Position numbers and translations under genes: made by a program
Notes under the pieces: model-generated
What the model saw: the letters and a program-made list of their open reading frames with translations, nothing else
Told to the model about the DNA's origin: nothing
Database searches by the model: none
Assembly (NCBI GenBank): GCA_014804355.1
Contig: JAAUZY010000059.1
Coordinates: 1 to 64,000 of the forward strand
Source: Lachnospiraceae bacterium
Lineage (GTDB): Bacteria > Bacillota > Clostridia > Lachnospirales > Lachnospiraceae
Direction of reading: 5' to 3'
Length of the DNA: 64,000 nt
In this document: positions 1-64,000 of the stretch, in pieces
How positions within the stretch are numbered: position 1 is the first letter of the stretch
Layout of the letters: the number at the start of each line of letters is the position of its first letter

Positions 1-203
1 ATCTCCAAAGCATTCCTAAGCGAGCCCGGAGCATATCAAAGAAATCCATAGCGGCATAGATAGACAAAAGTGCAAATGTATCTGCAAGTGAATTATCCTT
101 TTATTTTGCAAACTATAATAATCCAAGCGCTATTCTGGATGCGATTAATTTTGGGACGAATGTTTCCTGTGGATATAATCCTGAGTTTAAGGATTATGGC
201 GTT

Positions 204-836
204 ATGTGTTTTGATTATAACGGAAGCAGACAGATAGTGCCAAATTATGCAGTGCCGAAGATCAACACAAGCACTCTGTCAGGCATTCATGCTGTAAACA
301 ATTCCCTGGTTCTGAATAATAAAAGCTATTACGTATGGACAGCGTCTGACGGCAGACGGTATCCCTGGGCTGTTAATAACGGTTATGTAGGATGGGCAGT
401 GTCAGAATCTCTGTTAACAGAGAATACGAATCGGGGAGAAACAAGCTCCAGATGGGAAATGGGAAAGGCAGGGGATATTTTGACGCATCTGGCGCAGGGA
501 AGTAGTTTGTGGGATGAATTATACAGTAGGAAGGAAGTTTTATCGACCTGTGAGAAAGTTGGAATTAAGCCGGGCTTCTTTTCCATAGATGCAGGCGCCG
601 GGAAGCATACCTATATCCTGCAGGAATCCGGTAACGTGATAAATGTGGATAAGAACATTGAGCGATGGAATAACATAAATTGGATAGGGAGCGGTTATAA
701 AGAGGGGGACACATTTTCCATTTATGGCAATGAGTATGCCATTGACAGCAGCGGGCACATCCATGTTTCAACGGATGATACGTTTACATCAACTGACGTT
801 AAGTTTCCAAGTAAGTCATTAACAAAGATAGTTTAG
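204..836 (+). pseudogene. Hypothetical protein, probably 5'-truncated
   Basis: Protein-like reading frame continues upstream of the ATG at 204 back to a TAG at 57-59 with no start codon in that stretch. Confidence 0.4.
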
Positions 837-843
837 TAATAAA

Positions 844-1404
844 ATGAATTTAAAATTAAGGCGGGAAAGCGTTTATTGGAAGAAAACCAATGAGCGCTTT
901 TTTGCATTTAATGATACACTGTCGTTCCCCACCAATCCTGCCCTCGTTTCAGATGCAGTTAATGTGGGAACCGGAAAGACATTCCTTGCTGGCTGTATCG
1001 CTAATGCGCTCATGGAGAAGAATATCCCTGTGCTGATGACAAGTTTCCCGAAACTGTTAAATGCGCTTGGAGAGATATACAGCGGAGAGAAGAATGCGTA
1101 CCTGAAAAGCCTGAACCGCTACCAGCTCCTTATCATTGACGATTTAGGCGTGGAATGTGACACTCCTTATGTGCTGGAAACGGTCTACCTTGTCATTGAT
1201 GAGCGTTATAAAAGCGGTAAACCGTTCATTATCACAACAAACCTGTCATTGGAAGAATTACAGAATCCGGCAGATTTGGAACATGGGCGCATTTATGATC
1301 GGATCATGGAGAGATGCGTTCCAATTGTCTTTTCAGGGAAGAATTACCGGACAGGCAGGGGCAGGGCAAATATGGAGAATGCTTCAGGCATTTTAAAGGC
1401 ATGA
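844..1404 (+). pseudogene. DnaC/IstB-like ATPase, N-terminally truncated/chimeric
   Basis: NVGTGKTFLAGCIANAL (Walker A) and LLIIDDLG (Walker B) match mobile-element DnaC-like ATPases, but the usual N-terminal region is missing and replaced by unrelated sequence. Confidence 0.5.
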
Positions 1405-1486
1405 AACAGTGTGAAATGCTGTACGCTTCTTGAATTTGCAATGAAAAAATGGTATGATAAAACCACAAAAAAGAAAGGGTTAATAT

Positions 1487-2404
1487 ATGGCAAATATATA
1501 TGACGGGGCGTTCCGTACAATCTTAAATGACTGCCGGAAACTGATTATCCCCGTAATCAATGAGATTTTCGGGGAAACATATACAGGGGAAGAAGAAATA
1601 CAGTTTTTTCCCAATGAGCATTTTATAGACCAGCAGGACGAAGCAGATAAAGAACGCATTACGGATACAAATTTTACAGTTTTTGGAAAGACACCAAAGA
1701 AATATCATATTGAATGTGAAAGCAGCTTACCGGATGGGAGAATTACAATAAGGCTTTTTGAGTACGATGCACAGATAGCTCTTGACGAGGGCGAAGTTAC
1801 AGAGGAAACTCTGACAGTGACATTCCCCAATACGGCGGTTCTGTATCTTCGGACATACAAAAAGACACCGGACAAAATGAAATATGTTATCATCACGCCG
1901 GGTGGAATGGTGCAGTATGATGTGCCGATTATGAAAGTGCAGAAGTATTCGCTAGATGATATTTTTGAAAAACGTCTGCTGATGCTGATACCGTTTTACA
2001 TTTTTTCACATGAGAACAGTTTTCCAGAGTATAATAGTAATGAGCAGAAACTGGCGGAATTAAAGGCAGAATATCAGGAAATTTTAGAAAGGCTTGACGG
2101 ACTGGAGCAGCAGGGAGTGATTGGTGCGTTTGATAAGCGGACAATCATAGAGCTTTCCGGTGATGTGATTAAAGAGATTGCACAGAAATATGAGAATGTG
2201 CAGAAAGGTGTAGGTGATATTATGGGCGGAGCATTGATTGAAACAAGTGCAAGAAGATTAAAAAACGAAGCAGAAAATGAAACAAAAAGGCAGACAGCAT
2301 TGAAACTGTTGAAAAGAGGAAAACAGACGGTTGAGGAAATAGCAGAAGATACAGGGCTAAGTATTACAGAAGTAGAGCAGCTCGCAGGGCTTCAGACAGT
2401 GTAA
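1487..2404 (+). CDS. Rpn family / PD-(D/E)XK nuclease family transposase-like protein
   Basis: 305 aa; N-terminal D...TDTNFTVFG...YHIECES...ITIRLFEYD pattern typical of Rpn-like proteins; HTH-like C-terminus (TVEEIAEDTGLSITEVEQL). Confidence 0.6.
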   Translation: MANIYDGAFRTILNDCRKLIIPVINEIFGETYTGEEEIQFFPNEHFIDQQDEADKERITDTNFTVFGKTPKKYHIECESSLPDGRITIRLFEYDAQIALDEGEVTEETLTVTFPNTAVLYLRTYKKTPDKMKYVIITPGGMVQYDVPIMKVQKYSLDDIFEKRLLMLIPFYIFSHENSFPEYNSNEQKLAELKAEYQEILERLDGLEQQGVIGAFDKRTIIELSGDVIKEIAQKYENVQKGVGDIMGGALIETSARRLKNEAENETKRQTALKLLKRGKQTVEEIAEDTGLSITEVEQLAGLQTV

Positions 2405-2582
2405 ACAGCAGATTAGAAAATCTTATATTATGGCTATGAGACAGGGAAATAACTGATGATTCAGATTTGTTTCTCTGTTTTTTTATGTCATTTTGACAGT
2501 AACTTGTGGATATGGCAGCGTCAATAAGTCCGTATCCTTGTACAGCGTCAGGGCAATTACAGAAAAAGAAAGGATTAAAAAT

Positions 2583-2858
2583 ATGGATAATGTGACAGGT
2601 AATTGCACCAGTACAAAAGCAAATATTACAGTAAAAGCGGTTTTTGACGGAAACCAAAGCGGACAGCAGGCGTTTATGAAACTGATACGGAGAAAATACC
2701 ATACCAGCGGAGCTGATGCGCCAAATAATGATATTGACAAAACAACATATAGTATTGACAAAACACAACATATAGATTATACTAAGAACAGTGGCGCAGA
2801 CGTTGGCGGTACAACTGTTGGTTTTGCGGAAAATGGAGGACAGCATGATGGATTCTAA
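2583..2858 (+). CDS. Small mobile-element ORF preceding the recombinase
   Basis: RBS-like AAAGGA before ATG at 2583; slight overlap with recombinase start. Confidence 0.45.
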   Translation: MDNVTGNCTSTKANITVKAVFDGNQSGQQAFMKLIRRKYHTSGADAPNNDIDKTTYSIDKTQHIDYTKNSGADVGGTTVGFAENGGQHDGF

Positions 2859-4500
2859 TTTCGCAGCATTACAACAGCTTCACAACAGCAGCTTACGGGT
2901 TGCCATATATTGCAGGCTTTCAAAGGACGATAACCTTGACGGGGAGAGCGCAAGCATACAGAACCAGCGGGATATGCTGGAAACATGGTGTCAGGAGCGC
3001 AGGCTTACGGTGGTCGGGGTGTACGCTGATGACGGGTATTCCGGCTTGTACATGGACAGACCTGATTTTCAGAGAATGTTATCTGACTGCAAACAGGGTA
3101 AAATTGACGTGGTAGTGACAAAGGATATGTCAAGGCTTACCCGTAACAGCACACATTCGGGGCAGTTAAGGGACGAATTTTTCCCAAAGCACCATATCCG
3201 CTACATAGGCGTGACGGACGGCGTTGATACGGGGAAAGATGATGACCTTATCGCATTCCGCAGCGTTTTCAACGAGATTTACGCAAAAGACATCGGAAAA
3301 AAGGTTCATTCTTCGTATGTCATCAAGGCGAAAAAGGGCAAGTTTACCGGATGCGTTGCACCGTTCGGGTACATGAAGTCACCGGAAGATAAAAATTTCC
3401 TGATACCGGACAAAGACACCGCTTGGATTGTGCAGAAGATATTCGGATGGGCAGCCGAAGGGCATGGCACGAACTGGATCAGGCGCAGGCTTGAGGATGA
3501 AAAAATCCCCGCACCATGCTGGTGGAACAGGAAGAAAGGCTTGCGCAACCATGTGACCAAATGGGAAAAGGAGTACGGGGAAAAGGGTATCTATATGTGG
3601 GACTTTTCCACAATCAAGCAGATATTAGCCAATCCCGTCTATATCGGCACAATAGCGTCACAGAAAGCAAACTACCGTTTCAAGGTCGGCTGGCTTGGCG
3701 ATAAGAAGCCGGAAGAATGGATACAGGTAGAGAACGTGCATGAGCCGCTTGTGGATATGGACACTTACAATCTTGTGCAGGAAAAGGTAAAGATGCGTAA
3801 AAGACCTGACGCATGGGGCAATTACGGGATATTTGCAGGACTTGTCAAATGCGGGGAATGTGGAAGTACCATGAACCAGCGTGTGGCAAATGCAAAAGCA
3901 AAGACAAGAATACTGACCTGTGCAAAGTATAACCGTTATGGAGTGGCGCATTGCAGCCAGCACAGATTAGAACTTGACACTCTGTATCAGATTGTATTGG
4001 AGCAGATACGCACCTGTGCGGCACTTGCCCTTGCAGACGAAGCAAAGGTCATGGAGGAACTCCGTAAAAGCTGCCAGTGTGACAGTGAGGAAGAACACAG
4101 GCGCATAAAAGAGAACCTTTCAGAGAGTGAGAGCAGGCTTTCAGAACTGGATGCGCTTGTTTCAAAACTCTATGAGGACTGGATAGCGGGCAGGATCAAC
4201 GAAACAAACTTTACCCGTATGATGGAAAAGGCACAGGGCGAACAGGAAGCCTTGCAGAAAAAGGCGGACATGATGCGTGAACGTCTTGACGGAGTGGCAA
4301 AAGAACAGGAGGACAATTCAAAATGGCTGTCACTGATAAGGCAGTATGCCGACATTAAGGAACTTGACAGGGAAATGCTTCATCTGCTCATTAAAGAGAT
4401 TGTCGTCCATGAGGATATGTCAGAGGGCAGACGGAACACAACGGTAGAGATACATTTTAATTTTATGAAACAGGGAAGCCAGCTAACAGTAAAAAGTTAG
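2845..4500 (+). CDS. Large serine recombinase (Tn4451 TnpX/TndX type)
   Basis: RVAIYCRLSKDD...ESASIQNQRDML, recombinase domain, zinc ribbon CGECGSTMNQR, coiled coil, C-terminal LIKEIVVHE; GGAGG before ATG 2845. Confidence 0.9.
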   Translation: MMDSNFAALQQLHNSSLRVAIYCRLSKDDNLDGESASIQNQRDMLETWCQERRLTVVGVYADDGYSGLYMDRPDFQRMLSDCKQGKIDVVVTKDMSRLTRNSTHSGQLRDEFFPKHHIRYIGVTDGVDTGKDDDLIAFRSVFNEIYAKDIGKKVHSSYVIKAKKGKFTGCVAPFGYMKSPEDKNFLIPDKDTAWIVQKIFGWAAEGHGTNWIRRRLEDEKIPAPCWWNRKKGLRNHVTKWEKEYGEKGIYMWDFSTIKQILANPVYIGTIASQKANYRFKVGWLGDKKPEEWIQVENVHEPLVDMDTYNLVQEKVKMRKRPDAWGNYGIFAGLVKCGECGSTMNQRVANAKAKTRILTCAKYNRYGVAHCSQHRLELDTLYQIVLEQIRTCAALALADEAKVMEELRKSCQCDSEEEHRRIKENLSESESRLSELDALVSKLYEDWIAGRINETNFTRMMEKAQGEQEALQKKADMMRERLDGVAKEQEDNSKWLSLIRQYADIKELDREMLHLLIKEIVVHEDMSEGRRNTTVEIHFNFMKQGSQLTVKS

Positions 4501-4628
4501 GGTGACGCTTCTGAAAACCGCATACAGGGGAATGGTGTTTATCCCCTGTGGCGGAGAAATATTTACAAAACACAATCAAATCTTGAAGCTTCACAATCAA
4601 TTCGATTATTTTTCAACTATTTAGGTAT

Positions 4629-4669
4629 GACACAATTCGTGTCTTGACTTTTGGGGATAAAGGTATAAT
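4629..4669 (+). promoter_or_regulatory. Candidate promoter/operator for ilvE
   Basis: Inverted repeat GACAC-AATTC-GTGTC (4629-4643) abutting TTGACT (4644) and TATAAT (4664-4669); spacing of 14 is short so hexamer assignment is uncertain. Confidence 0.35.
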
Positions 4670-4748
4670 ATAGTAAAGGAAAATATAGGTCATACGGCGT
4701 GAGAGAACGGATATCACAATGCACTGCGAGGCAGAAGGAGTAAGGAAA

Positions 4749-5774
4749 ATGGAAAAGAAGAATATTGACTGGGCAAACCTCGGATTCGGTTATCAGGAGA
4801 CGGACAAGAGATTTGTAGCTAATTATAAGAATGGCGCATGGGATGAGGGAGCACTTATCTCTGATGCTAATATTTCCATCAATGAGTGTGCGGGTGTACT
4901 ACAGTATGCACAGACATGCTTTGAGGGAATGAAGGCATATACGACGGAGGACGGCCGTATCGTGACTTTTCGTCCGGATCTGAATGCACAGCGTATGGAA
5001 GACAGTTGTAAGAGGTTGGAGATGCCGGTATTTCCTAAGGAGCGTTTCGTGCAGGCGGTGGTTGATACGGTAGCGGCCAACGAGGCATATGTTCCGCCCT
5101 ACGGTTCTGGCGCGACTCTTTATATCCGTCCGTATATGTTCGGCAGTTCTTCTGTGATCGGTGTAAAACCGGCGGAAGAATATCAGTTCAGAGTATTCAC
5201 GACACCGGTGGGACCTTACTTCAAAGGCGGTGTGAAACCGTTAACGATCAAAGTGAGTGACTTCGACCGCGCGGCGCCGCATGGCACGGGACATATCAAG
5301 GCAGGTTTAAATTATGCCATGAGTCTGCATGCTATCATGACGGCACATGCAGAGGGGTACGATGAGAATATGTATCTCGATGCGGCGACAAGAACCTATG
5401 TGGAGGAGACAGGCGGCGCTAACTTCCTGTTCGTGACGAAGGACAATAAGGTCGTAACGCCGAAATCTAACAGTATTCTGCCTTCCATTACGAGACGTTC
5501 GCTGATGGTGGTTGCAAAAGATTATCTCGGATTGGAAGTGGAGGAGAGAGCGGTTCCTTTTGAGGAAGTGAAGGAATTCGCGGAATGCGGTCTGTGCGGT
5601 ACTGCGGCAGTGATCTCTCCGGTAGGTAAGATCGTAGATCATGGCAAAGAGATCGCATTACCCAGCGGTATGAGCGAGATGGGACCGATTACGAAGAAGC
5701 TGTATGATACACTGACAGGCATACAGATGGGACGCATTGAGGCGCCTGAAGGATGGATTCGTGTGATCAAATAA
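4749..5774 (+). CDS. ilvE: Branched-chain amino acid aminotransferase
   Basis: NIDWANLGFGY...CFEGMKAY...FRPDLNAQRM...YVEETGGANFLFV; typical BCAT-II. Confidence 0.93.
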   Translation: MEKKNIDWANLGFGYQETDKRFVANYKNGAWDEGALISDANISINECAGVLQYAQTCFEGMKAYTTEDGRIVTFRPDLNAQRMEDSCKRLEMPVFPKERFVQAVVDTVAANEAYVPPYGSGATLYIRPYMFGSSSVIGVKPAEEYQFRVFTTPVGPYFKGGVKPLTIKVSDFDRAAPHGTGHIKAGLNYAMSLHAIMTAHAEGYDENMYLDAATRTYVEETGGANFLFVTKDNKVVTPKSNSILPSITRRSLMVVAKDYLGLEVEERAVPFEEVKEFAECGLCGTAAVISPVGKIVDHGKEIALPSGMSEMGPITKKLYDTLTGIQMGRIEAPEGWIRVIK

Positions 5775-5799
5775 TAGAAATAGAAGATACGAGGGGAGA

Positions 5800-5843
5800 G
5801 GGATTAGGTTGAGATGCTTTCGGCACGCAATTTAATCCCTTTT
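5800..5843 (+). terminator. Rho-independent terminator after ilvE
   Basis: GGGATTAGGTTG / CAATTTAATCCC followed by TTTT. Confidence 0.7.
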
Positions 5844-5887
5844 CAGCGGAATAGGTTTTGCGATAAAACAGAAGGCAGGACGGGAAA

Positions 5888-6643
5888 ATGAATACGGATA
5901 TACGACAAAGTTACCCCTATTTATATGAGACACATCTGCATACGTCGGAAGCCAGCGCCTGTGCAAGAAGTACGGGTGAAGAGATGGCAAGAGCCTGTAA
6001 GGAGTACGGTTATACCGGCATCTTCGTGACGGATCATAACTGGGGAGGCAATACTGCCATAAATAGAGGACTTCCGTGGGAAGAATGGGTGGAGGCTTTC
6101 GGGCGGGGGTATGAACACGCCAGAGCGGAGGGAGACCGGATCGGTCTGGATGTTTTCTTCGGCTATGAGGCGGGATACTGCGGTACTGAATTTCTCATAT
6201 ACGGTATAGATACGGCGTGGATGAAAGCGCATCCCCAGCTGCCGGAGGCGGGCGTGGAGGAACAGTACAGGCTTGTGCATGAGGCCGGAGGGCTCGTGGT
6301 GCATGCCCATCCTTACAGAGAGGCAGATTATATTCGCGAGGTTCGCCTGTATCCCGAGTGGGTGGACGGAGTGGAAGGAGTCAATGCGGCGCATTCTAAT
6401 TCCCATAGTAAGGGGCATGCCCATCCGGAGTATGATGCGAGGGCAATAGCCTATGCCTGTGCGAATAAGCTGCCCATGAGTGCGGGATCAGATATTCATA
6501 ACACACAGCTGTTCGGCGGCGGCGTTGCTTTCCGGAGAAGACTGGCATCGGCAGAAGATTATATTAAAGCGATCCTTACCGGGGAAGACTATGTACTGAC
6601 CGACGGAGAGAAGTGGTATGACCGGCAGGGCAATATTATATGA
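5888..6643 (+). CDS. PHP domain-containing metal-dependent hydrolase
   Basis: ETHLHTSEAS...GIFVTDHN...HAHPYRE...AGSDIHNT. Confidence 0.8.
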   Translation: MNTDIRQSYPYLYETHLHTSEASACARSTGEEMARACKEYGYTGIFVTDHNWGGNTAINRGLPWEEWVEAFGRGYEHARAEGDRIGLDVFFGYEAGYCGTEFLIYGIDTAWMKAHPQLPEAGVEEQYRLVHEAGGLVVHAHPYREADYIREVRLYPEWVDGVEGVNAAHSNSHSKGHAHPEYDARAIAYACANKLPMSAGSDIHNTQLFGGGVAFRRRLASAEDYIKAILTGEDYVLTDGEKWYDRQGNII

Positions 6644-6792
6644 TGAGCAGTGTGGTTCGGTTGTATGGAAGAAATAATACCCGGACGGATATGCAATGCG
6701 AGACGGATATGAAATATGTGACAATATAGAAAGAATAGAGTAACTATTCAGTACAACGCGAAGCATTTACTGCTGAGACCGTAAGAATATGA

Positions 6793-6871
6793 TTCGACGG
6801 GCAAAATCCCATTGTCGAAGACAATTTAGGATGGATTTTGCATCGTAACTGTGAAGGTACTGAACAGTTAC
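6793..6871 (+). promoter_or_regulatory. Structured 5' leader of the PpiC gene with mutually exclusive hairpins
   Basis: Hairpin A TTCGACGGG/CCC-ATT-GTCGAA (6793-6819) overlaps hairpin B GCAAAATCC..ATTGTC/GACAAT..GGATTTTGC (6801-6841); third hairpin GTAACTGT/ACAGTTAC (6845-6871). Confidence 0.4.
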
Positions 6872-6885
6872 AGAATAGGAAATGT

Positions 6886-7953
6886 ATGAGAGGAAGCAGA
6901 TTAAGAAGACCGGCAGGACTCCTGCTGGCAGCAGGTATATGTCTGAGCGCCTTAAGCGGGTGTGGTGACAGCGAAGGGGTCGGCACCAAGGTAGTTCTGA
7001 CTACCGGATTTAATAAGGATGAGATTTTCCGGATAGAGACGAGTGCCTGTACACTGCCGGAGATCATGGTATATCTCACGAATATCCAGAATCGCTACGA
7101 GAGTGTATATGGTACGGAAATCTGGAATACCAATGTGGATGGTGTGACGTTGGAGCAGAATGTGAAGGATATTGCACTGGCGCAGATCGCACAGATCAAA
7201 ACCATGAATCTGATGGCCGGGCGGTATGAGGTAGAGCTAAGTGATGAGGAAAAGGCGCAAGCGGAGAATGCGGCGAACGCTTATTACAGTTCCCTTAACA
7301 GTACCGAGATAGAGCTGATGGACGTGTCGGAGAAGACGATCAGCGAATTGTACAGAGAATTTGCGCTGGCGGAGAAGGTGTATCAATACACGATCAAGGA
7401 TATTAATCCGGAGATCAGTGATGATGAGGCGCGAACCATCACGGTACAGCATATTCTCATTAAGACTTATGCGCTGGACGGCACGGGGAAAAAGATAGAG
7501 TATACGGTGCAGGCGAAGCAAAATGCTTATCGCGAGGCGTGCGAAGTGCTGGAACTGGCAAAGGAAGGGGAAGACTTTGACGAGCTGATCCGCAAGTACA
7601 GCGAAGACGATAAGGGAACCTATTCCTTCGGCAAAGGAGAGATGGGAGAGACATTCGAGACGGCGGCTTTTAATCTGGGTAAGGATGAGATCAGCGATAT
7701 CGTGGAGACAGAGTTTGGCTATCATATCATCAAGTGTCTCAATACTTTTGATAAGGATGAGACGGATGCCAATAAGGTCAAGATCGTGGATCAGAGACGG
7801 GCGGAGGCGTTCGGTCAGGAGTATGATGCTTATGTGGAGACACTGACCAGAAATCTGAATGAAGAGTTGTGGGACAGTGTAGGGTTTATTCACGATGAGA
7901 ATGTTAAGACGATGGATTTTTTTGAGGTGTATTCGCAGTATTTCGGAAAATAG
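6886..7953 (+). CDS. Peptidylprolyl isomerase, PpiC/PrsA-like lipoprotein
   Basis: Lipobox LSALSGCG; parvulin core VQHILIKT...LIRKYSEDD...GEMGETFETAAFNLGKDEISDIVETEFGYHIIK. Confidence 0.85.
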   Translation: MRGSRLRRPAGLLLAAGICLSALSGCGDSEGVGTKVVLTTGFNKDEIFRIETSACTLPEIMVYLTNIQNRYESVYGTEIWNTNVDGVTLEQNVKDIALAQIAQIKTMNLMAGRYEVELSDEEKAQAENAANAYYSSLNSTEIELMDVSEKTISELYREFALAEKVYQYTIKDINPEISDDEARTITVQHILIKTYALDGTGKKIEYTVQAKQNAYREACEVLELAKEGEDFDELIRKYSEDDKGTYSFGKGEMGETFETAAFNLGKDEISDIVETEFGYHIIKCLNTFDKDETDANKVKIVDQRRAEAFGQEYDAYVETLTRNLNEELWDSVGFIHDENVKTMDFFEVYSQYFGK

Positions 7954-8016
7954 TATAAGTTTAGAAAAAGTTTAGAATTACCGGAAACCGCATTATAGCT
8001 GAATAAAACGACAATT

Positions 8017-8050
8017 ATTAGCACTCGTTACGAATGAGTGCTAATTTTTT
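8017..8050 (+). promoter_or_regulatory. CIRCE (HrcA operator) upstream of htpG; also terminator-like hairpin
   Basis: Perfect TTAGCACTC-N9-GAGTGCTAA (8018-8044); extended arms ATTAGCACTCGTT/AATGAGTGCTAAT then T-run; followed by TTGACT (8052) and TAAACT (8075), 17 bp apart. Confidence 0.9.
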
Positions 8051-8188
8051 CTTGACTTCTGAATATGGTCGTATTAAACTATGCACTAGGTGATAAATTC
8101 CGAGTGAAGGGATTTGCGTAATTACAAGGCAGCATGAAAGCAGAGACTTGTTTTGGTTGTACGATTATGAAGAAAGGGATGTGATAAA

Positions 8189-10300
8189 ATGGCAGCAAAA
8201 CATGGTAATTTATCAATCAACAGCGACAATATTTTCCCGATTATCAAGAAATGGTTATATTCAGATCATGATATCTTTTTCCGTGAACTGATATCCAACG
8301 GATGTGATGCGATCACGAAGTTAAAGAAACTGGATATGATGGGCGAGTATGCGCTGGCAGACGACTATAAGGCAAAAATACAGGTGATCGTAAACCCTGA
8401 GGAAAAGACCCTGAAATTTATAGATAACGGTATCGGTATGACGGCGGCCGAGGTGGAGGAGTATATCAACCAGATCGCTTTTTCCGGTGCAACGGACTTT
8501 ATCGAGAAGTATAAGGACAAGGCAAATGAGGATCAGATTATCGGTCATTTCGGTTTGGGATTCTACTCAGCGTTCATGGTGGCGGACGAGGTACACATCG
8601 ACTCGCTGTCTTATCAGGAAGGCGCGCAGGCGGTTCATTGGGAGTGCGATGGCGGCACGGAGTTCGACATGGAGGAAGGAACGAGAACCGAGGTCGGCAC
8701 GGAGATTACGCTTCATATCAACGAGGATTGCTTAGAGTTCTGTAACGAGTATAAGGCGAAAGAAGTGATTAAGAAGTACTGTTCCTTCATGCCGACGGAG
8801 ATCTATCTGTCCAAGGCGAATACTACGGAGACACAGATCATCAAGGTAGACGAGAAACTGGATACGGATGAGGTCGTAGAGGAGATTGCAAAAGAAAAAG
8901 AAGAGGACGAGCAGAAGTTAAAGATTAAGAAGCGTCCCGAACTGCTCAATGAGACACAGCCCCTTTGGACGAAGCATCCGAACGAGTGCACCAGAGAGGA
9001 GTATCTGGAGTTTTATCGCAAGGTATTTCAGGATTACAAGGAGCCGCTGTTCTGGATTCATTTGAATATGGATTATCCTTTTAATATGAAGGGTATTCTC
9101 TATTTCCCGAAGATCAATATGGAGTACGAGTCCATAGAGGGAACGATCAAATTATATAACAATCAGGTGTTTATCGCAGATAATATTAAGGAGGTTATTC
9201 CTGAGTTCCTGCTTTTGTTGAAAGGTGTGATCGACTGTCCGGATCTGCCGCTTAACGTATCCAGAAGCGCACTGCAGAATGACGGTTTCGTAAAGAAGAT
9301 CAGCGAGTATATCACGAAGAAAGTGGCGGATAAGCTGTCCGGCATGTGCAAGACCGAGAAAGAGGAGTACGAGAAATATTGGGATGATATCAGTCCCTTC
9401 ATCAAGTTCGGATGCCTGAAAGACGATAAATTCTGTGAGAAGATGACAGATTATATTCTCTTCAAGAACCTGGACGGTGTCTATATGACGCTGCCGGAGT
9501 GTCTCGAGGTCAATAAGATCGATCCGGACGAAGTCGGAGAGGAAAGCGAGACGGCTGCGGACGGTGATAAGGCGGAGACAGAAAACAGCAATGCCGTGGA
9601 CGAAAACGGTGAAAAAGTGGAAGCCGAGGTGGTAGATGAGAGCGAAGAATCTGCCGCAGAGGATGAGGAAACCGAGGAAGAGAAGAAAGAGAAAGTCATT
9701 TACTATGTAACCGACGAGAAGCAGCAGAGCCAGTATATCAATATGTTTAAGGCTGCCAAGATGGATGCTGTGGTATTGACACACAATATCGACCAGCCCT
9801 TTGTGTCCCAGCTGGAGGCTAAGAATGAGGGCATCAAGTTCCAGAGAATTGATGCGGATCTGACGGATGTATTTAAGGCGAAGACTTCCAAGAAGGCTGA
9901 GAAAGAGATGGAAGAGCAGGCGGAAGAAATCGCTAAGCTGATGAAGAAGGTTCTGAAAAAGGATGCCATCAAGATCAAGATCGAGAAACTGAAAAACAAG
10001 AAGATTTCATCCATGATCACATTGTCTGAGGAAAGCCGCAGAATGCAGGATATGATGAAGATGTATTCCATGCAGGGGATGGACATGGGCATGTTCGGCA
10101 AGGAAGGCGAGACGCTGATCCTTAATGCGAATCATCCGTTGGTGCAGTATGTCTTAGAACATCAGGACGGCGAGAATGTGAAGATGATCTGCGAGCAGCT
10201 CTATGATCTGGCGCTGTTGCAGCAGGCACCGCTTGAACCCGAGGCAATGACAAAGTTCGTGGCAAGAAGTAATGATATTATGATGTTGTTGACAAAATAA
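8189..10300 (+). CDS. htpG: Molecular chaperone HtpG (Hsp90)
   Basis: Bergerat ATPase motifs FRELISNGCDA, DNGIGM, GHFGLGFYSAF; Hsp90 middle and C-terminal domains. Confidence 0.95.
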   Translation: MAAKHGNLSINSDNIFPIIKKWLYSDHDIFFRELISNGCDAITKLKKLDMMGEYALADDYKAKIQVIVNPEEKTLKFIDNGIGMTAAEVEEYINQIAFSGATDFIEKYKDKANEDQIIGHFGLGFYSAFMVADEVHIDSLSYQEGAQAVHWECDGGTEFDMEEGTRTEVGTEITLHINEDCLEFCNEYKAKEVIKKYCSFMPTEIYLSKANTTETQIIKVDEKLDTDEVVEEIAKEKEEDEQKLKIKKRPELLNETQPLWTKHPNECTREEYLEFYRKVFQDYKEPLFWIHLNMDYPFNMKGILYFPKINMEYESIEGTIKLYNNQVFIADNIKEVIPEFLLLLKGVIDCPDLPLNVSRSALQNDGFVKKISEYITKKVADKLSGMCKTEKEEYEKYWDDISPFIKFGCLKDDKFCEKMTDYILFKNLDGVYMTLPECLEVNKIDPDEVGEESETAADGDKAETENSNAVDENGEKVEAEVVDESEESAAEDEETEEEKKEKVIYYVTDEKQQSQYINMFKAAKMDAVVLTHNIDQPFVSQLEAKNEGIKFQRIDADLTDVFKAKTSKKAEKEMEEQAEEIAKLMKKVLKKDAIKIKIEKLKNKKISSMITLSEESRRMQDMMKMYSMQGMDMGMFGKEGETLILNANHPLVQYVLEHQDGENVKMICEQLYDLALLQQAPLEPEAMTKFVARSNDIMMLLTK

Positions 10301-10317
10301 GTTATGTAAACCATTGA

Positions 10318-10361
10318 AATAAGGGGAAAAGGCAGTTTGACGGCTGTCTTTTCCCCTTATT
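10318..10361. terminator. Bidirectional terminator between convergent htpG and the downstream minus-strand gene
   Basis: AAGGGGAAAAGGCAG / CTGTCTTTTCCCCTT (15-bp stem, one wobble) flanked by A/T. Confidence 0.75.
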
Positions 10362-10381
10362 AAGATGAAAGTCATAATACA

Positions 10382-11647
10382 TTAACCCGGCTCCGCGATC
10401 CTGCTCACGCCCACATAGATCTCCGAAATCTTATACCATGTGGGATAATCCACGATACCGGTCTGAGGCAGATTAAAGACCCGCTGGAAGGTGCGGACCG
10501 CATTGGCTGTATTAGTACCATAGATACCGTCCGCCGTGATACGCGGAATAGCGGGATAGTTCTGAGCAATACGATTGAGCTGTTGCTGGATCTGCAGTAC
10601 TTTGTCGCCGGAAGCGCCTACGTTCAAATTATATCCGGGCCATGAAGAAGGTACGCCTGAGACGGCCACAGCGGTGTTGATATACATGTCGCTTCCGTAG
10701 TAGTAGCGGATGATCTCGATGGGTGTGTAGCCTTCGTCTCCCAGATACTTAGAGCCCCACTGGCTCAAGCCGCTGCATGTCACATTTTTGCCGTCGCAGT
10801 AAGAGGTGAAAATGGGCTGGCGCACGCCGGGGCGGGAGAGATAATTGGCGAAGATGGAATCCACCAGTCTGTCAATGTTGGAGTATATATTCCTGCCATA
10901 AATCCATTTCTGATCGTAGGCAGTGGAGGATGTGATGGTGAAGTTGTAGCCTTTGTTACGATACCACTCCGTATAAACCCTGTTCAGTGTAAAGGACATG
11001 ATGGCAAGGGTGTTGGCATAGATCGCACTTTCGGGCCAGGTGGCATATATCTCGGATGAAACCACATTTTTAATATAATCCCGGTAACGTACATAATAGT
11101 TGGCCGCAGTGGAGTCGGAAGGAACGCCGTCATGAACGATAATATATTCGGGAATGACAACGCGGCTTAAGACGATCTCGCCAGATTCATCCATGGGCTT
11201 GATTTCGTCTTCGGGAATCTTAGGCGGGTAGTCCCCGTACAGTGTGTGGTCGGGTATGGTGATCGTCTCGGAGTCTTCCTGCGCAATTTCGGTGGGAGTC
11301 ATCTCGATATTCTGCACCGCTGTCACATCGGGAAGCACTTCCACGCCGGACACGGTTACCGGTTCATAGCCCGGAGCGGTAATGTTCAGCGTATATTCGG
11401 CGTAAGGCATAGGTGAATTGGGCGTCAGGCTGTATTCAAGCGGCGGTGCGTCTAACGATATGGTATCTGTCTGACCGGAGGAATCCGTAGTCAGTGTTTC
11501 CAGTGTACTGTTCGGCTCTCCGGTATAAGAAATGGTTATGTTGGCATTCCGGATCGGTATCAGTCCCACATCGGCAGTAACGTTGATTTGCAGACTGCCC
11601 CGTGCCGTACCTTCGGACTGCATGCTTTTTAAGATGGGCTCTTCCAT
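10382..11647 (-). CDS. SpoIID/LytB-like domain protein with carboxypeptidase-regulatory-like N-terminus and C-terminal peptidoglycan-binding domain
   Basis: VVSSEIYATWPESAIYANTLAI and CSGLSQWGSKYLGDEGYTPIEIIRYYYG resemble SpoIID E-P-x-W and SQWGA...GY..ILkyYYPG; PG_binding_1-like C-terminus; paralog of 28936..30795. Confidence 0.6.
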   Translation of the reverse strand: MEEPILKSMQSEGTARGSLQINVTADVGLIPIRNANITISYTGEPNSTLETLTTDSSGQTDTISLDAPPLEYSLTPNSPMPYAEYTLNITAPGYEPVTVSGVEVLPDVTAVQNIEMTPTEIAQEDSETITIPDHTLYGDYPPKIPEDEIKPMDESGEIVLSRVVIPEYIIVHDGVPSDSTAANYYVRYRDYIKNVVSSEIYATWPESAIYANTLAIMSFTLNRVYTEWYRNKGYNFTITSSTAYDQKWIYGRNIYSNIDRLVDSIFANYLSRPGVRQPIFTSYCDGKNVTCSGLSQWGSKYLGDEGYTPIEIIRYYYGSDMYINTAVAVSGVPSSWPGYNLNVGASGDKVLQIQQQLNRIAQNYPAIPRITADGIYGTNTANAVRTFQRVFNLPQTGIVDYPTWYKISEIYVGVSRIAEPG

Positions 11648-11802
11648 ATAAAACCTCGTAATAGTCTCTTCCTAATATGGTATGCGGCAGGAAATAAAAG
11701 GTACTGGTTGCGATGGCCGCAAATAAAATGCGCCCACCCTTGCGCTGACTGCTATATAAATGGTATAATTTTAATAACTATGTAGAAAGGCAGTGCGGAA
11801 GC

Positions 11803-14800
11803 GTGAGACAGGTAATAGAAGAGATACTAAACGGAAAATTCAATTTTGATAACGGTTCTCTGGACTTTTCCTGTCCTCGTATTGAGATATCACTGCATGC
11901 CGACGAAACGGCGGAAGGTTCCTTTACGGTGTACGGTCCGGTGGGGCGTATGACAGAAGGTTATGCGGTATCTTCTGATCTGCGCATGGAGTGTGTGACG
12001 CAGTCCTTCAGCGGCAGTCAGGATGAGATTCACTATCGGTTTGACGCTCACGGGATGGAAGAGGGAGAAGAAGTGAAGGGAGCCTTCAACATCATTTCTA
12101 ATCAGGGAGAATATTATCTGCCTTTTTCCGTGTCTGTTATGCCCAGAGTGGTTGTCTCCAGTATGGGCAATATCAGAAATCTGTTCCATTTTACCAATCT
12201 GGCGAAAAGCAATTGGGAAGAAGCGGTGAAACTGTTTTATTCCGAAGAATTTAAGGAAGTGTTCACGGGCAGTGACAGCCAGCATTATGCAGCATACATG
12301 GGCTTATCGGCAGTTCGTGGGAATGAGCATAATGTGGAGGAGTTCCTGCAGGAGATCAACAAAAAGAGAGCCGTGGAATATATTCCAGAGGAGACGGAGA
12401 TCAAGATAGAGGATCCGCTGGAGAATACCCGATATGCACTCGTAATCAACAGAAACGGTTGGGGCTATACTTATCTGCAGATCGGGACAGAGGGAGAATT
12501 CCTGCGGGTGGAAGAGAGCACCGTGACGGATTCCTCTTTTCTGGGCAACATATACAGGGTGTATTATTATATTGATTATGAGAAACTGCATGCAGGCAAT
12601 AACTATGGCTGCATTTTGTTAATACAGGAACACAGGACGATCAGAGTTCCGGTTACTGTGGTACTGCACCGGATCGGAAGGAAAGCACTGGGAATCCATC
12701 GGGAAAAGAGACGGCTTACCGTGGAGGTCATGGAATATTATCAGGCATTCCGATTAAAGAAGATCAGCACGAAAACATGGATGGCGGAGACGGGAAAGCT
12801 TCTTAGCCGTCTAACGGAGCTGGACGACAGGGATATTACGATCAAACTTTTTCAGGCGCAGATTCTGTTGACGGAGGAGCGTAGCAATGAAGCGAAGTGG
12901 ATGATCGAAAAGCAGGAGGATCAGGTGCTTGCAAGACGGGAAGAGTTTCCGGAGTTGTGGTGTTATTATCTGTATCTCACGACCCTGTACAGCAAGGATG
13001 ATCAGTATGTGGACGATGTGGCAGCGGAAGTGGCGGAGGTCTACGAGCGCAACAGGGGGAACTGGCGGATCGCATGGCTGCTTCTTTATTTGTCTGAGGA
13101 ATATGTGACGAGTGCATTCCGCAAATGGGAACTGTTGGAAGAATTGTTTCGGAACCGCTGTACTTCTCCGGTTATCTATATTGAAGCGTGGAATCTGCTG
13201 CGTGCGAATCCGTCCATGCTCCTGAAACTGGAGGAGTTTGAGCAGCAGGTATTGTACTATGCTGTCAGACATGATCTCATGAAGGACGAGATCGAGATGC
13301 AGATCATATATCTGGCGCAGAAACAGAAGACATATTCAGACGGTGTCTTTCGTATTCTTAAGGGATGTTATGAGAAGAAGCAGAACAATGACATTCTCCA
13401 TGCGATCTGTACACTCTTGATCAAGGGCAATCGCTACGGGGAAGCATATTTTGAGTGGTATCGTGCCGGGGTAGAGCAGAATCTCAGGATCACCAGATTG
13501 TATGAATATTATATGATGTCTATATCGCTTACATACGATGGTCCGCTGCCCAAGATCGTGCTGATGTATTTTGCGTATCAGAGCGATCTTCAATATGAGA
13601 TCACGGCGTATCTGTATGCCTATGTTCACCGGCACAGAGAGGAAATACCGGATATTTATGTGAATTATGCTGCCGCCATGGAGCGCTTCGTGACAGAGCA
13701 GCTGGGAAGAGGAAGAATTAATAAGGATCTTGCATATCTGTATCGCAATATGATCAGTCTGCCAATGATCGATGAAGAGAGTGCGGGGCAGCTTGCCACT
13801 TTACTTTTTATGAGGAATATCAAGATAGATTCGGATAAGATCAGGGAAGTGATTCTGGTGTATCCGTACGGAGTGAGCGAGGAGGTATATCCCGTGGTTT
13901 CGGGCACTGCACAGGTTCCGGTGTACGATTCCGACTGTAAGATCCTTCTGGGGGACGGGACAGGCAACAGGTACACGGTGAGTGTGGAATATCAGGCGGA
14001 CAGGCTGATCAGCCCGGCGAAACTGGCGCTTATGATCGCTCCGTTTGTGCGGGATCATTTGGGATATGCAGTCTATGCATGTTTCGAGTATCAGAATACG
14101 TTCACTGTACAGGAGGACAATGCAGATCTCTTTGCGCGGCTTGTCGATTCCGACCGGATCAAGGAGAGCATGAAGCGCGAGATCCGCAGGATGCTGGTGC
14201 AGTTCTATTATGATAAAGACCGCATGAGGGAATTGGACGAGTATCTGACGCTTCTTACACCGGAAGATGTCAACAGACATGACCGTAAGGAGATCATCCG
14301 CTATATGATCACGAGAGGGATGTATGAGGAAGCCTATCGATGGGTGCGGCGTTACGGACCGTACGGCGTGGAGGCCAAGACACTGGTAAAGCTGTGCAGC
14401 CGGCTGCTGGATGAGGAGCAGACGCAGGAAGATCCGGTGATGACCGGAGTGCTCCTGTATGTGGTGAAAAAGGGAAAATATGATGAGAATGTAATGAATT
14501 ATCTGCTGCGGTATTTCTCCGGAAGTATCAAGGATATGAGGGATGTGTGGAAGGCAGCGGTGGATTTCGGGCTGGACACTTATATGTTGTGCGAGCGGAT
14601 GCTTGTTCAGATGTTGTACACCGGGGCACATGTGGGAGAGAAGATGGAAATCTTCCGTACCTACAGTAAGGGTGGCGGCAATGAGGAACTGATGGCGGCA
14701 TTTCTGTCTCAATGCTGCTATGACTATGCCATCGGAGAACAGATTACGGAACCGTATATCTTCAGGAATGTGCTGCAGCTATATCAGGACGGCGTGCCTT

Positions 14801-15366
14801 TGCATCTGGTGTGCAAGATCGCCTGCCTGCGATATTATGCGGAGAATAAGGACGAGCAGGACGAGGTAGTGCGGCAGATATGCTGTGATTTCCTGCGGGA
14901 GCTTGTGGATGAGCATATTGTACTGCCGCTTTATAAAGAATATCAGGGGTATATCCCGCAGATGGATGCGTATCAGGATAAGACAATGGTGGAATATCGG
15001 GCCAAAGCCGGCAGCAGGGCTGTGATCCATTACGTGATCCAGAGTGAGAACAGCGCGGAGAATGAGTATCGCAAGGAAGAGATGAAAAATATGTTTGCAG
15101 GCATCTGCGTTAAGGAATTCATTCTTTTCTTTGGTGAGAGACTGCAGTTCTACATCACTGAGGAAATGGACGGTAACGAGCAGCTGACTAAGAGCGGCAC
15201 GATCAATAAGAGCGATATCGGACAGGATAATTTCGAGAGCCGGTTTACTGTACTCAATGACATTATGATCGGCAAGACACTGCATGATTACGATACGGTA
15301 GATGACCTGCTTAGGGAATACTACAGACAGGATTATATGACAGATGCAGTATTTTGCATACGCTGA
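11803..15366 (+). CDS. DUF5717 family-like large protein
   Basis: 1187 aa; N-terminal region recalled as characteristic of DUF5717; first gene of a four-gene cluster. Confidence 0.6.
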   Translation: MRQVIEEILNGKFNFDNGSLDFSCPRIEISLHADETAEGSFTVYGPVGRMTEGYAVSSDLRMECVTQSFSGSQDEIHYRFDAHGMEEGEEVKGAFNIISNQGEYYLPFSVSVMPRVVVSSMGNIRNLFHFTNLAKSNWEEAVKLFYSEEFKEVFTGSDSQHYAAYMGLSAVRGNEHNVEEFLQEINKKRAVEYIPEETEIKIEDPLENTRYALVINRNGWGYTYLQIGTEGEFLRVEESTVTDSSFLGNIYRVYYYIDYEKLHAGNNYGCILLIQEHRTIRVPVTVVLHRIGRKALGIHREKRRLTVEVMEYYQAFRLKKISTKTWMAETGKLLSRLTELDDRDITIKLFQAQILLTEERSNEAKWMIEKQEDQVLARREEFPELWCYYLYLTTLYSKDDQYVDDVAAEVAEVYERNRGNWRIAWLLLYLSEEYVTSAFRKWELLEELFRNRCTSPVIYIEAWNLLRANPSMLLKLEEFEQQVLYYAVRHDLMKDEIEMQIIYLAQKQKTYSDGVFRILKGCYEKKQNNDILHAICTLLIKGNRYGEAYFEWYRAGVEQNLRITRLYEYYMMSISLTYDGPLPKIVLMYFAYQSDLQYEITAYLYAYVHRHREEIPDIYVNYAAAMERFVTEQLGRGRINKDLAYLYRNMISLPMIDEESAGQLATLLFMRNIKIDSDKIREVILVYPYGVSEEVYPVVSGTAQVPVYDSDCKILLGDGTGNRYTVSVEYQADRLISPAKLALMIAPFVRDHLGYAVYACFEYQNTFTVQEDNADLFARLVDSDRIKESMKREIRRMLVQFYYDKDRMRELDEYLTLLTPEDVNRHDRKEIIRYMITRGMYEEAYRWVRRYGPYGVEAKTLVKLCSRLLDEEQTQEDPVMTGVLLYVVKKGKYDENVMNYLLRYFSGSIKDMRDVWKAAVDFGLDTYMLCERMLVQMLYTGAHVGEKMEIFRTYSKGGGNEELMAAFLSQCCYDYAIGEQITEPYIFRNVLQLYQDGVPLHLVCKIACLRYYAENKDEQDEVVRQICCDFLRELVDEHIVLPLYKEYQGYIPQMDAYQDKTMVEYRAKAGSRAVIHYVIQSENSAENEYRKEEMKNMFAGICVKEFILFFGERLQFYITEEMDGNEQLTKSGTINKSDIGQDNFESRFTVLNDIMIGKTLHDYDTVDDLLREYYRQDYMTDAVFCIR

Positions 15367-15421
15367 TATCGTTTCGGTATACGGCCGCGGCAGAGCCGTT
15401 TGGATATAGGAGATATGCTTC

Positions 15422-16732
15422 ATGTTTTTAGAGCGGAAAGAGGAAGGCAAACTGCATAAGGGAAGTGTACTGGTGGGCTATGATCTGGGGGAGAAATATT
15501 CTCAGATCAGCTATTGCGTCTACGGTCAGGAGGAAGCCACCACGATCGCAACGGTTGTGGGAACGAAGCAGTATAATATACCGACGATGTTATGTAAACG
15601 AGAGGGAGTCAATCAGTGGTTCTATGGCAAGGATGCCGTGAAGAATATGGATGAGGAGGGAATGTTTCCGTTAGAAGGGCTTCTCGGTCTTGCCAGAAAA
15701 GGCGATGAAATTGAATTGGATGGAGAGACCTATGATCCGGTGGCGCTTCTCACACTATTCCTGAAGCGCAGCATGACGCTGATGAATTTTATTGCGACTG
15801 TGGAGAAGATTGATGCGATCATGTTTACTGTGGATGAGTTGGATGATAGAATGGTGGAGATCCTGTCTCAGGCATCAGTGAATCTGGGCTTGAGGACACC
15901 GCACATTTATTTCCAGAGCCACACGGAGAGCTTCTATGCTTTTATGCTGCATCAGCCGCCCGAATTATGGAATTATCAGGCGATGGCGTGTGAACATGAC
16001 GGTGTGCGTCTCAAGATCTACCGCATGGAATGCAATAAACGTACGACGCCGATTGTAGTTCTGATCGAGGAACAGATATATGAGACACTGGTCATTCCGG
16101 AGGAGACGGAAGAGGAAGCGGTCAGGGATGATGCCTATCGCATGGCGGATGAACGGTTTCTCGGTATCCTGGGTAAAATGTGCGAGGGAAGGATCATATC
16201 TTCCGTATATCTCCTCGGAGACGGGTTTCGGGCAGAGTGGGATAAACAATCCATACAATTTCTGTGCCATAATAGGAGAGTTTTTCGCGGAAATAACCTT
16301 TTTAGTAGAGGCGCATGCTATGGATTGCAGGAAAAACTGGAGCCGGGAGAGGTGGGAAGCAGGCATGTGTTCTTAGGAAAGGACAAACTAAAATCCAATA
16401 TCGGCATGAATGTTCTGCGACAGGGCAGAGAATCTTACTATGCGCTTCTGGATGCAGGGGAGAACTGGTATGAGGTGCAAAAAGAGTGTGAGTTTCTGCT
16501 GGAGGGAGAGAGAGAACTGGAACTTGTGGTTACTCCGCTGACCGGCAAGGATATAGAGACGAGGATAATACCGTTAAACGGAGGGAATAAAGGCGCTCCT
16601 TATACAAGATACCGTATGGAAATGGCAATGAGCGCTCCGGAGACGGTACAGATCAAGGTGACCGACATGGGGTTCGGAGAACTCTTCCCGACAAGCGGGC
16701 AAGTGTGGGAGGAATCTTTCAACGTAGTTTAG
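15422..16732 (+). CDS. DUF5716 family-like protein with Hsp70/actin-like ATPase-type N-terminus
   Basis: VLVGYDLGEKYSQISYCVYG resembles the actin/Hsp70 phosphate-1 motif; adjacent to the DUF5717-like gene. Confidence 0.6.
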   Translation: MFLERKEEGKLHKGSVLVGYDLGEKYSQISYCVYGQEEATTIATVVGTKQYNIPTMLCKREGVNQWFYGKDAVKNMDEEGMFPLEGLLGLARKGDEIELDGETYDPVALLTLFLKRSMTLMNFIATVEKIDAIMFTVDELDDRMVEILSQASVNLGLRTPHIYFQSHTESFYAFMLHQPPELWNYQAMACEHDGVRLKIYRMECNKRTTPIVVLIEEQIYETLVIPEETEEEAVRDDAYRMADERFLGILGKMCEGRIISSVYLLGDGFRAEWDKQSIQFLCHNRRVFRGNNLFSRGACYGLQEKLEPGEVGSRHVFLGKDKLKSNIGMNVLRQGRESYYALLDAGENWYEVQKECEFLLEGERELELVVTPLTGKDIETRIIPLNGGNKGAPYTRYRMEMAMSAPETVQIKVTDMGFGELFPTSGQVWEESFNVV

Positions 16733-16783
16733 TGTGAAGAAATTTCACGGCGTATACGGAAGAGATGTTGAAGTACGGAGGAT

Positions 16784-17641
16784 ATGGAATACGGTATGGG
16801 TCGGATAATTCTTGGGACGGGTGTATACAGCGACAGCCCCTACTTTATGGAAAAGTTTTATGTAAACCTATATTCGGTGGAGGAATTGTGTTATCTGTTT
16901 GTGGAGAAAGCGGAATTGCTGGATCGGGATGTGATGCGGCGGGATCTGATACAATGGCTGGATGAGCAGTGCGGATTAAGCCAGCTGGCACACACACTTT
17001 ACTCCCTGATGAATCAAAATGGTTCTGTCTCTGCTTTTGCGGGAACAATATTGGAGTATGTAGGTCTGTATCCGGCTGTGGTGATAGAGCAGACGGAGCA
17101 GACGATCAGGAGCAATGAGGGGTTAAATCCTTACGAGCGTGGGAAAGCTAAGGCAGATCACATGCTGCAGAGCAGAAAATTTTTTATGGCGCTCAGACAA
17201 TATCACAGTCTGCTCGCACAGATTCCGGAGACCGACAGAAAGTTGAGAGGCAGCATCTATCACAATATGGGAGTGGCATGTGCTAAGATGTTCATGTTCC
17301 GGCAGGCGGAGGAGTGGTTCCGGCAGGCATATGAAGCTGATCGGGATTCGGAAAGTCTGGAGTCATATCTTGCTGCCATCCGTATGCGATGTGAGGATAA
17401 GGAGTATATTACTTATATTGCGGAACATCCGGAATACCACGACGCATCCTTACGGGTAGAGAGGAAGATGGAGCGGGCTTCGGGGCAGTTTGAAGGAACA
17501 GATGAAAACCGAATGCTTTTTACCCTGCAGGTATTTAAAGAAGAAGGAAGCAGTACGGCAGGCAGCGAGGTGCAATATTATCAGGAGATCGAGAGGCTGA
17601 CGGCCGGGTTGAAAGAACAATACAGAGAATATGTGTTATAG
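16784..17641 (+). CDS. Hypothetical TPR-like protein of the DUF5717/DUF5716 cluster
   Basis: Helical repeat-like segments (GSIYHNMGVACAKMFMFRQAEEWFRQAYEAD); tightly spaced genes. Confidence 0.55.
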   Translation: MEYGMGRIILGTGVYSDSPYFMEKFYVNLYSVEELCYLFVEKAELLDRDVMRRDLIQWLDEQCGLSQLAHTLYSLMNQNGSVSAFAGTILEYVGLYPAVVIEQTEQTIRSNEGLNPYERGKAKADHMLQSRKFFMALRQYHSLLAQIPETDRKLRGSIYHNMGVACAKMFMFRQAEEWFRQAYEADRDSESLESYLAAIRMRCEDKEYITYIAEHPEYHDASLRVERKMERASGQFEGTDENRMLFTLQVFKEEGSSTAGSEVQYYQEIERLTAGLKEQYREYVL

Positions 17642-17650
17642 CGCGCAGAA

Positions 17651-18847
17651 ATGAGGATTAAAATGGGTTGGCTTAAGAAACTGATTGCGGGATTTCGCAG
17701 AAGAGATGAAGAAGATTTATATGACGAGGAGTGGGACGATGAGGAAGTCGTCCATCAGGTGGATTATAACAATAGGGAACAGCGAAACGATTACGTCAGA
17801 AACTGTCTGGAACGTATGGCAGATGCCACGAGGGAACTGGAAAATCTGACTTTTGAGTACGATATGGTAACTTCCTATCTGAAAGATATGGAGGAGATCG
17901 AGGCGCTTCCGCCGGAGGAGAGCGAACAGCTTAAGGAGTGTGCGAAACGGGTATCACAGCTGCAGGACAGTAAGGCTGATTTCATGGAGCGGCCGCACAG
18001 GATCAGCGATGAGAAATATCAGCAGATCGAGCGGATGCTCGATGAGGTGGATGAAGGATATGCGAAGCTGACGGAAGCGGAGGAATATCAGGATCGGATC
18101 AAACAGGATCTGAACCGGCTGGATGGTGAGAAGCATGCTTATCTGTACCGTAAGAATGAGGTGATGCGGCTGATTGCTGATACCAGAGGCATGGCGATTA
18201 TATGCGTGGTTGCGCTTGGACTGTGCATCCTGCTCCTGCTTTTCCTGCAGTTTTTCTTAGATATGGACACGAAGGCAGGATATCTTGTGACGGCAGCCGC
18301 GGCGGCGTTTGCGATCACGGTGATCTATGTCAAGCATGTGGATGCCAGAAAAGAGTTGCATCGTGTGGAGACCGGAATCAATAAGATCATACTTTTGCAG
18401 AATAAGGTGAAGATCAGGTATGTCAACAACACCAATCTGTTGGATTATCTGTATTTGAAATACGGCGTTTCCAGTGCGAAGGAACTGATAGATCTATGGG
18501 AAAATTATAAGATTGAACGGGAAGAACGGGAGAAATTCCGTAAGGCGGAACTGGACTTAGACTATAACGAGCAGGAACTGTTACAAATGTTAAAGAGGTA
18601 TCAAATCAAAGATCCGGCCGTGTGGCTGCACCAGACAGAGGCCATATTGGATCACAAGGAAATGGTGGAGATCCGCCACAACCTGATCATCCGTAGACAG
18701 TCGCTGCGCCGGCGGATGGATTATAATAAAGAGGTGGTAGCGGGCGGTTCGCAGAAGGAGATCAAAGATCTGGTGGAGAAATATCCGCAGTATGCCAAGG
18801 AGATCATGGCTTCTGTGGAAGAATACGAGAAAAAGTTTGCAAAATAA
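17651..18847 (+). CDS. Hypothetical coiled-coil membrane protein of the same cluster
   Basis: Long coiled coils flanking two hydrophobic segments (AIICVVALGLCILLLLFLQFFL; AGYLVTAAAAAFAITVIYV). Confidence 0.6.
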   Translation: MRIKMGWLKKLIAGFRRRDEEDLYDEEWDDEEVVHQVDYNNREQRNDYVRNCLERMADATRELENLTFEYDMVTSYLKDMEEIEALPPEESEQLKECAKRVSQLQDSKADFMERPHRISDEKYQQIERMLDEVDEGYAKLTEAEEYQDRIKQDLNRLDGEKHAYLYRKNEVMRLIADTRGMAIICVVALGLCILLLLFLQFFLDMDTKAGYLVTAAAAAFAITVIYVKHVDARKELHRVETGINKIILLQNKVKIRYVNNTNLLDYLYLKYGVSSAKELIDLWENYKIEREEREKFRKAELDLDYNEQELLQMLKRYQIKDPAVWLHQTEAILDHKEMVEIRHNLIIRRQSLRRRMDYNKEVVAGGSQKEIKDLVEKYPQYAKEIMASVEEYEKKFAK

Positions 18848-19033
18848 GGGAATCCGTATGTGGGGTATATGAAATGAACACAGAGATAGAACAAACCTGT
18901 GCGCTTGGCACCGTCGGGGCGGTATCCGTTGGAGACGCCGAAGGTGGATATACGTGGGGAGTATGAGAGATAGAGGCTGAGAGGGCAGACTTTATAAATT
19001 TTGTAAATTATAATATAGAAATGGAGAAGAATT

Positions 19034-20485
19034 ATGAGTACAGACAGATATGTAAGTCCTTTATCGGAGAGATATGCCAGCAAGGAGATGCAGTACATTT
19101 TTTCACCGGATATGAAGTTCAGGACGTGGAGAAAGCTGTGGATCGCACTTGCGGAGACGGAGATGGAGTTGGGGCTTAGTCAGAACGGACAGCCTGTTAT
19201 CACCAAAGAGCAGATCGATGAGATGAAAGCCCATGCTGAGGATATCAACTATGATGTAGCGAAGGCTCGTGAGAAGGAAGTGCGGCATGATGTGATGAGT
19301 CATGTCTATGCGTACGGGCAGCAGTGTCCTAAAGCGGCAGGAATCATTCATCTGGGCGCCACTTCCTGTTATGTGGGAGATAACACGGATATTATCGTGA
19401 TGACAGAGGCGCTTAAGCTGGTAAAAAAGAAGCTGGTGAATGTGATTGCCGAGCTGGCGAAGTTCGCGGAGCAGTATAAGAACCTGCCGACGCTTGCTTT
19501 TACCCATTTTCAGCCGGCGCAGCCTACGACCGTGGGTAAGAGAGCGACTTTATGGACACAGGAGTTCTGTCTGGATCTGGAGGATTTAGAGTACGTGCTG
19601 TCTACGATGAAGCTGTTGGGTTCTAAAGGAACGACGGGAACGCAGGCTTCTTTTCTGGAACTCTTCGACGGAGATCAGGAAACGATCGATAAGATTGATC
19701 CGATGATCGCTGCGAAGATGGGATTTGATAAGTGTTATCCGGTATCGGGACAGACTTATTCGCGCAAGGTAGATACGAGAGTGTGCAATGTGCTGGCGGG
19801 TATTGCGGCTTCCGCCCATAAGATGTCCAATGATATCAGGCTGTTACAGCATCTGAAAGAGGTGGAAGAGCCGTTTGAGAAGAGTCAGATCGGCTCCTCC
19901 GCCATGGCATATAAGCGTAATCCGATGAGAAGTGAGCGTATTGCGTCTCTGTCAAGGTATGTGATGATCGATGCACTCAATCCGGCAATCACCTCGGCTA
20001 CACAGTGGTTTGAAAGGACGCTGGATGATTCGGCGAATAAGAGGCTGTCCATCCCGGAGGCGTTCTTAGCCATCGACGGCATACTGGATCTGTGTCTGAA
20101 CGTGGTGGACGGTCTGGTAGTATATGACAAAGTGATTACCAAGCGTCTGATGAGCGAGCTTCCCTTCATGGCGACGGAGAATATCATGATGGATGCCGTG
20201 AAGATGGGCGGCAACAGACAGGAACTGCATGAGAAGATCAGGGAGCTGTCCATGGAGGCAGGCGCTAATGTGAAGCGTGAGGGTAAGGAGAACAATCTGC
20301 TACAGCTGATTGCCAATGATCCCGCCTTTAACATGTCGGAGGAAGATCTCTTAAAGACTATGGATCCGTCTAAGTATGTAGGACGTGCGCCTCTTCAGGT
20401 GGAGAATTTCCTGAAGGAGGTTGTGGAGCCGATCCTTGCGGAGAATAAGGAGCTGCTTGGGGTGAAGGCGGAGATTAATGTGTAA
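19034..20485 (+). CDS. purB: Adenylosuccinate lyase
   Basis: LGATSCYVGDNTD, SSAMAYKRNPMRSERI signature. Confidence 0.95.
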   Translation: MSTDRYVSPLSERYASKEMQYIFSPDMKFRTWRKLWIALAETEMELGLSQNGQPVITKEQIDEMKAHAEDINYDVAKAREKEVRHDVMSHVYAYGQQCPKAAGIIHLGATSCYVGDNTDIIVMTEALKLVKKKLVNVIAELAKFAEQYKNLPTLAFTHFQPAQPTTVGKRATLWTQEFCLDLEDLEYVLSTMKLLGSKGTTGTQASFLELFDGDQETIDKIDPMIAAKMGFDKCYPVSGQTYSRKVDTRVCNVLAGIAASAHKMSNDIRLLQHLKEVEEPFEKSQIGSSAMAYKRNPMRSERIASLSRYVMIDALNPAITSATQWFERTLDDSANKRLSIPEAFLAIDGILDLCLNVVDGLVVYDKVITKRLMSELPFMATENIMMDAVKMGGNRQELHEKIRELSMEAGANVKREGKENNLLQLIANDPAFNMSEEDLLKTMDPSKYVGRAPLQVENFLKEVVEPILAENKELLGVKAEINV

Positions 20486-20501
20486 AAGGTAGGGAATTAT
20501 C

Positions 20502-20711
20502 ATGAGTGAATGGGATTTTTTATGGGGACTTGAGGGCGATGAACTGATGGACGCTATGGCATCTGGTGGAACGGAAGCAGACTGGGAATATATAGAAGAG
20601 CAAGAAAAAAAGCGCCGTAAAAATCAGTGGGAAGAGTTAAAATCTTTGAGAGATACCAAGGCTATTACGAAGGAAGAATTTAAAAGACGAAAAGTAGAAA
20701 TATTTAGTTGA
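20502..20711 (+). CDS. Small protein with SHOCT-like C-terminal motif
   Basis: WEELKSLRDTKAITKEEFKRRKVEIF resembles the SHOCT motif; located just after purB. Confidence 0.55.
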   Translation: MSEWDFLWGLEGDELMDAMASGGTEADWEYIEEQEKKRRKNQWEELKSLRDTKAITKEEFKRRKVEIFS

Positions 20712-20767
20712 TTCAGATGATGGAAAATGCCGGATAGGCAGAAACGAAAGAAAAGTCGGGGTACAAA

Positions 20768-21877
20768 TTGCGTAAGATTAAAGTGTTGACAAAATTAATA
20801 AAGATTGGTATTGCAATGCTGCTGCTTTTTGAATCCTCGGTAGTTGTGTTGGCAAACGAAGAGTCTGCCGAGGCCGACCGTCAGCTTCTTGCGGATTATG
20901 AGGACTATCAGAAGCGGTTACAGGCAGTTGAGAGACGGCAGGAGATTGATGAGTATGGCTTCCGGGTGATTGAGGATCAGATCTTTCCGATTGAGACACA
21001 GTGCTTCGGCAATGTCTATCTGGTGCCTGCCATGGAGGCGAAATATCATCGTCTGGCTCTTTTCCTGACAGCGGAGGACGGCACCGTAGTATATAGAACG
21101 GATCAGCTCGCCGCCAACAGTTGGAATATCGGCAGTCTGCAACAGCCGATCCGCGCCATTTCCGCGGTCTCTTTTCAGGATCTGAACCGGGACGGCAGAA
21201 TAGATATCATACTGATTGCCGACTGCAGAAATAAAACAGGTACATATGCAGTCAAGGATTATAAAGTAGGAGATGTGTTATTCCAGAGTGACGAAGGATT
21301 CTATCGTGATTATCGCATTTCGGATAAAATCAACCGGTATGGAATGAACAAGAGCGCAGAGAGCATTATCGCCCATGTTCGGGATGGTTATTCGACAGAG
21401 TTTCTCTATACGGCATCGACCAAGGCGGAGCTTCTTAAGAACGGCTTCGTGATCACAGCCGAGCAGGATTATTCCAGACAGTTTGAGAAGCTTGGATATC
21501 TTGAAGTCATGCCGGGGAGTTACACGATGGCGGAATTTGCCACTTTTATGATCTATCTGGTGAACGAACAGGGGGAGATCGTGTGGAGCTTTCAGCCGAT
21601 GGGAGATTTCGATAACCTGTATGCACTCAAGGGGATCAGCTGCAGGGACATTGACGGGGACGGCATGAAAGACATTCTGGTGCTGGCGCGTTACAGTAAT
21701 GCAGGAAATCAGAATGAAGTGGTTGTCCGGCCCGACTATGCAATTTATTATCAGCGCACCGGCGGGTTTGAGACGGATACGGAAGTGAAAAAGAAGGTTC
21801 GCTGCAGCGATGAAGACACGGTGGCGGAGCTTGTGGAGAAGGCGAGAGCCTATTGGGGGTGGAGTCCGGAGACATGA
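20768..21877 (+). CDS. Secreted/membrane-anchored FG-GAP/VCBS-like repeat protein
   Basis: N-terminal hydrophobic segment; DLNRDGRIDIILIAD and DIDGDGMKDILVLA calcium-binding-like repeats. Confidence 0.6.
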   Translation: MRKIKVLTKLIKIGIAMLLLFESSVVVLANEESAEADRQLLADYEDYQKRLQAVERRQEIDEYGFRVIEDQIFPIETQCFGNVYLVPAMEAKYHRLALFLTAEDGTVVYRTDQLAANSWNIGSLQQPIRAISAVSFQDLNRDGRIDIILIADCRNKTGTYAVKDYKVGDVLFQSDEGFYRDYRISDKINRYGMNKSAESIIAHVRDGYSTEFLYTASTKAELLKNGFVITAEQDYSRQFEKLGYLEVMPGSYTMAEFATFMIYLVNEQGEIVWSFQPMGDFDNLYALKGISCRDIDGDGMKDILVLARYSNAGNQNEVVVRPDYAIYYQRTGGFETDTEVKKKVRCSDEDTVAELVEKARAYWGWSPET

Positions 21878-22527
21878 TAAAGATACTTATTGTGGATGAT
21901 GAAAAACCGATTCGTGACCTGATCGACATGAATCTGTCGGCGGCAGGATATTACTGTGTCGCCGCAGAGGACGGGCTGGCGGCCATCGATGCGGTTGAGA
22001 AGGATACGTTTGACCTCGTGCTTTTAGACATTATGCTGCCCGGAGCGGACGGTTATGATGTGATGGAATATATCAGACCCTATAAGGTGCCGGTTATTTT
22101 TATTTCGGCAAAGCATGAGGTGAAAGACCGGGTTAAGGGGCTTAAGTTGGGAGCAGACGATTATCTGATCAAGCCCTTTGATGTGACGGAGCTTCTGGCC
22201 CGGGTGGAAGCGGTGCTGCGCCGATATAATAAGTCGGATAAGAAACTGACCATAGGCGGGATCGAGATCGATATTGAGGCGCGTCGGGTGACGCGGGACG
22301 GCAATCCGGTGCCGCTTACCAGCAAGGAATTCGATCTGCTGATGCTCTTTGCGGAGAACAGAAATGTGGCGTTGTTCCGTGAGAATCTCTATGAACGGGT
22401 CTGGCATGACGAGTACTACGCCAACAGCAGGACGCTGGACATCCATGTGCAGCGCCTGAGAAGGAAACTGGGATGGGAAAGAAATCTCGTGGCGGTTTAT
22501 AAGATTGGGTATCGTTTGGAGATATAG
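21874..22527 (+). CDS. OmpR/PhoB-family response regulator
   Basis: ILIVDDEKPIRDLI...LVLLDIMLPGADGYDV...ISAK...winged-helix C-terminus; ATGA overlap with upstream gene. Confidence 0.93.
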   Translation: MIKILIVDDEKPIRDLIDMNLSAAGYYCVAAEDGLAAIDAVEKDTFDLVLLDIMLPGADGYDVMEYIRPYKVPVIFISAKHEVKDRVKGLKLGADDYLIKPFDVTELLARVEAVLRRYNKSDKKLTIGGIEIDIEARRVTRDGNPVPLTSKEFDLLMLFAENRNVALFRENLYERVWHDEYYANSRTLDIHVQRLRRKLGWERNLVAVYKIGYRLEI

Positions 22528-22536
22528 GAGTATAAC

Positions 22537-23964
22537 ATGAAGTTTTCTCAGAAGCTTTTGTTGTGGACTACGATTATCATAGCCCTTACGCTTGGTTTCA
22601 GCGGTTTTTATTTTGTCAATTATGTGTTCGAGACGTCTCTGGAAAGGGAGGTCGGACTGGCGCTGGATGAAAATAATATATTGCGGTTCGCATTTGAGAC
22701 GGCAGCATTAAATGTGCCTGTCAAATACGATCTGCTGCAGGACAGCTCGGTGGAACAGATCGCTTCTAATCTGGAGACAAGCGGGCAGGGAACAGGGCGG
22801 CTTCTGCGGATCTGTGACGAGGAGAAGAATGTGCTCTATGCCGGTGACGGATTTGAAGCGGATGATGAGTTGCTGAACGCGGCGGCGGAGAACTATTATT
22901 CTTATCGTGTGGTTCCTTTGGGGGAACGGTATTATATCCAGACGCAGAGCGGCATTAATGCGCTTGGCAGATCGTTGTATTTAGAAACGCTGCGGGATGT
23001 GACGCAGGTGTTTGAAGAGCGGGAGATGGGATTTACGGTCTACAGAAGGCTGACGATCCTTATGCTGCTGTTCGGTATCGTGATTATGTATTTTATTGCC
23101 TCACGCCTGACGAAACCGATCAGGCTTCTGGTGCGCGCCACGAAGGAGATGGCAGCAGGCGATTACGGTTACCGTGCCAGAAAGGTCAGTAATGATGAAC
23201 TGGGCGAGCTGACGCAGGACTTCAATCACATGTCGGAGGTTTTAGAGGAGACGATCGGACAGTTGGAGGAGGAAGTACAGGCGAGGGAAGATTTCGTCGG
23301 CGCTTTTGCACATGAGCTTAAGACACCGCTTACGTCCATTATCGGTTATGCGGACATGCTTCGTTCCCGCAAGCTGGACGAGGAGAAGAGTCTGCTGTCG
23401 GCGAATTATATTTATACGGAAGGCAAAAGATTAGAGACGATGTCTCTCAGGCTGCTTGATATTATTGTGACGAAGAAAGAGGGCGCTAAGATCAGAGCGG
23501 TATCTGCGGAGCCCCTGTTTGAGTATCTGCGCAGCATGTTTCTTCCGAATAAAAGTATGGAGTTTGTTTTTTCTTATAAACCGGCTGTTGTGATGGCGGA
23601 TGTCAGTCTGATCCAGACCGTATTGGTGAATCTTCTGGATAATGCATGTAAAGCCTCGGAAGAAGGGGGACGGATCGAGATCAGCGGGCACAAAGAGCAG
23701 GACGGATACCGTTTTACCGTCAAAGATTATGGCATAGGCATTCCGGTGGACGAAGTGTCTAAGATCACGCAGGCGTTCTATATGGTGGATAAATCCAGAT
23801 CGCGCAGCAGGAATGGCGCGGGATTGGGGCTGGCGCTCAGCACGGAAATATTGACGCTGCACGACAGCCGGCTGGAGATTGACAGCAAGGTCGGAGAAGG
23901 AACCACCGTCGGCTTCCTTCTGCAAGCGGAGGAGGAGGCAGAGCATGAAGAAATACATTCTTAA
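22537..23964 (+). CDS. Sensor histidine kinase
   Basis: TM segments, HAMP, FVGAFAHELKTPLTSIIGYADMLRS, N/G boxes LLDNACKASE, GAGLGLALS. Confidence 0.93.
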   Translation: MKFSQKLLLWTTIIIALTLGFSGFYFVNYVFETSLEREVGLALDENNILRFAFETAALNVPVKYDLLQDSSVEQIASNLETSGQGTGRLLRICDEEKNVLYAGDGFEADDELLNAAAENYYSYRVVPLGERYYIQTQSGINALGRSLYLETLRDVTQVFEEREMGFTVYRRLTILMLLFGIVIMYFIASRLTKPIRLLVRATKEMAAGDYGYRARKVSNDELGELTQDFNHMSEVLEETIGQLEEEVQAREDFVGAFAHELKTPLTSIIGYADMLRSRKLDEEKSLLSANYIYTEGKRLETMSLRLLDIIVTKKEGAKIRAVSAEPLFEYLRSMFLPNKSMEFVFSYKPAVVMADVSLIQTVLVNLLDNACKASEEGGRIEISGHKEQDGYRFTVKDYGIGIPVDEVSKITQAFYMVDKSRSRSRNGAGLGLALSTEILTLHDSRLEIDSKVGEGTTVGFLLQAEEEAEHEEIHS

Positions 23965-24769
23965 TCTGGCGCTCCTTGCGCTGACTTGCGCGGTTGTCGT
24001 TTTGTCCATATGGGGACCGGAAGCGATCGCGCAATATAAAGACAGAGGAATATTGAACCAGATCAGGACGCAGGAGGAAGAGACGGGAGGAGAGGGCTAT
24101 CGTTATCAGCTTAGCAGTAATGAGAAACTCTTTATTCTGTCACAGTGTCTCAATTCCCAGAGTGCGGCGGGAACGGAATTAAGTTCGCAGACGAGAGAGC
24201 CGGATGACGCTTATCAGGATCTGACTGGCACATACGCTTTTGTGGTCAATCACAACGGACCGTCAGGGCGTGAGATCACGGACGAGCAAATATATCAGAC
24301 AGCCAATGATGGGATCGCCGCGCTGAAGGAACTGGGTATCCTGCCGGATGATATCCGGGAGGTACAGCCCGCTTCCTATCAGGCAACGCTGTACTCCGCC
24401 ATCGATGTGCCGGAGCCGAGAAACAATGTGGCGGTCTGGAAGCTGAATCTTCTGGGCAGTTTACAAAATGCCAATAAAGAGAACCGTCTGCTCGATGCCT
24501 ATATCGATGCGGATGACGGCAGAATCTATGAATTTTATGTGCGGTCGCGGCTTAAGTGGGAGGAGATCGATCCGGATGCGCTGGTGGCGGCATGGGCTTC
24601 CTATATGGGGCTTACCGCGCCGGAAGTGTATGAGAGTGACAACCCGCTTTTAGAGACCACACCGTATTATAAGAAGTATGTTTTTTCAGGTGCGGGCGAT
24701 GACAGAACCGTCGTCACGGTAGGATTCTATGACGGTATCAACGAACTTTTCCTGAAAATATCCAAATGA
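23945..24769 (+). CDS. Membrane-anchored hypothetical protein, putative two-component accessory
   Basis: MKKYILNLALLALTCAVVVLSIW; overlaps the 3' end of the kinase gene. Confidence 0.6.
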   Translation: MKKYILNLALLALTCAVVVLSIWGPEAIAQYKDRGILNQIRTQEEETGGEGYRYQLSSNEKLFILSQCLNSQSAAGTELSSQTREPDDAYQDLTGTYAFVVNHNGPSGREITDEQIYQTANDGIAALKELGILPDDIREVQPASYQATLYSAIDVPEPRNNVAVWKLNLLGSLQNANKENRLLDAYIDADDGRIYEFYVRSRLKWEEIDPDALVAAWASYMGLTAPEVYESDNPLLETTPYYKKYVFSGAGDDRTVVTVGFYDGINELFLKISK

Positions 24770-24846
24770 TGCAAAAAGTTTGCAAAAATGATGTAACTAT
24801 GTTGCAAAAATGATGAAATTTTGATGCACCTTTCCTGTAATCTGTA
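24770..24846 (+). promoter_or_regulatory. 11-bp periodic direct-repeat array, candidate response-regulator operator
   Basis: TGCAAAAAGTT|TGCAAAAATGA|TGTAACTATGT|TGCAAAAATGA|TGAAATTTTGA|TGCACCTTTCC|TGTAATCTGTA. Confidence 0.6.
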
Positions 24847-24892
24847 TTCATAAGCCGATGGGCAGATCACACAGGAGAGGAGCATCATTTGT

Positions 24893-25732
24893 ATGTACGG
24901 AAGAACAAGGCGCTATTACAGGAGACAAAGGAGAAGAGAGGAGATCAGAGGGTATCTGCGGACGTTTGTGTGGGTGCTGACGGTGATCTGTATTCTGGTA
25001 GTTGCCGTGGCGATGGCAGTACAGACGAACACGTCGAAGGTAGTCGCAGCGGAGATACAGGAAGTTCCGATATCGACGGACGAGGCGAAGATGCTCGATG
25101 TAGCGAGTGTGATGACTAAAGGTTCCGGACGTGCGGCTCTTACGGCAGTAGAGAATGCCAAAGCAGAAGTGAACCGGGTGATCGTAATCGATCCCGGACA
25201 CGGCGGCATGGACGGGGGATGCGGCTTTGCCGGGGTATTGGAGAAGGATATTAACAGAGAAATTGCCGATAAGGTAGCGGATAAATTGCAGGCCAGAGGA
25301 TATCGGGTGGTACTGGCCAGAAAAGCGGATGAACTGACGGATAAGGCGGATCGGATCGAGGAGGCTAACAGACTGAATGCCAGACTCTATGTGAGCATAC
25401 ACCAGAACTCTTACAAAGATAACAGCGTGTCGGGGATCGAGACATGGTATGATGAAAGTGATGAGACAGGAGCCGCGAAAAGACTGGCGACGCTCATACA
25501 GCAGGAGGCTGTTAAGGCATCCGGGGCCGTGGACAGAGGGCTGGCATCCGATCCGGAAATGTGTGTGACAAGTAAAAGTGCGATGCCTTCCTGTCTGATC
25601 GAGACCGGGTTTCTCTCCAACGAAGCGGAGCGGAAGAAATTGGAGACGAACGAATATCAGGATCAGCTTGCCGAGGGAATTGCGAACGCTATTGATCTCT
25701 ATCTGCACCCTGTGACCATTTATCTGGCCTGA
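24893..25732 (+). CDS. N-acetylmuramoyl-L-alanine amidase (Amidase_3, CwlD-like)
   Basis: VIVIDPGHGGMDGG...DINREIADKV...YVSIHQNS...LIETGFLSN; N-terminal TM. Confidence 0.9.
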   Translation: MYGRTRRYYRRQRRREEIRGYLRTFVWVLTVICILVVAVAMAVQTNTSKVVAAEIQEVPISTDEAKMLDVASVMTKGSGRAALTAVENAKAEVNRVIVIDPGHGGMDGGCGFAGVLEKDINREIADKVADKLQARGYRVVLARKADELTDKADRIEEANRLNARLYVSIHQNSYKDNSVSGIETWYDESDETGAAKRLATLIQQEAVKASGAVDRGLASDPEMCVTSKSAMPSCLIETGFLSNEAERKKLETNEYQDQLAEGIANAIDLYLHPVTIYLA

Positions 25733-25845
25733 GTCCTAAGTACTAAGTTCGAACGATAGATTTGCACTTGCAATCCGAACCTGCGTATGATACAGTAGGT
25801 ACAATACATTTTGCACTGCAAACTTGGAGAGTATTGACTCTCGGG

Positions 25846-25968
25846 ATGATACAGTACAAACTGAGCAGGCCGGAGCATTAGCTTGGGAGCCGGGTCGTTT
25901 CGGGCGACAGCGGATTATGACATCTGCGGGACAGTAGTTACGATTACTGTGTACGCAGGTGTTTTTTT
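25846..25968 (+). promoter_or_regulatory. NiCo (czcD) riboswitch with intrinsic terminator
   Basis: ACAAACTGAGCAGGC...GCCGGG...GGCGACAGCGG...CTGCGGGACAGT conserved elements; terminator ACATCTGCG/CGCAGGTGT + T7; directly upstream of a CDF transporter. Confidence 0.85.
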
Positions 25969-26004
25969 GTGAAACAGTAAGTGGCATAGGAGATTGGGAG
26001 TAGT

Positions 26005-26886
26005 ATGGATGATATAAGAGATTATGAGAAAGTGGCGATGAAAGTATCCAAGGTCAGTATCGCGGCAAACTTCGTGCTCACAGTATTAAAGCTACTGGCG
26101 GGGGTGATCGCTCATTCGAGCGCGATGATCTCCGATGCGATCCATTCGGCCTCAGATGTTTTCAGTACGGTCGTTGTCATTGTGGGAATCAGGATTTCCA
26201 GTAAGGCGTCGGATAAGGACCATCCTTACGGGCATGAGCGGATGGAGTGTGTTGCGGCGATTGTTCTTGCCACGATTCTGGCAGCTACCGGACTCGGAAT
26301 CGGATATTCCGCGGTAGGCAAGATTACAGGGGGAGACTACACAAAGCTGGCCGTACCGGGCGTGTTGGCGCTTACAGCAGCGCTTCTGTCCATCATTGTC
26401 AAGGAAGGCATGTATCACTATACAAGAATCTATGCGAAGCGGATCGATTCCGGCGCGCTTATGGCGGATGCATGGCACCATCGGTCTGACGCGTTGTCTT
26501 CGGTAGGCGCGCTGATCGGTATCGCGGGTGCCAGAATGGGATTCCCGATCTTAGATCCGGTGGCCAGTGTGGTGATCTGTTTCTTTATCGAGAAGGCGGC
26601 TTACGAGATCTTCATGGACGCGGTAGATAAGATGGTCGATAAGGCTTGTGACGACGAAGTAGAGACGGCGCTGAGAGAATGCGCACTCGCTCAGTCTGGC
26701 GTGTTGGGCGTGGATCTGTTGCAGACACGTGTTTTCGGCAATAAAATCTATGTCGATATCGAGATCAGAGTGAACGGAGAGATGAAACTTAGGGAGGCAC
26801 ATGGCATTGCGGAACGGGTTCACGATGCCATTGAGCAGAACTTTCCGAAGGTGAAGCATATTATGGTGCATGAGAATCCGGCATAA
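26005..26886 (+). CDS. Cation diffusion facilitator family transporter
   Basis: SSAMISDAIHSASDVFSTVVV...DKDHPYGHERME...ADAWHHRSDALSS. Confidence 0.92.
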   Translation: MDDIRDYEKVAMKVSKVSIAANFVLTVLKLLAGVIAHSSAMISDAIHSASDVFSTVVVIVGIRISSKASDKDHPYGHERMECVAAIVLATILAATGLGIGYSAVGKITGGDYTKLAVPGVLALTAALLSIIVKEGMYHYTRIYAKRIDSGALMADAWHHRSDALSSVGALIGIAGARMGFPILDPVASVVICFFIEKAAYEIFMDAVDKMVDKACDDEVETALRECALAQSGVLGVDLLQTRVFGNKIYVDIEIRVNGEMKLREAHGIAERVHDAIEQNFPKVKHIMVHENPA

Positions 26887-27056
26887 TTAGCTAAGACGAA
26901 TCATGCCTTAGCACTTGTCAATCCATATTTTTACAGATATAATAAAGCACAGGAGAAAATTAAGTAAGAACTGATATAAGAGGCGGATACAGAAATGTCA
27001 GCGGGATTGGTGCGGCGCTGTGCTGTATGGACGCTTCGGAATGGTGGTAGGGAGAG

Positions 27057-28769
27057 ATGAGAGTAAACAAAAGAAACAAGAACTGTAAATGCAGTAGTAT
27101 GACAGCCGTGAGAGCGCGGGGAAGCGCTGGAAGCAGGAAAGCGACCGTGCTTACGGCGTTAATTGCCTTAGTATTGATAATAGGCAGTCTGTGCTTGGTG
27201 GAGGAGAACACTCTTTATGCGGAGGCTTCGGGGCGTCCCGTTGCGATTCAGTCCTGTACGATCGCGGGATCGGACGTGGTATGTCAGCTCAGTGCGGGAA
27301 GCGTTCCGTCCGGTGATGACGGTAAATACTATATCTATGCGGATGAGGTATATCAGGACGGTCCTACCGGTAAGGTGGTGGCGACGGTTGACGCGGGCGC
27401 TTCTGTTACAGCAGCCTTTCCGTTAAGTTATAATACGGGCGAGTCCAATCTGAGCCGCAAATTCCTGGTTGCGGTAAAGCGGGGCGGACAGATGGTGCAG
27501 GTCAGCGATGAGCACTATATCACGAATCCGGAAGCGATTGCGGCACATACTTCGCCGCGTAATGACAGGGGGATCAAGGGAATTCTCCCGGATCTTGCCA
27601 AATCTTCTAAAGAAGAATTACAGGATCTCGGTATTCAGCAGATCGTGTATAATATGTATGTGGATGATATCTGCGTGGATGCTTCCGTGCCGGGAGGGAT
27701 TCCTTTCGATTATAATGGACAGACGTGGTATTTCAATAATGGCATGGTGTCGCACTTTGACTCCATGATCAAGAGCTTTAACAGTTATGGTATACAGGTT
27801 ACCATGGTGCTTCTTAACGGCGGCAGAAGTCCTTACACGCAGGATCTTGTGCATCCTACGGCGGTAGGCGGCGATTGTCCGGGGTATGCGCTGAATGTGG
27901 CGGATAACGCAGGGGTCAGTCACTTAAAGGCGGTCAGTGCTTTTCTGGGACAACGTTATTCGGGACAGACAGGCTGCGGGCAGGTGGATAACTGGATTCT
28001 CGGCAATGAGGTGAATGCGCGTACATCATGGTGGTACAGCAGTTCCACGTCGTTGGATTTTAATGTCAATATCTATGCAAAGGCATTCCGTATCTTCTAT
28101 AACGAGTTAAAGAGCCAGAATGCCAATGTAAGAGTATATAACTCCATTGATCAGGAGTGGGGGCGGAAGTCCAATCCGGGCAGTTTCCTTGCAAAGGATT
28201 ATCTGGATCAGTTTAATTACTATATGAACCGGGAGGGGAATATTGACTGGAGCCTTTCCTATCATCCGTATAATTCACCGCTGTATGATCCTTATGCATG
28301 GAACGGACCGGCAGTATGGGTGAAGCAGAATCTTTCCACCCCATATATAACGATGCAGAATGTGGATATTTTGATCAACTATATGCATCAGCCGCAGTTC
28401 TTAAATCCGAGCGGTCAGGTCAGGAGCATTTCTCTGGCGGAGATTGGATTTACGTCAAGTTTCGGGAATGAGAAGCAGGAAGCATCGGTGGCTTACGGCT
28501 ACTTGAAAGCGGCCTCTCTTCCTGATGTGGATGCTTTCATGCTGTTCAGGCAGACTGATGACGCCCATGAGATGGAGAGTCATCTGGCGCTGGGCTTATA
28601 CGATTTGAACGGTAACAAGAAACCAGCCTACAATATATATAAGAATCTCGGAACTGCCAATGAGGGTGTGGCGAAGGCTAGGGCCTCGGAGATCATCGGT
28701 ATGGATATCGATCAGATGATCAGCCAGAACATCGTGTGGACGAGAGGCGGTAACGGGGTCGTTCAGTAG
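27057..28769 (+). CDS. Secreted DUF5722-like putative glycosidase-fold protein
   Basis: Signal-like N-terminus; NWILGNEVNARTSWWY and SLAEIGFTSS resemble (beta/alpha)8 glycosidase catalytic strands. Confidence 0.55.
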   Translation: MRVNKRNKNCKCSSMTAVRARGSAGSRKATVLTALIALVLIIGSLCLVEENTLYAEASGRPVAIQSCTIAGSDVVCQLSAGSVPSGDDGKYYIYADEVYQDGPTGKVVATVDAGASVTAAFPLSYNTGESNLSRKFLVAVKRGGQMVQVSDEHYITNPEAIAAHTSPRNDRGIKGILPDLAKSSKEELQDLGIQQIVYNMYVDDICVDASVPGGIPFDYNGQTWYFNNGMVSHFDSMIKSFNSYGIQVTMVLLNGGRSPYTQDLVHPTAVGGDCPGYALNVADNAGVSHLKAVSAFLGQRYSGQTGCGQVDNWILGNEVNARTSWWYSSSTSLDFNVNIYAKAFRIFYNELKSQNANVRVYNSIDQEWGRKSNPGSFLAKDYLDQFNYYMNREGNIDWSLSYHPYNSPLYDPYAWNGPAVWVKQNLSTPYITMQNVDILINYMHQPQFLNPSGQVRSISLAEIGFTSSFGNEKQEASVAYGYLKAASLPDVDAFMLFRQTDDAHEMESHLALGLYDLNGNKKPAYNIYKNLGTANEGVAKARASEIIGMDIDQMISQNIVWTRGGNGVVQ

Positions 28770-28799
28770 GAAGAGATAAAATAATATTTTGGTTTAGCG

Positions 28800-28838
28800 G
28801 TGCCGCTAAGATTGCGAAGTGTGTGATCTTAGCGGCAC
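28800..28838. terminator. Strong intergenic hairpin, possible terminator
   Basis: GTGCCGCTAAGAT / ATCTTAGCGGCAC perfect 13-bp stem; no clear T-run. Confidence 0.4.
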
Positions 28839-28935
28839 TATATTATGTCTGGGAGAATATCGGAAATAAAAAAGTGTAACTGATAGCCGGATTTCTCATA
28901 TTTTATAACATATTGGTTTATCGAATAATATAGGT

Positions 28936-30795
28936 ATGAAGGAGAATGAAATTATGGCGATCGGTTATCTGACCATGCAGGCACGGACTGCGCACGAAGC
29001 GTTGCCCTTAAGCAGCGTACAGGTCACGGTTCTGGACGATGAGCAGAATCGTGTCTATGAACTGACGACAGATGAGAACGGCGAGACGAGAAAAGTGCCA
29101 TTGGAAACAGTGGACAAGAGTTACTCGCAGAATGAGAATTTTACGGGGACACCCTATGTAACATATAATGTACTCGCACAGGCGGAAGGATTTGACTCAG
29201 TGTTTGTCTCCGACATTCCTATTTTTGACGGAGAGCTGGCTACCCTTCCGCTTGTGCTTGTTCCGATGCAGGGGAGGCAGCGGACACAGACGGAGATTCC
29301 GGTGGGTGCACCGGCGGTTTCCATGGAAGGGGAACGGAATCAGGAGGGAAGCGTCGGGGGTAATGCAGTACCCTATGTATTACGGCAGGTCGCCATTCCG
29401 AATCCGATCACGGTGCATCTGGGAACACCGGCTTCCTCAGCCTCGAATGTGCAGGTATCTTTTCCTGATTATGTGAAAAATGTTGCCAGCAGCGAGATCT
29501 ATCCTACATGGCCGGAGGCGTCGCTGCGTGCGAATATCTACGCCATTATTACGTTTGCACTGAACAGAGTCTATACGGAGTGGTATCGCAGCAAAGGATA
29601 TTCCTTTGATATCACTAACAGCACAGCCTATGACCAGTATTTTGTGTACGGGCGGCCGATCTATGATTCTGTCAGCAGGATCGTGGATGAGATATTCAAT
29701 GAATATGTCCGCAGGCAGGGGCAGGAAGCGCCTTACTTCACATCCTTCTGCAACGGAACCACCGCTACCTGCAGTGGGCTGTCTCAGTGGGGGACAGTTA
29801 CGTTGGCGAATCAGGGATATACACCGATCCGAATCCTGCGTTATTATTATCCTGACGATGTGGAGATCGCACAGACGAATATTGTAACGAATGTGCTGAC
29901 TTCTTATCCGGGGACACCACTCAGGATAGGAAGTACGGGGCTGAATGTGCAGATCATTCAGAATTATTTAAACAGGATCAGACGGAATTACCCTGCGATA
30001 CCGGTCATTTCTGATGCGGAGGGAACGTTTGGAGACAGCACTCGGGCGGCAGTGATGAAGTTTCAGAGTATCTTCGGATTGGCAGCTGACGGAATCGTCG
30101 GTAAATCTACATGGTATAAGCTTTCCAGCCTGTATACGGCAGTCACCAGACTGGCGGAATTAGATAGTGAGGGAACAAATATCGGAATCGGCACCGTGCC
30201 GCCGAACATAGTGCTCCGGGAGGGAGCGAGAGGGCAGGATGTTATCACACTGCAGTATCTGCTCAGTATCATCTCGGAATACTATCCCGATGTTCCCGCC
30301 GTAGTACAGGACGGTATTTTCGGCAGTGGCACGCGGCAGGCAGTGAGCGCTTTTCAGAGAAGAATGGGACTGGTAGCAGACGGTGTTGTGGGACCGGCTA
30401 CATGGAGTGCGCTGTATCGGACTTATCAGGGGATCGGGCAGAATGTACCTTCCCCCAATCCTACACCCGGTACGTCACCCGGAACAGGCACAAGTTTCTT
30501 TGATTATACGGTGCGCTCCGGAGATACACTGTGGCTGCTGGCGAATCGGTTCGGCACGACGGTAGATGCGATCAAACAGTTGAACGGGTTGACCGGTGAC
30601 AGTCTGCGAATCGGTCAGGTTCTTAAGATTCCGTCAGGGCAGACCCAACAGTATTTCAATTATACGGTGCGCTCCGGGGATACACTATGGCTGCTGGCAA
30701 ATCGGTTCGGCACGACGGTGGATGCCATCAGACAGTTGAACGGATTGACCGGTAGTGCTCTGCAGATCGGGCAGGTACTGCGGATTCCTACATGA
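28936..30795 (+). CDS. SpoIID/LytB-like domain protein with two PG-binding domains and two LysM repeats
   Basis: VASSEIYPTWPEASLRANIYAI, CSGLSQWGTVTLANQGYTPIRILRYYYPDD; two PG_binding_1 repeats; FDYTVRSGDTLWLLANRFGTTVDAIKQLNGL and near-copy. Confidence 0.7.
   Translation: MKENEIMAIGYLTMQARTAHEALPLSSVQVTVLDDEQNRVYELTTDENGETRKVPLETVDKSYSQNENFTGTPYVTYNVLAQAEGFDSVFVSDIPIFDGELATLPLVLVPMQGRQRTQTEIPVGAPAVSMEGERNQEGSVGGNAVPYVLRQVAIPNPITVHLGTPASSASNVQVSFPDYVKNVASSEIYPTWPEASLRANIYAIITFALNRVYTEWYRSKGYSFDITNSTAYDQYFVYGRPIYDSVSRIVDEIFNEYVRRQGQEAPYFTSFCNGTTATCSGLSQWGTVTLANQGYTPIRILRYYYPDDVEIAQTNIVTNVLTSYPGTPLRIGSTGLNVQIIQNYLNRIRRNYPAIPVISDAEGTFGDSTRAAVMKFQSIFGLAADGIVGKSTWYKLSSLYTAVTRLAELDSEGTNIGIGTVPPNIVLREGARGQDVITLQYLLSIISEYYPDVPAVVQDGIFGSGTRQAVSAFQRRMGLVADGVVGPATWSALYRTYQGIGQNVPSPNPTPGTSPGTGTSFFDYTVRSGDTLWLLANRFGTTVDAIKQLNGLTGDSLRIGQVLKIPSGQTQQYFNYTVRSGDTLWLLANRFGTTVDAIRQLNGLTGSALQIGQVLRIPT
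30505..30792 (+). repeat. Near-identical tandem LysM-encoding repeats, 156-bp period
   Basis: Units start TATACGGTGCGCTCCGG at 30505 and 30661 with few differences. Confidence 0.85.
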
Positions 30796-30853
30796 TTTTA
30801 TGCTCGGCGGTATGATCGCGGTAACAAGCGGTGGTTCCGCCGGGCTCTTTTTC

Positions 30854-30886
30854 ATTCTATAGGAAATTGCTCGTTTATGTACGAGT
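30854..30886 (+). repeat. 33-bp intergenic repeat copy 1
   Basis: ATTCTATAGGAAATTGCTCGTTTATGTACGAGT, identical to 39972-40004. Confidence 0.9.
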
Positions 30887-30917
30887 TTGTTCAATTTAAA
30901 AAATATTGTAAGGATAC

Positions 30918-30960
30918 TTGACAAATAAACAGATATATGTTCAAATGTTCATATGAAATA
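30918..30960 (+). promoter_or_regulatory. Promoter with TTCA/TGAA operator-like repeats upstream of the P-type ATPase
   Basis: TTGACA 30918-30923; overlapping ATGTTCAAATGTTCA direct repeat and TTCATATGAA palindrome. Confidence 0.45.
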
Positions 30961-31047
30961 AAAATATGAGCAGATGGCAGTCGAGAAATCAGAGCAGGGC
31001 AAGAAAAATCTGTTGTCTGTTAAGAATAACAGGAGAAGGTGGATATT

Positions 31048-32916
31048 ATGACAAAGAAACAAAAGAAAGTGTTAATACGGATAATCATATCTGCGGTACT
31101 GGTAGTGGGATTTAATTTTATTCCGGTGGAGAATCCTTATATAAAGCTGGCACTTTTCATGATTCCGTATCTCATTATCGGATATGATATCCTGAAGAAA
31201 GCGGTTATGGGAATTATTCACGGTCAAGTGTTTGACGAGAATTTTCTGATGGCGGTAGCGACGGTAGGTGCGATCGCGCTGGGAGAGTACCTTGAGGGAA
31301 CGGCGGTTATGCTGTTTTATCAGATCGGAGAACTATTTCAGAGCTATGCAGTGGGTAAGAGCCGCAGGAATATCACTGCACTGATGGATATCCGTCCGGA
31401 TTATGCCAATGTGGAGCTGGACGGAGAACTTAAGCAGGTAGACCCCGATGAAGTGGCGGTGGGATCTGTCATCACGGTGCAGCCGGGGGAAAAGGTGCCC
31501 ATCGACGGCGTAATCGTGAGCGGCTCATCTACGCTGAATACCAGTGCATTAACGGGGGAGAGCCTGCCCAGAGAGGCGGCGGAAGGTGATGAAGTGATCA
31601 GCGGATGTGTCAATATGTCCGGTGTGCTTCGAATCAGGACAACGAAGGAGTTTGGCGAGTCAACCGTATCTAAGATTCTTGATCTGGTGGAGAATTCCAG
31701 CATGAAAAAGTCCAGATCCGAGAACTTTATTACAAGATTTGCAAAGTATTATACACCCGCAGTCTGTATAGGCGCGCTGGCGCTGGCGCTCGTTCCTCCT
31801 GTGGTTAATCTGCTGTTGGGAAATCCCGCGGGATGGTCAGACTGGCTGATCAGAGCATTAACGACGCTGGTTATCAGCTGTCCTTGTGCATTGGTAATCT
31901 CTATTCCGTTAAGCTTCTTCGGGGGAATCGGCGGCGCTTCCGCGAAGGGAATTTTGGTAAAGGGCTCCAACTATCTGGAAGCACTTTCGCAGACGGCGTA
32001 TGTGGTCTGTGATAAAACCGGGACTTTGACTAAGGGTGTTTTCGAAGTGACATATATGGAAGCGGCGGACGGCGTTTCAAAGGAAGAGCTATTGGAAACG
32101 GCGGCTTATGCTGAGAATTATTCCAATCATCCCATCAGTAAGAGCTTAAAAGAAGCCTATAGTAAGCCCATTGATCCTGCAAGAGTCACGGACGTGGAAG
32201 AGATCGGAGGTCATGGCGTGACGGCTGTGGTGAACGGAAGACGGGCAGCGGTCGGTAATGTGAAACTGATGAAAAAGTTAAATATTCCTTATCTGGTACC
32301 GGAGAAGACGGGAACAGAAGTACATGTGGCGATTGATGGCAAATATGCCGGATATATTCTGATTTCGGATGTGATCAAGGACAATGCTAAAGCGGCGGTT
32401 TCCGGCTTGAAATCGGCCGGAGTTAAGCAAGTAGTTATGTTAACCGGAGATGCGAAAAAGGTGGCGGATGCAGTGGCGGCGGAACTCGGGGTAGATGTAG
32501 TCAAGAGTGAGCTTTTGCCGGCTGACAAGGTTGGCGAGGTGGAGAAGCTTCTGGCATCGAAGGATAAAAAAGAAAAACTGGCATTCGTAGGAGACGGCGT
32601 AAATGATGCCCCCGTATTATCCCGTGCTGATCTGGGAATCGCCATGGGGGCGCTGGGAGCGGATGCGGCAATCGAAGCGGCAGATATTGTGCTGATGGAC
32701 GATGATCCGGAGAAGATCGCGACCGCGATCAATATTTCGAGAAAGACCCTGCGCATTGTGCACCAGAATATAGCCTTTGCACTGGCAGTCAAGTTTATCT
32801 GTTTAGGATTAGGTGCGGTGGGAACGCTCAATATGTGGTGGGCGATCTTCGCGGATGTGGGTGTTATGATCCTGGCGGTATTAAATGCGACCAGGGCGCT
32901 CAAGTATCGTCAGTAA
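31048..32916 (+). CDS. Heavy-metal translocating P1B-type ATPase (Zn/Cd type)
   Basis: SCPCALVISIPL, CDKTGTLTKG, GDGVNDAPVLSRADLG. Confidence 0.9.
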   Translation: MTKKQKKVLIRIIISAVLVVGFNFIPVENPYIKLALFMIPYLIIGYDILKKAVMGIIHGQVFDENFLMAVATVGAIALGEYLEGTAVMLFYQIGELFQSYAVGKSRRNITALMDIRPDYANVELDGELKQVDPDEVAVGSVITVQPGEKVPIDGVIVSGSSTLNTSALTGESLPREAAEGDEVISGCVNMSGVLRIRTTKEFGESTVSKILDLVENSSMKKSRSENFITRFAKYYTPAVCIGALALALVPPVVNLLLGNPAGWSDWLIRALTTLVISCPCALVISIPLSFFGGIGGASAKGILVKGSNYLEALSQTAYVVCDKTGTLTKGVFEVTYMEAADGVSKEELLETAAYAENYSNHPISKSLKEAYSKPIDPARVTDVEEIGGHGVTAVVNGRRAAVGNVKLMKKLNIPYLVPEKTGTEVHVAIDGKYAGYILISDVIKDNAKAAVSGLKSAGVKQVVMLTGDAKKVADAVAAELGVDVVKSELLPADKVGEVEKLLASKDKKEKLAFVGDGVNDAPVLSRADLGIAMGALGADAAIEAADIVLMDDDPEKIATAINISRKTLRIVHQNIAFALAVKFICLGLGAVGTLNMWWAIFADVGVMILAVLNATRALKYRQ

Positions 32917-32977
32917 AATAAGGCGCTGAAAAGCTGAAGCCAGGCAATAAAAAATATGTTAACATATATACAAAATA

Positions 32978-33214
32978 GTGATAGTAAAAATGCGGTTGAT
33001 GAGGCAACGAGGAAGCTGGATCTTATGTGATGAAGTAAGGGAGGAAGTCACAAAGGAAGTGCAGGAACAGGACATAAGAACCGTTGTAGAAATGTTTCAG
33101 GAATATCATGAAACAAAAGAGAATGCTGTTACCAAAATTCGCAGCAAATTTCCCGAGTGTGCAGATAGAGCTGAGGAATTGCTGGAGAAATACTGGCAGG
33201 ACTGTATCTGTTAG
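32978..33214 (+). CDS. Short hypothetical protein
   Basis: Coding-like C-terminal sequence; no firm family. Confidence 0.3.
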   Translation: MIVKMRLMRQRGSWILCDEVREEVTKEVQEQDIRTVVEMFQEYHETKENAVTKIRSKFPECADRAEELLEKYWQDCIC

Positions 33215-33302
33215 TAAAAGAAGATATAAATACAAGTTATGTTATACATAACAAATATTGATTTTACTTATAATGATTCATGCGATATAATCAAATAGTA
33301 AG

Positions 33303-33326
33303 AAACGGACGCAATACGTCCGTTTT
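33303..33326. terminator. Hairpin terminator upstream of purA
   Basis: AAACGGACG-CAATA-CGTCCGTTT + T. Confidence 0.6.
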
Positions 33327-33419
33327 AACTATGAAGGAAATATGCAGATGAGACATCATATTGGGTAAACTTAAGAATATGCGAGATAAATCTGCGGGCA
33401 TGAAAAAGGAGGAATCACA

Positions 33420-34712
33420 ATGGTTAAAGCGGTGGTGGGCGCCAATTGGGGAGACGAAGGCAAAGGAAAGATCACTGATATGCTGGCGGAGAAAGCGGAT
33501 ATTATCGTACGCTTTCAGGGAGGGGCCAATGCGGGGCATACGATTGTCAATAATTATGGTAAGTTTGCACTGCACACGTTACCGTCGGGCGTTTTCTACG
33601 GTCACACGACGAGTGTGATCGGCAACGGCGTTGCTCTGAATATTCCGATTCTGATGAATGAGATCAAGTCGATCACAGACCGGGATGTCCCCATGCCGAA
33701 AATTCTCGTGTCAGACAGATGTCAGATGGTTATGCCATATCATATTCTGTTTGATCAGTATGAGGAGGAAAGACTTGGCGGTAAGTCTTTTGGTTCTACC
33801 AAATCGGGAATCGCACCTTTTTATTCGGATAAGTATGCGAAGATCGGTTTTCAGGTGAGTGAACTCTTCGATGAGGAACGTTTGAGTGAAAAAGTAGAGC
33901 GTGTCTGTGAGACTAAGAATGTAATTCTTGAGCATTTATATCATAAGCCGTTGATCGATCCGACAGAACTGCTTAATACATTGAAGGGATATCGTGAGAT
34001 GATAGAGCCATATGTATGCGACGTGTCCGCATATCTGGATCAGGCATTAAAAGACGGTAAGACTGTGCTTCTGGAAGGGCAGCTGGGTACATTAAAAGAT
34101 CCTGACCACGGCATTTATCCTATGGTAACATCTTCTTCCACACTGGCGGCCTTCGGTGCCATCGGTGCGGGATTGCCGCCTCATGAGATCAAGGAGATCA
34201 TTACCGTGTGCAAGGCGTATTCTTCGGCCGTAGGGGCAGGCGCTTTTGTATCGGAAATATTCGGAGATGAGGCGGATGAACTTCGACGCAGAGGCGGTGA
34301 CGGCGGTGAGTTCGGCGCTACGACAGGACGACCCCGACGTATGGGATGGTTCGACTGTGTGGCTTCCAAGTACGGGTGCAGACTGCAGGGTACCACAGAC
34401 GTGGCATTTACGGTGTTAGATGTGCTGGGATATCTGGATGAGATACCGGTGTGTGTAGGCTATGAAGTGGACGGAGAGGTGACGACGGACTTCCCTGTCA
34501 CGTGTAAATTAGAAAAAGCTAAGCCGGTGTTAAAGAAGCTTCCGGGCTGGAAATGCGAAATCAGGGGTATCAAGAGTTATGAGGAGCTTCCGGAAAACTG
34601 CCGCAAGTATGTGGAATTTATCGAGGAGCAGATCGGATACCCGATCACGATGGTTTCCAACGGACCGGGCAGAGAGGATATTATCTATCGGAAGAGCCCT
34701 CTTAGCCGGTAG
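33420..34712 (+). CDS. purA: Adenylosuccinate synthase
   Basis: GANWGDEGKGKITDMLAE, QGGANAGHTIV, GEFGATTGRPRRMGWFD. Confidence 0.96.
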   Translation: MVKAVVGANWGDEGKGKITDMLAEKADIIVRFQGGANAGHTIVNNYGKFALHTLPSGVFYGHTTSVIGNGVALNIPILMNEIKSITDRDVPMPKILVSDRCQMVMPYHILFDQYEEERLGGKSFGSTKSGIAPFYSDKYAKIGFQVSELFDEERLSEKVERVCETKNVILEHLYHKPLIDPTELLNTLKGYREMIEPYVCDVSAYLDQALKDGKTVLLEGQLGTLKDPDHGIYPMVTSSSTLAAFGAIGAGLPPHEIKEIITVCKAYSSAVGAGAFVSEIFGDEADELRRRGGDGGEFGATTGRPRRMGWFDCVASKYGCRLQGTTDVAFTVLDVLGYLDEIPVCVGYEVDGEVTTDFPVTCKLEKAKPVLKKLPGWKCEIRGIKSYEELPENCRKYVEFIEEQIGYPITMVSNGPGREDIIYRKSPLSR

Positions 34713-34781
34713 GGGTATAGCAGCGGTTAGGAACAGAATGCATATGCTGTATGTACAATAAGATAATTTAACGACGAAATA

Positions 34782-34813
34782 AAAGGCAGCGATTTAAATT
34801 CGTTGCCCTTTAT
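34782..34813. terminator. Terminator-like hairpin after purA
   Basis: AAAGGCAGCGA / TCGTTGCCCTTT (one bulge). Confidence 0.5.
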
Positions 34814-35038
34814 ATTTTTATAGGAATTTGGAAACCGTCCGCGAGGACTGCTGAAATAGTCGTCGTATTCTATGCACTTTTTGCCGTTTTGCATCGGATA
34901 ATCTGCAAGACTTAGCAAGAAACGTGTAAAACGAAAGAAGAAGGTATGCGTATATAAAAATAAGACAGATTGTGATATACTATATGCAGTAAAAGTGAGA
35001 AGTGTCTGAATACAGACGCAAGAAAAGGAGGGAAATCT

Positions 35039-35785
35039 ATGTTGCTGGAAAACAAGGTTGCGATTATTACAGGCGGGAGCAGAGGGATCGGTTATGCGAC
35101 TGTCGAGGCTTTTGTACAGGAGGGCGCCAAGGTAGTGCTATGTGCCAGCAGGCAGGAAACGGCAGATCAGGCTGTGGCGAAGTTAAAGGAAACATATGCG
35201 GATGCGGTAGTGGAGGGCATCTTCCCGAATCTGTCTGAATATTCGGCCGTGAAGGCAGCTTTTGACGAGGTGGCTGGGAAGTACGGAAAGATCGATATTC
35301 TGGTTAATAATGCGGGAATGTCGGAGAGCACTCCTTTTACGGAATATACGGAAGATCTGTTTAGTAAGGTCATGGATTTAAACCTTAAGGCTGTATACAA
35401 CTGCACCAAAGCGGCAAGCGAGCATATGGTGGCAGCGGGCAGCGGTGTCATTCTGAACACCTCCTCCATGGTGAGTGTATACGGGCAGCCGGCGGGAGTT
35501 GCCTATCCTACATCTAAATGGGCAGTCAATGGATTTACTTTATCTCTCGCCAGAGAAATGGGACCGAAGGGAATCCGGGTCAATGCGGTGGCACCCGGCA
35601 TCACATATACCGATATGATGCGTGCAGTTCCGAAAGAAGTGATCGATCCGATGATTGCACAGATTCCGCTGCGGCGCATGGGACAACCGGAGGATATCGC
35701 CAATGCTTTTGTATTCCTCGCATCGGATAGGGCCTCTTATATCAGCGGTGAGATTCTGCATGTGGATGGGCTGGCGAGAAGCTGA
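35039..35785 (+). CDS. SDR family oxidoreductase (3-oxoacyl-ACP reductase-like)
   Basis: AIITGGSRGIGYATVEAF, NNAG, YPTSKWAVNGFT. Confidence 0.85.
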   Translation: MLLENKVAIITGGSRGIGYATVEAFVQEGAKVVLCASRQETADQAVAKLKETYADAVVEGIFPNLSEYSAVKAAFDEVAGKYGKIDILVNNAGMSESTPFTEYTEDLFSKVMDLNLKAVYNCTKAASEHMVAAGSGVILNTSSMVSVYGQPAGVAYPTSKWAVNGFTLSLAREMGPKGIRVNAVAPGITYTDMMRAVPKEVIDPMIAQIPLRRMGQPEDIANAFVFLASDRASYISGEILHVDGLARS

Positions 35786-35866
35786 GTATGGCCGCGGACA
35801 ATAAGAAAAGGCGGCAGAAAGCGTACGGGCAATATATGCGGTGATAGATTTGGAGTTATGTAAACT

Positions 35867-36742
35867 ATGAACAACTTAGAGTATTATAAAGTATTCTATC
35901 ATGTGGCAACGACCGGAAGTCTGACGATGGCTGCGAAAGAACTGAATATTTCGCAGCCGGCAGTCAGCCAGTCCGTCAGGCAGCTGGAGACAGCGTTGGG
36001 GACGAAGCTTTTTACGAGGGCATCGAAAGGGGTACGGCTGACGGGAGAAGGCAGCCTGCTCTATGGCTATGTGGCGAAGGGATATGAACAGATCAGGCTG
36101 GGAGAGCAGAAGCTGGAACAGATGCTGAATCTGGAACTGGGTGAGATTCACATCGGAGCCAGTGACATGACACTGCAATTCTATCTGCTGCCTTATTTGG
36201 AGCAATTTCATGAGAAATATCCCCATATTAAGGTAATGGTCAGTAATGCGCCTACTCCGGAGACGTTGCGTAATCTGAATGAGAATAAAATTGATTTCGG
36301 TGTGGTGAGCACACCTTTTGACAATCCGGGCGGTCTGCAGGTGGCGAATGTGCGGGAGATTGAAGATGTATTCGTGGCGGGACGGAAGTTTATCAGCTAT
36401 AAGAACCGCATGTTAGACTTGCAGGAATTAGAAAAAATGCCTATTATTTATCTGGAGGGTGCGACCAGCACGAGAAGCTATATGGATTCTTTTTTGCAGA
36501 AAAACAACGTGTACGTCCGGCCCGAGTTTGAACTGGCGACCAGCGATATGATCGTGCAGTTTGCCTTGCGCAATCTGGGTGTGGGATGTGTCGTTCGGGA
36601 CTTTGCAAGGGAGTATCTGGAGGATGGAAGACTGTTTGAACTGAGGTTTAACATGATCATACCGAAGCGGCATTTCTGTGTGGTGACGAATCCCAGGAAT
36701 CCACTGTCGGCGGCGGCGCGGAGTATGCTGGAGCTGCTGTGA
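35867..36742 (+). CDS. LysR family transcriptional regulator
   Basis: N-terminal HTH EYYKVFYHVATTGSLTMAAKELNISQPAVSQSVRQLE. Confidence 0.93.
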   Translation: MNNLEYYKVFYHVATTGSLTMAAKELNISQPAVSQSVRQLETALGTKLFTRASKGVRLTGEGSLLYGYVAKGYEQIRLGEQKLEQMLNLELGEIHIGASDMTLQFYLLPYLEQFHEKYPHIKVMVSNAPTPETLRNLNENKIDFGVVSTPFDNPGGLQVANVREIEDVFVAGRKFISYKNRMLDLQELEKMPIIYLEGATSTRSYMDSFLQKNNVYVRPEFELATSDMIVQFALRNLGVGCVVRDFAREYLEDGRLFELRFNMIIPKRHFCVVTNPRNPLSAAARSMLELL

Positions 36743-36831
36743 CGAATCGACTGTAGGACGCTTCAGGAGAAAGGCTGTAATGAAAGAGCTTTACCTGAGA
36801 AGAAAAGCGATGAAACGGAGAGAAAATCAAC

Positions 36832-37437
36832 ATGATTACGACAATTATATTTGACATCGGCAATGTGCTTGCGGATTTTACGTGGAAGGAACACTTTGAG
36901 AGATTCGGGTATGATGCGCAGATGGTGGAGCGTATTGCCGAGGCGACGGTCAAGAATCCGGCGTGGAGTGAAATTGACAGAGGTGCTATGAAAGAAGAGG
37001 ATATCATACGGGAGTTCATAGCGGCGGATCCGGACATTGAAGAAGATATCCGTAAGGTACTGAAGAATGTTGAAACAATAGTAGCGCGAAATGACTATGC
37101 GATTCCGTGGATTCAGGAGTTAAAGAGTAAGGGCTACCGGACATTGTATCTGTCTAATTTCTCAGAAAAAGCAGAACGAGAGTGTGCGCGTGCACTGGAT
37201 TTTATCCCATATATGGACGGCGGTATTTTGTCATATCAGGAAAAGGTGATCAAGCCCATGCCGGAGATTTATCAGTTGTTGATCGACCGATATGATCTTG
37301 TGCCGGAAGAATGCGTCTTTATGGATGACACACAGGCGAATCTGGTTGGAGCGGAGAAATTTGGCATACATACGATCCATTTTCTGAATCAGGCACAGGC
37401 GATTGCGGAACTGCAGAAGCTGGGAGTCGATGCATAA
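36832..37437 (+). CDS. HAD family hydrolase
   Basis: IIFDIGNVLADF...LYLSNFS...VIKPMPEIY...FMDDTQANL. Confidence 0.88.
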   Translation: MITTIIFDIGNVLADFTWKEHFERFGYDAQMVERIAEATVKNPAWSEIDRGAMKEEDIIREFIAADPDIEEDIRKVLKNVETIVARNDYAIPWIQELKSKGYRTLYLSNFSEKAERECARALDFIPYMDGGILSYQEKVIKPMPEIYQLLIDRYDLVPEECVFMDDTQANLVGAEKFGIHTIHFLNQAQAIAELQKLGVDA

Positions 37438-37445
37438 GAGAAAAT

Positions 37446-37526
37446 AAAAGCTATCCTTCCGATAGCCGTATCTGCACGCGAATAAGCAGCAGATACGGAC
37501 GTATCATGTGAAGAGGGATAGCTTTT
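37446..37526. terminator. Bidirectional nested terminator between HAD and fprA-like genes
   Basis: AAAAGCTATCC ... GGATAGCTTTT enclosing CCGTATCTG/CAGATACGG. Confidence 0.75.
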
Positions 37527-37532
37527 TACTAC

Positions 37533-38687
37533 TTATTTGAGCAATTCTTCGGCCAGCGCTTCAATCTGTGCCCTACTCTCGTCATTTAGCGCAGATTTGA
37601 TCTGAACCGTATTTTCCGCAAATGTAATGTTCTTGCAGTTTTCCAGTTTAGCGCGCATAACCTTCGCCGCCATCGGTGCCCATGATCCGTTTTCGATGAG
37701 GGCAACGGTGCGGTTCTGATAATTATGTGAGATCAGCTCGTCGATAAATTCCCGCATATACGGAAAGATTTCCGTGTTGTAGGTGGTGGTGGCAAGTACC
37801 AGTTTGCCGTAACGGAAAGCGTCTTCCATACATTCCGCCATATCCTCACGTGCAAGATCGGCCGTAACGACTTTCGGGCAGCCTTTTTCCGTGAGCTTTG
37901 CGGCAAGGAGTTCCGCTGCAGCTTTCGTGTTGCCGTAAACGGAGGTGTAGGCGATCATAATGCCTTCTGACTCCACGCCGTAGGAAGACCAGATCTGATA
38001 TAGGTTTACATAATATTCCAAATTCTCTTTTAAGACCGGACCATGTAAAGGACAGATTGTCTGGATATCAAGGGCAGCAGCTTTTTTCAACAGGTTCTGT
38101 ACCTGCATGCCATACTTGCCTACAATACCGAAATAGTAGCGGCGTGCTTCGCAGGCCCAGTCTTCGTCCGCATCCAAGGCGCCGAATTTACCGAATCCGT
38201 CGGCGGAGAAGAGTACTTTATCCAGGCTGTCATAGGTGACCATGACTTCGGGCCAGTGAACCATCGGAGCGGCGATAAACTGTAAGGTGTGCGAGCCGAG
38301 TTCGAGCGTATCGCCTTCTTTGATAATCTGCCGCCTGTCGGCATAGTCCGTACCGAAGAACTGGCGCATCATGTTAAATGCGGGCGCGGATGCCACGATA
38401 ACGGCATCTGGATAGGCCTTGACAAATGTGTCGATGTTAGCGGAGTGATCCGGCTCCATGTGCTGTATGATCAGGTAGTCCGGGGTACGTGTTCCGAGAA
38501 CTTCCTTCAGATTTTGCAGCCATTCTTCGCCAAAGTGAGCATCTACTGTGTCGAGGACGGCAATCTTGTCGTCGATGATCACATAGGAATTGTATGCCAT
38601 TCCGTTTTCTACGATATACTGCCCCTCGAAGAGGTCGATATCGTGGTCGTTTACGCCTATGTATTGAATGTCTTTCGTGATCTGCAT
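37533..38687 (-). CDS. FprA family A-type flavoprotein (flavodiiron)
   Basis: IIQHMEPDHSAN (H-x-E-x-D-H), YTSVYGNTKAAAELLA flavodoxin motif. Confidence 0.9.
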   Translation of the reverse strand: MQITKDIQYIGVNDHDIDLFEGQYIVENGMAYNSYVIIDDKIAVLDTVDAHFGEEWLQNLKEVLGTRTPDYLIIQHMEPDHSANIDTFVKAYPDAVIVASAPAFNMMRQFFGTDYADRRQIIKEGDTLELGSHTLQFIAAPMVHWPEVMVTYDSLDKVLFSADGFGKFGALDADEDWACEARRYYFGIVGKYGMQVQNLLKKAAALDIQTICPLHGPVLKENLEYYVNLYQIWSSYGVESEGIMIAYTSVYGNTKAAAELLAAKLTEKGCPKVVTADLAREDMAECMEDAFRYGKLVLATTTYNTEIFPYMREFIDELISHNYQNRTVALIENGSWAPMAAKVMRAKLENCKNITFAENTVQIKSALNDESRAQIEALAEELLK

Positions 38688-38854
38688 AGTGAGTCTCCTT
38701 TTTATGATATATTTGGGGTTTGAAAAAATACATCGATTTTTCATTGCGATGCTATATTAGTATAACCCCTTTTAAAAAGCTTGACAAGATTTTGTGTCGG
38801 TTCAGTCTGGCAGGCCGGCAGGAAAGTTGTTTTTTATATGCGGCAAAACCGGTC

Positions 38855-38991
38855 GCGCAGAGGAAAGTTAATATCTGCGTCACCGCGCTCTCGCTCCGCA
38901 AAAAGCGTAGCGGACACTAGACTCGTGAAATACCTCGTCAAGTGCCGACGCTTTTTGAGGGGTTCCTTCAGATATTAACTTCCCTCTGCGC
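38855..38991 (+). repeat. Structured intergenic element copy 1
   Basis: Arms 38855-38877 and 38969-38991 pair 22/23; inner CAAAAAGCGT/ACGCTTTTTG stem; paralogous to 47324-47475. Confidence 0.85.
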
Positions 38992-39125
38992 TTAGGCTGT
39001 GGAGTGGGTGAGAAAAGTAACTGTGGAAATGTATATACCACAAATGATGGGGACTGATGGGTTTGGCGGAAAGTCTCGTTGCCTGCGGTTGTGGAATGAG
39101 GTACAATAAGGACAGTTAACGCAAA

Positions 39126-39176
39126 ATTGTGTCTGTGGCTCAAATTCACAGGCTACGGAAAGGCATGGTTATTACT
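39126..39176 (+). promoter_or_regulatory. Conserved leader segment copy A upstream of tcdA
   Basis: Hairpin GTCTGTG/CACAGGC then CAGGCTACGGAAAGGCATGGTTAT (39149-39172), shared with 62387-62410. Confidence 0.5.
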
Positions 39177-39923
39177 ATGACGGAACAGTTTTCCAGAACG
39201 GAAATGCTGATCGGCGGCGATGCAATGGACAGACTGGCGCATGCACGTGTGGCGGTGTTCGGTGTTGGCGGCGTTGGCGGTTATGTATGCGAAGCACTCT
39301 CGCGCAGCGGCGTTGGCGCGTTTGATCTGATAGACAACGATACGGTCTGTCTTTCCAATCTGAACCGCCAAATCATTGCCACCCATAAGACAGTAGGCAG
39401 ATACAAGACAGAGGTGATGAAAGAGCGGATTCTGGATATTAACCCGAATGCACGCGTGCGGATTCATCAGTGCTTCTTCCTGCCGGAAAATGCGGATCAG
39501 TTTCCTTTTGAGGAATACGACTATGTGGTGGATGCGGTGGACACCGTGACTGCTAAGATCGAACTGGTATTGCGGGCACAGGAGAAGAACATTCCAATCA
39601 TCAGCAGCATGGGAGCCGGGAACAAGCTTGATGCGGGCGCTTTTCGTGTAGCGGATATATATGAGACGAAAGTGTGTCCCCTTGCCAAGGTGATGCGCAG
39701 GGAATTGAAAAAAAGGAATGTGGAACATCTGAAAGTGGTGTATTCGGAGGAAGAGCCTATGAAACCGATCGGGCAGGAGAAAGGGGCAGCGAAAGAAACA
39801 GGTGCGGAAAACGGACAGATTATGGCAGGCAGGAGAAGTACACCGGGCAGTATCGCATTCGTGCCGTCCGTGGCGGGACTGATCATTGCGGGGGAAGTGG
39901 TGAAAGATCTGGCGGGGGATTAA
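39177..39923 (+). CDS. tcdA: tRNA threonylcarbamoyladenosine dehydratase (ThiF/CsdL family)
   Basis: FSRTEMLIGGDAMDRLAHARVAVFGVGGVGGYVCEALSRSGVG; ThiF/E1-like Rossmann. Confidence 0.88.
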   Translation: MTEQFSRTEMLIGGDAMDRLAHARVAVFGVGGVGGYVCEALSRSGVGAFDLIDNDTVCLSNLNRQIIATHKTVGRYKTEVMKERILDINPNARVRIHQCFFLPENADQFPFEEYDYVVDAVDTVTAKIELVLRAQEKNIPIISSMGAGNKLDAGAFRVADIYETKVCPLAKVMRRELKKRNVEHLKVVYSEEEPMKPIGQEKGAAKETGAENGQIMAGRRSTPGSIAFVPSVAGLIIAGEVVKDLAGD

Positions 39924-39926
39924 AAG

Positions 39927-39976
39927 AGAATTCAAGAAGTTGGGGTTGTTTTTGGCACTCCAACTTCTTGAATTCT
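39927..39976. terminator. Long hairpin after tcdA
   Basis: AGAATTCAAGAAGTTGG / CCAACTTCTTGAATTCT perfect 17-bp stem; right arm overlaps the 33-bp repeat. Confidence 0.6.
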
Positions 39977-40004
39977 ATAGGAAATTGCTCGTTTATGTAC
40001 GAGT
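39972..40004 (+). repeat. 33-bp intergenic repeat copy 2
   Basis: Identical to 30854-30886. Confidence 0.9.
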
Positions 40005-40180
40005 GCGCTAAGAGAATCTCACTTTTTTACCAAAACTGGCATGCACAAAAATATAAAAACTGGATATTTAATAAAAGCCAATATGCTGATATATTTCTGA
40101 TAATCGGTGTAACGATTTCGAGGCACTGATAAAGAGGATTAATGGAATATAGTATTTTGGAGTAAAGACAAGGAGGCTTT

Positions 40181-41065
40181 GTGAACCAGATGAGTGAAGA
40201 GAGATATGCGTTGAACAAGCAGTTGGCACAGATGTTAAAGGGCGGCGTGATCATGGATGTGACGACGCCGGAACAGGCGAAGATCGCGGAAGCAGCAGGC
40301 GCTTGTGCTGTTATGGCATTAGAGAGAATTCCGGCAGATATTCGGGCGGCAGGCGGCGTCTCTAGAATGAGTGACCCGAAGATGATCAAAGGCATTCAGG
40401 AGGCAGTTTCCATTCCTGTAATGGCGAAATGCCGGATTGGTCATTTCGTGGAGGCACAGATTCTGGAGGCGATCGAGATCGACTACATAGACGAGAGTGA
40501 GGTGCTTTCTCCGGCGGACGATGTCTATCACATTGACAAGCGACAATTTAAGGTGCCCTTTGTGTGCGGCGCGAAGGATCTGGGTGAGGCGCTTCGCAGG
40601 ATCAACGAGGGTGCTTCCATGATCAGGACAAAAGGCGAGCCGGGTACGGGGGATGTGGTGCAGGCGGTGCGCCACATGAGGAAGATGAGCAGTGAGATTG
40701 CGAAGATCACAGCAATGCGGCAGGATGAATTGTTCGAGGAAGCCAAGCAGCTTGCGGTTCCCTATGAGTTGGTGGCTTATGTGCATGAGAACGGCAGGCT
40801 TCCGGTGGTGAATTTCGCGGCGGGTGGTGTAGCGACTCCGGCGGACGCGGCATTGATGGTGCAGCTTGGTGCAGAGGGCGTATTCGTCGGGTCGGGAATC
40901 TTTAAGTCCGGCAATCCGGCTAAGAGAGCGGCATCTATCGTGAAAGCGGTGACCAATTATAAGGACAGCAAACTAATTGCAGAACTGTCTGAGGATCTGG
41001 GTGAAGCGATGGTCGGAATCAACGAGCAGGAGATTGAGCTTTTGATGGCGGAGAGAGGAAAATGA
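40181..41065 (+). CDS. pdxS: Pyridoxal 5'-phosphate synthase lyase subunit PdxS
   Basis: [38 protein letters not shown]. Confidence 0.96.
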
Positions 41066-41186
41066 TGAGGAATGTCGGATTTGTCAGACCGGCGTGTATT
41101 GTTGCAGCAGACATGATAGTCGATAAATGTGAGAACCGCAATAGTAGTAATATTAGTAATAGTAGTAAAAAGGAGTTATGTAAACT

Positions 41187-41762
41187 ATGAATATAGCAGT
41201 GCTGGCGATACAAGGTGCTTTTGCGGAGCATATTGACAAGTTGAAGAAGTTAGGTGTGGATTGCATAGAATTAAGACAGGCAGCAGATTTGGAACAGGAT
41301 TTCGATGGACTCATTCTGCCTGGTGGGGAGAGTACTGTACAGAGGAAGCTATTGCGGGAACATGACATGGTTGAACCTCTTCGGAAAAAGATTGGGCAGG
41401 GGATCCCCGTTCTAGGAACCTGCGCGGGCTTGATTCTTCTGGCACAGGAGATCAGCAATGACGGCGATGTATGTTTCGGAACGTTGCCGGTGCGTGTGCA
41501 GCGCAATGCTTACGGAAGACAGCTTGGCAGTTTTCACACGGAAGAGGAGTTTGCGGGGATAGGCAGGGTGCCTATGAGTTTTATCCGAGCGCCTTATATT
41601 GAATCGGTGGTAAACAGGAATCAGACAGAAATACTTGCCACGGTGGAAGACAGGATCGTAGCGGCGCGGTCCGGCAATCAGATCGGGATAGCTTTTCACC
41701 CGGAGCTGGATGAGGATGATCGAATTCATGAGATGTTTCTTGAGATGTGCAGAGGAGTATAA
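41187..41762 (+). CDS. pdxT: Pyridoxal 5'-phosphate synthase glutaminase subunit PdxT
   Basis: IAVLAIQGAFAEH...LILPGGEST...VLGTCAGLILLA...AFHPEL. Confidence 0.96.
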   Translation: MNIAVLAIQGAFAEHIDKLKKLGVDCIELRQAADLEQDFDGLILPGGESTVQRKLLREHDMVEPLRKKIGQGIPVLGTCAGLILLAQEISNDGDVCFGTLPVRVQRNAYGRQLGSFHTEEEFAGIGRVPMSFIRAPYIESVVNRNQTEILATVEDRIVAARSGNQIGIAFHPELDEDDRIHEMFLEMCRGV

Positions 41763-41809
41763 AGTTTGACCAGACAAAAATGAGAATTATGTAGTACTAT
41801 TACGGAATT

Positions 41810-41931
41810 AAAAAAGCTAACCCCAGGGGCAAAGGAATTCTTGGTTTGCACCTACTCTCATTCGAGAACCCAGCCTTTATCCTTCACGAGTTAACTTATC
41901 TATACTATAGCATATGGGATGAAAATGTCAA
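41810..41931 (-). ncRNA. Candidate stand-alone sRNA of approx. 88 nt (RNA approx. 41897 to 41810) with promoter
   Basis: Minus strand TTGACA (41931-41926), 16 nt, TATAGT (41909-41904), then AAGUUAACUC...GGGUUAGCUU terminal stem and U6; nested inner pairings. Confidence 0.6.
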
Positions 41932-42384
41932 ATATACATGCGAGGACAATTTCACTGTGACAGAAGCTTTTTATTTAGATTATGTTGTTTAACTTGAAAT
42001 ACTGCCTCTATTATGTTCTTTATATTTCAATAAATCAGCTTAAATTGAAATAAAATTGTCGCTTTTGGTATACATAACTTCCTAAGTATCACGCACCACC
42101 CCCTCCGGCACCTAAAATGGTACCGCCTCCTCGATACATTTCACAGTCCCGTCTTGAAACTTCTCATAATGCTAATTATTTATATTACTTTTATGCATTT
42201 CTCCGGCTAATACTCCCTATTGCCGTACAACCCTCTGCCATAGTATACTAAACTTATACAGCCCGTACAGAAGATTCATACAGGCGAAACAGTTACCGAT
42301 GATAATGTCCTGAAGATATCATACAACATAGAAGCAACTGTATATAATAGATCTGAAGGGATAGACAACAAAGGGGAGAAAAGA

Positions 42385-43740
42385 TTGAAGATTAAAACTG
42401 CTAAGATGAGCTATGAGGAAGTGCTTGCGCTTCCGGTTACGATGCATCAGAAACCAATCAAGCAGCGGCTGCTCTTTCGGGTAGTGCTGCTTTTGTTGTC
42501 CATATGGGATCTGTGGATGACTCGGTTTACATATCGGATGATTGGCATGGAGAAACTGGAAAAGGGTGAACCGTGTCTCGTGTTGATGAATCACTCCAGC
42601 TTTATTGACTTAAAGATTGCAGCGCGGCTTATGTGCACCAGACCGTTTCATATCATATGCACTGCCGACGGTTTTGTGGGAAAAAGGTGGCTGATGCGGC
42701 AGATCGGCTGTATTCCGACGAGAAAATTCATGACGGATGTGACGCTGGTGCGGGATATGGTCTATGCGACCAGAGAATTGAAAAGTTCCATTCTTATGTT
42801 TCCGGAAGCGAGCTACAGCTTCGACGGAACCCAGACACCTCTGCCGGACAGCCTCGGAAAGTGCCTTAAGATATTGAAGGTTCCGGTTGTCATGATCAGA
42901 ACCCACGGTGCGTTTGCGAGAGATCCGCTGTACAATAATCTGCAGCTTCGCAAGGTCAGGGTATCCGCCGATGTGGAATATCTGCTTTCACCAAAAGAAA
43001 TTGCAGAGAAATCCCAGCAGGAACTGAACGATATCTTACAGGAGAAGTTTACCTTCGATTATTTCCGCTGGCAGCAGGAGAATGAGATCAGGATCAAAGA
43101 GCCGTTTCGCGCGGACGGACTTAATCGAATGCTGTATAAGTGTCCTCGTTGTAAGGCGGAAGGTCAGATGCTGGGGCAGGGGACAAAGATATTATGTAAA
43201 CTATGTGGAAAAGCGTATGAGTTGACAGAATACGGATATCTGAAAGATCTGGAGACAGACATGCAGGAATGTGGAGAAGATGAGGCCAAAGAGAGCGAAA
43301 GCTTCACGGTCGATTATCCGGAAGCAGGCGAAACACGTTTCACCCATATTCCCGACTGGTACCATTGGGAGCGGGAGTGTGTCAGACAGGAGATTCTTTC
43401 GGGAAATTATCGGATGGATGTGCCTGTTACCATCTATATGATGGTTAATACGGATAGAATCTATCAGGTAGGGGAAGGGGTACTCAGCCATTCGGCAGAA
43501 GGCTTCCGGCTGACGGGCTGCGACGGCAGATTAGACTATCGGCAGGAGCCGCTTGCCTCCTACAGTCTGTACTCCGATTTCTACTGGTATGAGATCGGCG
43601 ATGTGATCAGCATCGGAGACGCGCGGGTGCAGTATTACTGTTTCCCGAAAGAAAGCGGAGACATTGTGGCGAAAGCGAGACTTGCCGCAGAAGAATTATA
43701 TAAATTGGTGAAGCAGGGAACACTTGCAGAATATCAGTGA
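42385..43740 (+). CDS. PlsC-type acyltransferase fused to a zinc-ribbon-containing C-terminal region
   Basis: VLMNHSSFIDLKIA (HX4D-like), FPEASYSFDG; CPRCKAEG...CKLCGKAYEL. Confidence 0.8.
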   Translation: MKIKTAKMSYEEVLALPVTMHQKPIKQRLLFRVVLLLLSIWDLWMTRFTYRMIGMEKLEKGEPCLVLMNHSSFIDLKIAARLMCTRPFHIICTADGFVGKRWLMRQIGCIPTRKFMTDVTLVRDMVYATRELKSSILMFPEASYSFDGTQTPLPDSLGKCLKILKVPVVMIRTHGAFARDPLYNNLQLRKVRVSADVEYLLSPKEIAEKSQQELNDILQEKFTFDYFRWQQENEIRIKEPFRADGLNRMLYKCPRCKAEGQMLGQGTKILCKLCGKAYELTEYGYLKDLETDMQECGEDEAKESESFTVDYPEAGETRFTHIPDWYHWERECVRQEILSGNYRMDVPVTIYMMVNTDRIYQVGEGVLSHSAEGFRLTGCDGRLDYRQEPLASYSLYSDFYWYEIGDVISIGDARVQYYCFPKESGDIVAKARLAAEELYKLVKQGTLAEYQ

Positions 43741-44044
43741 TTTATCTCTTTTATAGTTAACGAAGTTAACGACATTAAAAAATTCTAATCGTATCTATTA
43801 AAGTCTTTTCATGTCACTGTCACGGCATGTTATGTCCGGAATCGGGCAGAACAGGTATCGGGATATTGTGCTGGAAGCAGGGGTGTGGTATGTTTCCAGT
43901 ATAAGATCCTGATCCGTACAGTGACGCTCATATATGGGAATCGTACTGCATAGCATGTTTTCCCATGTCAGAATATATCAAGAGGAATATGGGGCATCAT
44001 ACGGATGCAGACTTGCAGGTTGAGAGAAGGGCATAGTTAGAAAA

Positions 44045-44488
44045 ATGAAAATAGAGATTAATGTGGATGAGCAGATCGATGAGACTTGCATCAGGATATC
44101 CTGTAGGGAACTGACACCGGAACTCTCCAGAATCCTTGCCATGCTAAGGCTGCCGGAAAGACAGCTTGCTGTTACGCGGGAAGAGGAGACGTATCTGCTT
44201 GATGTTACAGAGGTCATTTATATAGAATCCTTGGAACGAAAAACTTTTGTCTACACGAAAGACGGTGTATATGAGTCGGGGCTTAAGCTGTATGAGCTGG
44301 AGGAGCAGTTGGAAGCGTGGGGATTCTTGCGGGTGAGTAAATCATGTCTGGTTCGGTTAAGCGCCGTCAGGTCTCTGCGGAGTGACATTAACCGCAGGAT
44401 TCGTGTGACACTGGATAACGGAGAAGTGATCATCGCCTCAAGGCAGTATGCGGACGGGATCAAGAAACGGCTTGGGATTGCGAAGTGA
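44045..44488 (+). CDS. LytTR family DNA-binding protein
   Basis: LLDVTEVIYIESLERKTFVYTKDGVYES...FLRVSKSCLVRLSAVRSL. Confidence 0.88.
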   Translation: MKIEINVDEQIDETCIRISCRELTPELSRILAMLRLPERQLAVTREEETYLLDVTEVIYIESLERKTFVYTKDGVYESGLKLYELEEQLEAWGFLRVSKSCLVRLSAVRSLRSDINRRIRVTLDNGEVIIASRQYADGIKKRLGIAK

Positions 44489-44525
44489 GAGGAACAGAAT
44501 CGCGGAATGACGGAGGCAGGATATT

Positions 44526-45014
44526 ATGGAAGAGAAAAGAACGGTATTTGATTATTGCGGTCATGTATTTATTACATTCGGCTTCAGTATTTTAGTGCTG
44601 AGCATCTTTTGCAGTATTGTGGGAGAGGAGGCAAGGGAGGTTTCGAGCCTGTATTCTCTGGGCAAAGAGGGATTGTCCGTAGCGACGATACTGCAGTTTT
44701 TAGGTGTATCGGTCTGCATTACTGCATTTCGTACGATTTTCTTCACGGATGGCGTGATCAAGCGGATGTCCGTCACGCTGCGCACAGTATGTATGCTGCT
44801 GTGTGTGATCGTGATGATCATAGTATGTGCGGCGGTGTTTGGCTGGTTTCCGGTAGACATGTGGCAGGCATGGGCGGGATTTGCTGTCAGCTTTGGCGTG
44901 TGCTTTGTGGGAAGCCTTATACTCACACTGTTGAAGGAGCGGACGCAGAACCGCAGGATGGAGGAAGCGCTGTCGAGGCTGAAGGAGCAGGAGAAAGGGA
45001 ATGGGGATTCTTAA
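44526..45014 (+). CDS. DUF3021-like membrane protein
   Basis: Four hydrophobic segments, immediately downstream of the LytTR gene. Confidence 0.75.
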   Translation: MEEKRTVFDYCGHVFITFGFSILVLSIFCSIVGEEAREVSSLYSLGKEGLSVATILQFLGVSVCITAFRTIFFTDGVIKRMSVTLRTVCMLLCVIVMIIVCAAVFGWFPVDMWQAWAGFAVSFGVCFVGSLILTLLKERTQNRRMEEALSRLKEQEKGNGDS

Positions 45015-45118
45015 TGTCAGAGATGAGCTTTCTGTGCAAATATCATGAGCCGCCGAGGTGATAGGACGGAAAGCGGAGGAGAGTAAAGGAAAAAGTAGAG
45101 AAAAGAGGGATTTTGAAG

Positions 45119-46039
45119 ATGGAAAACCAGTTCCAGACAAAAGAGTTTCAAATAAAAGAGTTTCAAACAGAAGACAATACACGGCTTGATCAAAACGCGA
45201 TTGCGATCGCGAATGTATCGCACCGATTCGGAGACAAAGAAGTGTTGAAAAACATTTCTTTGGCGGTAAAGAAGGGAGAAATCATAGGACTCTTAGGACC
45301 GTCAGGTGCGGGCAAGACAACGCTTATTAAGATCATCACGGGGCAGCTCGTACCCACGTCCGGCAGCGTGGAACTTGCCGGGTGCGATATGCGAAATCCC
45401 GGTCCGGCAATCTATCGGAGGATCGGTATGATGATGGACGACTGTGGGCTTTATGAGCGACTGTCCTGTTATGACAATCTGAGGCTGTATGCCGATCTGT
45501 ATCGAATCGGTCACGACAGGATAGGTGAAGTGTTAAAGTGGGTTGGATTGTATGAAGACAGGAAATGTCCGGCGCAGAAGCTGTCTAAAGGCATGAGAGG
45601 CAGACTTATGCTGGCGAGAGCCGTACTGCACAGACCGGAATTTCTGTTTCTGGATGAACCCACAAGCGGACTGGACCCTGCCACGACCGGACATATTCAT
45701 GAGCTGATCTTCGGAATGTGTAAGGAGGGGACAACAGTCTTTTTGACAACACATAATATGACCGAGGCTGAGAAGTTATGTAAACATGTTGCGCTCCTGC
45801 ATGAAGGGAAGATCGTTGAGTACGGAGAACCTCAGGAGATCAACAGGAAGTATAATCATATAAACCGGCTGAGGATACGCCTGTATAGCGGCAAGGATCT
45901 GGATCTGCCGAATACGGAGGAAGCGGCAGCGCAGGTATATGAGTATTTGCAAAGCAGGCAGATTGAGACGATACATTCCACAGAGCCGAATCTGGAATCC
46001 GTGTTTCTGGAACTGACGGGGCAGCGTTTACAGGAATGA
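45119..46039 (+). CDS. ABC transporter ATP-binding protein
   Basis: GLLGPSGAGKTTLIKII, LSKGMRGRLMLARAVLHRPEFLFLDEPTSGLDP. Confidence 0.93.
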   Translation: MENQFQTKEFQIKEFQTEDNTRLDQNAIAIANVSHRFGDKEVLKNISLAVKKGEIIGLLGPSGAGKTTLIKIITGQLVPTSGSVELAGCDMRNPGPAIYRRIGMMMDDCGLYERLSCYDNLRLYADLYRIGHDRIGEVLKWVGLYEDRKCPAQKLSKGMRGRLMLARAVLHRPEFLFLDEPTSGLDPATTGHIHELIFGMCKEGTTVFLTTHNMTEAEKLCKHVALLHEGKIVEYGEPQEINRKYNHINRLRIRLYSGKDLDLPNTEEAAAQVYEYLQSRQIETIHSTEPNLESVFLELTGQRLQE

Positions 46040-46152
46040 GTTATGTAAACTGATTTGGCTTAATTGCTGGTGGCACTCGAGCGGATTTTGTAGGACAGTA
46101 CAATCAGATGAGAAAGCGTAGCATAAAAGTATATGAAAGGTAGGAGAGAAGA

Positions 46153-46848
46153 GTGAAAAATTCGATCATTATATTCAGAAAACAAGTGAAAGACACCGGC
46201 AGAAATCTTGCTCTGGGCATCCAGTTTATTATGTTTCCCCTGATGTCGATTATTATGGAAAACGCTATACAGGTCGAGGATATGCCGCCGCACTTTTTCG
46301 TTGGTATGTTTGCGGTCATGCATATCGGCATGGCGCCGCTCAATGTCATGGCGGCGGTCATTTCGGAGGAAAAAGAGAAAAACACGCTTCGCATGCTCTT
46401 CTTCGGCAGTGTGAAGCCAGTCGAGTATCTTCTGGGAATCGGCGGTTTTGTCTTTAGCGCCTGCATGGCGGGAACTGTTGTATTCGCTGTAGTGGGCGGT
46501 TATGGCGGAGTTGAGTTTCTGCGGTTCCTTCTGATTATGGCAGCGGGGATCTGCGTTTCTATGCTGTTAGGCGCGGTGATCGGAATCCTGACGAAGAGTC
46601 AGATCAGCGCCACAACGATCGCAACGCCGACCATGATGGTTTTCGCTTTCCTGCCCATGCTTGCCATGTTCAATGAAACCATCGCCAAGGTGGCGGATTA
46701 CGCTTACTCACAACAGGTTCAACTGATGTTGAACGACCTTGCGTCAGGGACGGGAACTGAGCCGAAGAGTCTGCTCGTCATTGCGGTCAGCGCCGTAATC
46801 GCCGCAGGAATGTTTATCTATGCCTATCGCAGGGGCGGTCTGCTATGA
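46153..46848 (+). CDS. ABC-2 type transporter permease
   Basis: Six hydrophobic segments; AVISEEKEKNTLRMLFFGSVKPVEYLLG. Confidence 0.85.
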   Translation: MKNSIIIFRKQVKDTGRNLALGIQFIMFPLMSIIMENAIQVEDMPPHFFVGMFAVMHIGMAPLNVMAAVISEEKEKNTLRMLFFGSVKPVEYLLGIGGFVFSACMAGTVVFAVVGGYGGVEFLRFLLIMAAGICVSMLLGAVIGILTKSQISATTIATPTMMVFAFLPMLAMFNETIAKVADYAYSQQVQLMLNDLASGTGTEPKSLLVIAVSAVIAAGMFIYAYRRGGLL

Positions 46849-47049
46849 TTGGTCTTGCGAATTATTACAAAAATGAATGATAATCCAGCATAAAATCGGC
46901 AGGGCTACCGTGAGCGCAAGGCATCCCGCGAAGAGCCGCCCGGTAGCCGTAGAATCCAGACATGCCGCAATCAGAGTAATCACATACATGGCAACGAGCA
47001 GAACGACGCATGTAAGAGCGACGATCTGTTTCGGGGTCTTTTTTTTCAT
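46843..47049 (-). CDS. Small two-TM protein
   Basis: RBS AAGGAG before ATG on minus strand; two hydrophobic helices. Confidence 0.6.
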   Translation of the reverse strand: MKKKTPKQIVALTCVVLLVAMYVITLIAACLDSTATGRLFAGCLALTVALPILCWIIIHFCNNSQDQS

Positions 47050-47323
47050 AAAGAGGTCTCCTTCTTAACATCTGCATATTTGATGGCAGTCTACGTGTCA
47101 GAGCAGTTTACTGCAGTCTATATCCCATACTTGCACCTCATGTATTCTCAGATACTATTCTTTTCATACTTTAGCACGATTTCGGTCTGGAAGCAACGGA
47201 TGATCTGTGCCTGTTTCGGAGGACACGGATGTACAGAAATAATTAAGATGACAAACGGGGGGAATTCCGCTATGATGTAATAAGTGTAAAAATGTTACTG
47301 TTCATAGGTTATCTAGGACGTAC

Positions 47324-47475
47324 GCGCAGATGAACGTGAATATCTACGAAGTCGCGCTTTCGCTCCGCAAAAAGCGTAGCAGACGCTAAACTCGTGAGTT
47401 GCTTTGCAACTCATAACCTCGTTAAGCGCTGACGCTTTTTGAGGGACTTCTTAAGATATTCACGTTCATCTGCGC
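47324..47475 (+). repeat. Structured intergenic element copy 2
   Basis: Perfect 22-bp arms 47324-47345 / 47454-47475; inner stem shared with copy 1; extra TGAGTTGC-TTT-GCAACTCA hairpin. Confidence 0.85.
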
Positions 47476-47541
47476 TGGGTATCGGTTATGTTAAAACAGT
47501 AAAAGCAAATATATTTAGTACGGAGAACGGAGACAGATTAT

Positions 47542-50130
47542 ATGGATAAAATGATACTCGACAAGAATTGGCGGATGAAGATCGTGGGGGAGAATGTCTA
47601 TGACATACCGGAAGACTGGATTGATATGCGGATTCCGGGTTCTGTCTACGGTACTTTGCTGGAAAAGGGGCTTATGCCTGATCCTTATGACAGGATGAAT
47701 GAGCTGGAGGCGCTGCAGCTGATGGAAAATGATTTTTGTTTTCAGACCACTTTTTCTATTGGCAAAGAGCAGTGGCTGGGCGATTTCCTGCTGTTACGTT
47801 TCGACGGAATTGATACGCTTGCAGAAGTCTACCTCAATGGCAGACTTTTGGGACAAACCGACAATATGCACCGCGTATGGGAGTTTGATATCGAAGAAAT
47901 TGCCAAGGTTGGCGAGAATACGCTACGCGTGGAGTTCGCGTCTCCGACGAAATACATTGCAAAAGAGAATGAGAAAGTATACACCGGCGGTTCCGGAGAG
48001 TGTATGAAAGGGTTCCCTCATCTGCGCAAGGCACACTGCATGTTTGGATGGGACTGGGGTCCGAGACTGCCTGATGTGGGGATTTTCAGGGAGGTCTCCG
48101 TTTTATCCGGCAGGATGGCTAGATTGGAACAAGTTTACATAACGCAGGACTGGCTCCATGGGAATGCAGTGGATGTCACACCAAAAGGAGTGGATATTCA
48201 CACGGGATCGGTTGACATAAAGTATAATGTCACCATTGAAAATTTTGTGCCGGAAATATCCGATGACAGTTTTGAAATCAGGACGGCGCTCTACGACGAT
48301 AAGGGTATGCTGATTGCGGAAAAGTCCTCAGGACAGTGTACGCGCACAAGTGTGTCAGAGGCATATGCGGAGGCGGCTACGGCAGATAAGGACGACGAAA
48401 CAAGGGACAGCTGGGATACGATCACTGTGCATGACCCGAAGCGTTGGTGGCCTAACGGTTACGGCAAGCAGCCGCTTTATCGGGCGGAAGTGACGCTGTT
48501 AGACGATCAGGGGACGGTGCTGGATGTGTGGAGCCGCAGGATCGGTCTGCGCACCATGACAGTCAACACACAGCAGGACGAGTGGGGAGAGTGCTTTGCT
48601 CATGAGGTGAACGGTGTTAAGATCTTTGCCATGGGGGCAGACTATATTCCGGAGGATAATATTTTGTCCCGAGTGACGCCGGAGCGCACGAAGAAACTGC
48701 TGCAGGATGCGGCGCAGGCGCATTACAACTGTATCCGGGTATGGGGCGGCGGATATTATCCGGATGACTGGTTTTATGATCTGTGCGACGAACTGGGATT
48801 GGTCGTATGGCAGGATTTCATGTTTGCCTGCGCAGCTTATGAGTTGGATGACGCTTTTGCGCGCAATGTCAGCATGGAGATCCGTGATAATATAAGAAGA
48901 ATCAGACATCATGCCTGTCTGGGACTGTGGTGCGGCAATAACGAGATAGAGACCCAGACGCTGGATAAGGCGTGGAGGCCGTCAGAGAAACAGAAATGTG
49001 ACTATATTAAGCTGTTTGAGTATATCATTCCGAAGATTCTGGAAGAGGAAGATCCGGGGACATTTTATTGGCCTTCCTCCCCGTCTTCGGGAGGGAATTT
49101 TGACAATCCGTGGGATGAAAACAGAGGAGACACACATTATTGGGATGTATGGCATGGAAATAAACCTTTTACGGAGTACCGCAAATTCAGATTCCGTTAT
49201 GTGTCTGAGTTCGGGTTCCAGTCTTTCCCGTGCTTAAAGACTGTGGAGACTTTCACCGAACCCGAGGACCGCAATATCTTTTCCAGAGTCATGGAGATGC
49301 ATCAGCGGAATGTGGCGGCGAACGGTAAGATCTTGACATATTTGTCTGCGACGTACCTCTATCCGACGGATTTCGATACACTGTTGTATGCCTCCCAGCT
49401 TCTGCAGGCGGATGCGATCCGCTACGGAATTGAACATTTCCGCAGACACCGGGGCAGATGCATGGGCACGATCGTATGGCAGCTCAATGATATCTGGCCG
49501 GTGGCATCATGGGCGAGTATTGATTATTACGGCCGCTGGAAAGCGTTGCATTATGCCGAAAAGCGGGCTTTTGCACCGATTATGATCTCCTGTGAGGAAA
49601 CAGGGGAACTGAGCGAGAGACCCTTCTGTGTATCACAGCCGGCACCTATTGTGAAGTCGGCGAGACTGCATGTGGCAAATGAGACGTTTGAGCCGGTGAG
49701 CGGTTTGGTGACGTGGCAGCTCCGTACGGCCATGGGTGAGATTCTGCTGGTGGGAGAAGAGCGGGTCAGAGTGGAACCGCTTAGCGGCACGTGGATTGAA
49801 CGACATGATTTCTCCTCATTTAACGAACTGGAAGTTTACATAAGTTATGCACTGGAAGTAGAAGGAAAGGTGGTATCGGAAGGTACCAGTCTGTTTACGG
49901 CGCCGAAGCATTTTGCATTTGAAGATCCGAAGTTGTCCTATACGAGAGAGGGGAACAGCCTGTTAATCAATGCGCAGGCATATGCGAAGAGTGTGGAAAT
50001 CCAGGGGGTGGGCGGCGATGTGAAGCTGTCCGATAACTTTTTTGATATGAATCCGGGCACAAAGCGGGTGGAGATCCTGGAAGGAGAGGCATCGGAGTTC
50101 GTGCTGCGGTCAGTGTATCAGATCAGGTAA
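47542..50130 (+). CDS. Glycoside hydrolase family 2 protein (beta-mannosidase-like)
   Basis: DWIDMRIPGSVYGTLLEKGLMPDPYDRMNE, GWDWGPRLPDVGI, WCGNNEIE, FVSEFGFQSFP-like motif. Confidence 0.9.
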   Translation: MDKMILDKNWRMKIVGENVYDIPEDWIDMRIPGSVYGTLLEKGLMPDPYDRMNELEALQLMENDFCFQTTFSIGKEQWLGDFLLLRFDGIDTLAEVYLNGRLLGQTDNMHRVWEFDIEEIAKVGENTLRVEFASPTKYIAKENEKVYTGGSGECMKGFPHLRKAHCMFGWDWGPRLPDVGIFREVSVLSGRMARLEQVYITQDWLHGNAVDVTPKGVDIHTGSVDIKYNVTIENFVPEISDDSFEIRTALYDDKGMLIAEKSSGQCTRTSVSEAYAEAATADKDDETRDSWDTITVHDPKRWWPNGYGKQPLYRAEVTLLDDQGTVLDVWSRRIGLRTMTVNTQQDEWGECFAHEVNGVKIFAMGADYIPEDNILSRVTPERTKKLLQDAAQAHYNCIRVWGGGYYPDDWFYDLCDELGLVVWQDFMFACAAYELDDAFARNVSMEIRDNIRRIRHHACLGLWCGNNEIETQTLDKAWRPSEKQKCDYIKLFEYIIPKILEEEDPGTFYWPSSPSSGGNFDNPWDENRGDTHYWDVWHGNKPFTEYRKFRFRYVSEFGFQSFPCLKTVETFTEPEDRNIFSRVMEMHQRNVAANGKILTYLSATYLYPTDFDTLLYASQLLQADAIRYGIEHFRRHRGRCMGTIVWQLNDIWPVASWASIDYYGRWKALHYAEKRAFAPIMISCEETGELSERPFCVSQPAPIVKSARLHVANETFEPVSGLVTWQLRTAMGEILLVGEERVRVEPLSGTWIERHDFSSFNELEVYISYALEVEGKVVSEGTSLFTAPKHFAFEDPKLSYTREGNSLLINAQAYAKSVEIQGVGGDVKLSDNFFDMNPGTKRVEILEGEASEFVLRSVYQIR

Positions 50131-50213
50131 TCCCGATGAATGGATCGCGATGATCGGTAAGAGCGCCTCCCGGCACAAATTTCGTAGTCTGAGAAAGGGG
50201 CATGGCTATATAA

Positions 50214-51146
50214 ATGGATAAATTAAGTATAAATCCCTGCAATCTGTGTCCCAGAGAGTGTAATGTCCGTCGGGAAGAAGGGCAGACGGGATACTGCCGC
50301 TCGGATGACCGGATCTTTATCGCGAGGGCGGCGCTGCATATGTGGGAGGAGCCGTGCATCTCCGGGGAAAAAGGTTCCGGAACGGTGTTTTTCTCCGGAT
50401 GTAATTTGCGCTGTGTCTACTGCCAGAATTACGAAATTGCGGCGGGAGGAAGAGGAAAAGCGGTTTCCGTAGAGCGGCTTGCGCAGATATTCCTTAGACT
50501 GCAGGAGCAGGGAGCCGCCAATATCAATCTGGTCACGCCCGACCATTATGTACCCGGTGTGGCGCAGGCCGTCCTTATGGCAAAAGAACAGGGACTTGCG
50601 CTTCCCATTGTATATAACTGCAGCGGCTATGCCAAGCGGGAGGTTATAAAGAGTCTGACGGGGATCGTAGATATTTTCCTGACGGACTTCAAGTATATGG
50701 ACTCGATCCTTGCAGCGAAGTATTCCGCCGCGCCGGATTATCCAGATGCGGCGAAAGAAGCACTTGGTGAAATGGTTAACATAATATATAAAGGGAGCAA
50801 TGAGAATATGCCTATCTTTGATGAAAACGGTATGATGCAAAGAGGTGTCATCGTCAGGCACCTTCTTCTGCCGGGGCATAAGAAGAATGCTAAAGATGTG
50901 CTGTGCTATGTCTATGAGACATACGGTGACAGCGTATATATCAGCCTGATGAACCAGTACACGCCTTTTGACAGACTGCGGGATCATCCGGAGTATGGAG
51001 AGCTAGGCAGGAAAGTGACGAAAAGAGAGTATGAGTCCGTAGTGGATTATGCCATAGATCTGGGCATTACAAATGCATACATTCAGGAGGGAGATACGGC
51101 GAAGGAGAGTTTTATACCGCAGTTTGATGTTTCCGTGAATTGTTAG
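50214..51146 (+). CDS. Radical SAM protein (PflA-like)
   Basis: CNLCPRECNVRREEGQTGYC; FFSGCNLRCVYCQNYEIA (CxxxCxxC). Confidence 0.88.
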   Translation: MDKLSINPCNLCPRECNVRREEGQTGYCRSDDRIFIARAALHMWEEPCISGEKGSGTVFFSGCNLRCVYCQNYEIAAGGRGKAVSVERLAQIFLRLQEQGAANINLVTPDHYVPGVAQAVLMAKEQGLALPIVYNCSGYAKREVIKSLTGIVDIFLTDFKYMDSILAAKYSAAPDYPDAAKEALGEMVNIIYKGSNENMPIFDENGMMQRGVIVRHLLLPGHKKNAKDVLCYVYETYGDSVYISLMNQYTPFDRLRDHPEYGELGRKVTKREYESVVDYAIDLGITNAYIQEGDTAKESFIPQFDVSVNC

Positions 51147-51180
51147 TTACATATTGTTTCAAAGGTAAAAGTTTTATCCA

Positions 51181-51209
51181 TTGACATTTAATGCGGCATA
51201 CAGTACAAT
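51181..51209 (+). promoter_or_regulatory. Sigma-A-type promoter of the opp operon
   Basis: TTGACA (51181-51186), 17 nt, TACAAT (51204-51209). Confidence 0.7.
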
Positions 51210-51377
51210 ATATGGTGCTGTAATATAATTGCATATTACACTTTGTTGTTTTATTGTATACATGCACACAAGGGACGAGTAGATCTGTTATTTCTATTCT
51301 ATCCTTTTTTGTTGATTGTAACAGTTTAAAGCAATAAAGTGCAAAAGTATGTACAAATCTAATGAGAGGAGAAAAAA

Positions 51378-53669
51378 ATGAAAAAGAACAAAGTTCAGAA
51401 ATTGCTGGCGGTTCTTCTGTCAGCGTCTATGGTATTTGGACTGTCTGCCTGTGGTAATGGCGGCGGAACAACCAATGATGCTCCGGCTACCGACAGCAGT
51501 ACAAATGAAGCCGATGAATCTACCGACGGCAGCGAAAGTGAAGGAGAGACAGACACAGACACAGCTGAATCAGATGGTTATGTGGGACCGGATTGGGAGG
51601 CTATTGACGCAATGGACTATGATGAAAAGTCCGATGCGCTGTATGACTACAATCTGGGTGAATTCAATGAGTACTATCAGACAGCAAAAGAAGAGGTAAC
51701 AGATCTGGACAAGCGTATGGCGCTCATGGCTGTTGCTGAAGCGAAACTGTTAGAGTCCGGTGTATTCCAGCCTGTTCAGAGTAATGGGGGGGGATATGCA
51801 ATGACCCGTATCGTACCTCGTACCGGCACCACAACTACATGGGGTCTGGATGAGTACAAGTGGTATACTTATCTGGTTACTAACGAACTGCTTCATTCGG
51901 AGGACAGAACAGAACTGGTTTCCATATGGAGTGAGAGTAAGACTGAGGACGAATGGTTCACTAATGCAAAGGCTTTTCTGGAGGAGAAGGGTTACACTCT
52001 GAACGATACATACAACTATGAGATCAGCTACCAGCTGGTAACATGGGATGTTATCGCTACCAGTATGACAAGTGATTCTTACTTCATTTCATGTACTTAT
52101 TCAGGATTGCTGGAATATGATACTTTGAACCAGCAGCAGCCTGCTCTGGCTGAAAGTTACGAGGTTTCCGATGACGCTCTGACCTATACTTTCCATATCC
52201 GTCCGGGTGTGAAATGGGTAGACCAGCAGGGGCGTGAAGTCGGCGAAGTAACAGCAGACGACTGGGTTGCTTCCATGCAGCATGTGGCTGATAATGACGG
52301 TGAACTCGGATATCTTATGACCACCACAGACGGTTGTGGAATCAAGAATTATGACGCATGGGTAAACGGCGAAATCTCAGACTTCTCAGAAGTAGGTGTT
52401 GAAGCTGTAGATGATTATACTCTTGTATACACACTGGAAGCTCCGTTCCCTGCTTTCCTGTCTATGATGGGATATGGCTGTTTCGCACCGCTTAACCGTT
52501 CCTTCTATAAGTCACAGGGAGGTACATTCTCAGCGGAAGGCGATGAATATACACCCGGTAATTACGGTACTGACCCCAGCCACATTGCATACTGCGGTCC
52601 TTATCTGGTTACCAACTACACGGAGAATAATGTTACCAGCTACAAAGCAAACCCTGCATACTGGAATGCGGACGCAGTTAATACTCCGAATATAAATATT
52701 TATTATAACGACGGTTCGGATCCGCTCCGTATGTATAACGATACGAAGGATAATAATTGTTCTGCATGTGGATTTAACTCTTCCTCACTGGTACAGGCAC
52801 AGCAGGATACTCCGGATGGAGAGACTGAGACATATTTCGATCTGTATAATTATGTATCCGCTACTGACGGTACAACCTTCTGCGGCTGGGTAAACGTTAA
52901 CCGTGCATCATGGACGAATTACAATGACGATACGGTAGGTATTTCCCCTCAGACAGACGAAGATAAAGCTAAGACAAGAGAAGCCGTAAGCAACCAGAAC
53001 TTCCGTCTTGCTTTGGCAATGGCATTTGACAGAGGCGCCTTTAACGCAACGAGCGTTGGTGAGGATCTGAAGTATGCAAGCCTCAGAAATTCCTATGTAC
53101 CCGGTACATTCCAGAGCCTTGCTAATGATACAGCAATCGATATCAATGGTGAGAGCGTTACTTTCAAAGCAGGCACCTACTATGGTGAGGTTATGCAGGC
53201 ACAGTTGGATGCAGATGAAATACCGCTTAAGGTATGGGATCCGTCAGCAGATGACGGCGTAGGTTCCGGCGACGGTTTTGACGGCTGGTACAATGAAAGC
53301 AACGCAGCAGCATTCCTGGATAAAGCAATCGCTGAACTGGCAGAAGTTGGTGTAGAGGTTTCCGCAGAGAATCCGGTTTATATTGATATTCCTTGCGGTT
53401 CTTTCGCAGAATATTATTCTAACAGGGCTAATGCATACAAGCAGTCAGTTGAGAAGTCACTTGGCGGAAAGGTAATTGTAAATCTGGTTGAATTCGATGA
53501 CCAGACCAACTATACCTATTCATATTACCGTATCAGCAACGGTAATGAAGCAAACTTTGATGCTGCTCCCGGTACCAGCGGCTGGGGTCCTGACTATGGT
53601 GATGCGCAGACCTACCTTGATACGATCCAGCCTTATGGTTATATGTGCAAGAACATCGGATTGTATTAA
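51378..53669 (+). CDS. Oligopeptide ABC transporter substrate-binding lipoprotein
   Basis: Lipobox FGLSACGN; SBP_bac_5 features (EVSDDALTYTFHIRPGVKW). Confidence 0.88.
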   Translation: MKKNKVQKLLAVLLSASMVFGLSACGNGGGTTNDAPATDSSTNEADESTDGSESEGETDTDTAESDGYVGPDWEAIDAMDYDEKSDALYDYNLGEFNEYYQTAKEEVTDLDKRMALMAVAEAKLLESGVFQPVQSNGGGYAMTRIVPRTGTTTTWGLDEYKWYTYLVTNELLHSEDRTELVSIWSESKTEDEWFTNAKAFLEEKGYTLNDTYNYEISYQLVTWDVIATSMTSDSYFISCTYSGLLEYDTLNQQQPALAESYEVSDDALTYTFHIRPGVKWVDQQGREVGEVTADDWVASMQHVADNDGELGYLMTTTDGCGIKNYDAWVNGEISDFSEVGVEAVDDYTLVYTLEAPFPAFLSMMGYGCFAPLNRSFYKSQGGTFSAEGDEYTPGNYGTDPSHIAYCGPYLVTNYTENNVTSYKANPAYWNADAVNTPNINIYYNDGSDPLRMYNDTKDNNCSACGFNSSSLVQAQQDTPDGETETYFDLYNYVSATDGTTFCGWVNVNRASWTNYNDDTVGISPQTDEDKAKTREAVSNQNFRLALAMAFDRGAFNATSVGEDLKYASLRNSYVPGTFQSLANDTAIDINGESVTFKAGTYYGEVMQAQLDADEIPLKVWDPSADDGVGSGDGFDGWYNESNAAAFLDKAIAELAEVGVEVSAENPVYIDIPCGSFAEYYSNRANAYKQSVEKSLGGKVIVNLVEFDDQTNYTYSYYRISNGNEANFDAAPGTSGWGPDYGDAQTYLDTIQPYGYMCKNIGLY

Positions 53670-53779
53670 GAAGATACAGCAGTGAAAATTTAAAGCACTG
53701 ATGGAGGTGCGGGGGAGTCTTACTTCTCCGCACTTCCTTGTATAGAATAGGGAAGGGCATTTCATGGAGGGATAGGAAA

Positions 53780-55360
53780 GTGGCAAAATATATAGTGCAG
53801 CGAATTATAAAGGGAACACTCTCTGCAATCTGTGTGGTAATTCTTATCATGATACTTGTCTACTCTTTGATGGACAGAGGCAATATCTTTGCCGGTGACA
53901 GCAATTACACCAAGACGCAGAGTAATGCAAGAATTACATATGAACAAACCCGTTATCAGGCGTTTGGCTATGTAGACTATGTGAATTATTCGGACTATAT
54001 TACCATGTTGGTAAAAAGAGGAGAGCTTGACGAAGAAAACAGAAGCGATGCGGCGCTGATCGGACAGACGCCGGAAAAGGATAAAGAGATCGCGGCCGAA
54101 TATATTCAGAAATTTACGGAAGAATATGAAAGCCAGGGGTATACCATTGTACGTCTGGATGCGGATAAAAAGACAAATGGCCGGGTGAAGGACGGTGGGC
54201 AGGCAGCTTTATTTGCTACCAGAGATAAACCTTTGTATACCCGTGTTGTTTCTTATTTTACGGGAATGTTTTTCCTTGATAACATTCATTATGTGGATGA
54301 ATATACGGATATTGGAGAACGTAAACTGACATTTACGCTCTATGACCCGCTTTATGGTGGGGATAAATTTTCACCTGCTATTATTGGAAACGGTACGAAA
54401 CATAAATACTTAATGTATTTCGACAAAAAATTCCCTTATTTCCATCAGAATTTCCTGACGCTGAATCTGGGAGAATCTTACACTGTTAACCGTGGCGTTG
54501 ATGTATTTGAAACAATGACTGCATCCCAGGGCAGCTATGTGCTGGGTACTGTGAGTTATCCCACAGGGCATGTTGAGCAAAGCGCCGATGATCTGCATAC
54601 CGCAACATATGCGGAAGGATCTCTGGAGATGAGCGATATGTATGCAGCACGGTTTACGGATGATTACACAAATACGATTACACATAAAAGAAGCATGTCA
54701 AAACTGGGATATTCCTTTGTGATCGGTATTATATCGACTATAATTGCCTATGTTCTCGGCCTTCCGATTGGAATATTAATGGCACGGTTCAAGAATGGCA
54801 TTTTGGATAAAATCGGCACCTTATATATTATATTCATTATAGCAGTGCCTCCACTGGCATATATTTTCCTGTTTAAAGCGATTGGCGGAAGCGTATTCAA
54901 ACTACCTACATTGTTTGATATGGATTCATCCAGTAAGCTTATGTTCATCATGCCCATTATATCTCTGACACTGCCCAGCGTCGGTAGTCTGATGAAATGG
55001 ATGCGGCGTTACATGATTGACCAGATGAACAGCGATTATGTGAAGTTTGCCAGATCAGGAGGATTAAGCGAGACAGAAATCTTTACGAAGCATATCTGGA
55101 AGAATGCTGCGATCCCTCTTGTCCATGGTATTCCGGGAAGTATCCTGACTGCTATGGTAGGAGCAATTATCACCGAGCGTGTGTACGCTGTTCCCGGTGC
55201 AGGTAATCTGCTGACTCAGGCTATCAACAAGTACGATAACGGCGTCATTGTGGGCGTTGCCTTGTTCTATGCGCTGTTGACGGTAACTTCCATTATTCTG
55301 GGAGATATTTTGATAGCCAGTGTAGACCCTCGGATTTCATTTACATCGAAAGGCAGGTGA
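53780..55360 (+). CDS. OppB-like permease with large extracytoplasmic insertion
   Basis: Conserved C-terminal permease core including EAA-like region (NSDYVKFARSGGLSETEIFTKHIWKNAAIPLV); about 270 aa between TM1 and TM2. Confidence 0.88.
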   Translation: MAKYIVQRIIKGTLSAICVVILIMILVYSLMDRGNIFAGDSNYTKTQSNARITYEQTRYQAFGYVDYVNYSDYITMLVKRGELDEENRSDAALIGQTPEKDKEIAAEYIQKFTEEYESQGYTIVRLDADKKTNGRVKDGGQAALFATRDKPLYTRVVSYFTGMFFLDNIHYVDEYTDIGERKLTFTLYDPLYGGDKFSPAIIGNGTKHKYLMYFDKKFPYFHQNFLTLNLGESYTVNRGVDVFETMTASQGSYVLGTVSYPTGHVEQSADDLHTATYAEGSLEMSDMYAARFTDDYTNTITHKRSMSKLGYSFVIGIISTIIAYVLGLPIGILMARFKNGILDKIGTLYIIFIIAVPPLAYIFLFKAIGGSVFKLPTLFDMDSSSKLMFIMPIISLTLPSVGSLMKWMRRYMIDQMNSDYVKFARSGGLSETEIFTKHIWKNAAIPLVHGIPGSILTAMVGAIITERVYAVPGAGNLLTQAINKYDNGVIVGVALFYALLTVTSIILGDILIASVDPRISFTSKGR

Positions 55361-55365
55361 TAGGA

Positions 55366-56337
55366 ATGTATGAAGAATTGAAAAGTAAGACCGGCTTAAG
55401 TAAAGAAGAGTTGTTCAGCCGTGTGACACATAGTGATACGGAGTCGGAAAAAATAGCAGCGCCGAGGTATTCCTACTGGAAGTCGGTGTTCCGTGTGTTT
55501 TTCCGGAACAAAGTGAATATTGTTATTTTGAGTCTTCTGTTGTTTGTAATTGCATTTGCATACATATATCCTACGGTGACGGATTATGATCCTTATGCCA
55601 ACCTGCTGGATACCGGAGCTAAGCATCTCTCCCCCAGCGGCGCGTTCGAACATTTTGGCTTCGGTTTGAAATGGATTCTCGGTTCGGGAGCGTCCGGAGA
55701 GCCGACCTTTGAAGCAGTCTGGAACGGGGCGAAGATTTCAATTTCTTTGGCATTTTTGTGCGCAGCCATTAATATGACCATCGGCGTATTGTTGGGAGCG
55801 GTATGGGGATTTTCCAAGAAAGTGGATATCATCATGACAGAGGTTTACAATATTATCGGAAATGTACCATTGATTCTGATCATATCTGTGCTTTCCATGC
55901 TGTTTTCGCCTACTTTCTGGACGATGGTGTTTGCACTTACGATCGTCGGATGGCTGAGCATAGCGTATTTTATCCGTACACAGGTACTGATCATCCGTGA
56001 CAGGGAATATAATCTGGCGTCCAGATGTCTGGGTACTTCCACGATAAAGATTGCCATAAAAAATATTCTGCCTTTTATGACATCGGTGATCGTAACTTTG
56101 CTTGCAACGGAGCTTCCGTCCTATATCTCCTATGAAGTGTTCTTAGCTTACATCGGAATGGGCATGAGTGAGATGTCTCTTGGACGTCTGATTTATGCGG
56201 CTGAGGCGGCCATGGTGACACCGGGCTGGGAGTTGGAATTCTGGGGTCCTGTAGCAGTTGTTTCTATCATCACGATTGTACTGTATGTGGTGGGACAGAA
56301 TCTGGGTGATGCATCCGATCCTCGGACGCATATGTAG
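55366..56337 (+). CDS. OppC-like permease
   Basis: Binding-protein-dependent transport permease; EYNLASRCLGTSTIKIAIKNILPFM. Confidence 0.88.
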   Translation: MYEELKSKTGLSKEELFSRVTHSDTESEKIAAPRYSYWKSVFRVFFRNKVNIVILSLLLFVIAFAYIYPTVTDYDPYANLLDTGAKHLSPSGAFEHFGFGLKWILGSGASGEPTFEAVWNGAKISISLAFLCAAINMTIGVLLGAVWGFSKKVDIIMTEVYNIIGNVPLILIISVLSMLFSPTFWTMVFALTIVGWLSIAYFIRTQVLIIRDREYNLASRCLGTSTIKIAIKNILPFMTSVIVTLLATELPSYISYEVFLAYIGMGMSEMSLGRLIYAAEAAMVTPGWELEFWGPVAVVSIITIVLYVVGQNLGDASDPRTHM

Positions 56338-56347
56338 GAGGTAGAGC

Positions 56348-58105
56348 ATGGAAAATAAAAAGGTACTGTTGTCTGTCCGGGATCTGGAAGTAAAATTCCG
56401 TGTCCGCGGGCGGATTTTGAAGGCGATTCGCGGGATATCCCTTGATATATATGAGAATGAGTCGATTGCTATTGTAGGAGAGTCCGGTTCGGGCAAATCC
56501 GTTTTTACTAAAACTTTTGCCGGAATGCTGGATTCCAACGGGTTTGTCAGCAACGGACATATTGTATTCCATGATGAGGAGCTTGCAGATACACGCGTAC
56601 AGTTAAATGATAAAACACGCCGCAATATCGCTTCCATTAAGGAAAAACTGGATACTTTTTCAAAGCTGGAGCCGGGCGCTTCCGTATATCGCGAGATTCT
56701 TGCCCTTGAAGCGGAGAAAAGAGATCGTTACGAACTCAGTGAAGAAGAGAGAGCGGCGCAGGAAAAAGAGTTGAAAGATCTGACGTTCCAGCGGACAGAG
56801 GTTTATAACCGTAAGACTGCGATGGACCGTTCCAGGGACAAAGAAGAGATCAAGGCTGCACAGGAGGAGATTTCCCGGCTGGATACGCAGATCAAAGAGC
56901 TGGAAGCCCGTAATAAAGAGAAAATCCTCAAGCAGAAAGAAGCTGCAGAGCATGATACGGAGTATAATGCGCAGTATGCCAGACGTGAAGCGGAACTTAA
57001 GGAGAAATATGATAAGCTGATCCATAAAGAACTCTCTAAGGATGTTTTGGACAGAAATGAGAAACTGGCAAAAGAAATATATCTGTCTGTTGCCAGAGGC
57101 GATTTAATACGCCGAAGAAAGGTTATGAATCAATTGATGGAATCCTTCAAAGACGCGATGAAACTCGGAATCGACTGGAAGGATGAGGCACAGCATAACG
57201 GTATTTACGACGGCATTGTACCAAGGGTAAAATTTGTAAGCGAAACGAATAGCGAACTGATCGGTTATTGTATTTTGGATTTAGCTTATATGCAGTTCCC
57301 CAAGGACTGGGCACAGGTTCGCGGAAAGAAGATTGCTACTGTTTTTCAGGATCCCATGACATCCCTAAATCCTATTATTACAATCGGAAAACAGATTTCT
57401 TCCATTATTATAAAGCATCAGAACTGCTCTGAAGCGCAGGCAAGGATGCAGGCTTTGGATTTGATGCAGAAAGTAGGCATTCCGAATCCGGCTGCCCGTT
57501 ACGATGATTATCCTTTCCAGTATTCCGGCGGTATGCGCCAGCGTATTGTTATCGCGATTGCGCTTTCCTGCCAGCCGAAGATTCTGATTTGTGATGAGCC
57601 GACTACTGCGCTGGATGTGACCATACAGGCACAGATTTTACAGCTGATCAAGGATTTGCAGAAAGAATTTAATTATACGATCGTCTTTATCACGCATGAC
57701 CTGGGAGTTGTGGCAAATATTGCCGACCGGGTGGCAGTGGTTTATGGAGGACAGATTGTAGAACTGGGAACGGTAGAGGATGTGTTCTATGATCCGCGCC
57801 ATCCTTATACATGGGCATTATTGTCCTCGCTGCCTCAGTTGGCGGAGCCTGATACCGAACTATATTCCATTACCGGTACACCGCCTTCACTTTATAATGA
57901 AATTACGGGAGATGCGTTTGCGCCCCGAAATCCATATTGCATGAAAATCGATACACTGCTGGAGCCACCGATGTTTTCGGTCAGCGATACGCATTTTGCC
58001 AAGACATGGCTTTTGGATCCGGATGCTCCGAAAATTGAGAAGCCGGAGATCATCTGTAATCTTCATGAGCGGCTCATGCATGCATACAATATTCAGGGGG
58101 TGTGA
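56348..58105 (+). CDS. OppD-like ATPase with coiled-coil insertion
   Basis: Walker A GESGSGKS, signature YSGGMRQR, Walker [12 protein letters not shown]; long charged helical insertion between Walker A and the Q-loop. Confidence 0.9.
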
Positions 58106-58107
58106 TT

Positions 58108-59412
58108 GTGTCAAATTTAAATTCAAACTCAAAATCAAGTACCGCCACCGTTTTTCCCGAACATGGACCGCTTAATGAAGACGGAAAGGAAATCCTGCTG
58201 TCGGTTAAGAACGTTGATATCACTTTTGGAAAAAAGGAAAATGCGGTCAAAGCCGTACAGAATGCTTCCTTTGATATTTACAAAGGAGAAACTTTCTCAT
58301 TAGTTGGAGAATCCGGTTCGGGAAAGACTACTGTTGGACGGGCTGTCATTCGCGTTAATCCGCTTGCAGGCGGTGAAATATTGTATAAAGGTGTCCGTAT
58401 TTCAGGGAAAATTCCCCGCGCACTGGACCGTAAGGTGATTCGTAACATTCAGATGGTGTTCCAGGATCCTGCCGCTTCTTTAAATGACAGAGCGACAGTG
58501 GATTATATTATTTCCGAAGGACTGTACAATTTCCATCTCTATACGAGCAAGGCTGACCGTCAGCAAAAGGTGGAAAATATGATCAAAGAGGTAGGGCTTC
58601 TGCCTGAACATCTGACCAGATACCCGCATGAGTTTTCCGGCGGACAGCGTCAGCGTATCGGTATCGCCCGCGCTATGGTTATGGAACCGGAGCTGGTAGT
58701 GGCGGATGAGCCTATTTCTGCGCTGGATGTGTCTATTCGTGCGCAGGTGCTGAACCTGATGAAGAAATTCCAGCGTGAAAAAGAGATTACATATCTCTTT
58801 ATTGCACACGATCTGTCTGTGGTAAGGTTTATTTCGGACCGTATCGGTGTTATTTATAAAGGTAAAATTGTGGAGATTGCAGAGGCGGAGGAGCTTTTCA
58901 ACTTTCCACTGCATCCTTACACCCACTCTCTGATTTCGGCGATTCCCATTCCGGATCCGAAACTTGAGAAGAACAAAGTGCTCTATACATACGATCCTTC
59001 CATCCATGATTACAGCGAGGAAGAGCCGGAGTTAGTCAACATCGGCCATAACCACTATGTATACGGAAGCAAAAAGGAGATTGAGGAGTATAAAGCCATC
59101 AGGGACAAGAATGAGCCTGTTAAAGCTATTACCATTAATTTTTCCGGTACTGAGATTACGGATCATGTGCAGGAGGTGACAGCCTCAGAGGATGAGATAA
59201 AGCTTCCGCCTGTTCATGATACGGGATCATTCATATATAAGCTTCTTTCATTCTTCCTGCCAATACTCGGACTGATTGCGGCATTTATCTTCAGGCGGAT
59301 CAATCATATTCGAAATTACAGGGCATGTAAGAGAGGGGCTATTGCCGGGCTGATCACTCTGGCTGTGATCGTGCTTATCTTCCTGCTGTTGATATTGTTG
59401 GCGGTAATATAA
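58108..59412 (+). CDS. OppF-like ATPase with C-terminal transmembrane segments
   Basis: [28 protein letters not shown]-terminal [17 protein letters not shown] and [23 protein letters not shown]. Confidence 0.9.
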
Positions 59413-59414
59413 AA

Positions 59415-59520
59415 AATCGAGCAAGCTCGATTGTGAGCTTTGCGGGGTTACGAGGCAAGCTCGATTGCGAGATATCGCCCATGAGATGCTGTGCATCTCG
59501 GCGAACTCGAATTAAACTTA
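59415..59520. repeat. Hairpin-rich intergenic element between oppF and the ApbE-like gene
   Basis: ATCGAGC-AA-GCTCGAT, CTCG-ATTG-CGAG, GAGATGC-TGT-GCATCTC; repeated GCAAGCTCGATTG; minus strand ends in GCTCGATTTTTT. Confidence 0.6.
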
Positions 59521-59590
59521 AGAATTTCTTATATAAATGTATGGCGCACGGGAGCATTTCATTCCGTGCGCCGTGTTGAATGAAACAGGA

Positions 59591-60877
59591 ATGAGGAGAA
59601 GAAATTTGAGGGAAAGCAGAACCGGCGGCGGGGGAAGAGACCTGCCGCATCCGAAACCAGTGAATAAGATTGAACTTCCGGCAGAGCACAGGCGGCTGAG
59701 ATTGGTTCTGGCCGTCGTTTTTTTGATCGTGGGAGCATTTTTTTTAGCTATTAGTGTGGCAAATCTTTCATCAAAGGATTCCGGATGGAGTGAAATAGAA
59801 GCCGATTCTTCAGAACTAAATTGTAGCGATGATTTTGTGTTTTTGTATTGCCTGGGACAGGGCGAGGCTTCAGCCACAGCGGAGAATAAGGAGATCACCG
59901 CATGTTATTCCGCTGCCACAGAATATGCGTTTCGGATGTTTACAAATGATGTGGAATACGAAAATGTTCACAATATGTACTACATCAATCGCCATCCAAA
60001 CGAGGAGATGAAGGTAGACGATGTTCTGTACCGGGCATTTTCTTTGATTCAGGAATCCGAGGACAGAAGCCTCTATCTTGCGCCTGTTTATGAGCAATAT
60101 GATGGTTTATTCTACTGCACGGAGGAATATCAGACGGTGGAATATGATCCTTATCTGAATCAGGATGTGGCGGATTACTACGCCGCAGTAGCAGGGTTCG
60201 CCAATGATACGCGGATGATAGATCTGGAACTTCTGGGAGAAAACAGGATTTGTCTGAGGGTAGCAGAGGAGTATCTGGATTTTGCTTCGGAAAATGAGAT
60301 CGGAAGTTTTATTGATTTTTATTGGATGAAGAATGCTTTTATTGTGGACTATCTGGCACAGGAGATGATTTCGGCAGGTTATTTTAGGGGCTGCATTTCC
60401 AGCCTTGACGGATTTACCAGAAATCTGGACCGGAGTGGAGAGGTCTATGATTATATTTTTTACAACAGACAGGATACCACGATTTATCCTGCGGCAAGCA
60501 TACAATACAACGGTCCGTCATGTATAGTCTGTCTCCGTGATTATGCATTGGGCAGTGAGCAGCATTTATTTTACTTATATTCAGGCGGAGAGAGACGCAC
60601 CCCATATCTGGATACGAAGGACGGCTTCTGCAGGAGTGCCGGCAGTGATCTGGTATGCTATAGCAGCGAATCGAGCTGTAGTGAAATTCTGCTTCGGATG
60701 ATTCCCGTCTATATCGCGGACACGCTTCAGTACGACGCGCTGGCCGGATTGACAAAAGAGAGAATTTACTCCATTTACAGTGAAAACAGCAGAATTTGTT
60801 ACAATGATGCTGACCTGACGTTTGCCAACATGTATTGTGATGAGGATGTGCAATACGAGGCGTTTTGGGTGAAATAA
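59591..60877 (+). CDS. Membrane-anchored, divergent ApbE-like protein
   Basis: N-terminal TM (LVLAVVFLIVGAFFLAISVANL); overall segment order resembles ApbE but catalytic motifs not recognisable. Confidence 0.35.
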   Translation: MRRRNLRESRTGGGGRDLPHPKPVNKIELPAEHRRLRLVLAVVFLIVGAFFLAISVANLSSKDSGWSEIEADSSELNCSDDFVFLYCLGQGEASATAENKEITACYSAATEYAFRMFTNDVEYENVHNMYYINRHPNEEMKVDDVLYRAFSLIQESEDRSLYLAPVYEQYDGLFYCTEEYQTVEYDPYLNQDVADYYAAVAGFANDTRMIDLELLGENRICLRVAEEYLDFASENEIGSFIDFYWMKNAFIVDYLAQEMISAGYFRGCISSLDGFTRNLDRSGEVYDYIFYNRQDTTIYPAASIQYNGPSCIVCLRDYALGSEQHLFYLYSGGERRTPYLDTKDGFCRSAGSDLVCYSSESSCSEILLRMIPVYIADTLQYDALAGLTKERIYSIYSENSRICYNDADLTFANMYCDEDVQYEAFWVK

Positions 60878-60974
60878 TTGTGGATATGCGCAGGATGTGC
60901 TATACTGAATTTGTTTGTGGGCAAAGAAGTGGAAATGTTTCTTTGCCTGCCATGAAAATAAGGAGGAAACAATA

Positions 60975-62360
60975 ATGCTTGATGATTTTATTTCAGGTAA
61001 AAAGGCACTGTTTAAAGATGGTGTACATATGGAACTGAGAGCGCAGGAGAACCGTAACAGGCATATCGCGTTGGTACAGGGCAGCCTGACATCCAACAGC
61101 CGTTCCGAGGTCTCAGGAGTTTGCACAAGAGTATATAAGAACGGAGTGTACGGTTTCTCATCTATGGCGGAATGCTCTTCCTTGGCCGCGGAAACTGTAT
61201 TGAAGGCGGCTACGGAGAATGCTATGTTTATGGACAGACATATCCAAAAGAATAAAGGCGCCTTCCCCGTCATACCGGCAGGGCAGATACCGGTTGGTAA
61301 AGTGATTTCCGACACAGAGCAGAAACGATATCTTGAGTTTTGTAAGGAGCTGGACGCTTACATTGCCGGAACTTATCCTGATCTGTCCAGCCGCTCCGTC
61401 ATAATGAGAGCGGACTCCATGGAAAAAATATTATGCACGTCCGATGGTTACAATGGGCATACCACATCACCGCGCGTCCACATTATTTTTAGCTTTAACA
61501 CGGAATCGGTTTCGGGTGATCCTGTTGAATTATATACACCGGTGGGCGGTTTTGGCAATTTTGAGGATAATTTTTCAGATCCGGCGCTCCTTTACCCGGA
61601 AATAGATAAATTATATGAGACATTGATGCACAAACGCGAAGGCGTCCATGCCGACGCAGGTTATAAAACGGTGGTTCTGGGAGGATTTTTGTCCGGAATG
61701 ATCGCACATGAGGCGGTGGGGCACACGGTTGAAGCAGACCTTGTGCAGAGCGGTTCCGTGGCGGGACCGAATCTGGGCAGGCGTGTGGCTTCTGAGCTTG
61801 TGAACCTTGTGGATTTTGCGCATACCGCTTTTGGTAAGCCTGCTCCGCTTCCCGTATTTCTGGACGACGAGGGAACGCCGGCGGAAGATGCAGTTCTGAT
61901 AAAGGACGGCATTTTGACAGGATATCTGAACAGCCGCGAAAGCGCACAGCACTTTAACATGAATCCTCTGGGTAACGCCCGTGCGTGGTCATTTTCGGAT
62001 GAACCGCTTATCCGCATGAGAAATACGGCTGTGCTGCCCGGAAAAGATAAGCTGGAAGATATTATCGCATCGGTGGATGACGGTTATTATCTGATTAACA
62101 CAAATAATGGACAGGCAGACCTTACGGGCGAATTTATGTTCGGTGTCACCATGGGATATGAGATCAAAAAAGGGAAACTTGCACGTCCTATTCTTGATAC
62201 CACGGTCTCAGGAGTTGCCTTTGATATGTTAAAGACGGTGGATATGGTATCGGATGAGGTCATCTGGACCTGCAGCGGTACGTGTGGCAAAAAGCAGCCG
62301 ATGTCGGTGGGCATGGGAGGTCCGGCTCTCCGCTGCAAGATTATGATAGGTGGACGTTAA
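60975..62360 (+). CDS. TldD/PmbA family metallopeptidase (TldD-like)
   Basis: MIAHEAVGHTVEADLV (HExxxH); GGxxLGRRVASE. Confidence 0.88.
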   Translation: MLDDFISGKKALFKDGVHMELRAQENRNRHIALVQGSLTSNSRSEVSGVCTRVYKNGVYGFSSMAECSSLAAETVLKAATENAMFMDRHIQKNKGAFPVIPAGQIPVGKVISDTEQKRYLEFCKELDAYIAGTYPDLSSRSVIMRADSMEKILCTSDGYNGHTTSPRVHIIFSFNTESVSGDPVELYTPVGGFGNFEDNFSDPALLYPEIDKLYETLMHKREGVHADAGYKTVVLGGFLSGMIAHEAVGHTVEADLVQSGSVAGPNLGRRVASELVNLVDFAHTAFGKPAPLPVFLDDEGTPAEDAVLIKDGILTGYLNSRESAQHFNMNPLGNARAWSFSDEPLIRMRNTAVLPGKDKLEDIIASVDDGYYLINTNNGQADLTGEFMFGVTMGYEIKKGKLARPILDTTVSGVAFDMLKTVDMVSDEVIWTCSGTCGKKQPMSVGMGGPALRCKIMIGGR

Positions 62361-62369
62361 AACGATTGT

Positions 62370-62413
62370 GTCTGCGGCGTAGGCGGCAGGCTACGGAAAG
62401 GCATGGTTATAAT
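62370..62413 (+). promoter_or_regulatory. Conserved leader segment copy B upstream of the TldE-like gene
   Basis: Hairpin GTCTGC/GCAGGC plus 24-nt identity with 39149-39172. Confidence 0.5.
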
Positions 62414-63712
62414 ATGGTAGATATTAAAAGCGCAGGCGGCAGGGTAAATGACGCCTTAAAAAGACATAGTGTGGACAAGGCAGGATTCTGGGTGACGGAA
62501 ACGGAAACACAGGAATTTAATGTAGAGGGCGGGGAGTTTACCCTGTTCCGCACCTTATTTGACAATGGTTTAAATCTTACGGTATATCATCAAAACAAAA
62601 AAGGCTCCATCACCACGAATAAGTTGGACGATGTTTCCATCGACTCGGCTGTGGAGGGAGCCCTTGCCTCTGCAGAATCGGGAATTGCGGATGAGGCATA
62701 TGATATTGCACCCGTACAGGAGAAACAGTGCTTTCATGACAACGGCTATGAGCCGGATATGGAACGACTCTTTGAACGAACCAGGGAACTGATGGCTGAT
62801 ATCGAAAAGCGATATCCCAAGGTCCTTGTGGATCAACTGAGCGTTTCCCATCAGAAGATCCATACCCTTTACCTGAATACCAACGGTACGGAATGTGAAG
62901 TATTTAAGGGAAAGTATTCGGTTTCTCTGTCGTTTGCAGGGCATGAAGGAGATGTGACCACTTCAATCTGTGGAACAGGTGTAATGACAGATAATCTGGA
63001 TAAACCCTTTATAGAACTGGGAACCATTGAAACACAGTTAAAGGAGGCGGAGGCTCAGCTTGTGACGACTCCCCTTGAAGGCAAGTTTGAGGGTGTCATC
63101 GTCCTGACTCCCGACAGCCTTGGCTCTTTCCTTTACGGTATTCTCAGCAATTTCGCATGTGATTCTGCCATTTTGGAGAAGACAAGTATATGGCTTAATA
63201 AGCTGAATGAAAAGGTTGCAGACGAACGGCTTACCCTTTCCATAAAACCATCCGATCCCCGCGTTGTAGACAGGGATCACATTACGTCGGACGGTTTTCT
63301 GGAAGAAGACTATGATATTATAAAGGACGGTATACTTAAATCCTTTATGATCTCTCTGTATGTGGCAAATAAGTCCGGATTTGAGCGTGAGAAGAGCTCT
63401 TCCTTCTCTGTCATCATCGAAGGCGGTGCTACTCCCTATGAGGAAATTCTGAAAGGAATCAAAAAAGGGCTTATCGTAGGACGCTTCTCAGGAGGAAGAC
63501 CGGGTAGCAGCGGAGATTTTTCCGGGGTGGCCAAAAACAGCTTTTTAATTGAGAATGGAGAAATCACCGGTGCGGTAAGCGAGACGATGATCAGCGGCAA
63601 CCTTGCCAGGATGCTGATGAATGTGGTAGACATCTCCAAAGAGACGGTAGAAAACGGCAGTGACGTATTGCCTTACATTGCCTTTGACAAGATTGTGATT
63701 TCGGGGAAATAA
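62414..63712 (+). CDS. TldD/PmbA family protein (TldE/PmbA-like)
   Basis: Pairs with the TldD-like gene; TldE-like C-terminal RFSGGRPGSSGDFSGVAKNSFLIENGEI. Confidence 0.87.
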   Translation: MVDIKSAGGRVNDALKRHSVDKAGFWVTETETQEFNVEGGEFTLFRTLFDNGLNLTVYHQNKKGSITTNKLDDVSIDSAVEGALASAESGIADEAYDIAPVQEKQCFHDNGYEPDMERLFERTRELMADIEKRYPKVLVDQLSVSHQKIHTLYLNTNGTECEVFKGKYSVSLSFAGHEGDVTTSICGTGVMTDNLDKPFIELGTIETQLKEAEAQLVTTPLEGKFEGVIVLTPDSLGSFLYGILSNFACDSAILEKTSIWLNKLNEKVADERLTLSIKPSDPRVVDRDHITSDGFLEEDYDIIKDGILKSFMISLYVANKSGFEREKSSSFSVIIEGGATPYEEILKGIKKGLIVGRFSGGRPGSSGDFSGVAKNSFLIENGEITGAVSETMISGNLARMLMNVVDISKETVENGSDVLPYIAFDKIVISGK

Positions 63713-63738
63713 TAATAGAATGAAATTACAAAGAAAGT

Positions 63739-63815
63739 ATACCGCTGACCAATATGCGGTATATAAGTGGTTGGGTCGAAAGTATAGTCCTTCGCCGTAA
63801 GGTGGAGGACTTTTT
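63739..63815 (+). promoter_or_regulatory. Candidate attenuator leader: hairpin with possible pseudoknot followed by terminator
   Basis: ATACCGC/GCGGTAT (63739-63762); loop GACCAA vs TTGGGTC; AGTCCTTCGCC-GTAA-GGTGGAGGACT + T5 (63786-63815). Confidence 0.45.
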
Positions 63816-63834
63816 CCAAAATGAGGACTAGCAA

Positions 63835-63996
63835 ATGAAAATCAGAATCAAATTCGCCCAATATGGCACAATGAAATTGGTTAATGCAAGCAGCAGCGGC
63901 AATATAAAACCTACGATGATATTTGATAAGTTCTGTCAGTATGTGGGAATAGACATTCCCCCTGGCTTATCTATAAAGGCAAGGTTGATATTATGA
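63835..63996 (+). CDS. Small hypothetical protein (53 aa)
   Basis: Read directly: MKIRIKFAQYGTMKLVNASSSGNIKPTMIFDKFCQYVGIDIPPGLSIKARLIL; not in the supplied ORF track, which appears to list only longer ORFs. Confidence 0.45.
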   Translation: MKIRIKFAQYGTMKLVNASSSGNIKPTMIFDKFCQYVGIDIPPGLSIKARLIL

Positions 63997-64000
63997 ACAT

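Follow-up and report, generated by a model that had tools for sequence, protein, structure and literature searches.

What is the long paired segment that separates the genes for an FprA-like flavodiiron protein and a ThiF-family (TcdA-like) protein in this Lachnospiraceae bacterium, and what keeps it paired? The original prediction, made on the window (the whole stretch of 64,000 nucleotides analysed here), described positions 38855-38991 as a structured intergenic element whose stems covary with those of a second copy at 47324-47475. Reading the sequence directly, we find the 23-nt arms as described, with 22 of 23 positions paired, as well as the inner stem CAAAAAGCGT/ACGCTTTTTG with its CGG/CCG and CACT/AGTG extensions, and every difference listed between the two copies is real and two-sided. 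The fold of 38855-38991 reaches -65.9 kcal/mol (z -8.9 against dinucleotide shuffles) and that of 47324-47475 reaches -82.4 kcal/mol (z -12.3); in neither case did a shuffled sequence fold equally well. The extent has to be revised: the predicted coordinates delimit exactly an inner hairpin, and the whole element is larger, approximately 196-210 bp (Table 1).

Table 1. Features of the two copies of the element in the window.
Feature	Position	Strand	Sequence, partner or remark
Copy 1, whole MITE	38826..39021 (~196 bp)	.	Outer terminal inverted repeats are degenerate; ends placed by comparison with intact young copies
Copy 1, right end	39009-39021		GTTACTTTTCTCA
Copy 1, probable left target-site duplication	38818..38825	.	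GCAGGAAA
Copy 1, probable right target-site duplication	39022..39029	.	TGTGGAAA
Copy 1, S1 left arm	38855..38877	+	22/23 paired with 38969-38991; helix covaries across copies
Copy 1, S1 right arm	38969..38991	+	Partner of 38855-38877
Copy 1, S2 left strand	38879..38884	+	GTCACC; partner GGTTCC, 38961-38966
Copy 1, small hairpin, conserved sequence	38885..38894	+	GCG-CTCT-CGC; near-invariant columns in A1
Copy 1, S3 left strand	38899..38908	+	CAAAAAGCGT; partner ACGCTTTTTG, 38948-38957; covarying helix
Copy 1, S4 and S5 left strands	38911..38922	+	CGG, CACT, GAC; partners within 38937-38947
Copy 2, whole MITE	47294..47503 (~210 bp)	.	GTTACTGTTCATA at the left end
Copy 2, S1 left arm	47324..47345	+	22/22 paired with 47454-47475
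Copy 2, optional apical hairpin	47396..47412	+	GAGTTGC-TTT-GCAACTC; adds ~15 nt; subset of copies

The two copies belong to a dispersed family. Searching the genome from which the window comes yielded about 30 copies and fragments, and more copies are present in relatives within the genus. A covariance model search of Lachnospiraceae had been suggested at the outset; with a model derived from 79 diverse copies, the core was matched in 66 of 150 genomes sampled within the family, spanning 65 genera, and often more than 10 times per genome. When 300 genomes of the phylum were sampled, the only matches lay in the window's genome and in three further Lachnospiraceae. Public genomes were also scanned with a sequence pattern; among the matches listed, Lachnospiraceae assemblies predominate, and many of them belong to a single study series (isolate names Mgla). 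Rfam covariance models gave no match to the element, either at the gathering threshold for the window and 38 related loci or at the E-value threshold for both copies, in agreement with the earlier statement that it could not be assigned to a known RNA family. At blastn sensitivity, copy 1 found no match in a phage collection, nor copy 2 in a plasmid collection, and no description of such a Lachnospiraceae repeat was found in the open literature. Elsewhere in the window, a NiCo riboswitch (RF02683, 68.4 bits) lies at 25851-25936, upstream of an ORF at 26005.

The core is closed by a helix of ~20-22 bp (S1) whose sequence is nearly free, as illustrated by copies in which the S1 arms are very different in sequence and yet paired. 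Within S1 are found S2, the small conserved hairpin, S3, S4, S5 and the optional apical hairpin, and an alignment of 79 diverse copies (A1) further reveals loops of conserved sequence (CTCG/CCTCG) together with an AR bulge and an A-A mismatch. In A1, two-sided changes occur at 24 of the 34 pairs (347 such cells, against 100 in shuffled and 21-57 in slid controls). The same was observed at 28 of 34 pairs in A2, a set of 41 distinct copies, almost all of which come from other genera, that was fitted to the covariance model and hence leans towards the structure (277 cells, against 78 in shuffled and 25-57 in slid controls). S2 changes on both sides at 4 of its 6 pairs in A1 and at all 6 in A2, and three pairs of S4/S5 in A1 (50-116, 54-113 and 59-108) do so in 23-31 of the 79 copies, with 0-2 unpaired cells each. 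No covariation was detected in A1 within the small hairpin GCG-CTCT-CGC. The covariation anticipated from two copies is therefore far above shuffled and slid controls, inside the genus and in other genera, and supports the view that the folded form of the core is under selection. The initial claim that compensatory change reflects selection on structure stands in this respect; it has to be tempered in that some block differences between copies resemble gene conversion more than compensatory mutations that arose independently. Covariation of this kind is what is expected of a structured RNA, and a DNA structure would yield the same signal.

Two-sided changes could also arise without selection if template switching copied one arm of a palindrome onto the other. 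The very few one-sided intermediates in S4 fit such a neutral correction. Nevertheless, the core holds features that are not palindromic (the AR bulge, the A-A mismatch, the small hairpin and the unequal strands of S2 and S3), which correction would erase and which persist across genera, making this explanation highly improbable. Other rearrangements are visible in the family. At several unrelated loci (L138, L139, L162 and L166, as well as L234 and L298 in genome G028) a hairpin of ~25-40 nt, such as AAAGTTAATTTCGAAGAAATTTACTTT, interrupts the 3' strand of S3 at an identical point and forms a modular insert within the element, and L063 is a chimeric element in which the left halves of two subfamilies are joined inverted, a recombination product.

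In many copies the conserved sequence extends beyond S1 and terminates in an outer inverted repeat, GTTACTKTTCAYA and its complement. We compared the flanks of end pairs located 40-330 bp apart across all collected loci, including full-length and short forms, and found that 11 of 47 end pairs share 7 or all 8 of their flanking bases, while random pairing predicts approximately 0.4. Exact 8-bp duplications next to intact ends are carried by three full-length copies, L229 (AACTGTTA), L299 (ATATATAT) and L304 (AATTATTT), and by a fourth from another genus (L358). The flanks of copy 1 are identical at 5 of 8 positions, an eroded and by itself weak resemblance, and we regard them as probable target-site duplications because of the 8-bp duplications established on other copies. 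There are also short forms of 55-106 bp that have the same ends and lack most or all of the hairpin; coreless elements among them carry exact duplications, and some short forms resemble slippage deletions across the hairpin. In L278, L266 and L270, short direct repeats such as CAGA mark the limits of the lost hairpin, the pattern expected from replication slippage across it.

The element is thus a short dispersed repeat with terminal inverted repeats, fixed-length target-site duplications of 8 bp and no transposase gene. Inspection by eye of ORF starts revealed no transposase gene near ten clustered loci, and no resident transposase or reverse transcriptase gene with the clustered copies. Copies are present or absent at orthologous places, with junctions that do not fall exactly on the element ends, and insertion can hence not always be told from loss. 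Copy 1, for instance, is absent from a close relative (G027), where the missing stretch exceeds the element and fits either event. A subfamily (L202, L211, L233 and L253) has other outer ends, near GTAATTGCGAAAC, and the same architecture of S1 and core. A different element of ~150 bp, with GTTACAATTCACAC ends and without this core, was found at L316:1676-1827 and in L287; it is another MITE with ends of this type, and in L316 it is flanked by an exact 8-bp duplication, GGAACATG.

No autonomous element appeared among the collected loci before IS66 transposases were searched for. In related genomes, IS66-type transposase genes (PF03050) of 592 and 580 codons lie between inverted ends. In L368 these ends are GTTACTTTTCAC, with 23 bases identical at both, and in L372 they are GTTACAATTCAT/GTTACTATTCAC; both loci represent autonomous elements with the same ends as ours. 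The GTTACTKTTCAYA ends, the exact 8-bp duplications and the IS66-type genes flanked by the same ends together identify the element as a non-autonomous DNA transposon (MITE), whose mobility is well supported. IS66 elements have been reported to make 8-bp repeats (PMC3281130). None of the IS66-type copies that we found is flanked by a target duplication, and the window's genome, G028, G194 and G100 yielded no IS66 match. The element is apparently mobilised in trans by IS66-type transposases, as judged from these shared ends. Two other candidate movers were rejected: the one IS256 transposase gene, in G028, does not have these ends, and no ISL3 transposase was found in four genomes. A match to an IS end had been foreseen as a reason to set the element aside; this applies to the outer flanks and not to the core.

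We then asked what happens to the hairpin once inserted. Over 34 orthologous pairs, which share genomes and are not independent, divergence was 4.2% in the core, 4.3% in S1, 13.5% in the ends and their loops, and 8.5% in the 60 bases outside, which are partly coding. The core diverged less than the ends in 32 of the 34 pairs. The 93-nt core of copy 1 is identical in four genomes in which the ends differ, and copy 2 occupies the orthologous place in five other genomes. Since the inner hairpin diverges by ~4% when the ends diverge by 13% and the neighbouring sequence by 9%, the core appears to be selected in place, kept after insertion while the transposon ends decay. In several of the pairs whose cores differ most, a block has been swapped, as conversion by another copy could bring about, and gene conversion between copies, which may slow or mimic changes, counts against this reading.

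These data also bear on whether the element is a purely selfish MITE, in which the hairpin would help transposition (through the folding of single-stranded DNA, or by binding transposase or a host factor), would have no role after insertion, and would owe its conservation to few master copies and to gene conversion. Such an element could explain why covariation is visible between subfamilies, why short forms without the core exist that keep these ends and carry exact duplications, and some block swaps seen at one locus. Yet it does not account for a core that is conserved in orthologous insertions as the ends decay, nor for copies without recognisable ends that retain the paired arms and the core; moreover, the coreless forms seem mobile, and the core may hence be dispensable for movement. 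We consider a purely selfish nature improbable.

The genomic context of the copies was determined by crude ORF calling. Intergenic spaces containing the element are codirectional in 50 cases, divergent in 23 and convergent in 2, compared with 308, 67 and 87 for background spaces. From length, convergent spaces would be expected to make up ~40% of the divergent and convergent total (nominal p ~0.0007, orthologs being counted more than once). Copies are thus mostly upstream of genes and rare between convergent ones, and their orientation relative to codirectional genes is weakly biased (30 versus 20). By inspection, copy 1 has a promoter-like site on either side, the two being divergent, and copy 2 is flanked by one promoter-like site and by a gene of glycoside hydrolase family 2.

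Whether DNA or RNA is the selected form was approached through the pairs themselves. Wobble pairs amount to ~1.4% on the strand read and are no commoner than A-C in A1: G-T and A-C number 37 and 39 in A1, and 17 and 40 in A2, the control (5 versus 0) consisting of four tRNAs only. The scarcity of G-U pairs and the weak orientation bias, together with the location of copy 1 upstream of two promoter-like sites, favour, without certainty, a DNA hairpin or cruciform over RNA as the selected form. The alternative is a structured minus-strand RNA: the core would be transcribed internally or by read-through, would fold, and would act in cis on transcripts (stability, processing or attenuation) or as a small RNA. 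The reverse strand indeed folds better in 70 of 79 copies of A1 and 36 of 41 of A2. Non-canonical pairs are strand-biased as read (T-C versus G-A, 170 versus 66 in A1 and 66 versus 4 in A2; A-C also outnumbers G-T in A2), so that, seen from the reverse strand, most mismatches are G-A, among them tandem ones in S2 and S3. In S1, A-C outnumbers G-T as read (67 versus 22), the loop of the small hairpin reads GRRA on the reverse strand and is GNRA-like, and the position of copy 2, with a promoter-like site on one side and a gene on the other, points the same way. The strand-biased mismatches and the better reverse-strand folding would suit single-stranded DNA of the minus strand as well as RNA, and they weigh against the explanation that we prefer. 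Against RNA, wobble pairs in A1 are as rare as their mirror mismatch, unlike in RNA helices, the gene orientation bias is weak, copy 1 sits between divergent promoter-like sites, and Rfam gave no match. The composition of unpaired bases and loops does not discriminate the RNA strand. On the plus strand the bulge and the apical loops are rich in A, which counts against the minus strand. On balance, a minus-strand RNA, the main rival, seems rather unlikely.

Our preferred explanation, which we hold to be probable, is a MITE moved by IS66-type transposases and carrying a selected inner hairpin that probably acts as a DNA hairpin or cruciform. IS66-type transposases would recognise the outer GTTACTKTTCAYA ends, move the element in trans and make the 8-bp target duplications. 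Inside the MITE, the S1 arms and the S2-S5 core, with its conserved loops and bulge, form a second, self-contained hairpin. After insertion the outer ends decay while selection appears to keep this hairpin, suggesting a putative role in place. Its likeliest action would be as an extruded DNA hairpin or cruciform on the 5' side of genes, either as a supercoiling-dependent structure or as a protein-binding site, and a regulatory role of the core is accordingly putative, drawn from sequence comparison.

Known systems resemble the element in part. Integron attC sites have arms of free sequence that are kept complementary, following a folded-strand logic, and the arms of our element likewise stay complementary; an informal look noticed no integrase or cassette array here. 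MITEs have been described as being 70-300 bp long, with terminal inverted repeats, often beside genes and with robust folding (PMC3733652). Bacterial examples such as bcr1 of Bacillus cereus, ERIC, NEMIS, RUP and EFAR are likewise short non-coding dispersed repeats, from which ours differs in its IS66-type ends, its family-wide core conservation and an interior that outlasts the decaying ends; the first bcr element was described as confined to the B. cereus group (PMC6542083). With IS66 insertion sequences the element shares the 8-bp target duplications and the end sequence, but it has no coding capacity and contains an unrelated folded core. REP elements, associated with RAYT transposases, are also dispersed extragenic palindromes, of 20-40 bp with a GTAG or CGTC tag tetranucleotide at one end, and Clostridia are unmentioned in their description (PMC3733652). 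With its length of ~200 bp, its inverted ends and its duplications of 8 bp, our element does not belong among them.

MITEs are a kind already known, and are usually regarded as narrow-range, short-lived debris. Here the core is found in 66 of 150 genomes of a dominant gut family, its sequence changes fast yet stays paired, and it is conserved after insertion as the ends rot; this breadth across the family and this conservation after insertion are without description in the searchable literature. It is conceivable, at somewhat less than an even chance in our judgement, that the core is a previously undescribed family-wide functional nucleic-acid structure, which IS66-type MITEs have spread to tens of copies per genome and which is selected at many insertion sites, whether as a regulatory hairpin of DNA or as RNA. 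If so, it would offer a testable case of a mobile element that spreads a functional hairpin, and the covariance model allows gut RNA-seq or DNA-structure data to be searched for it directly.
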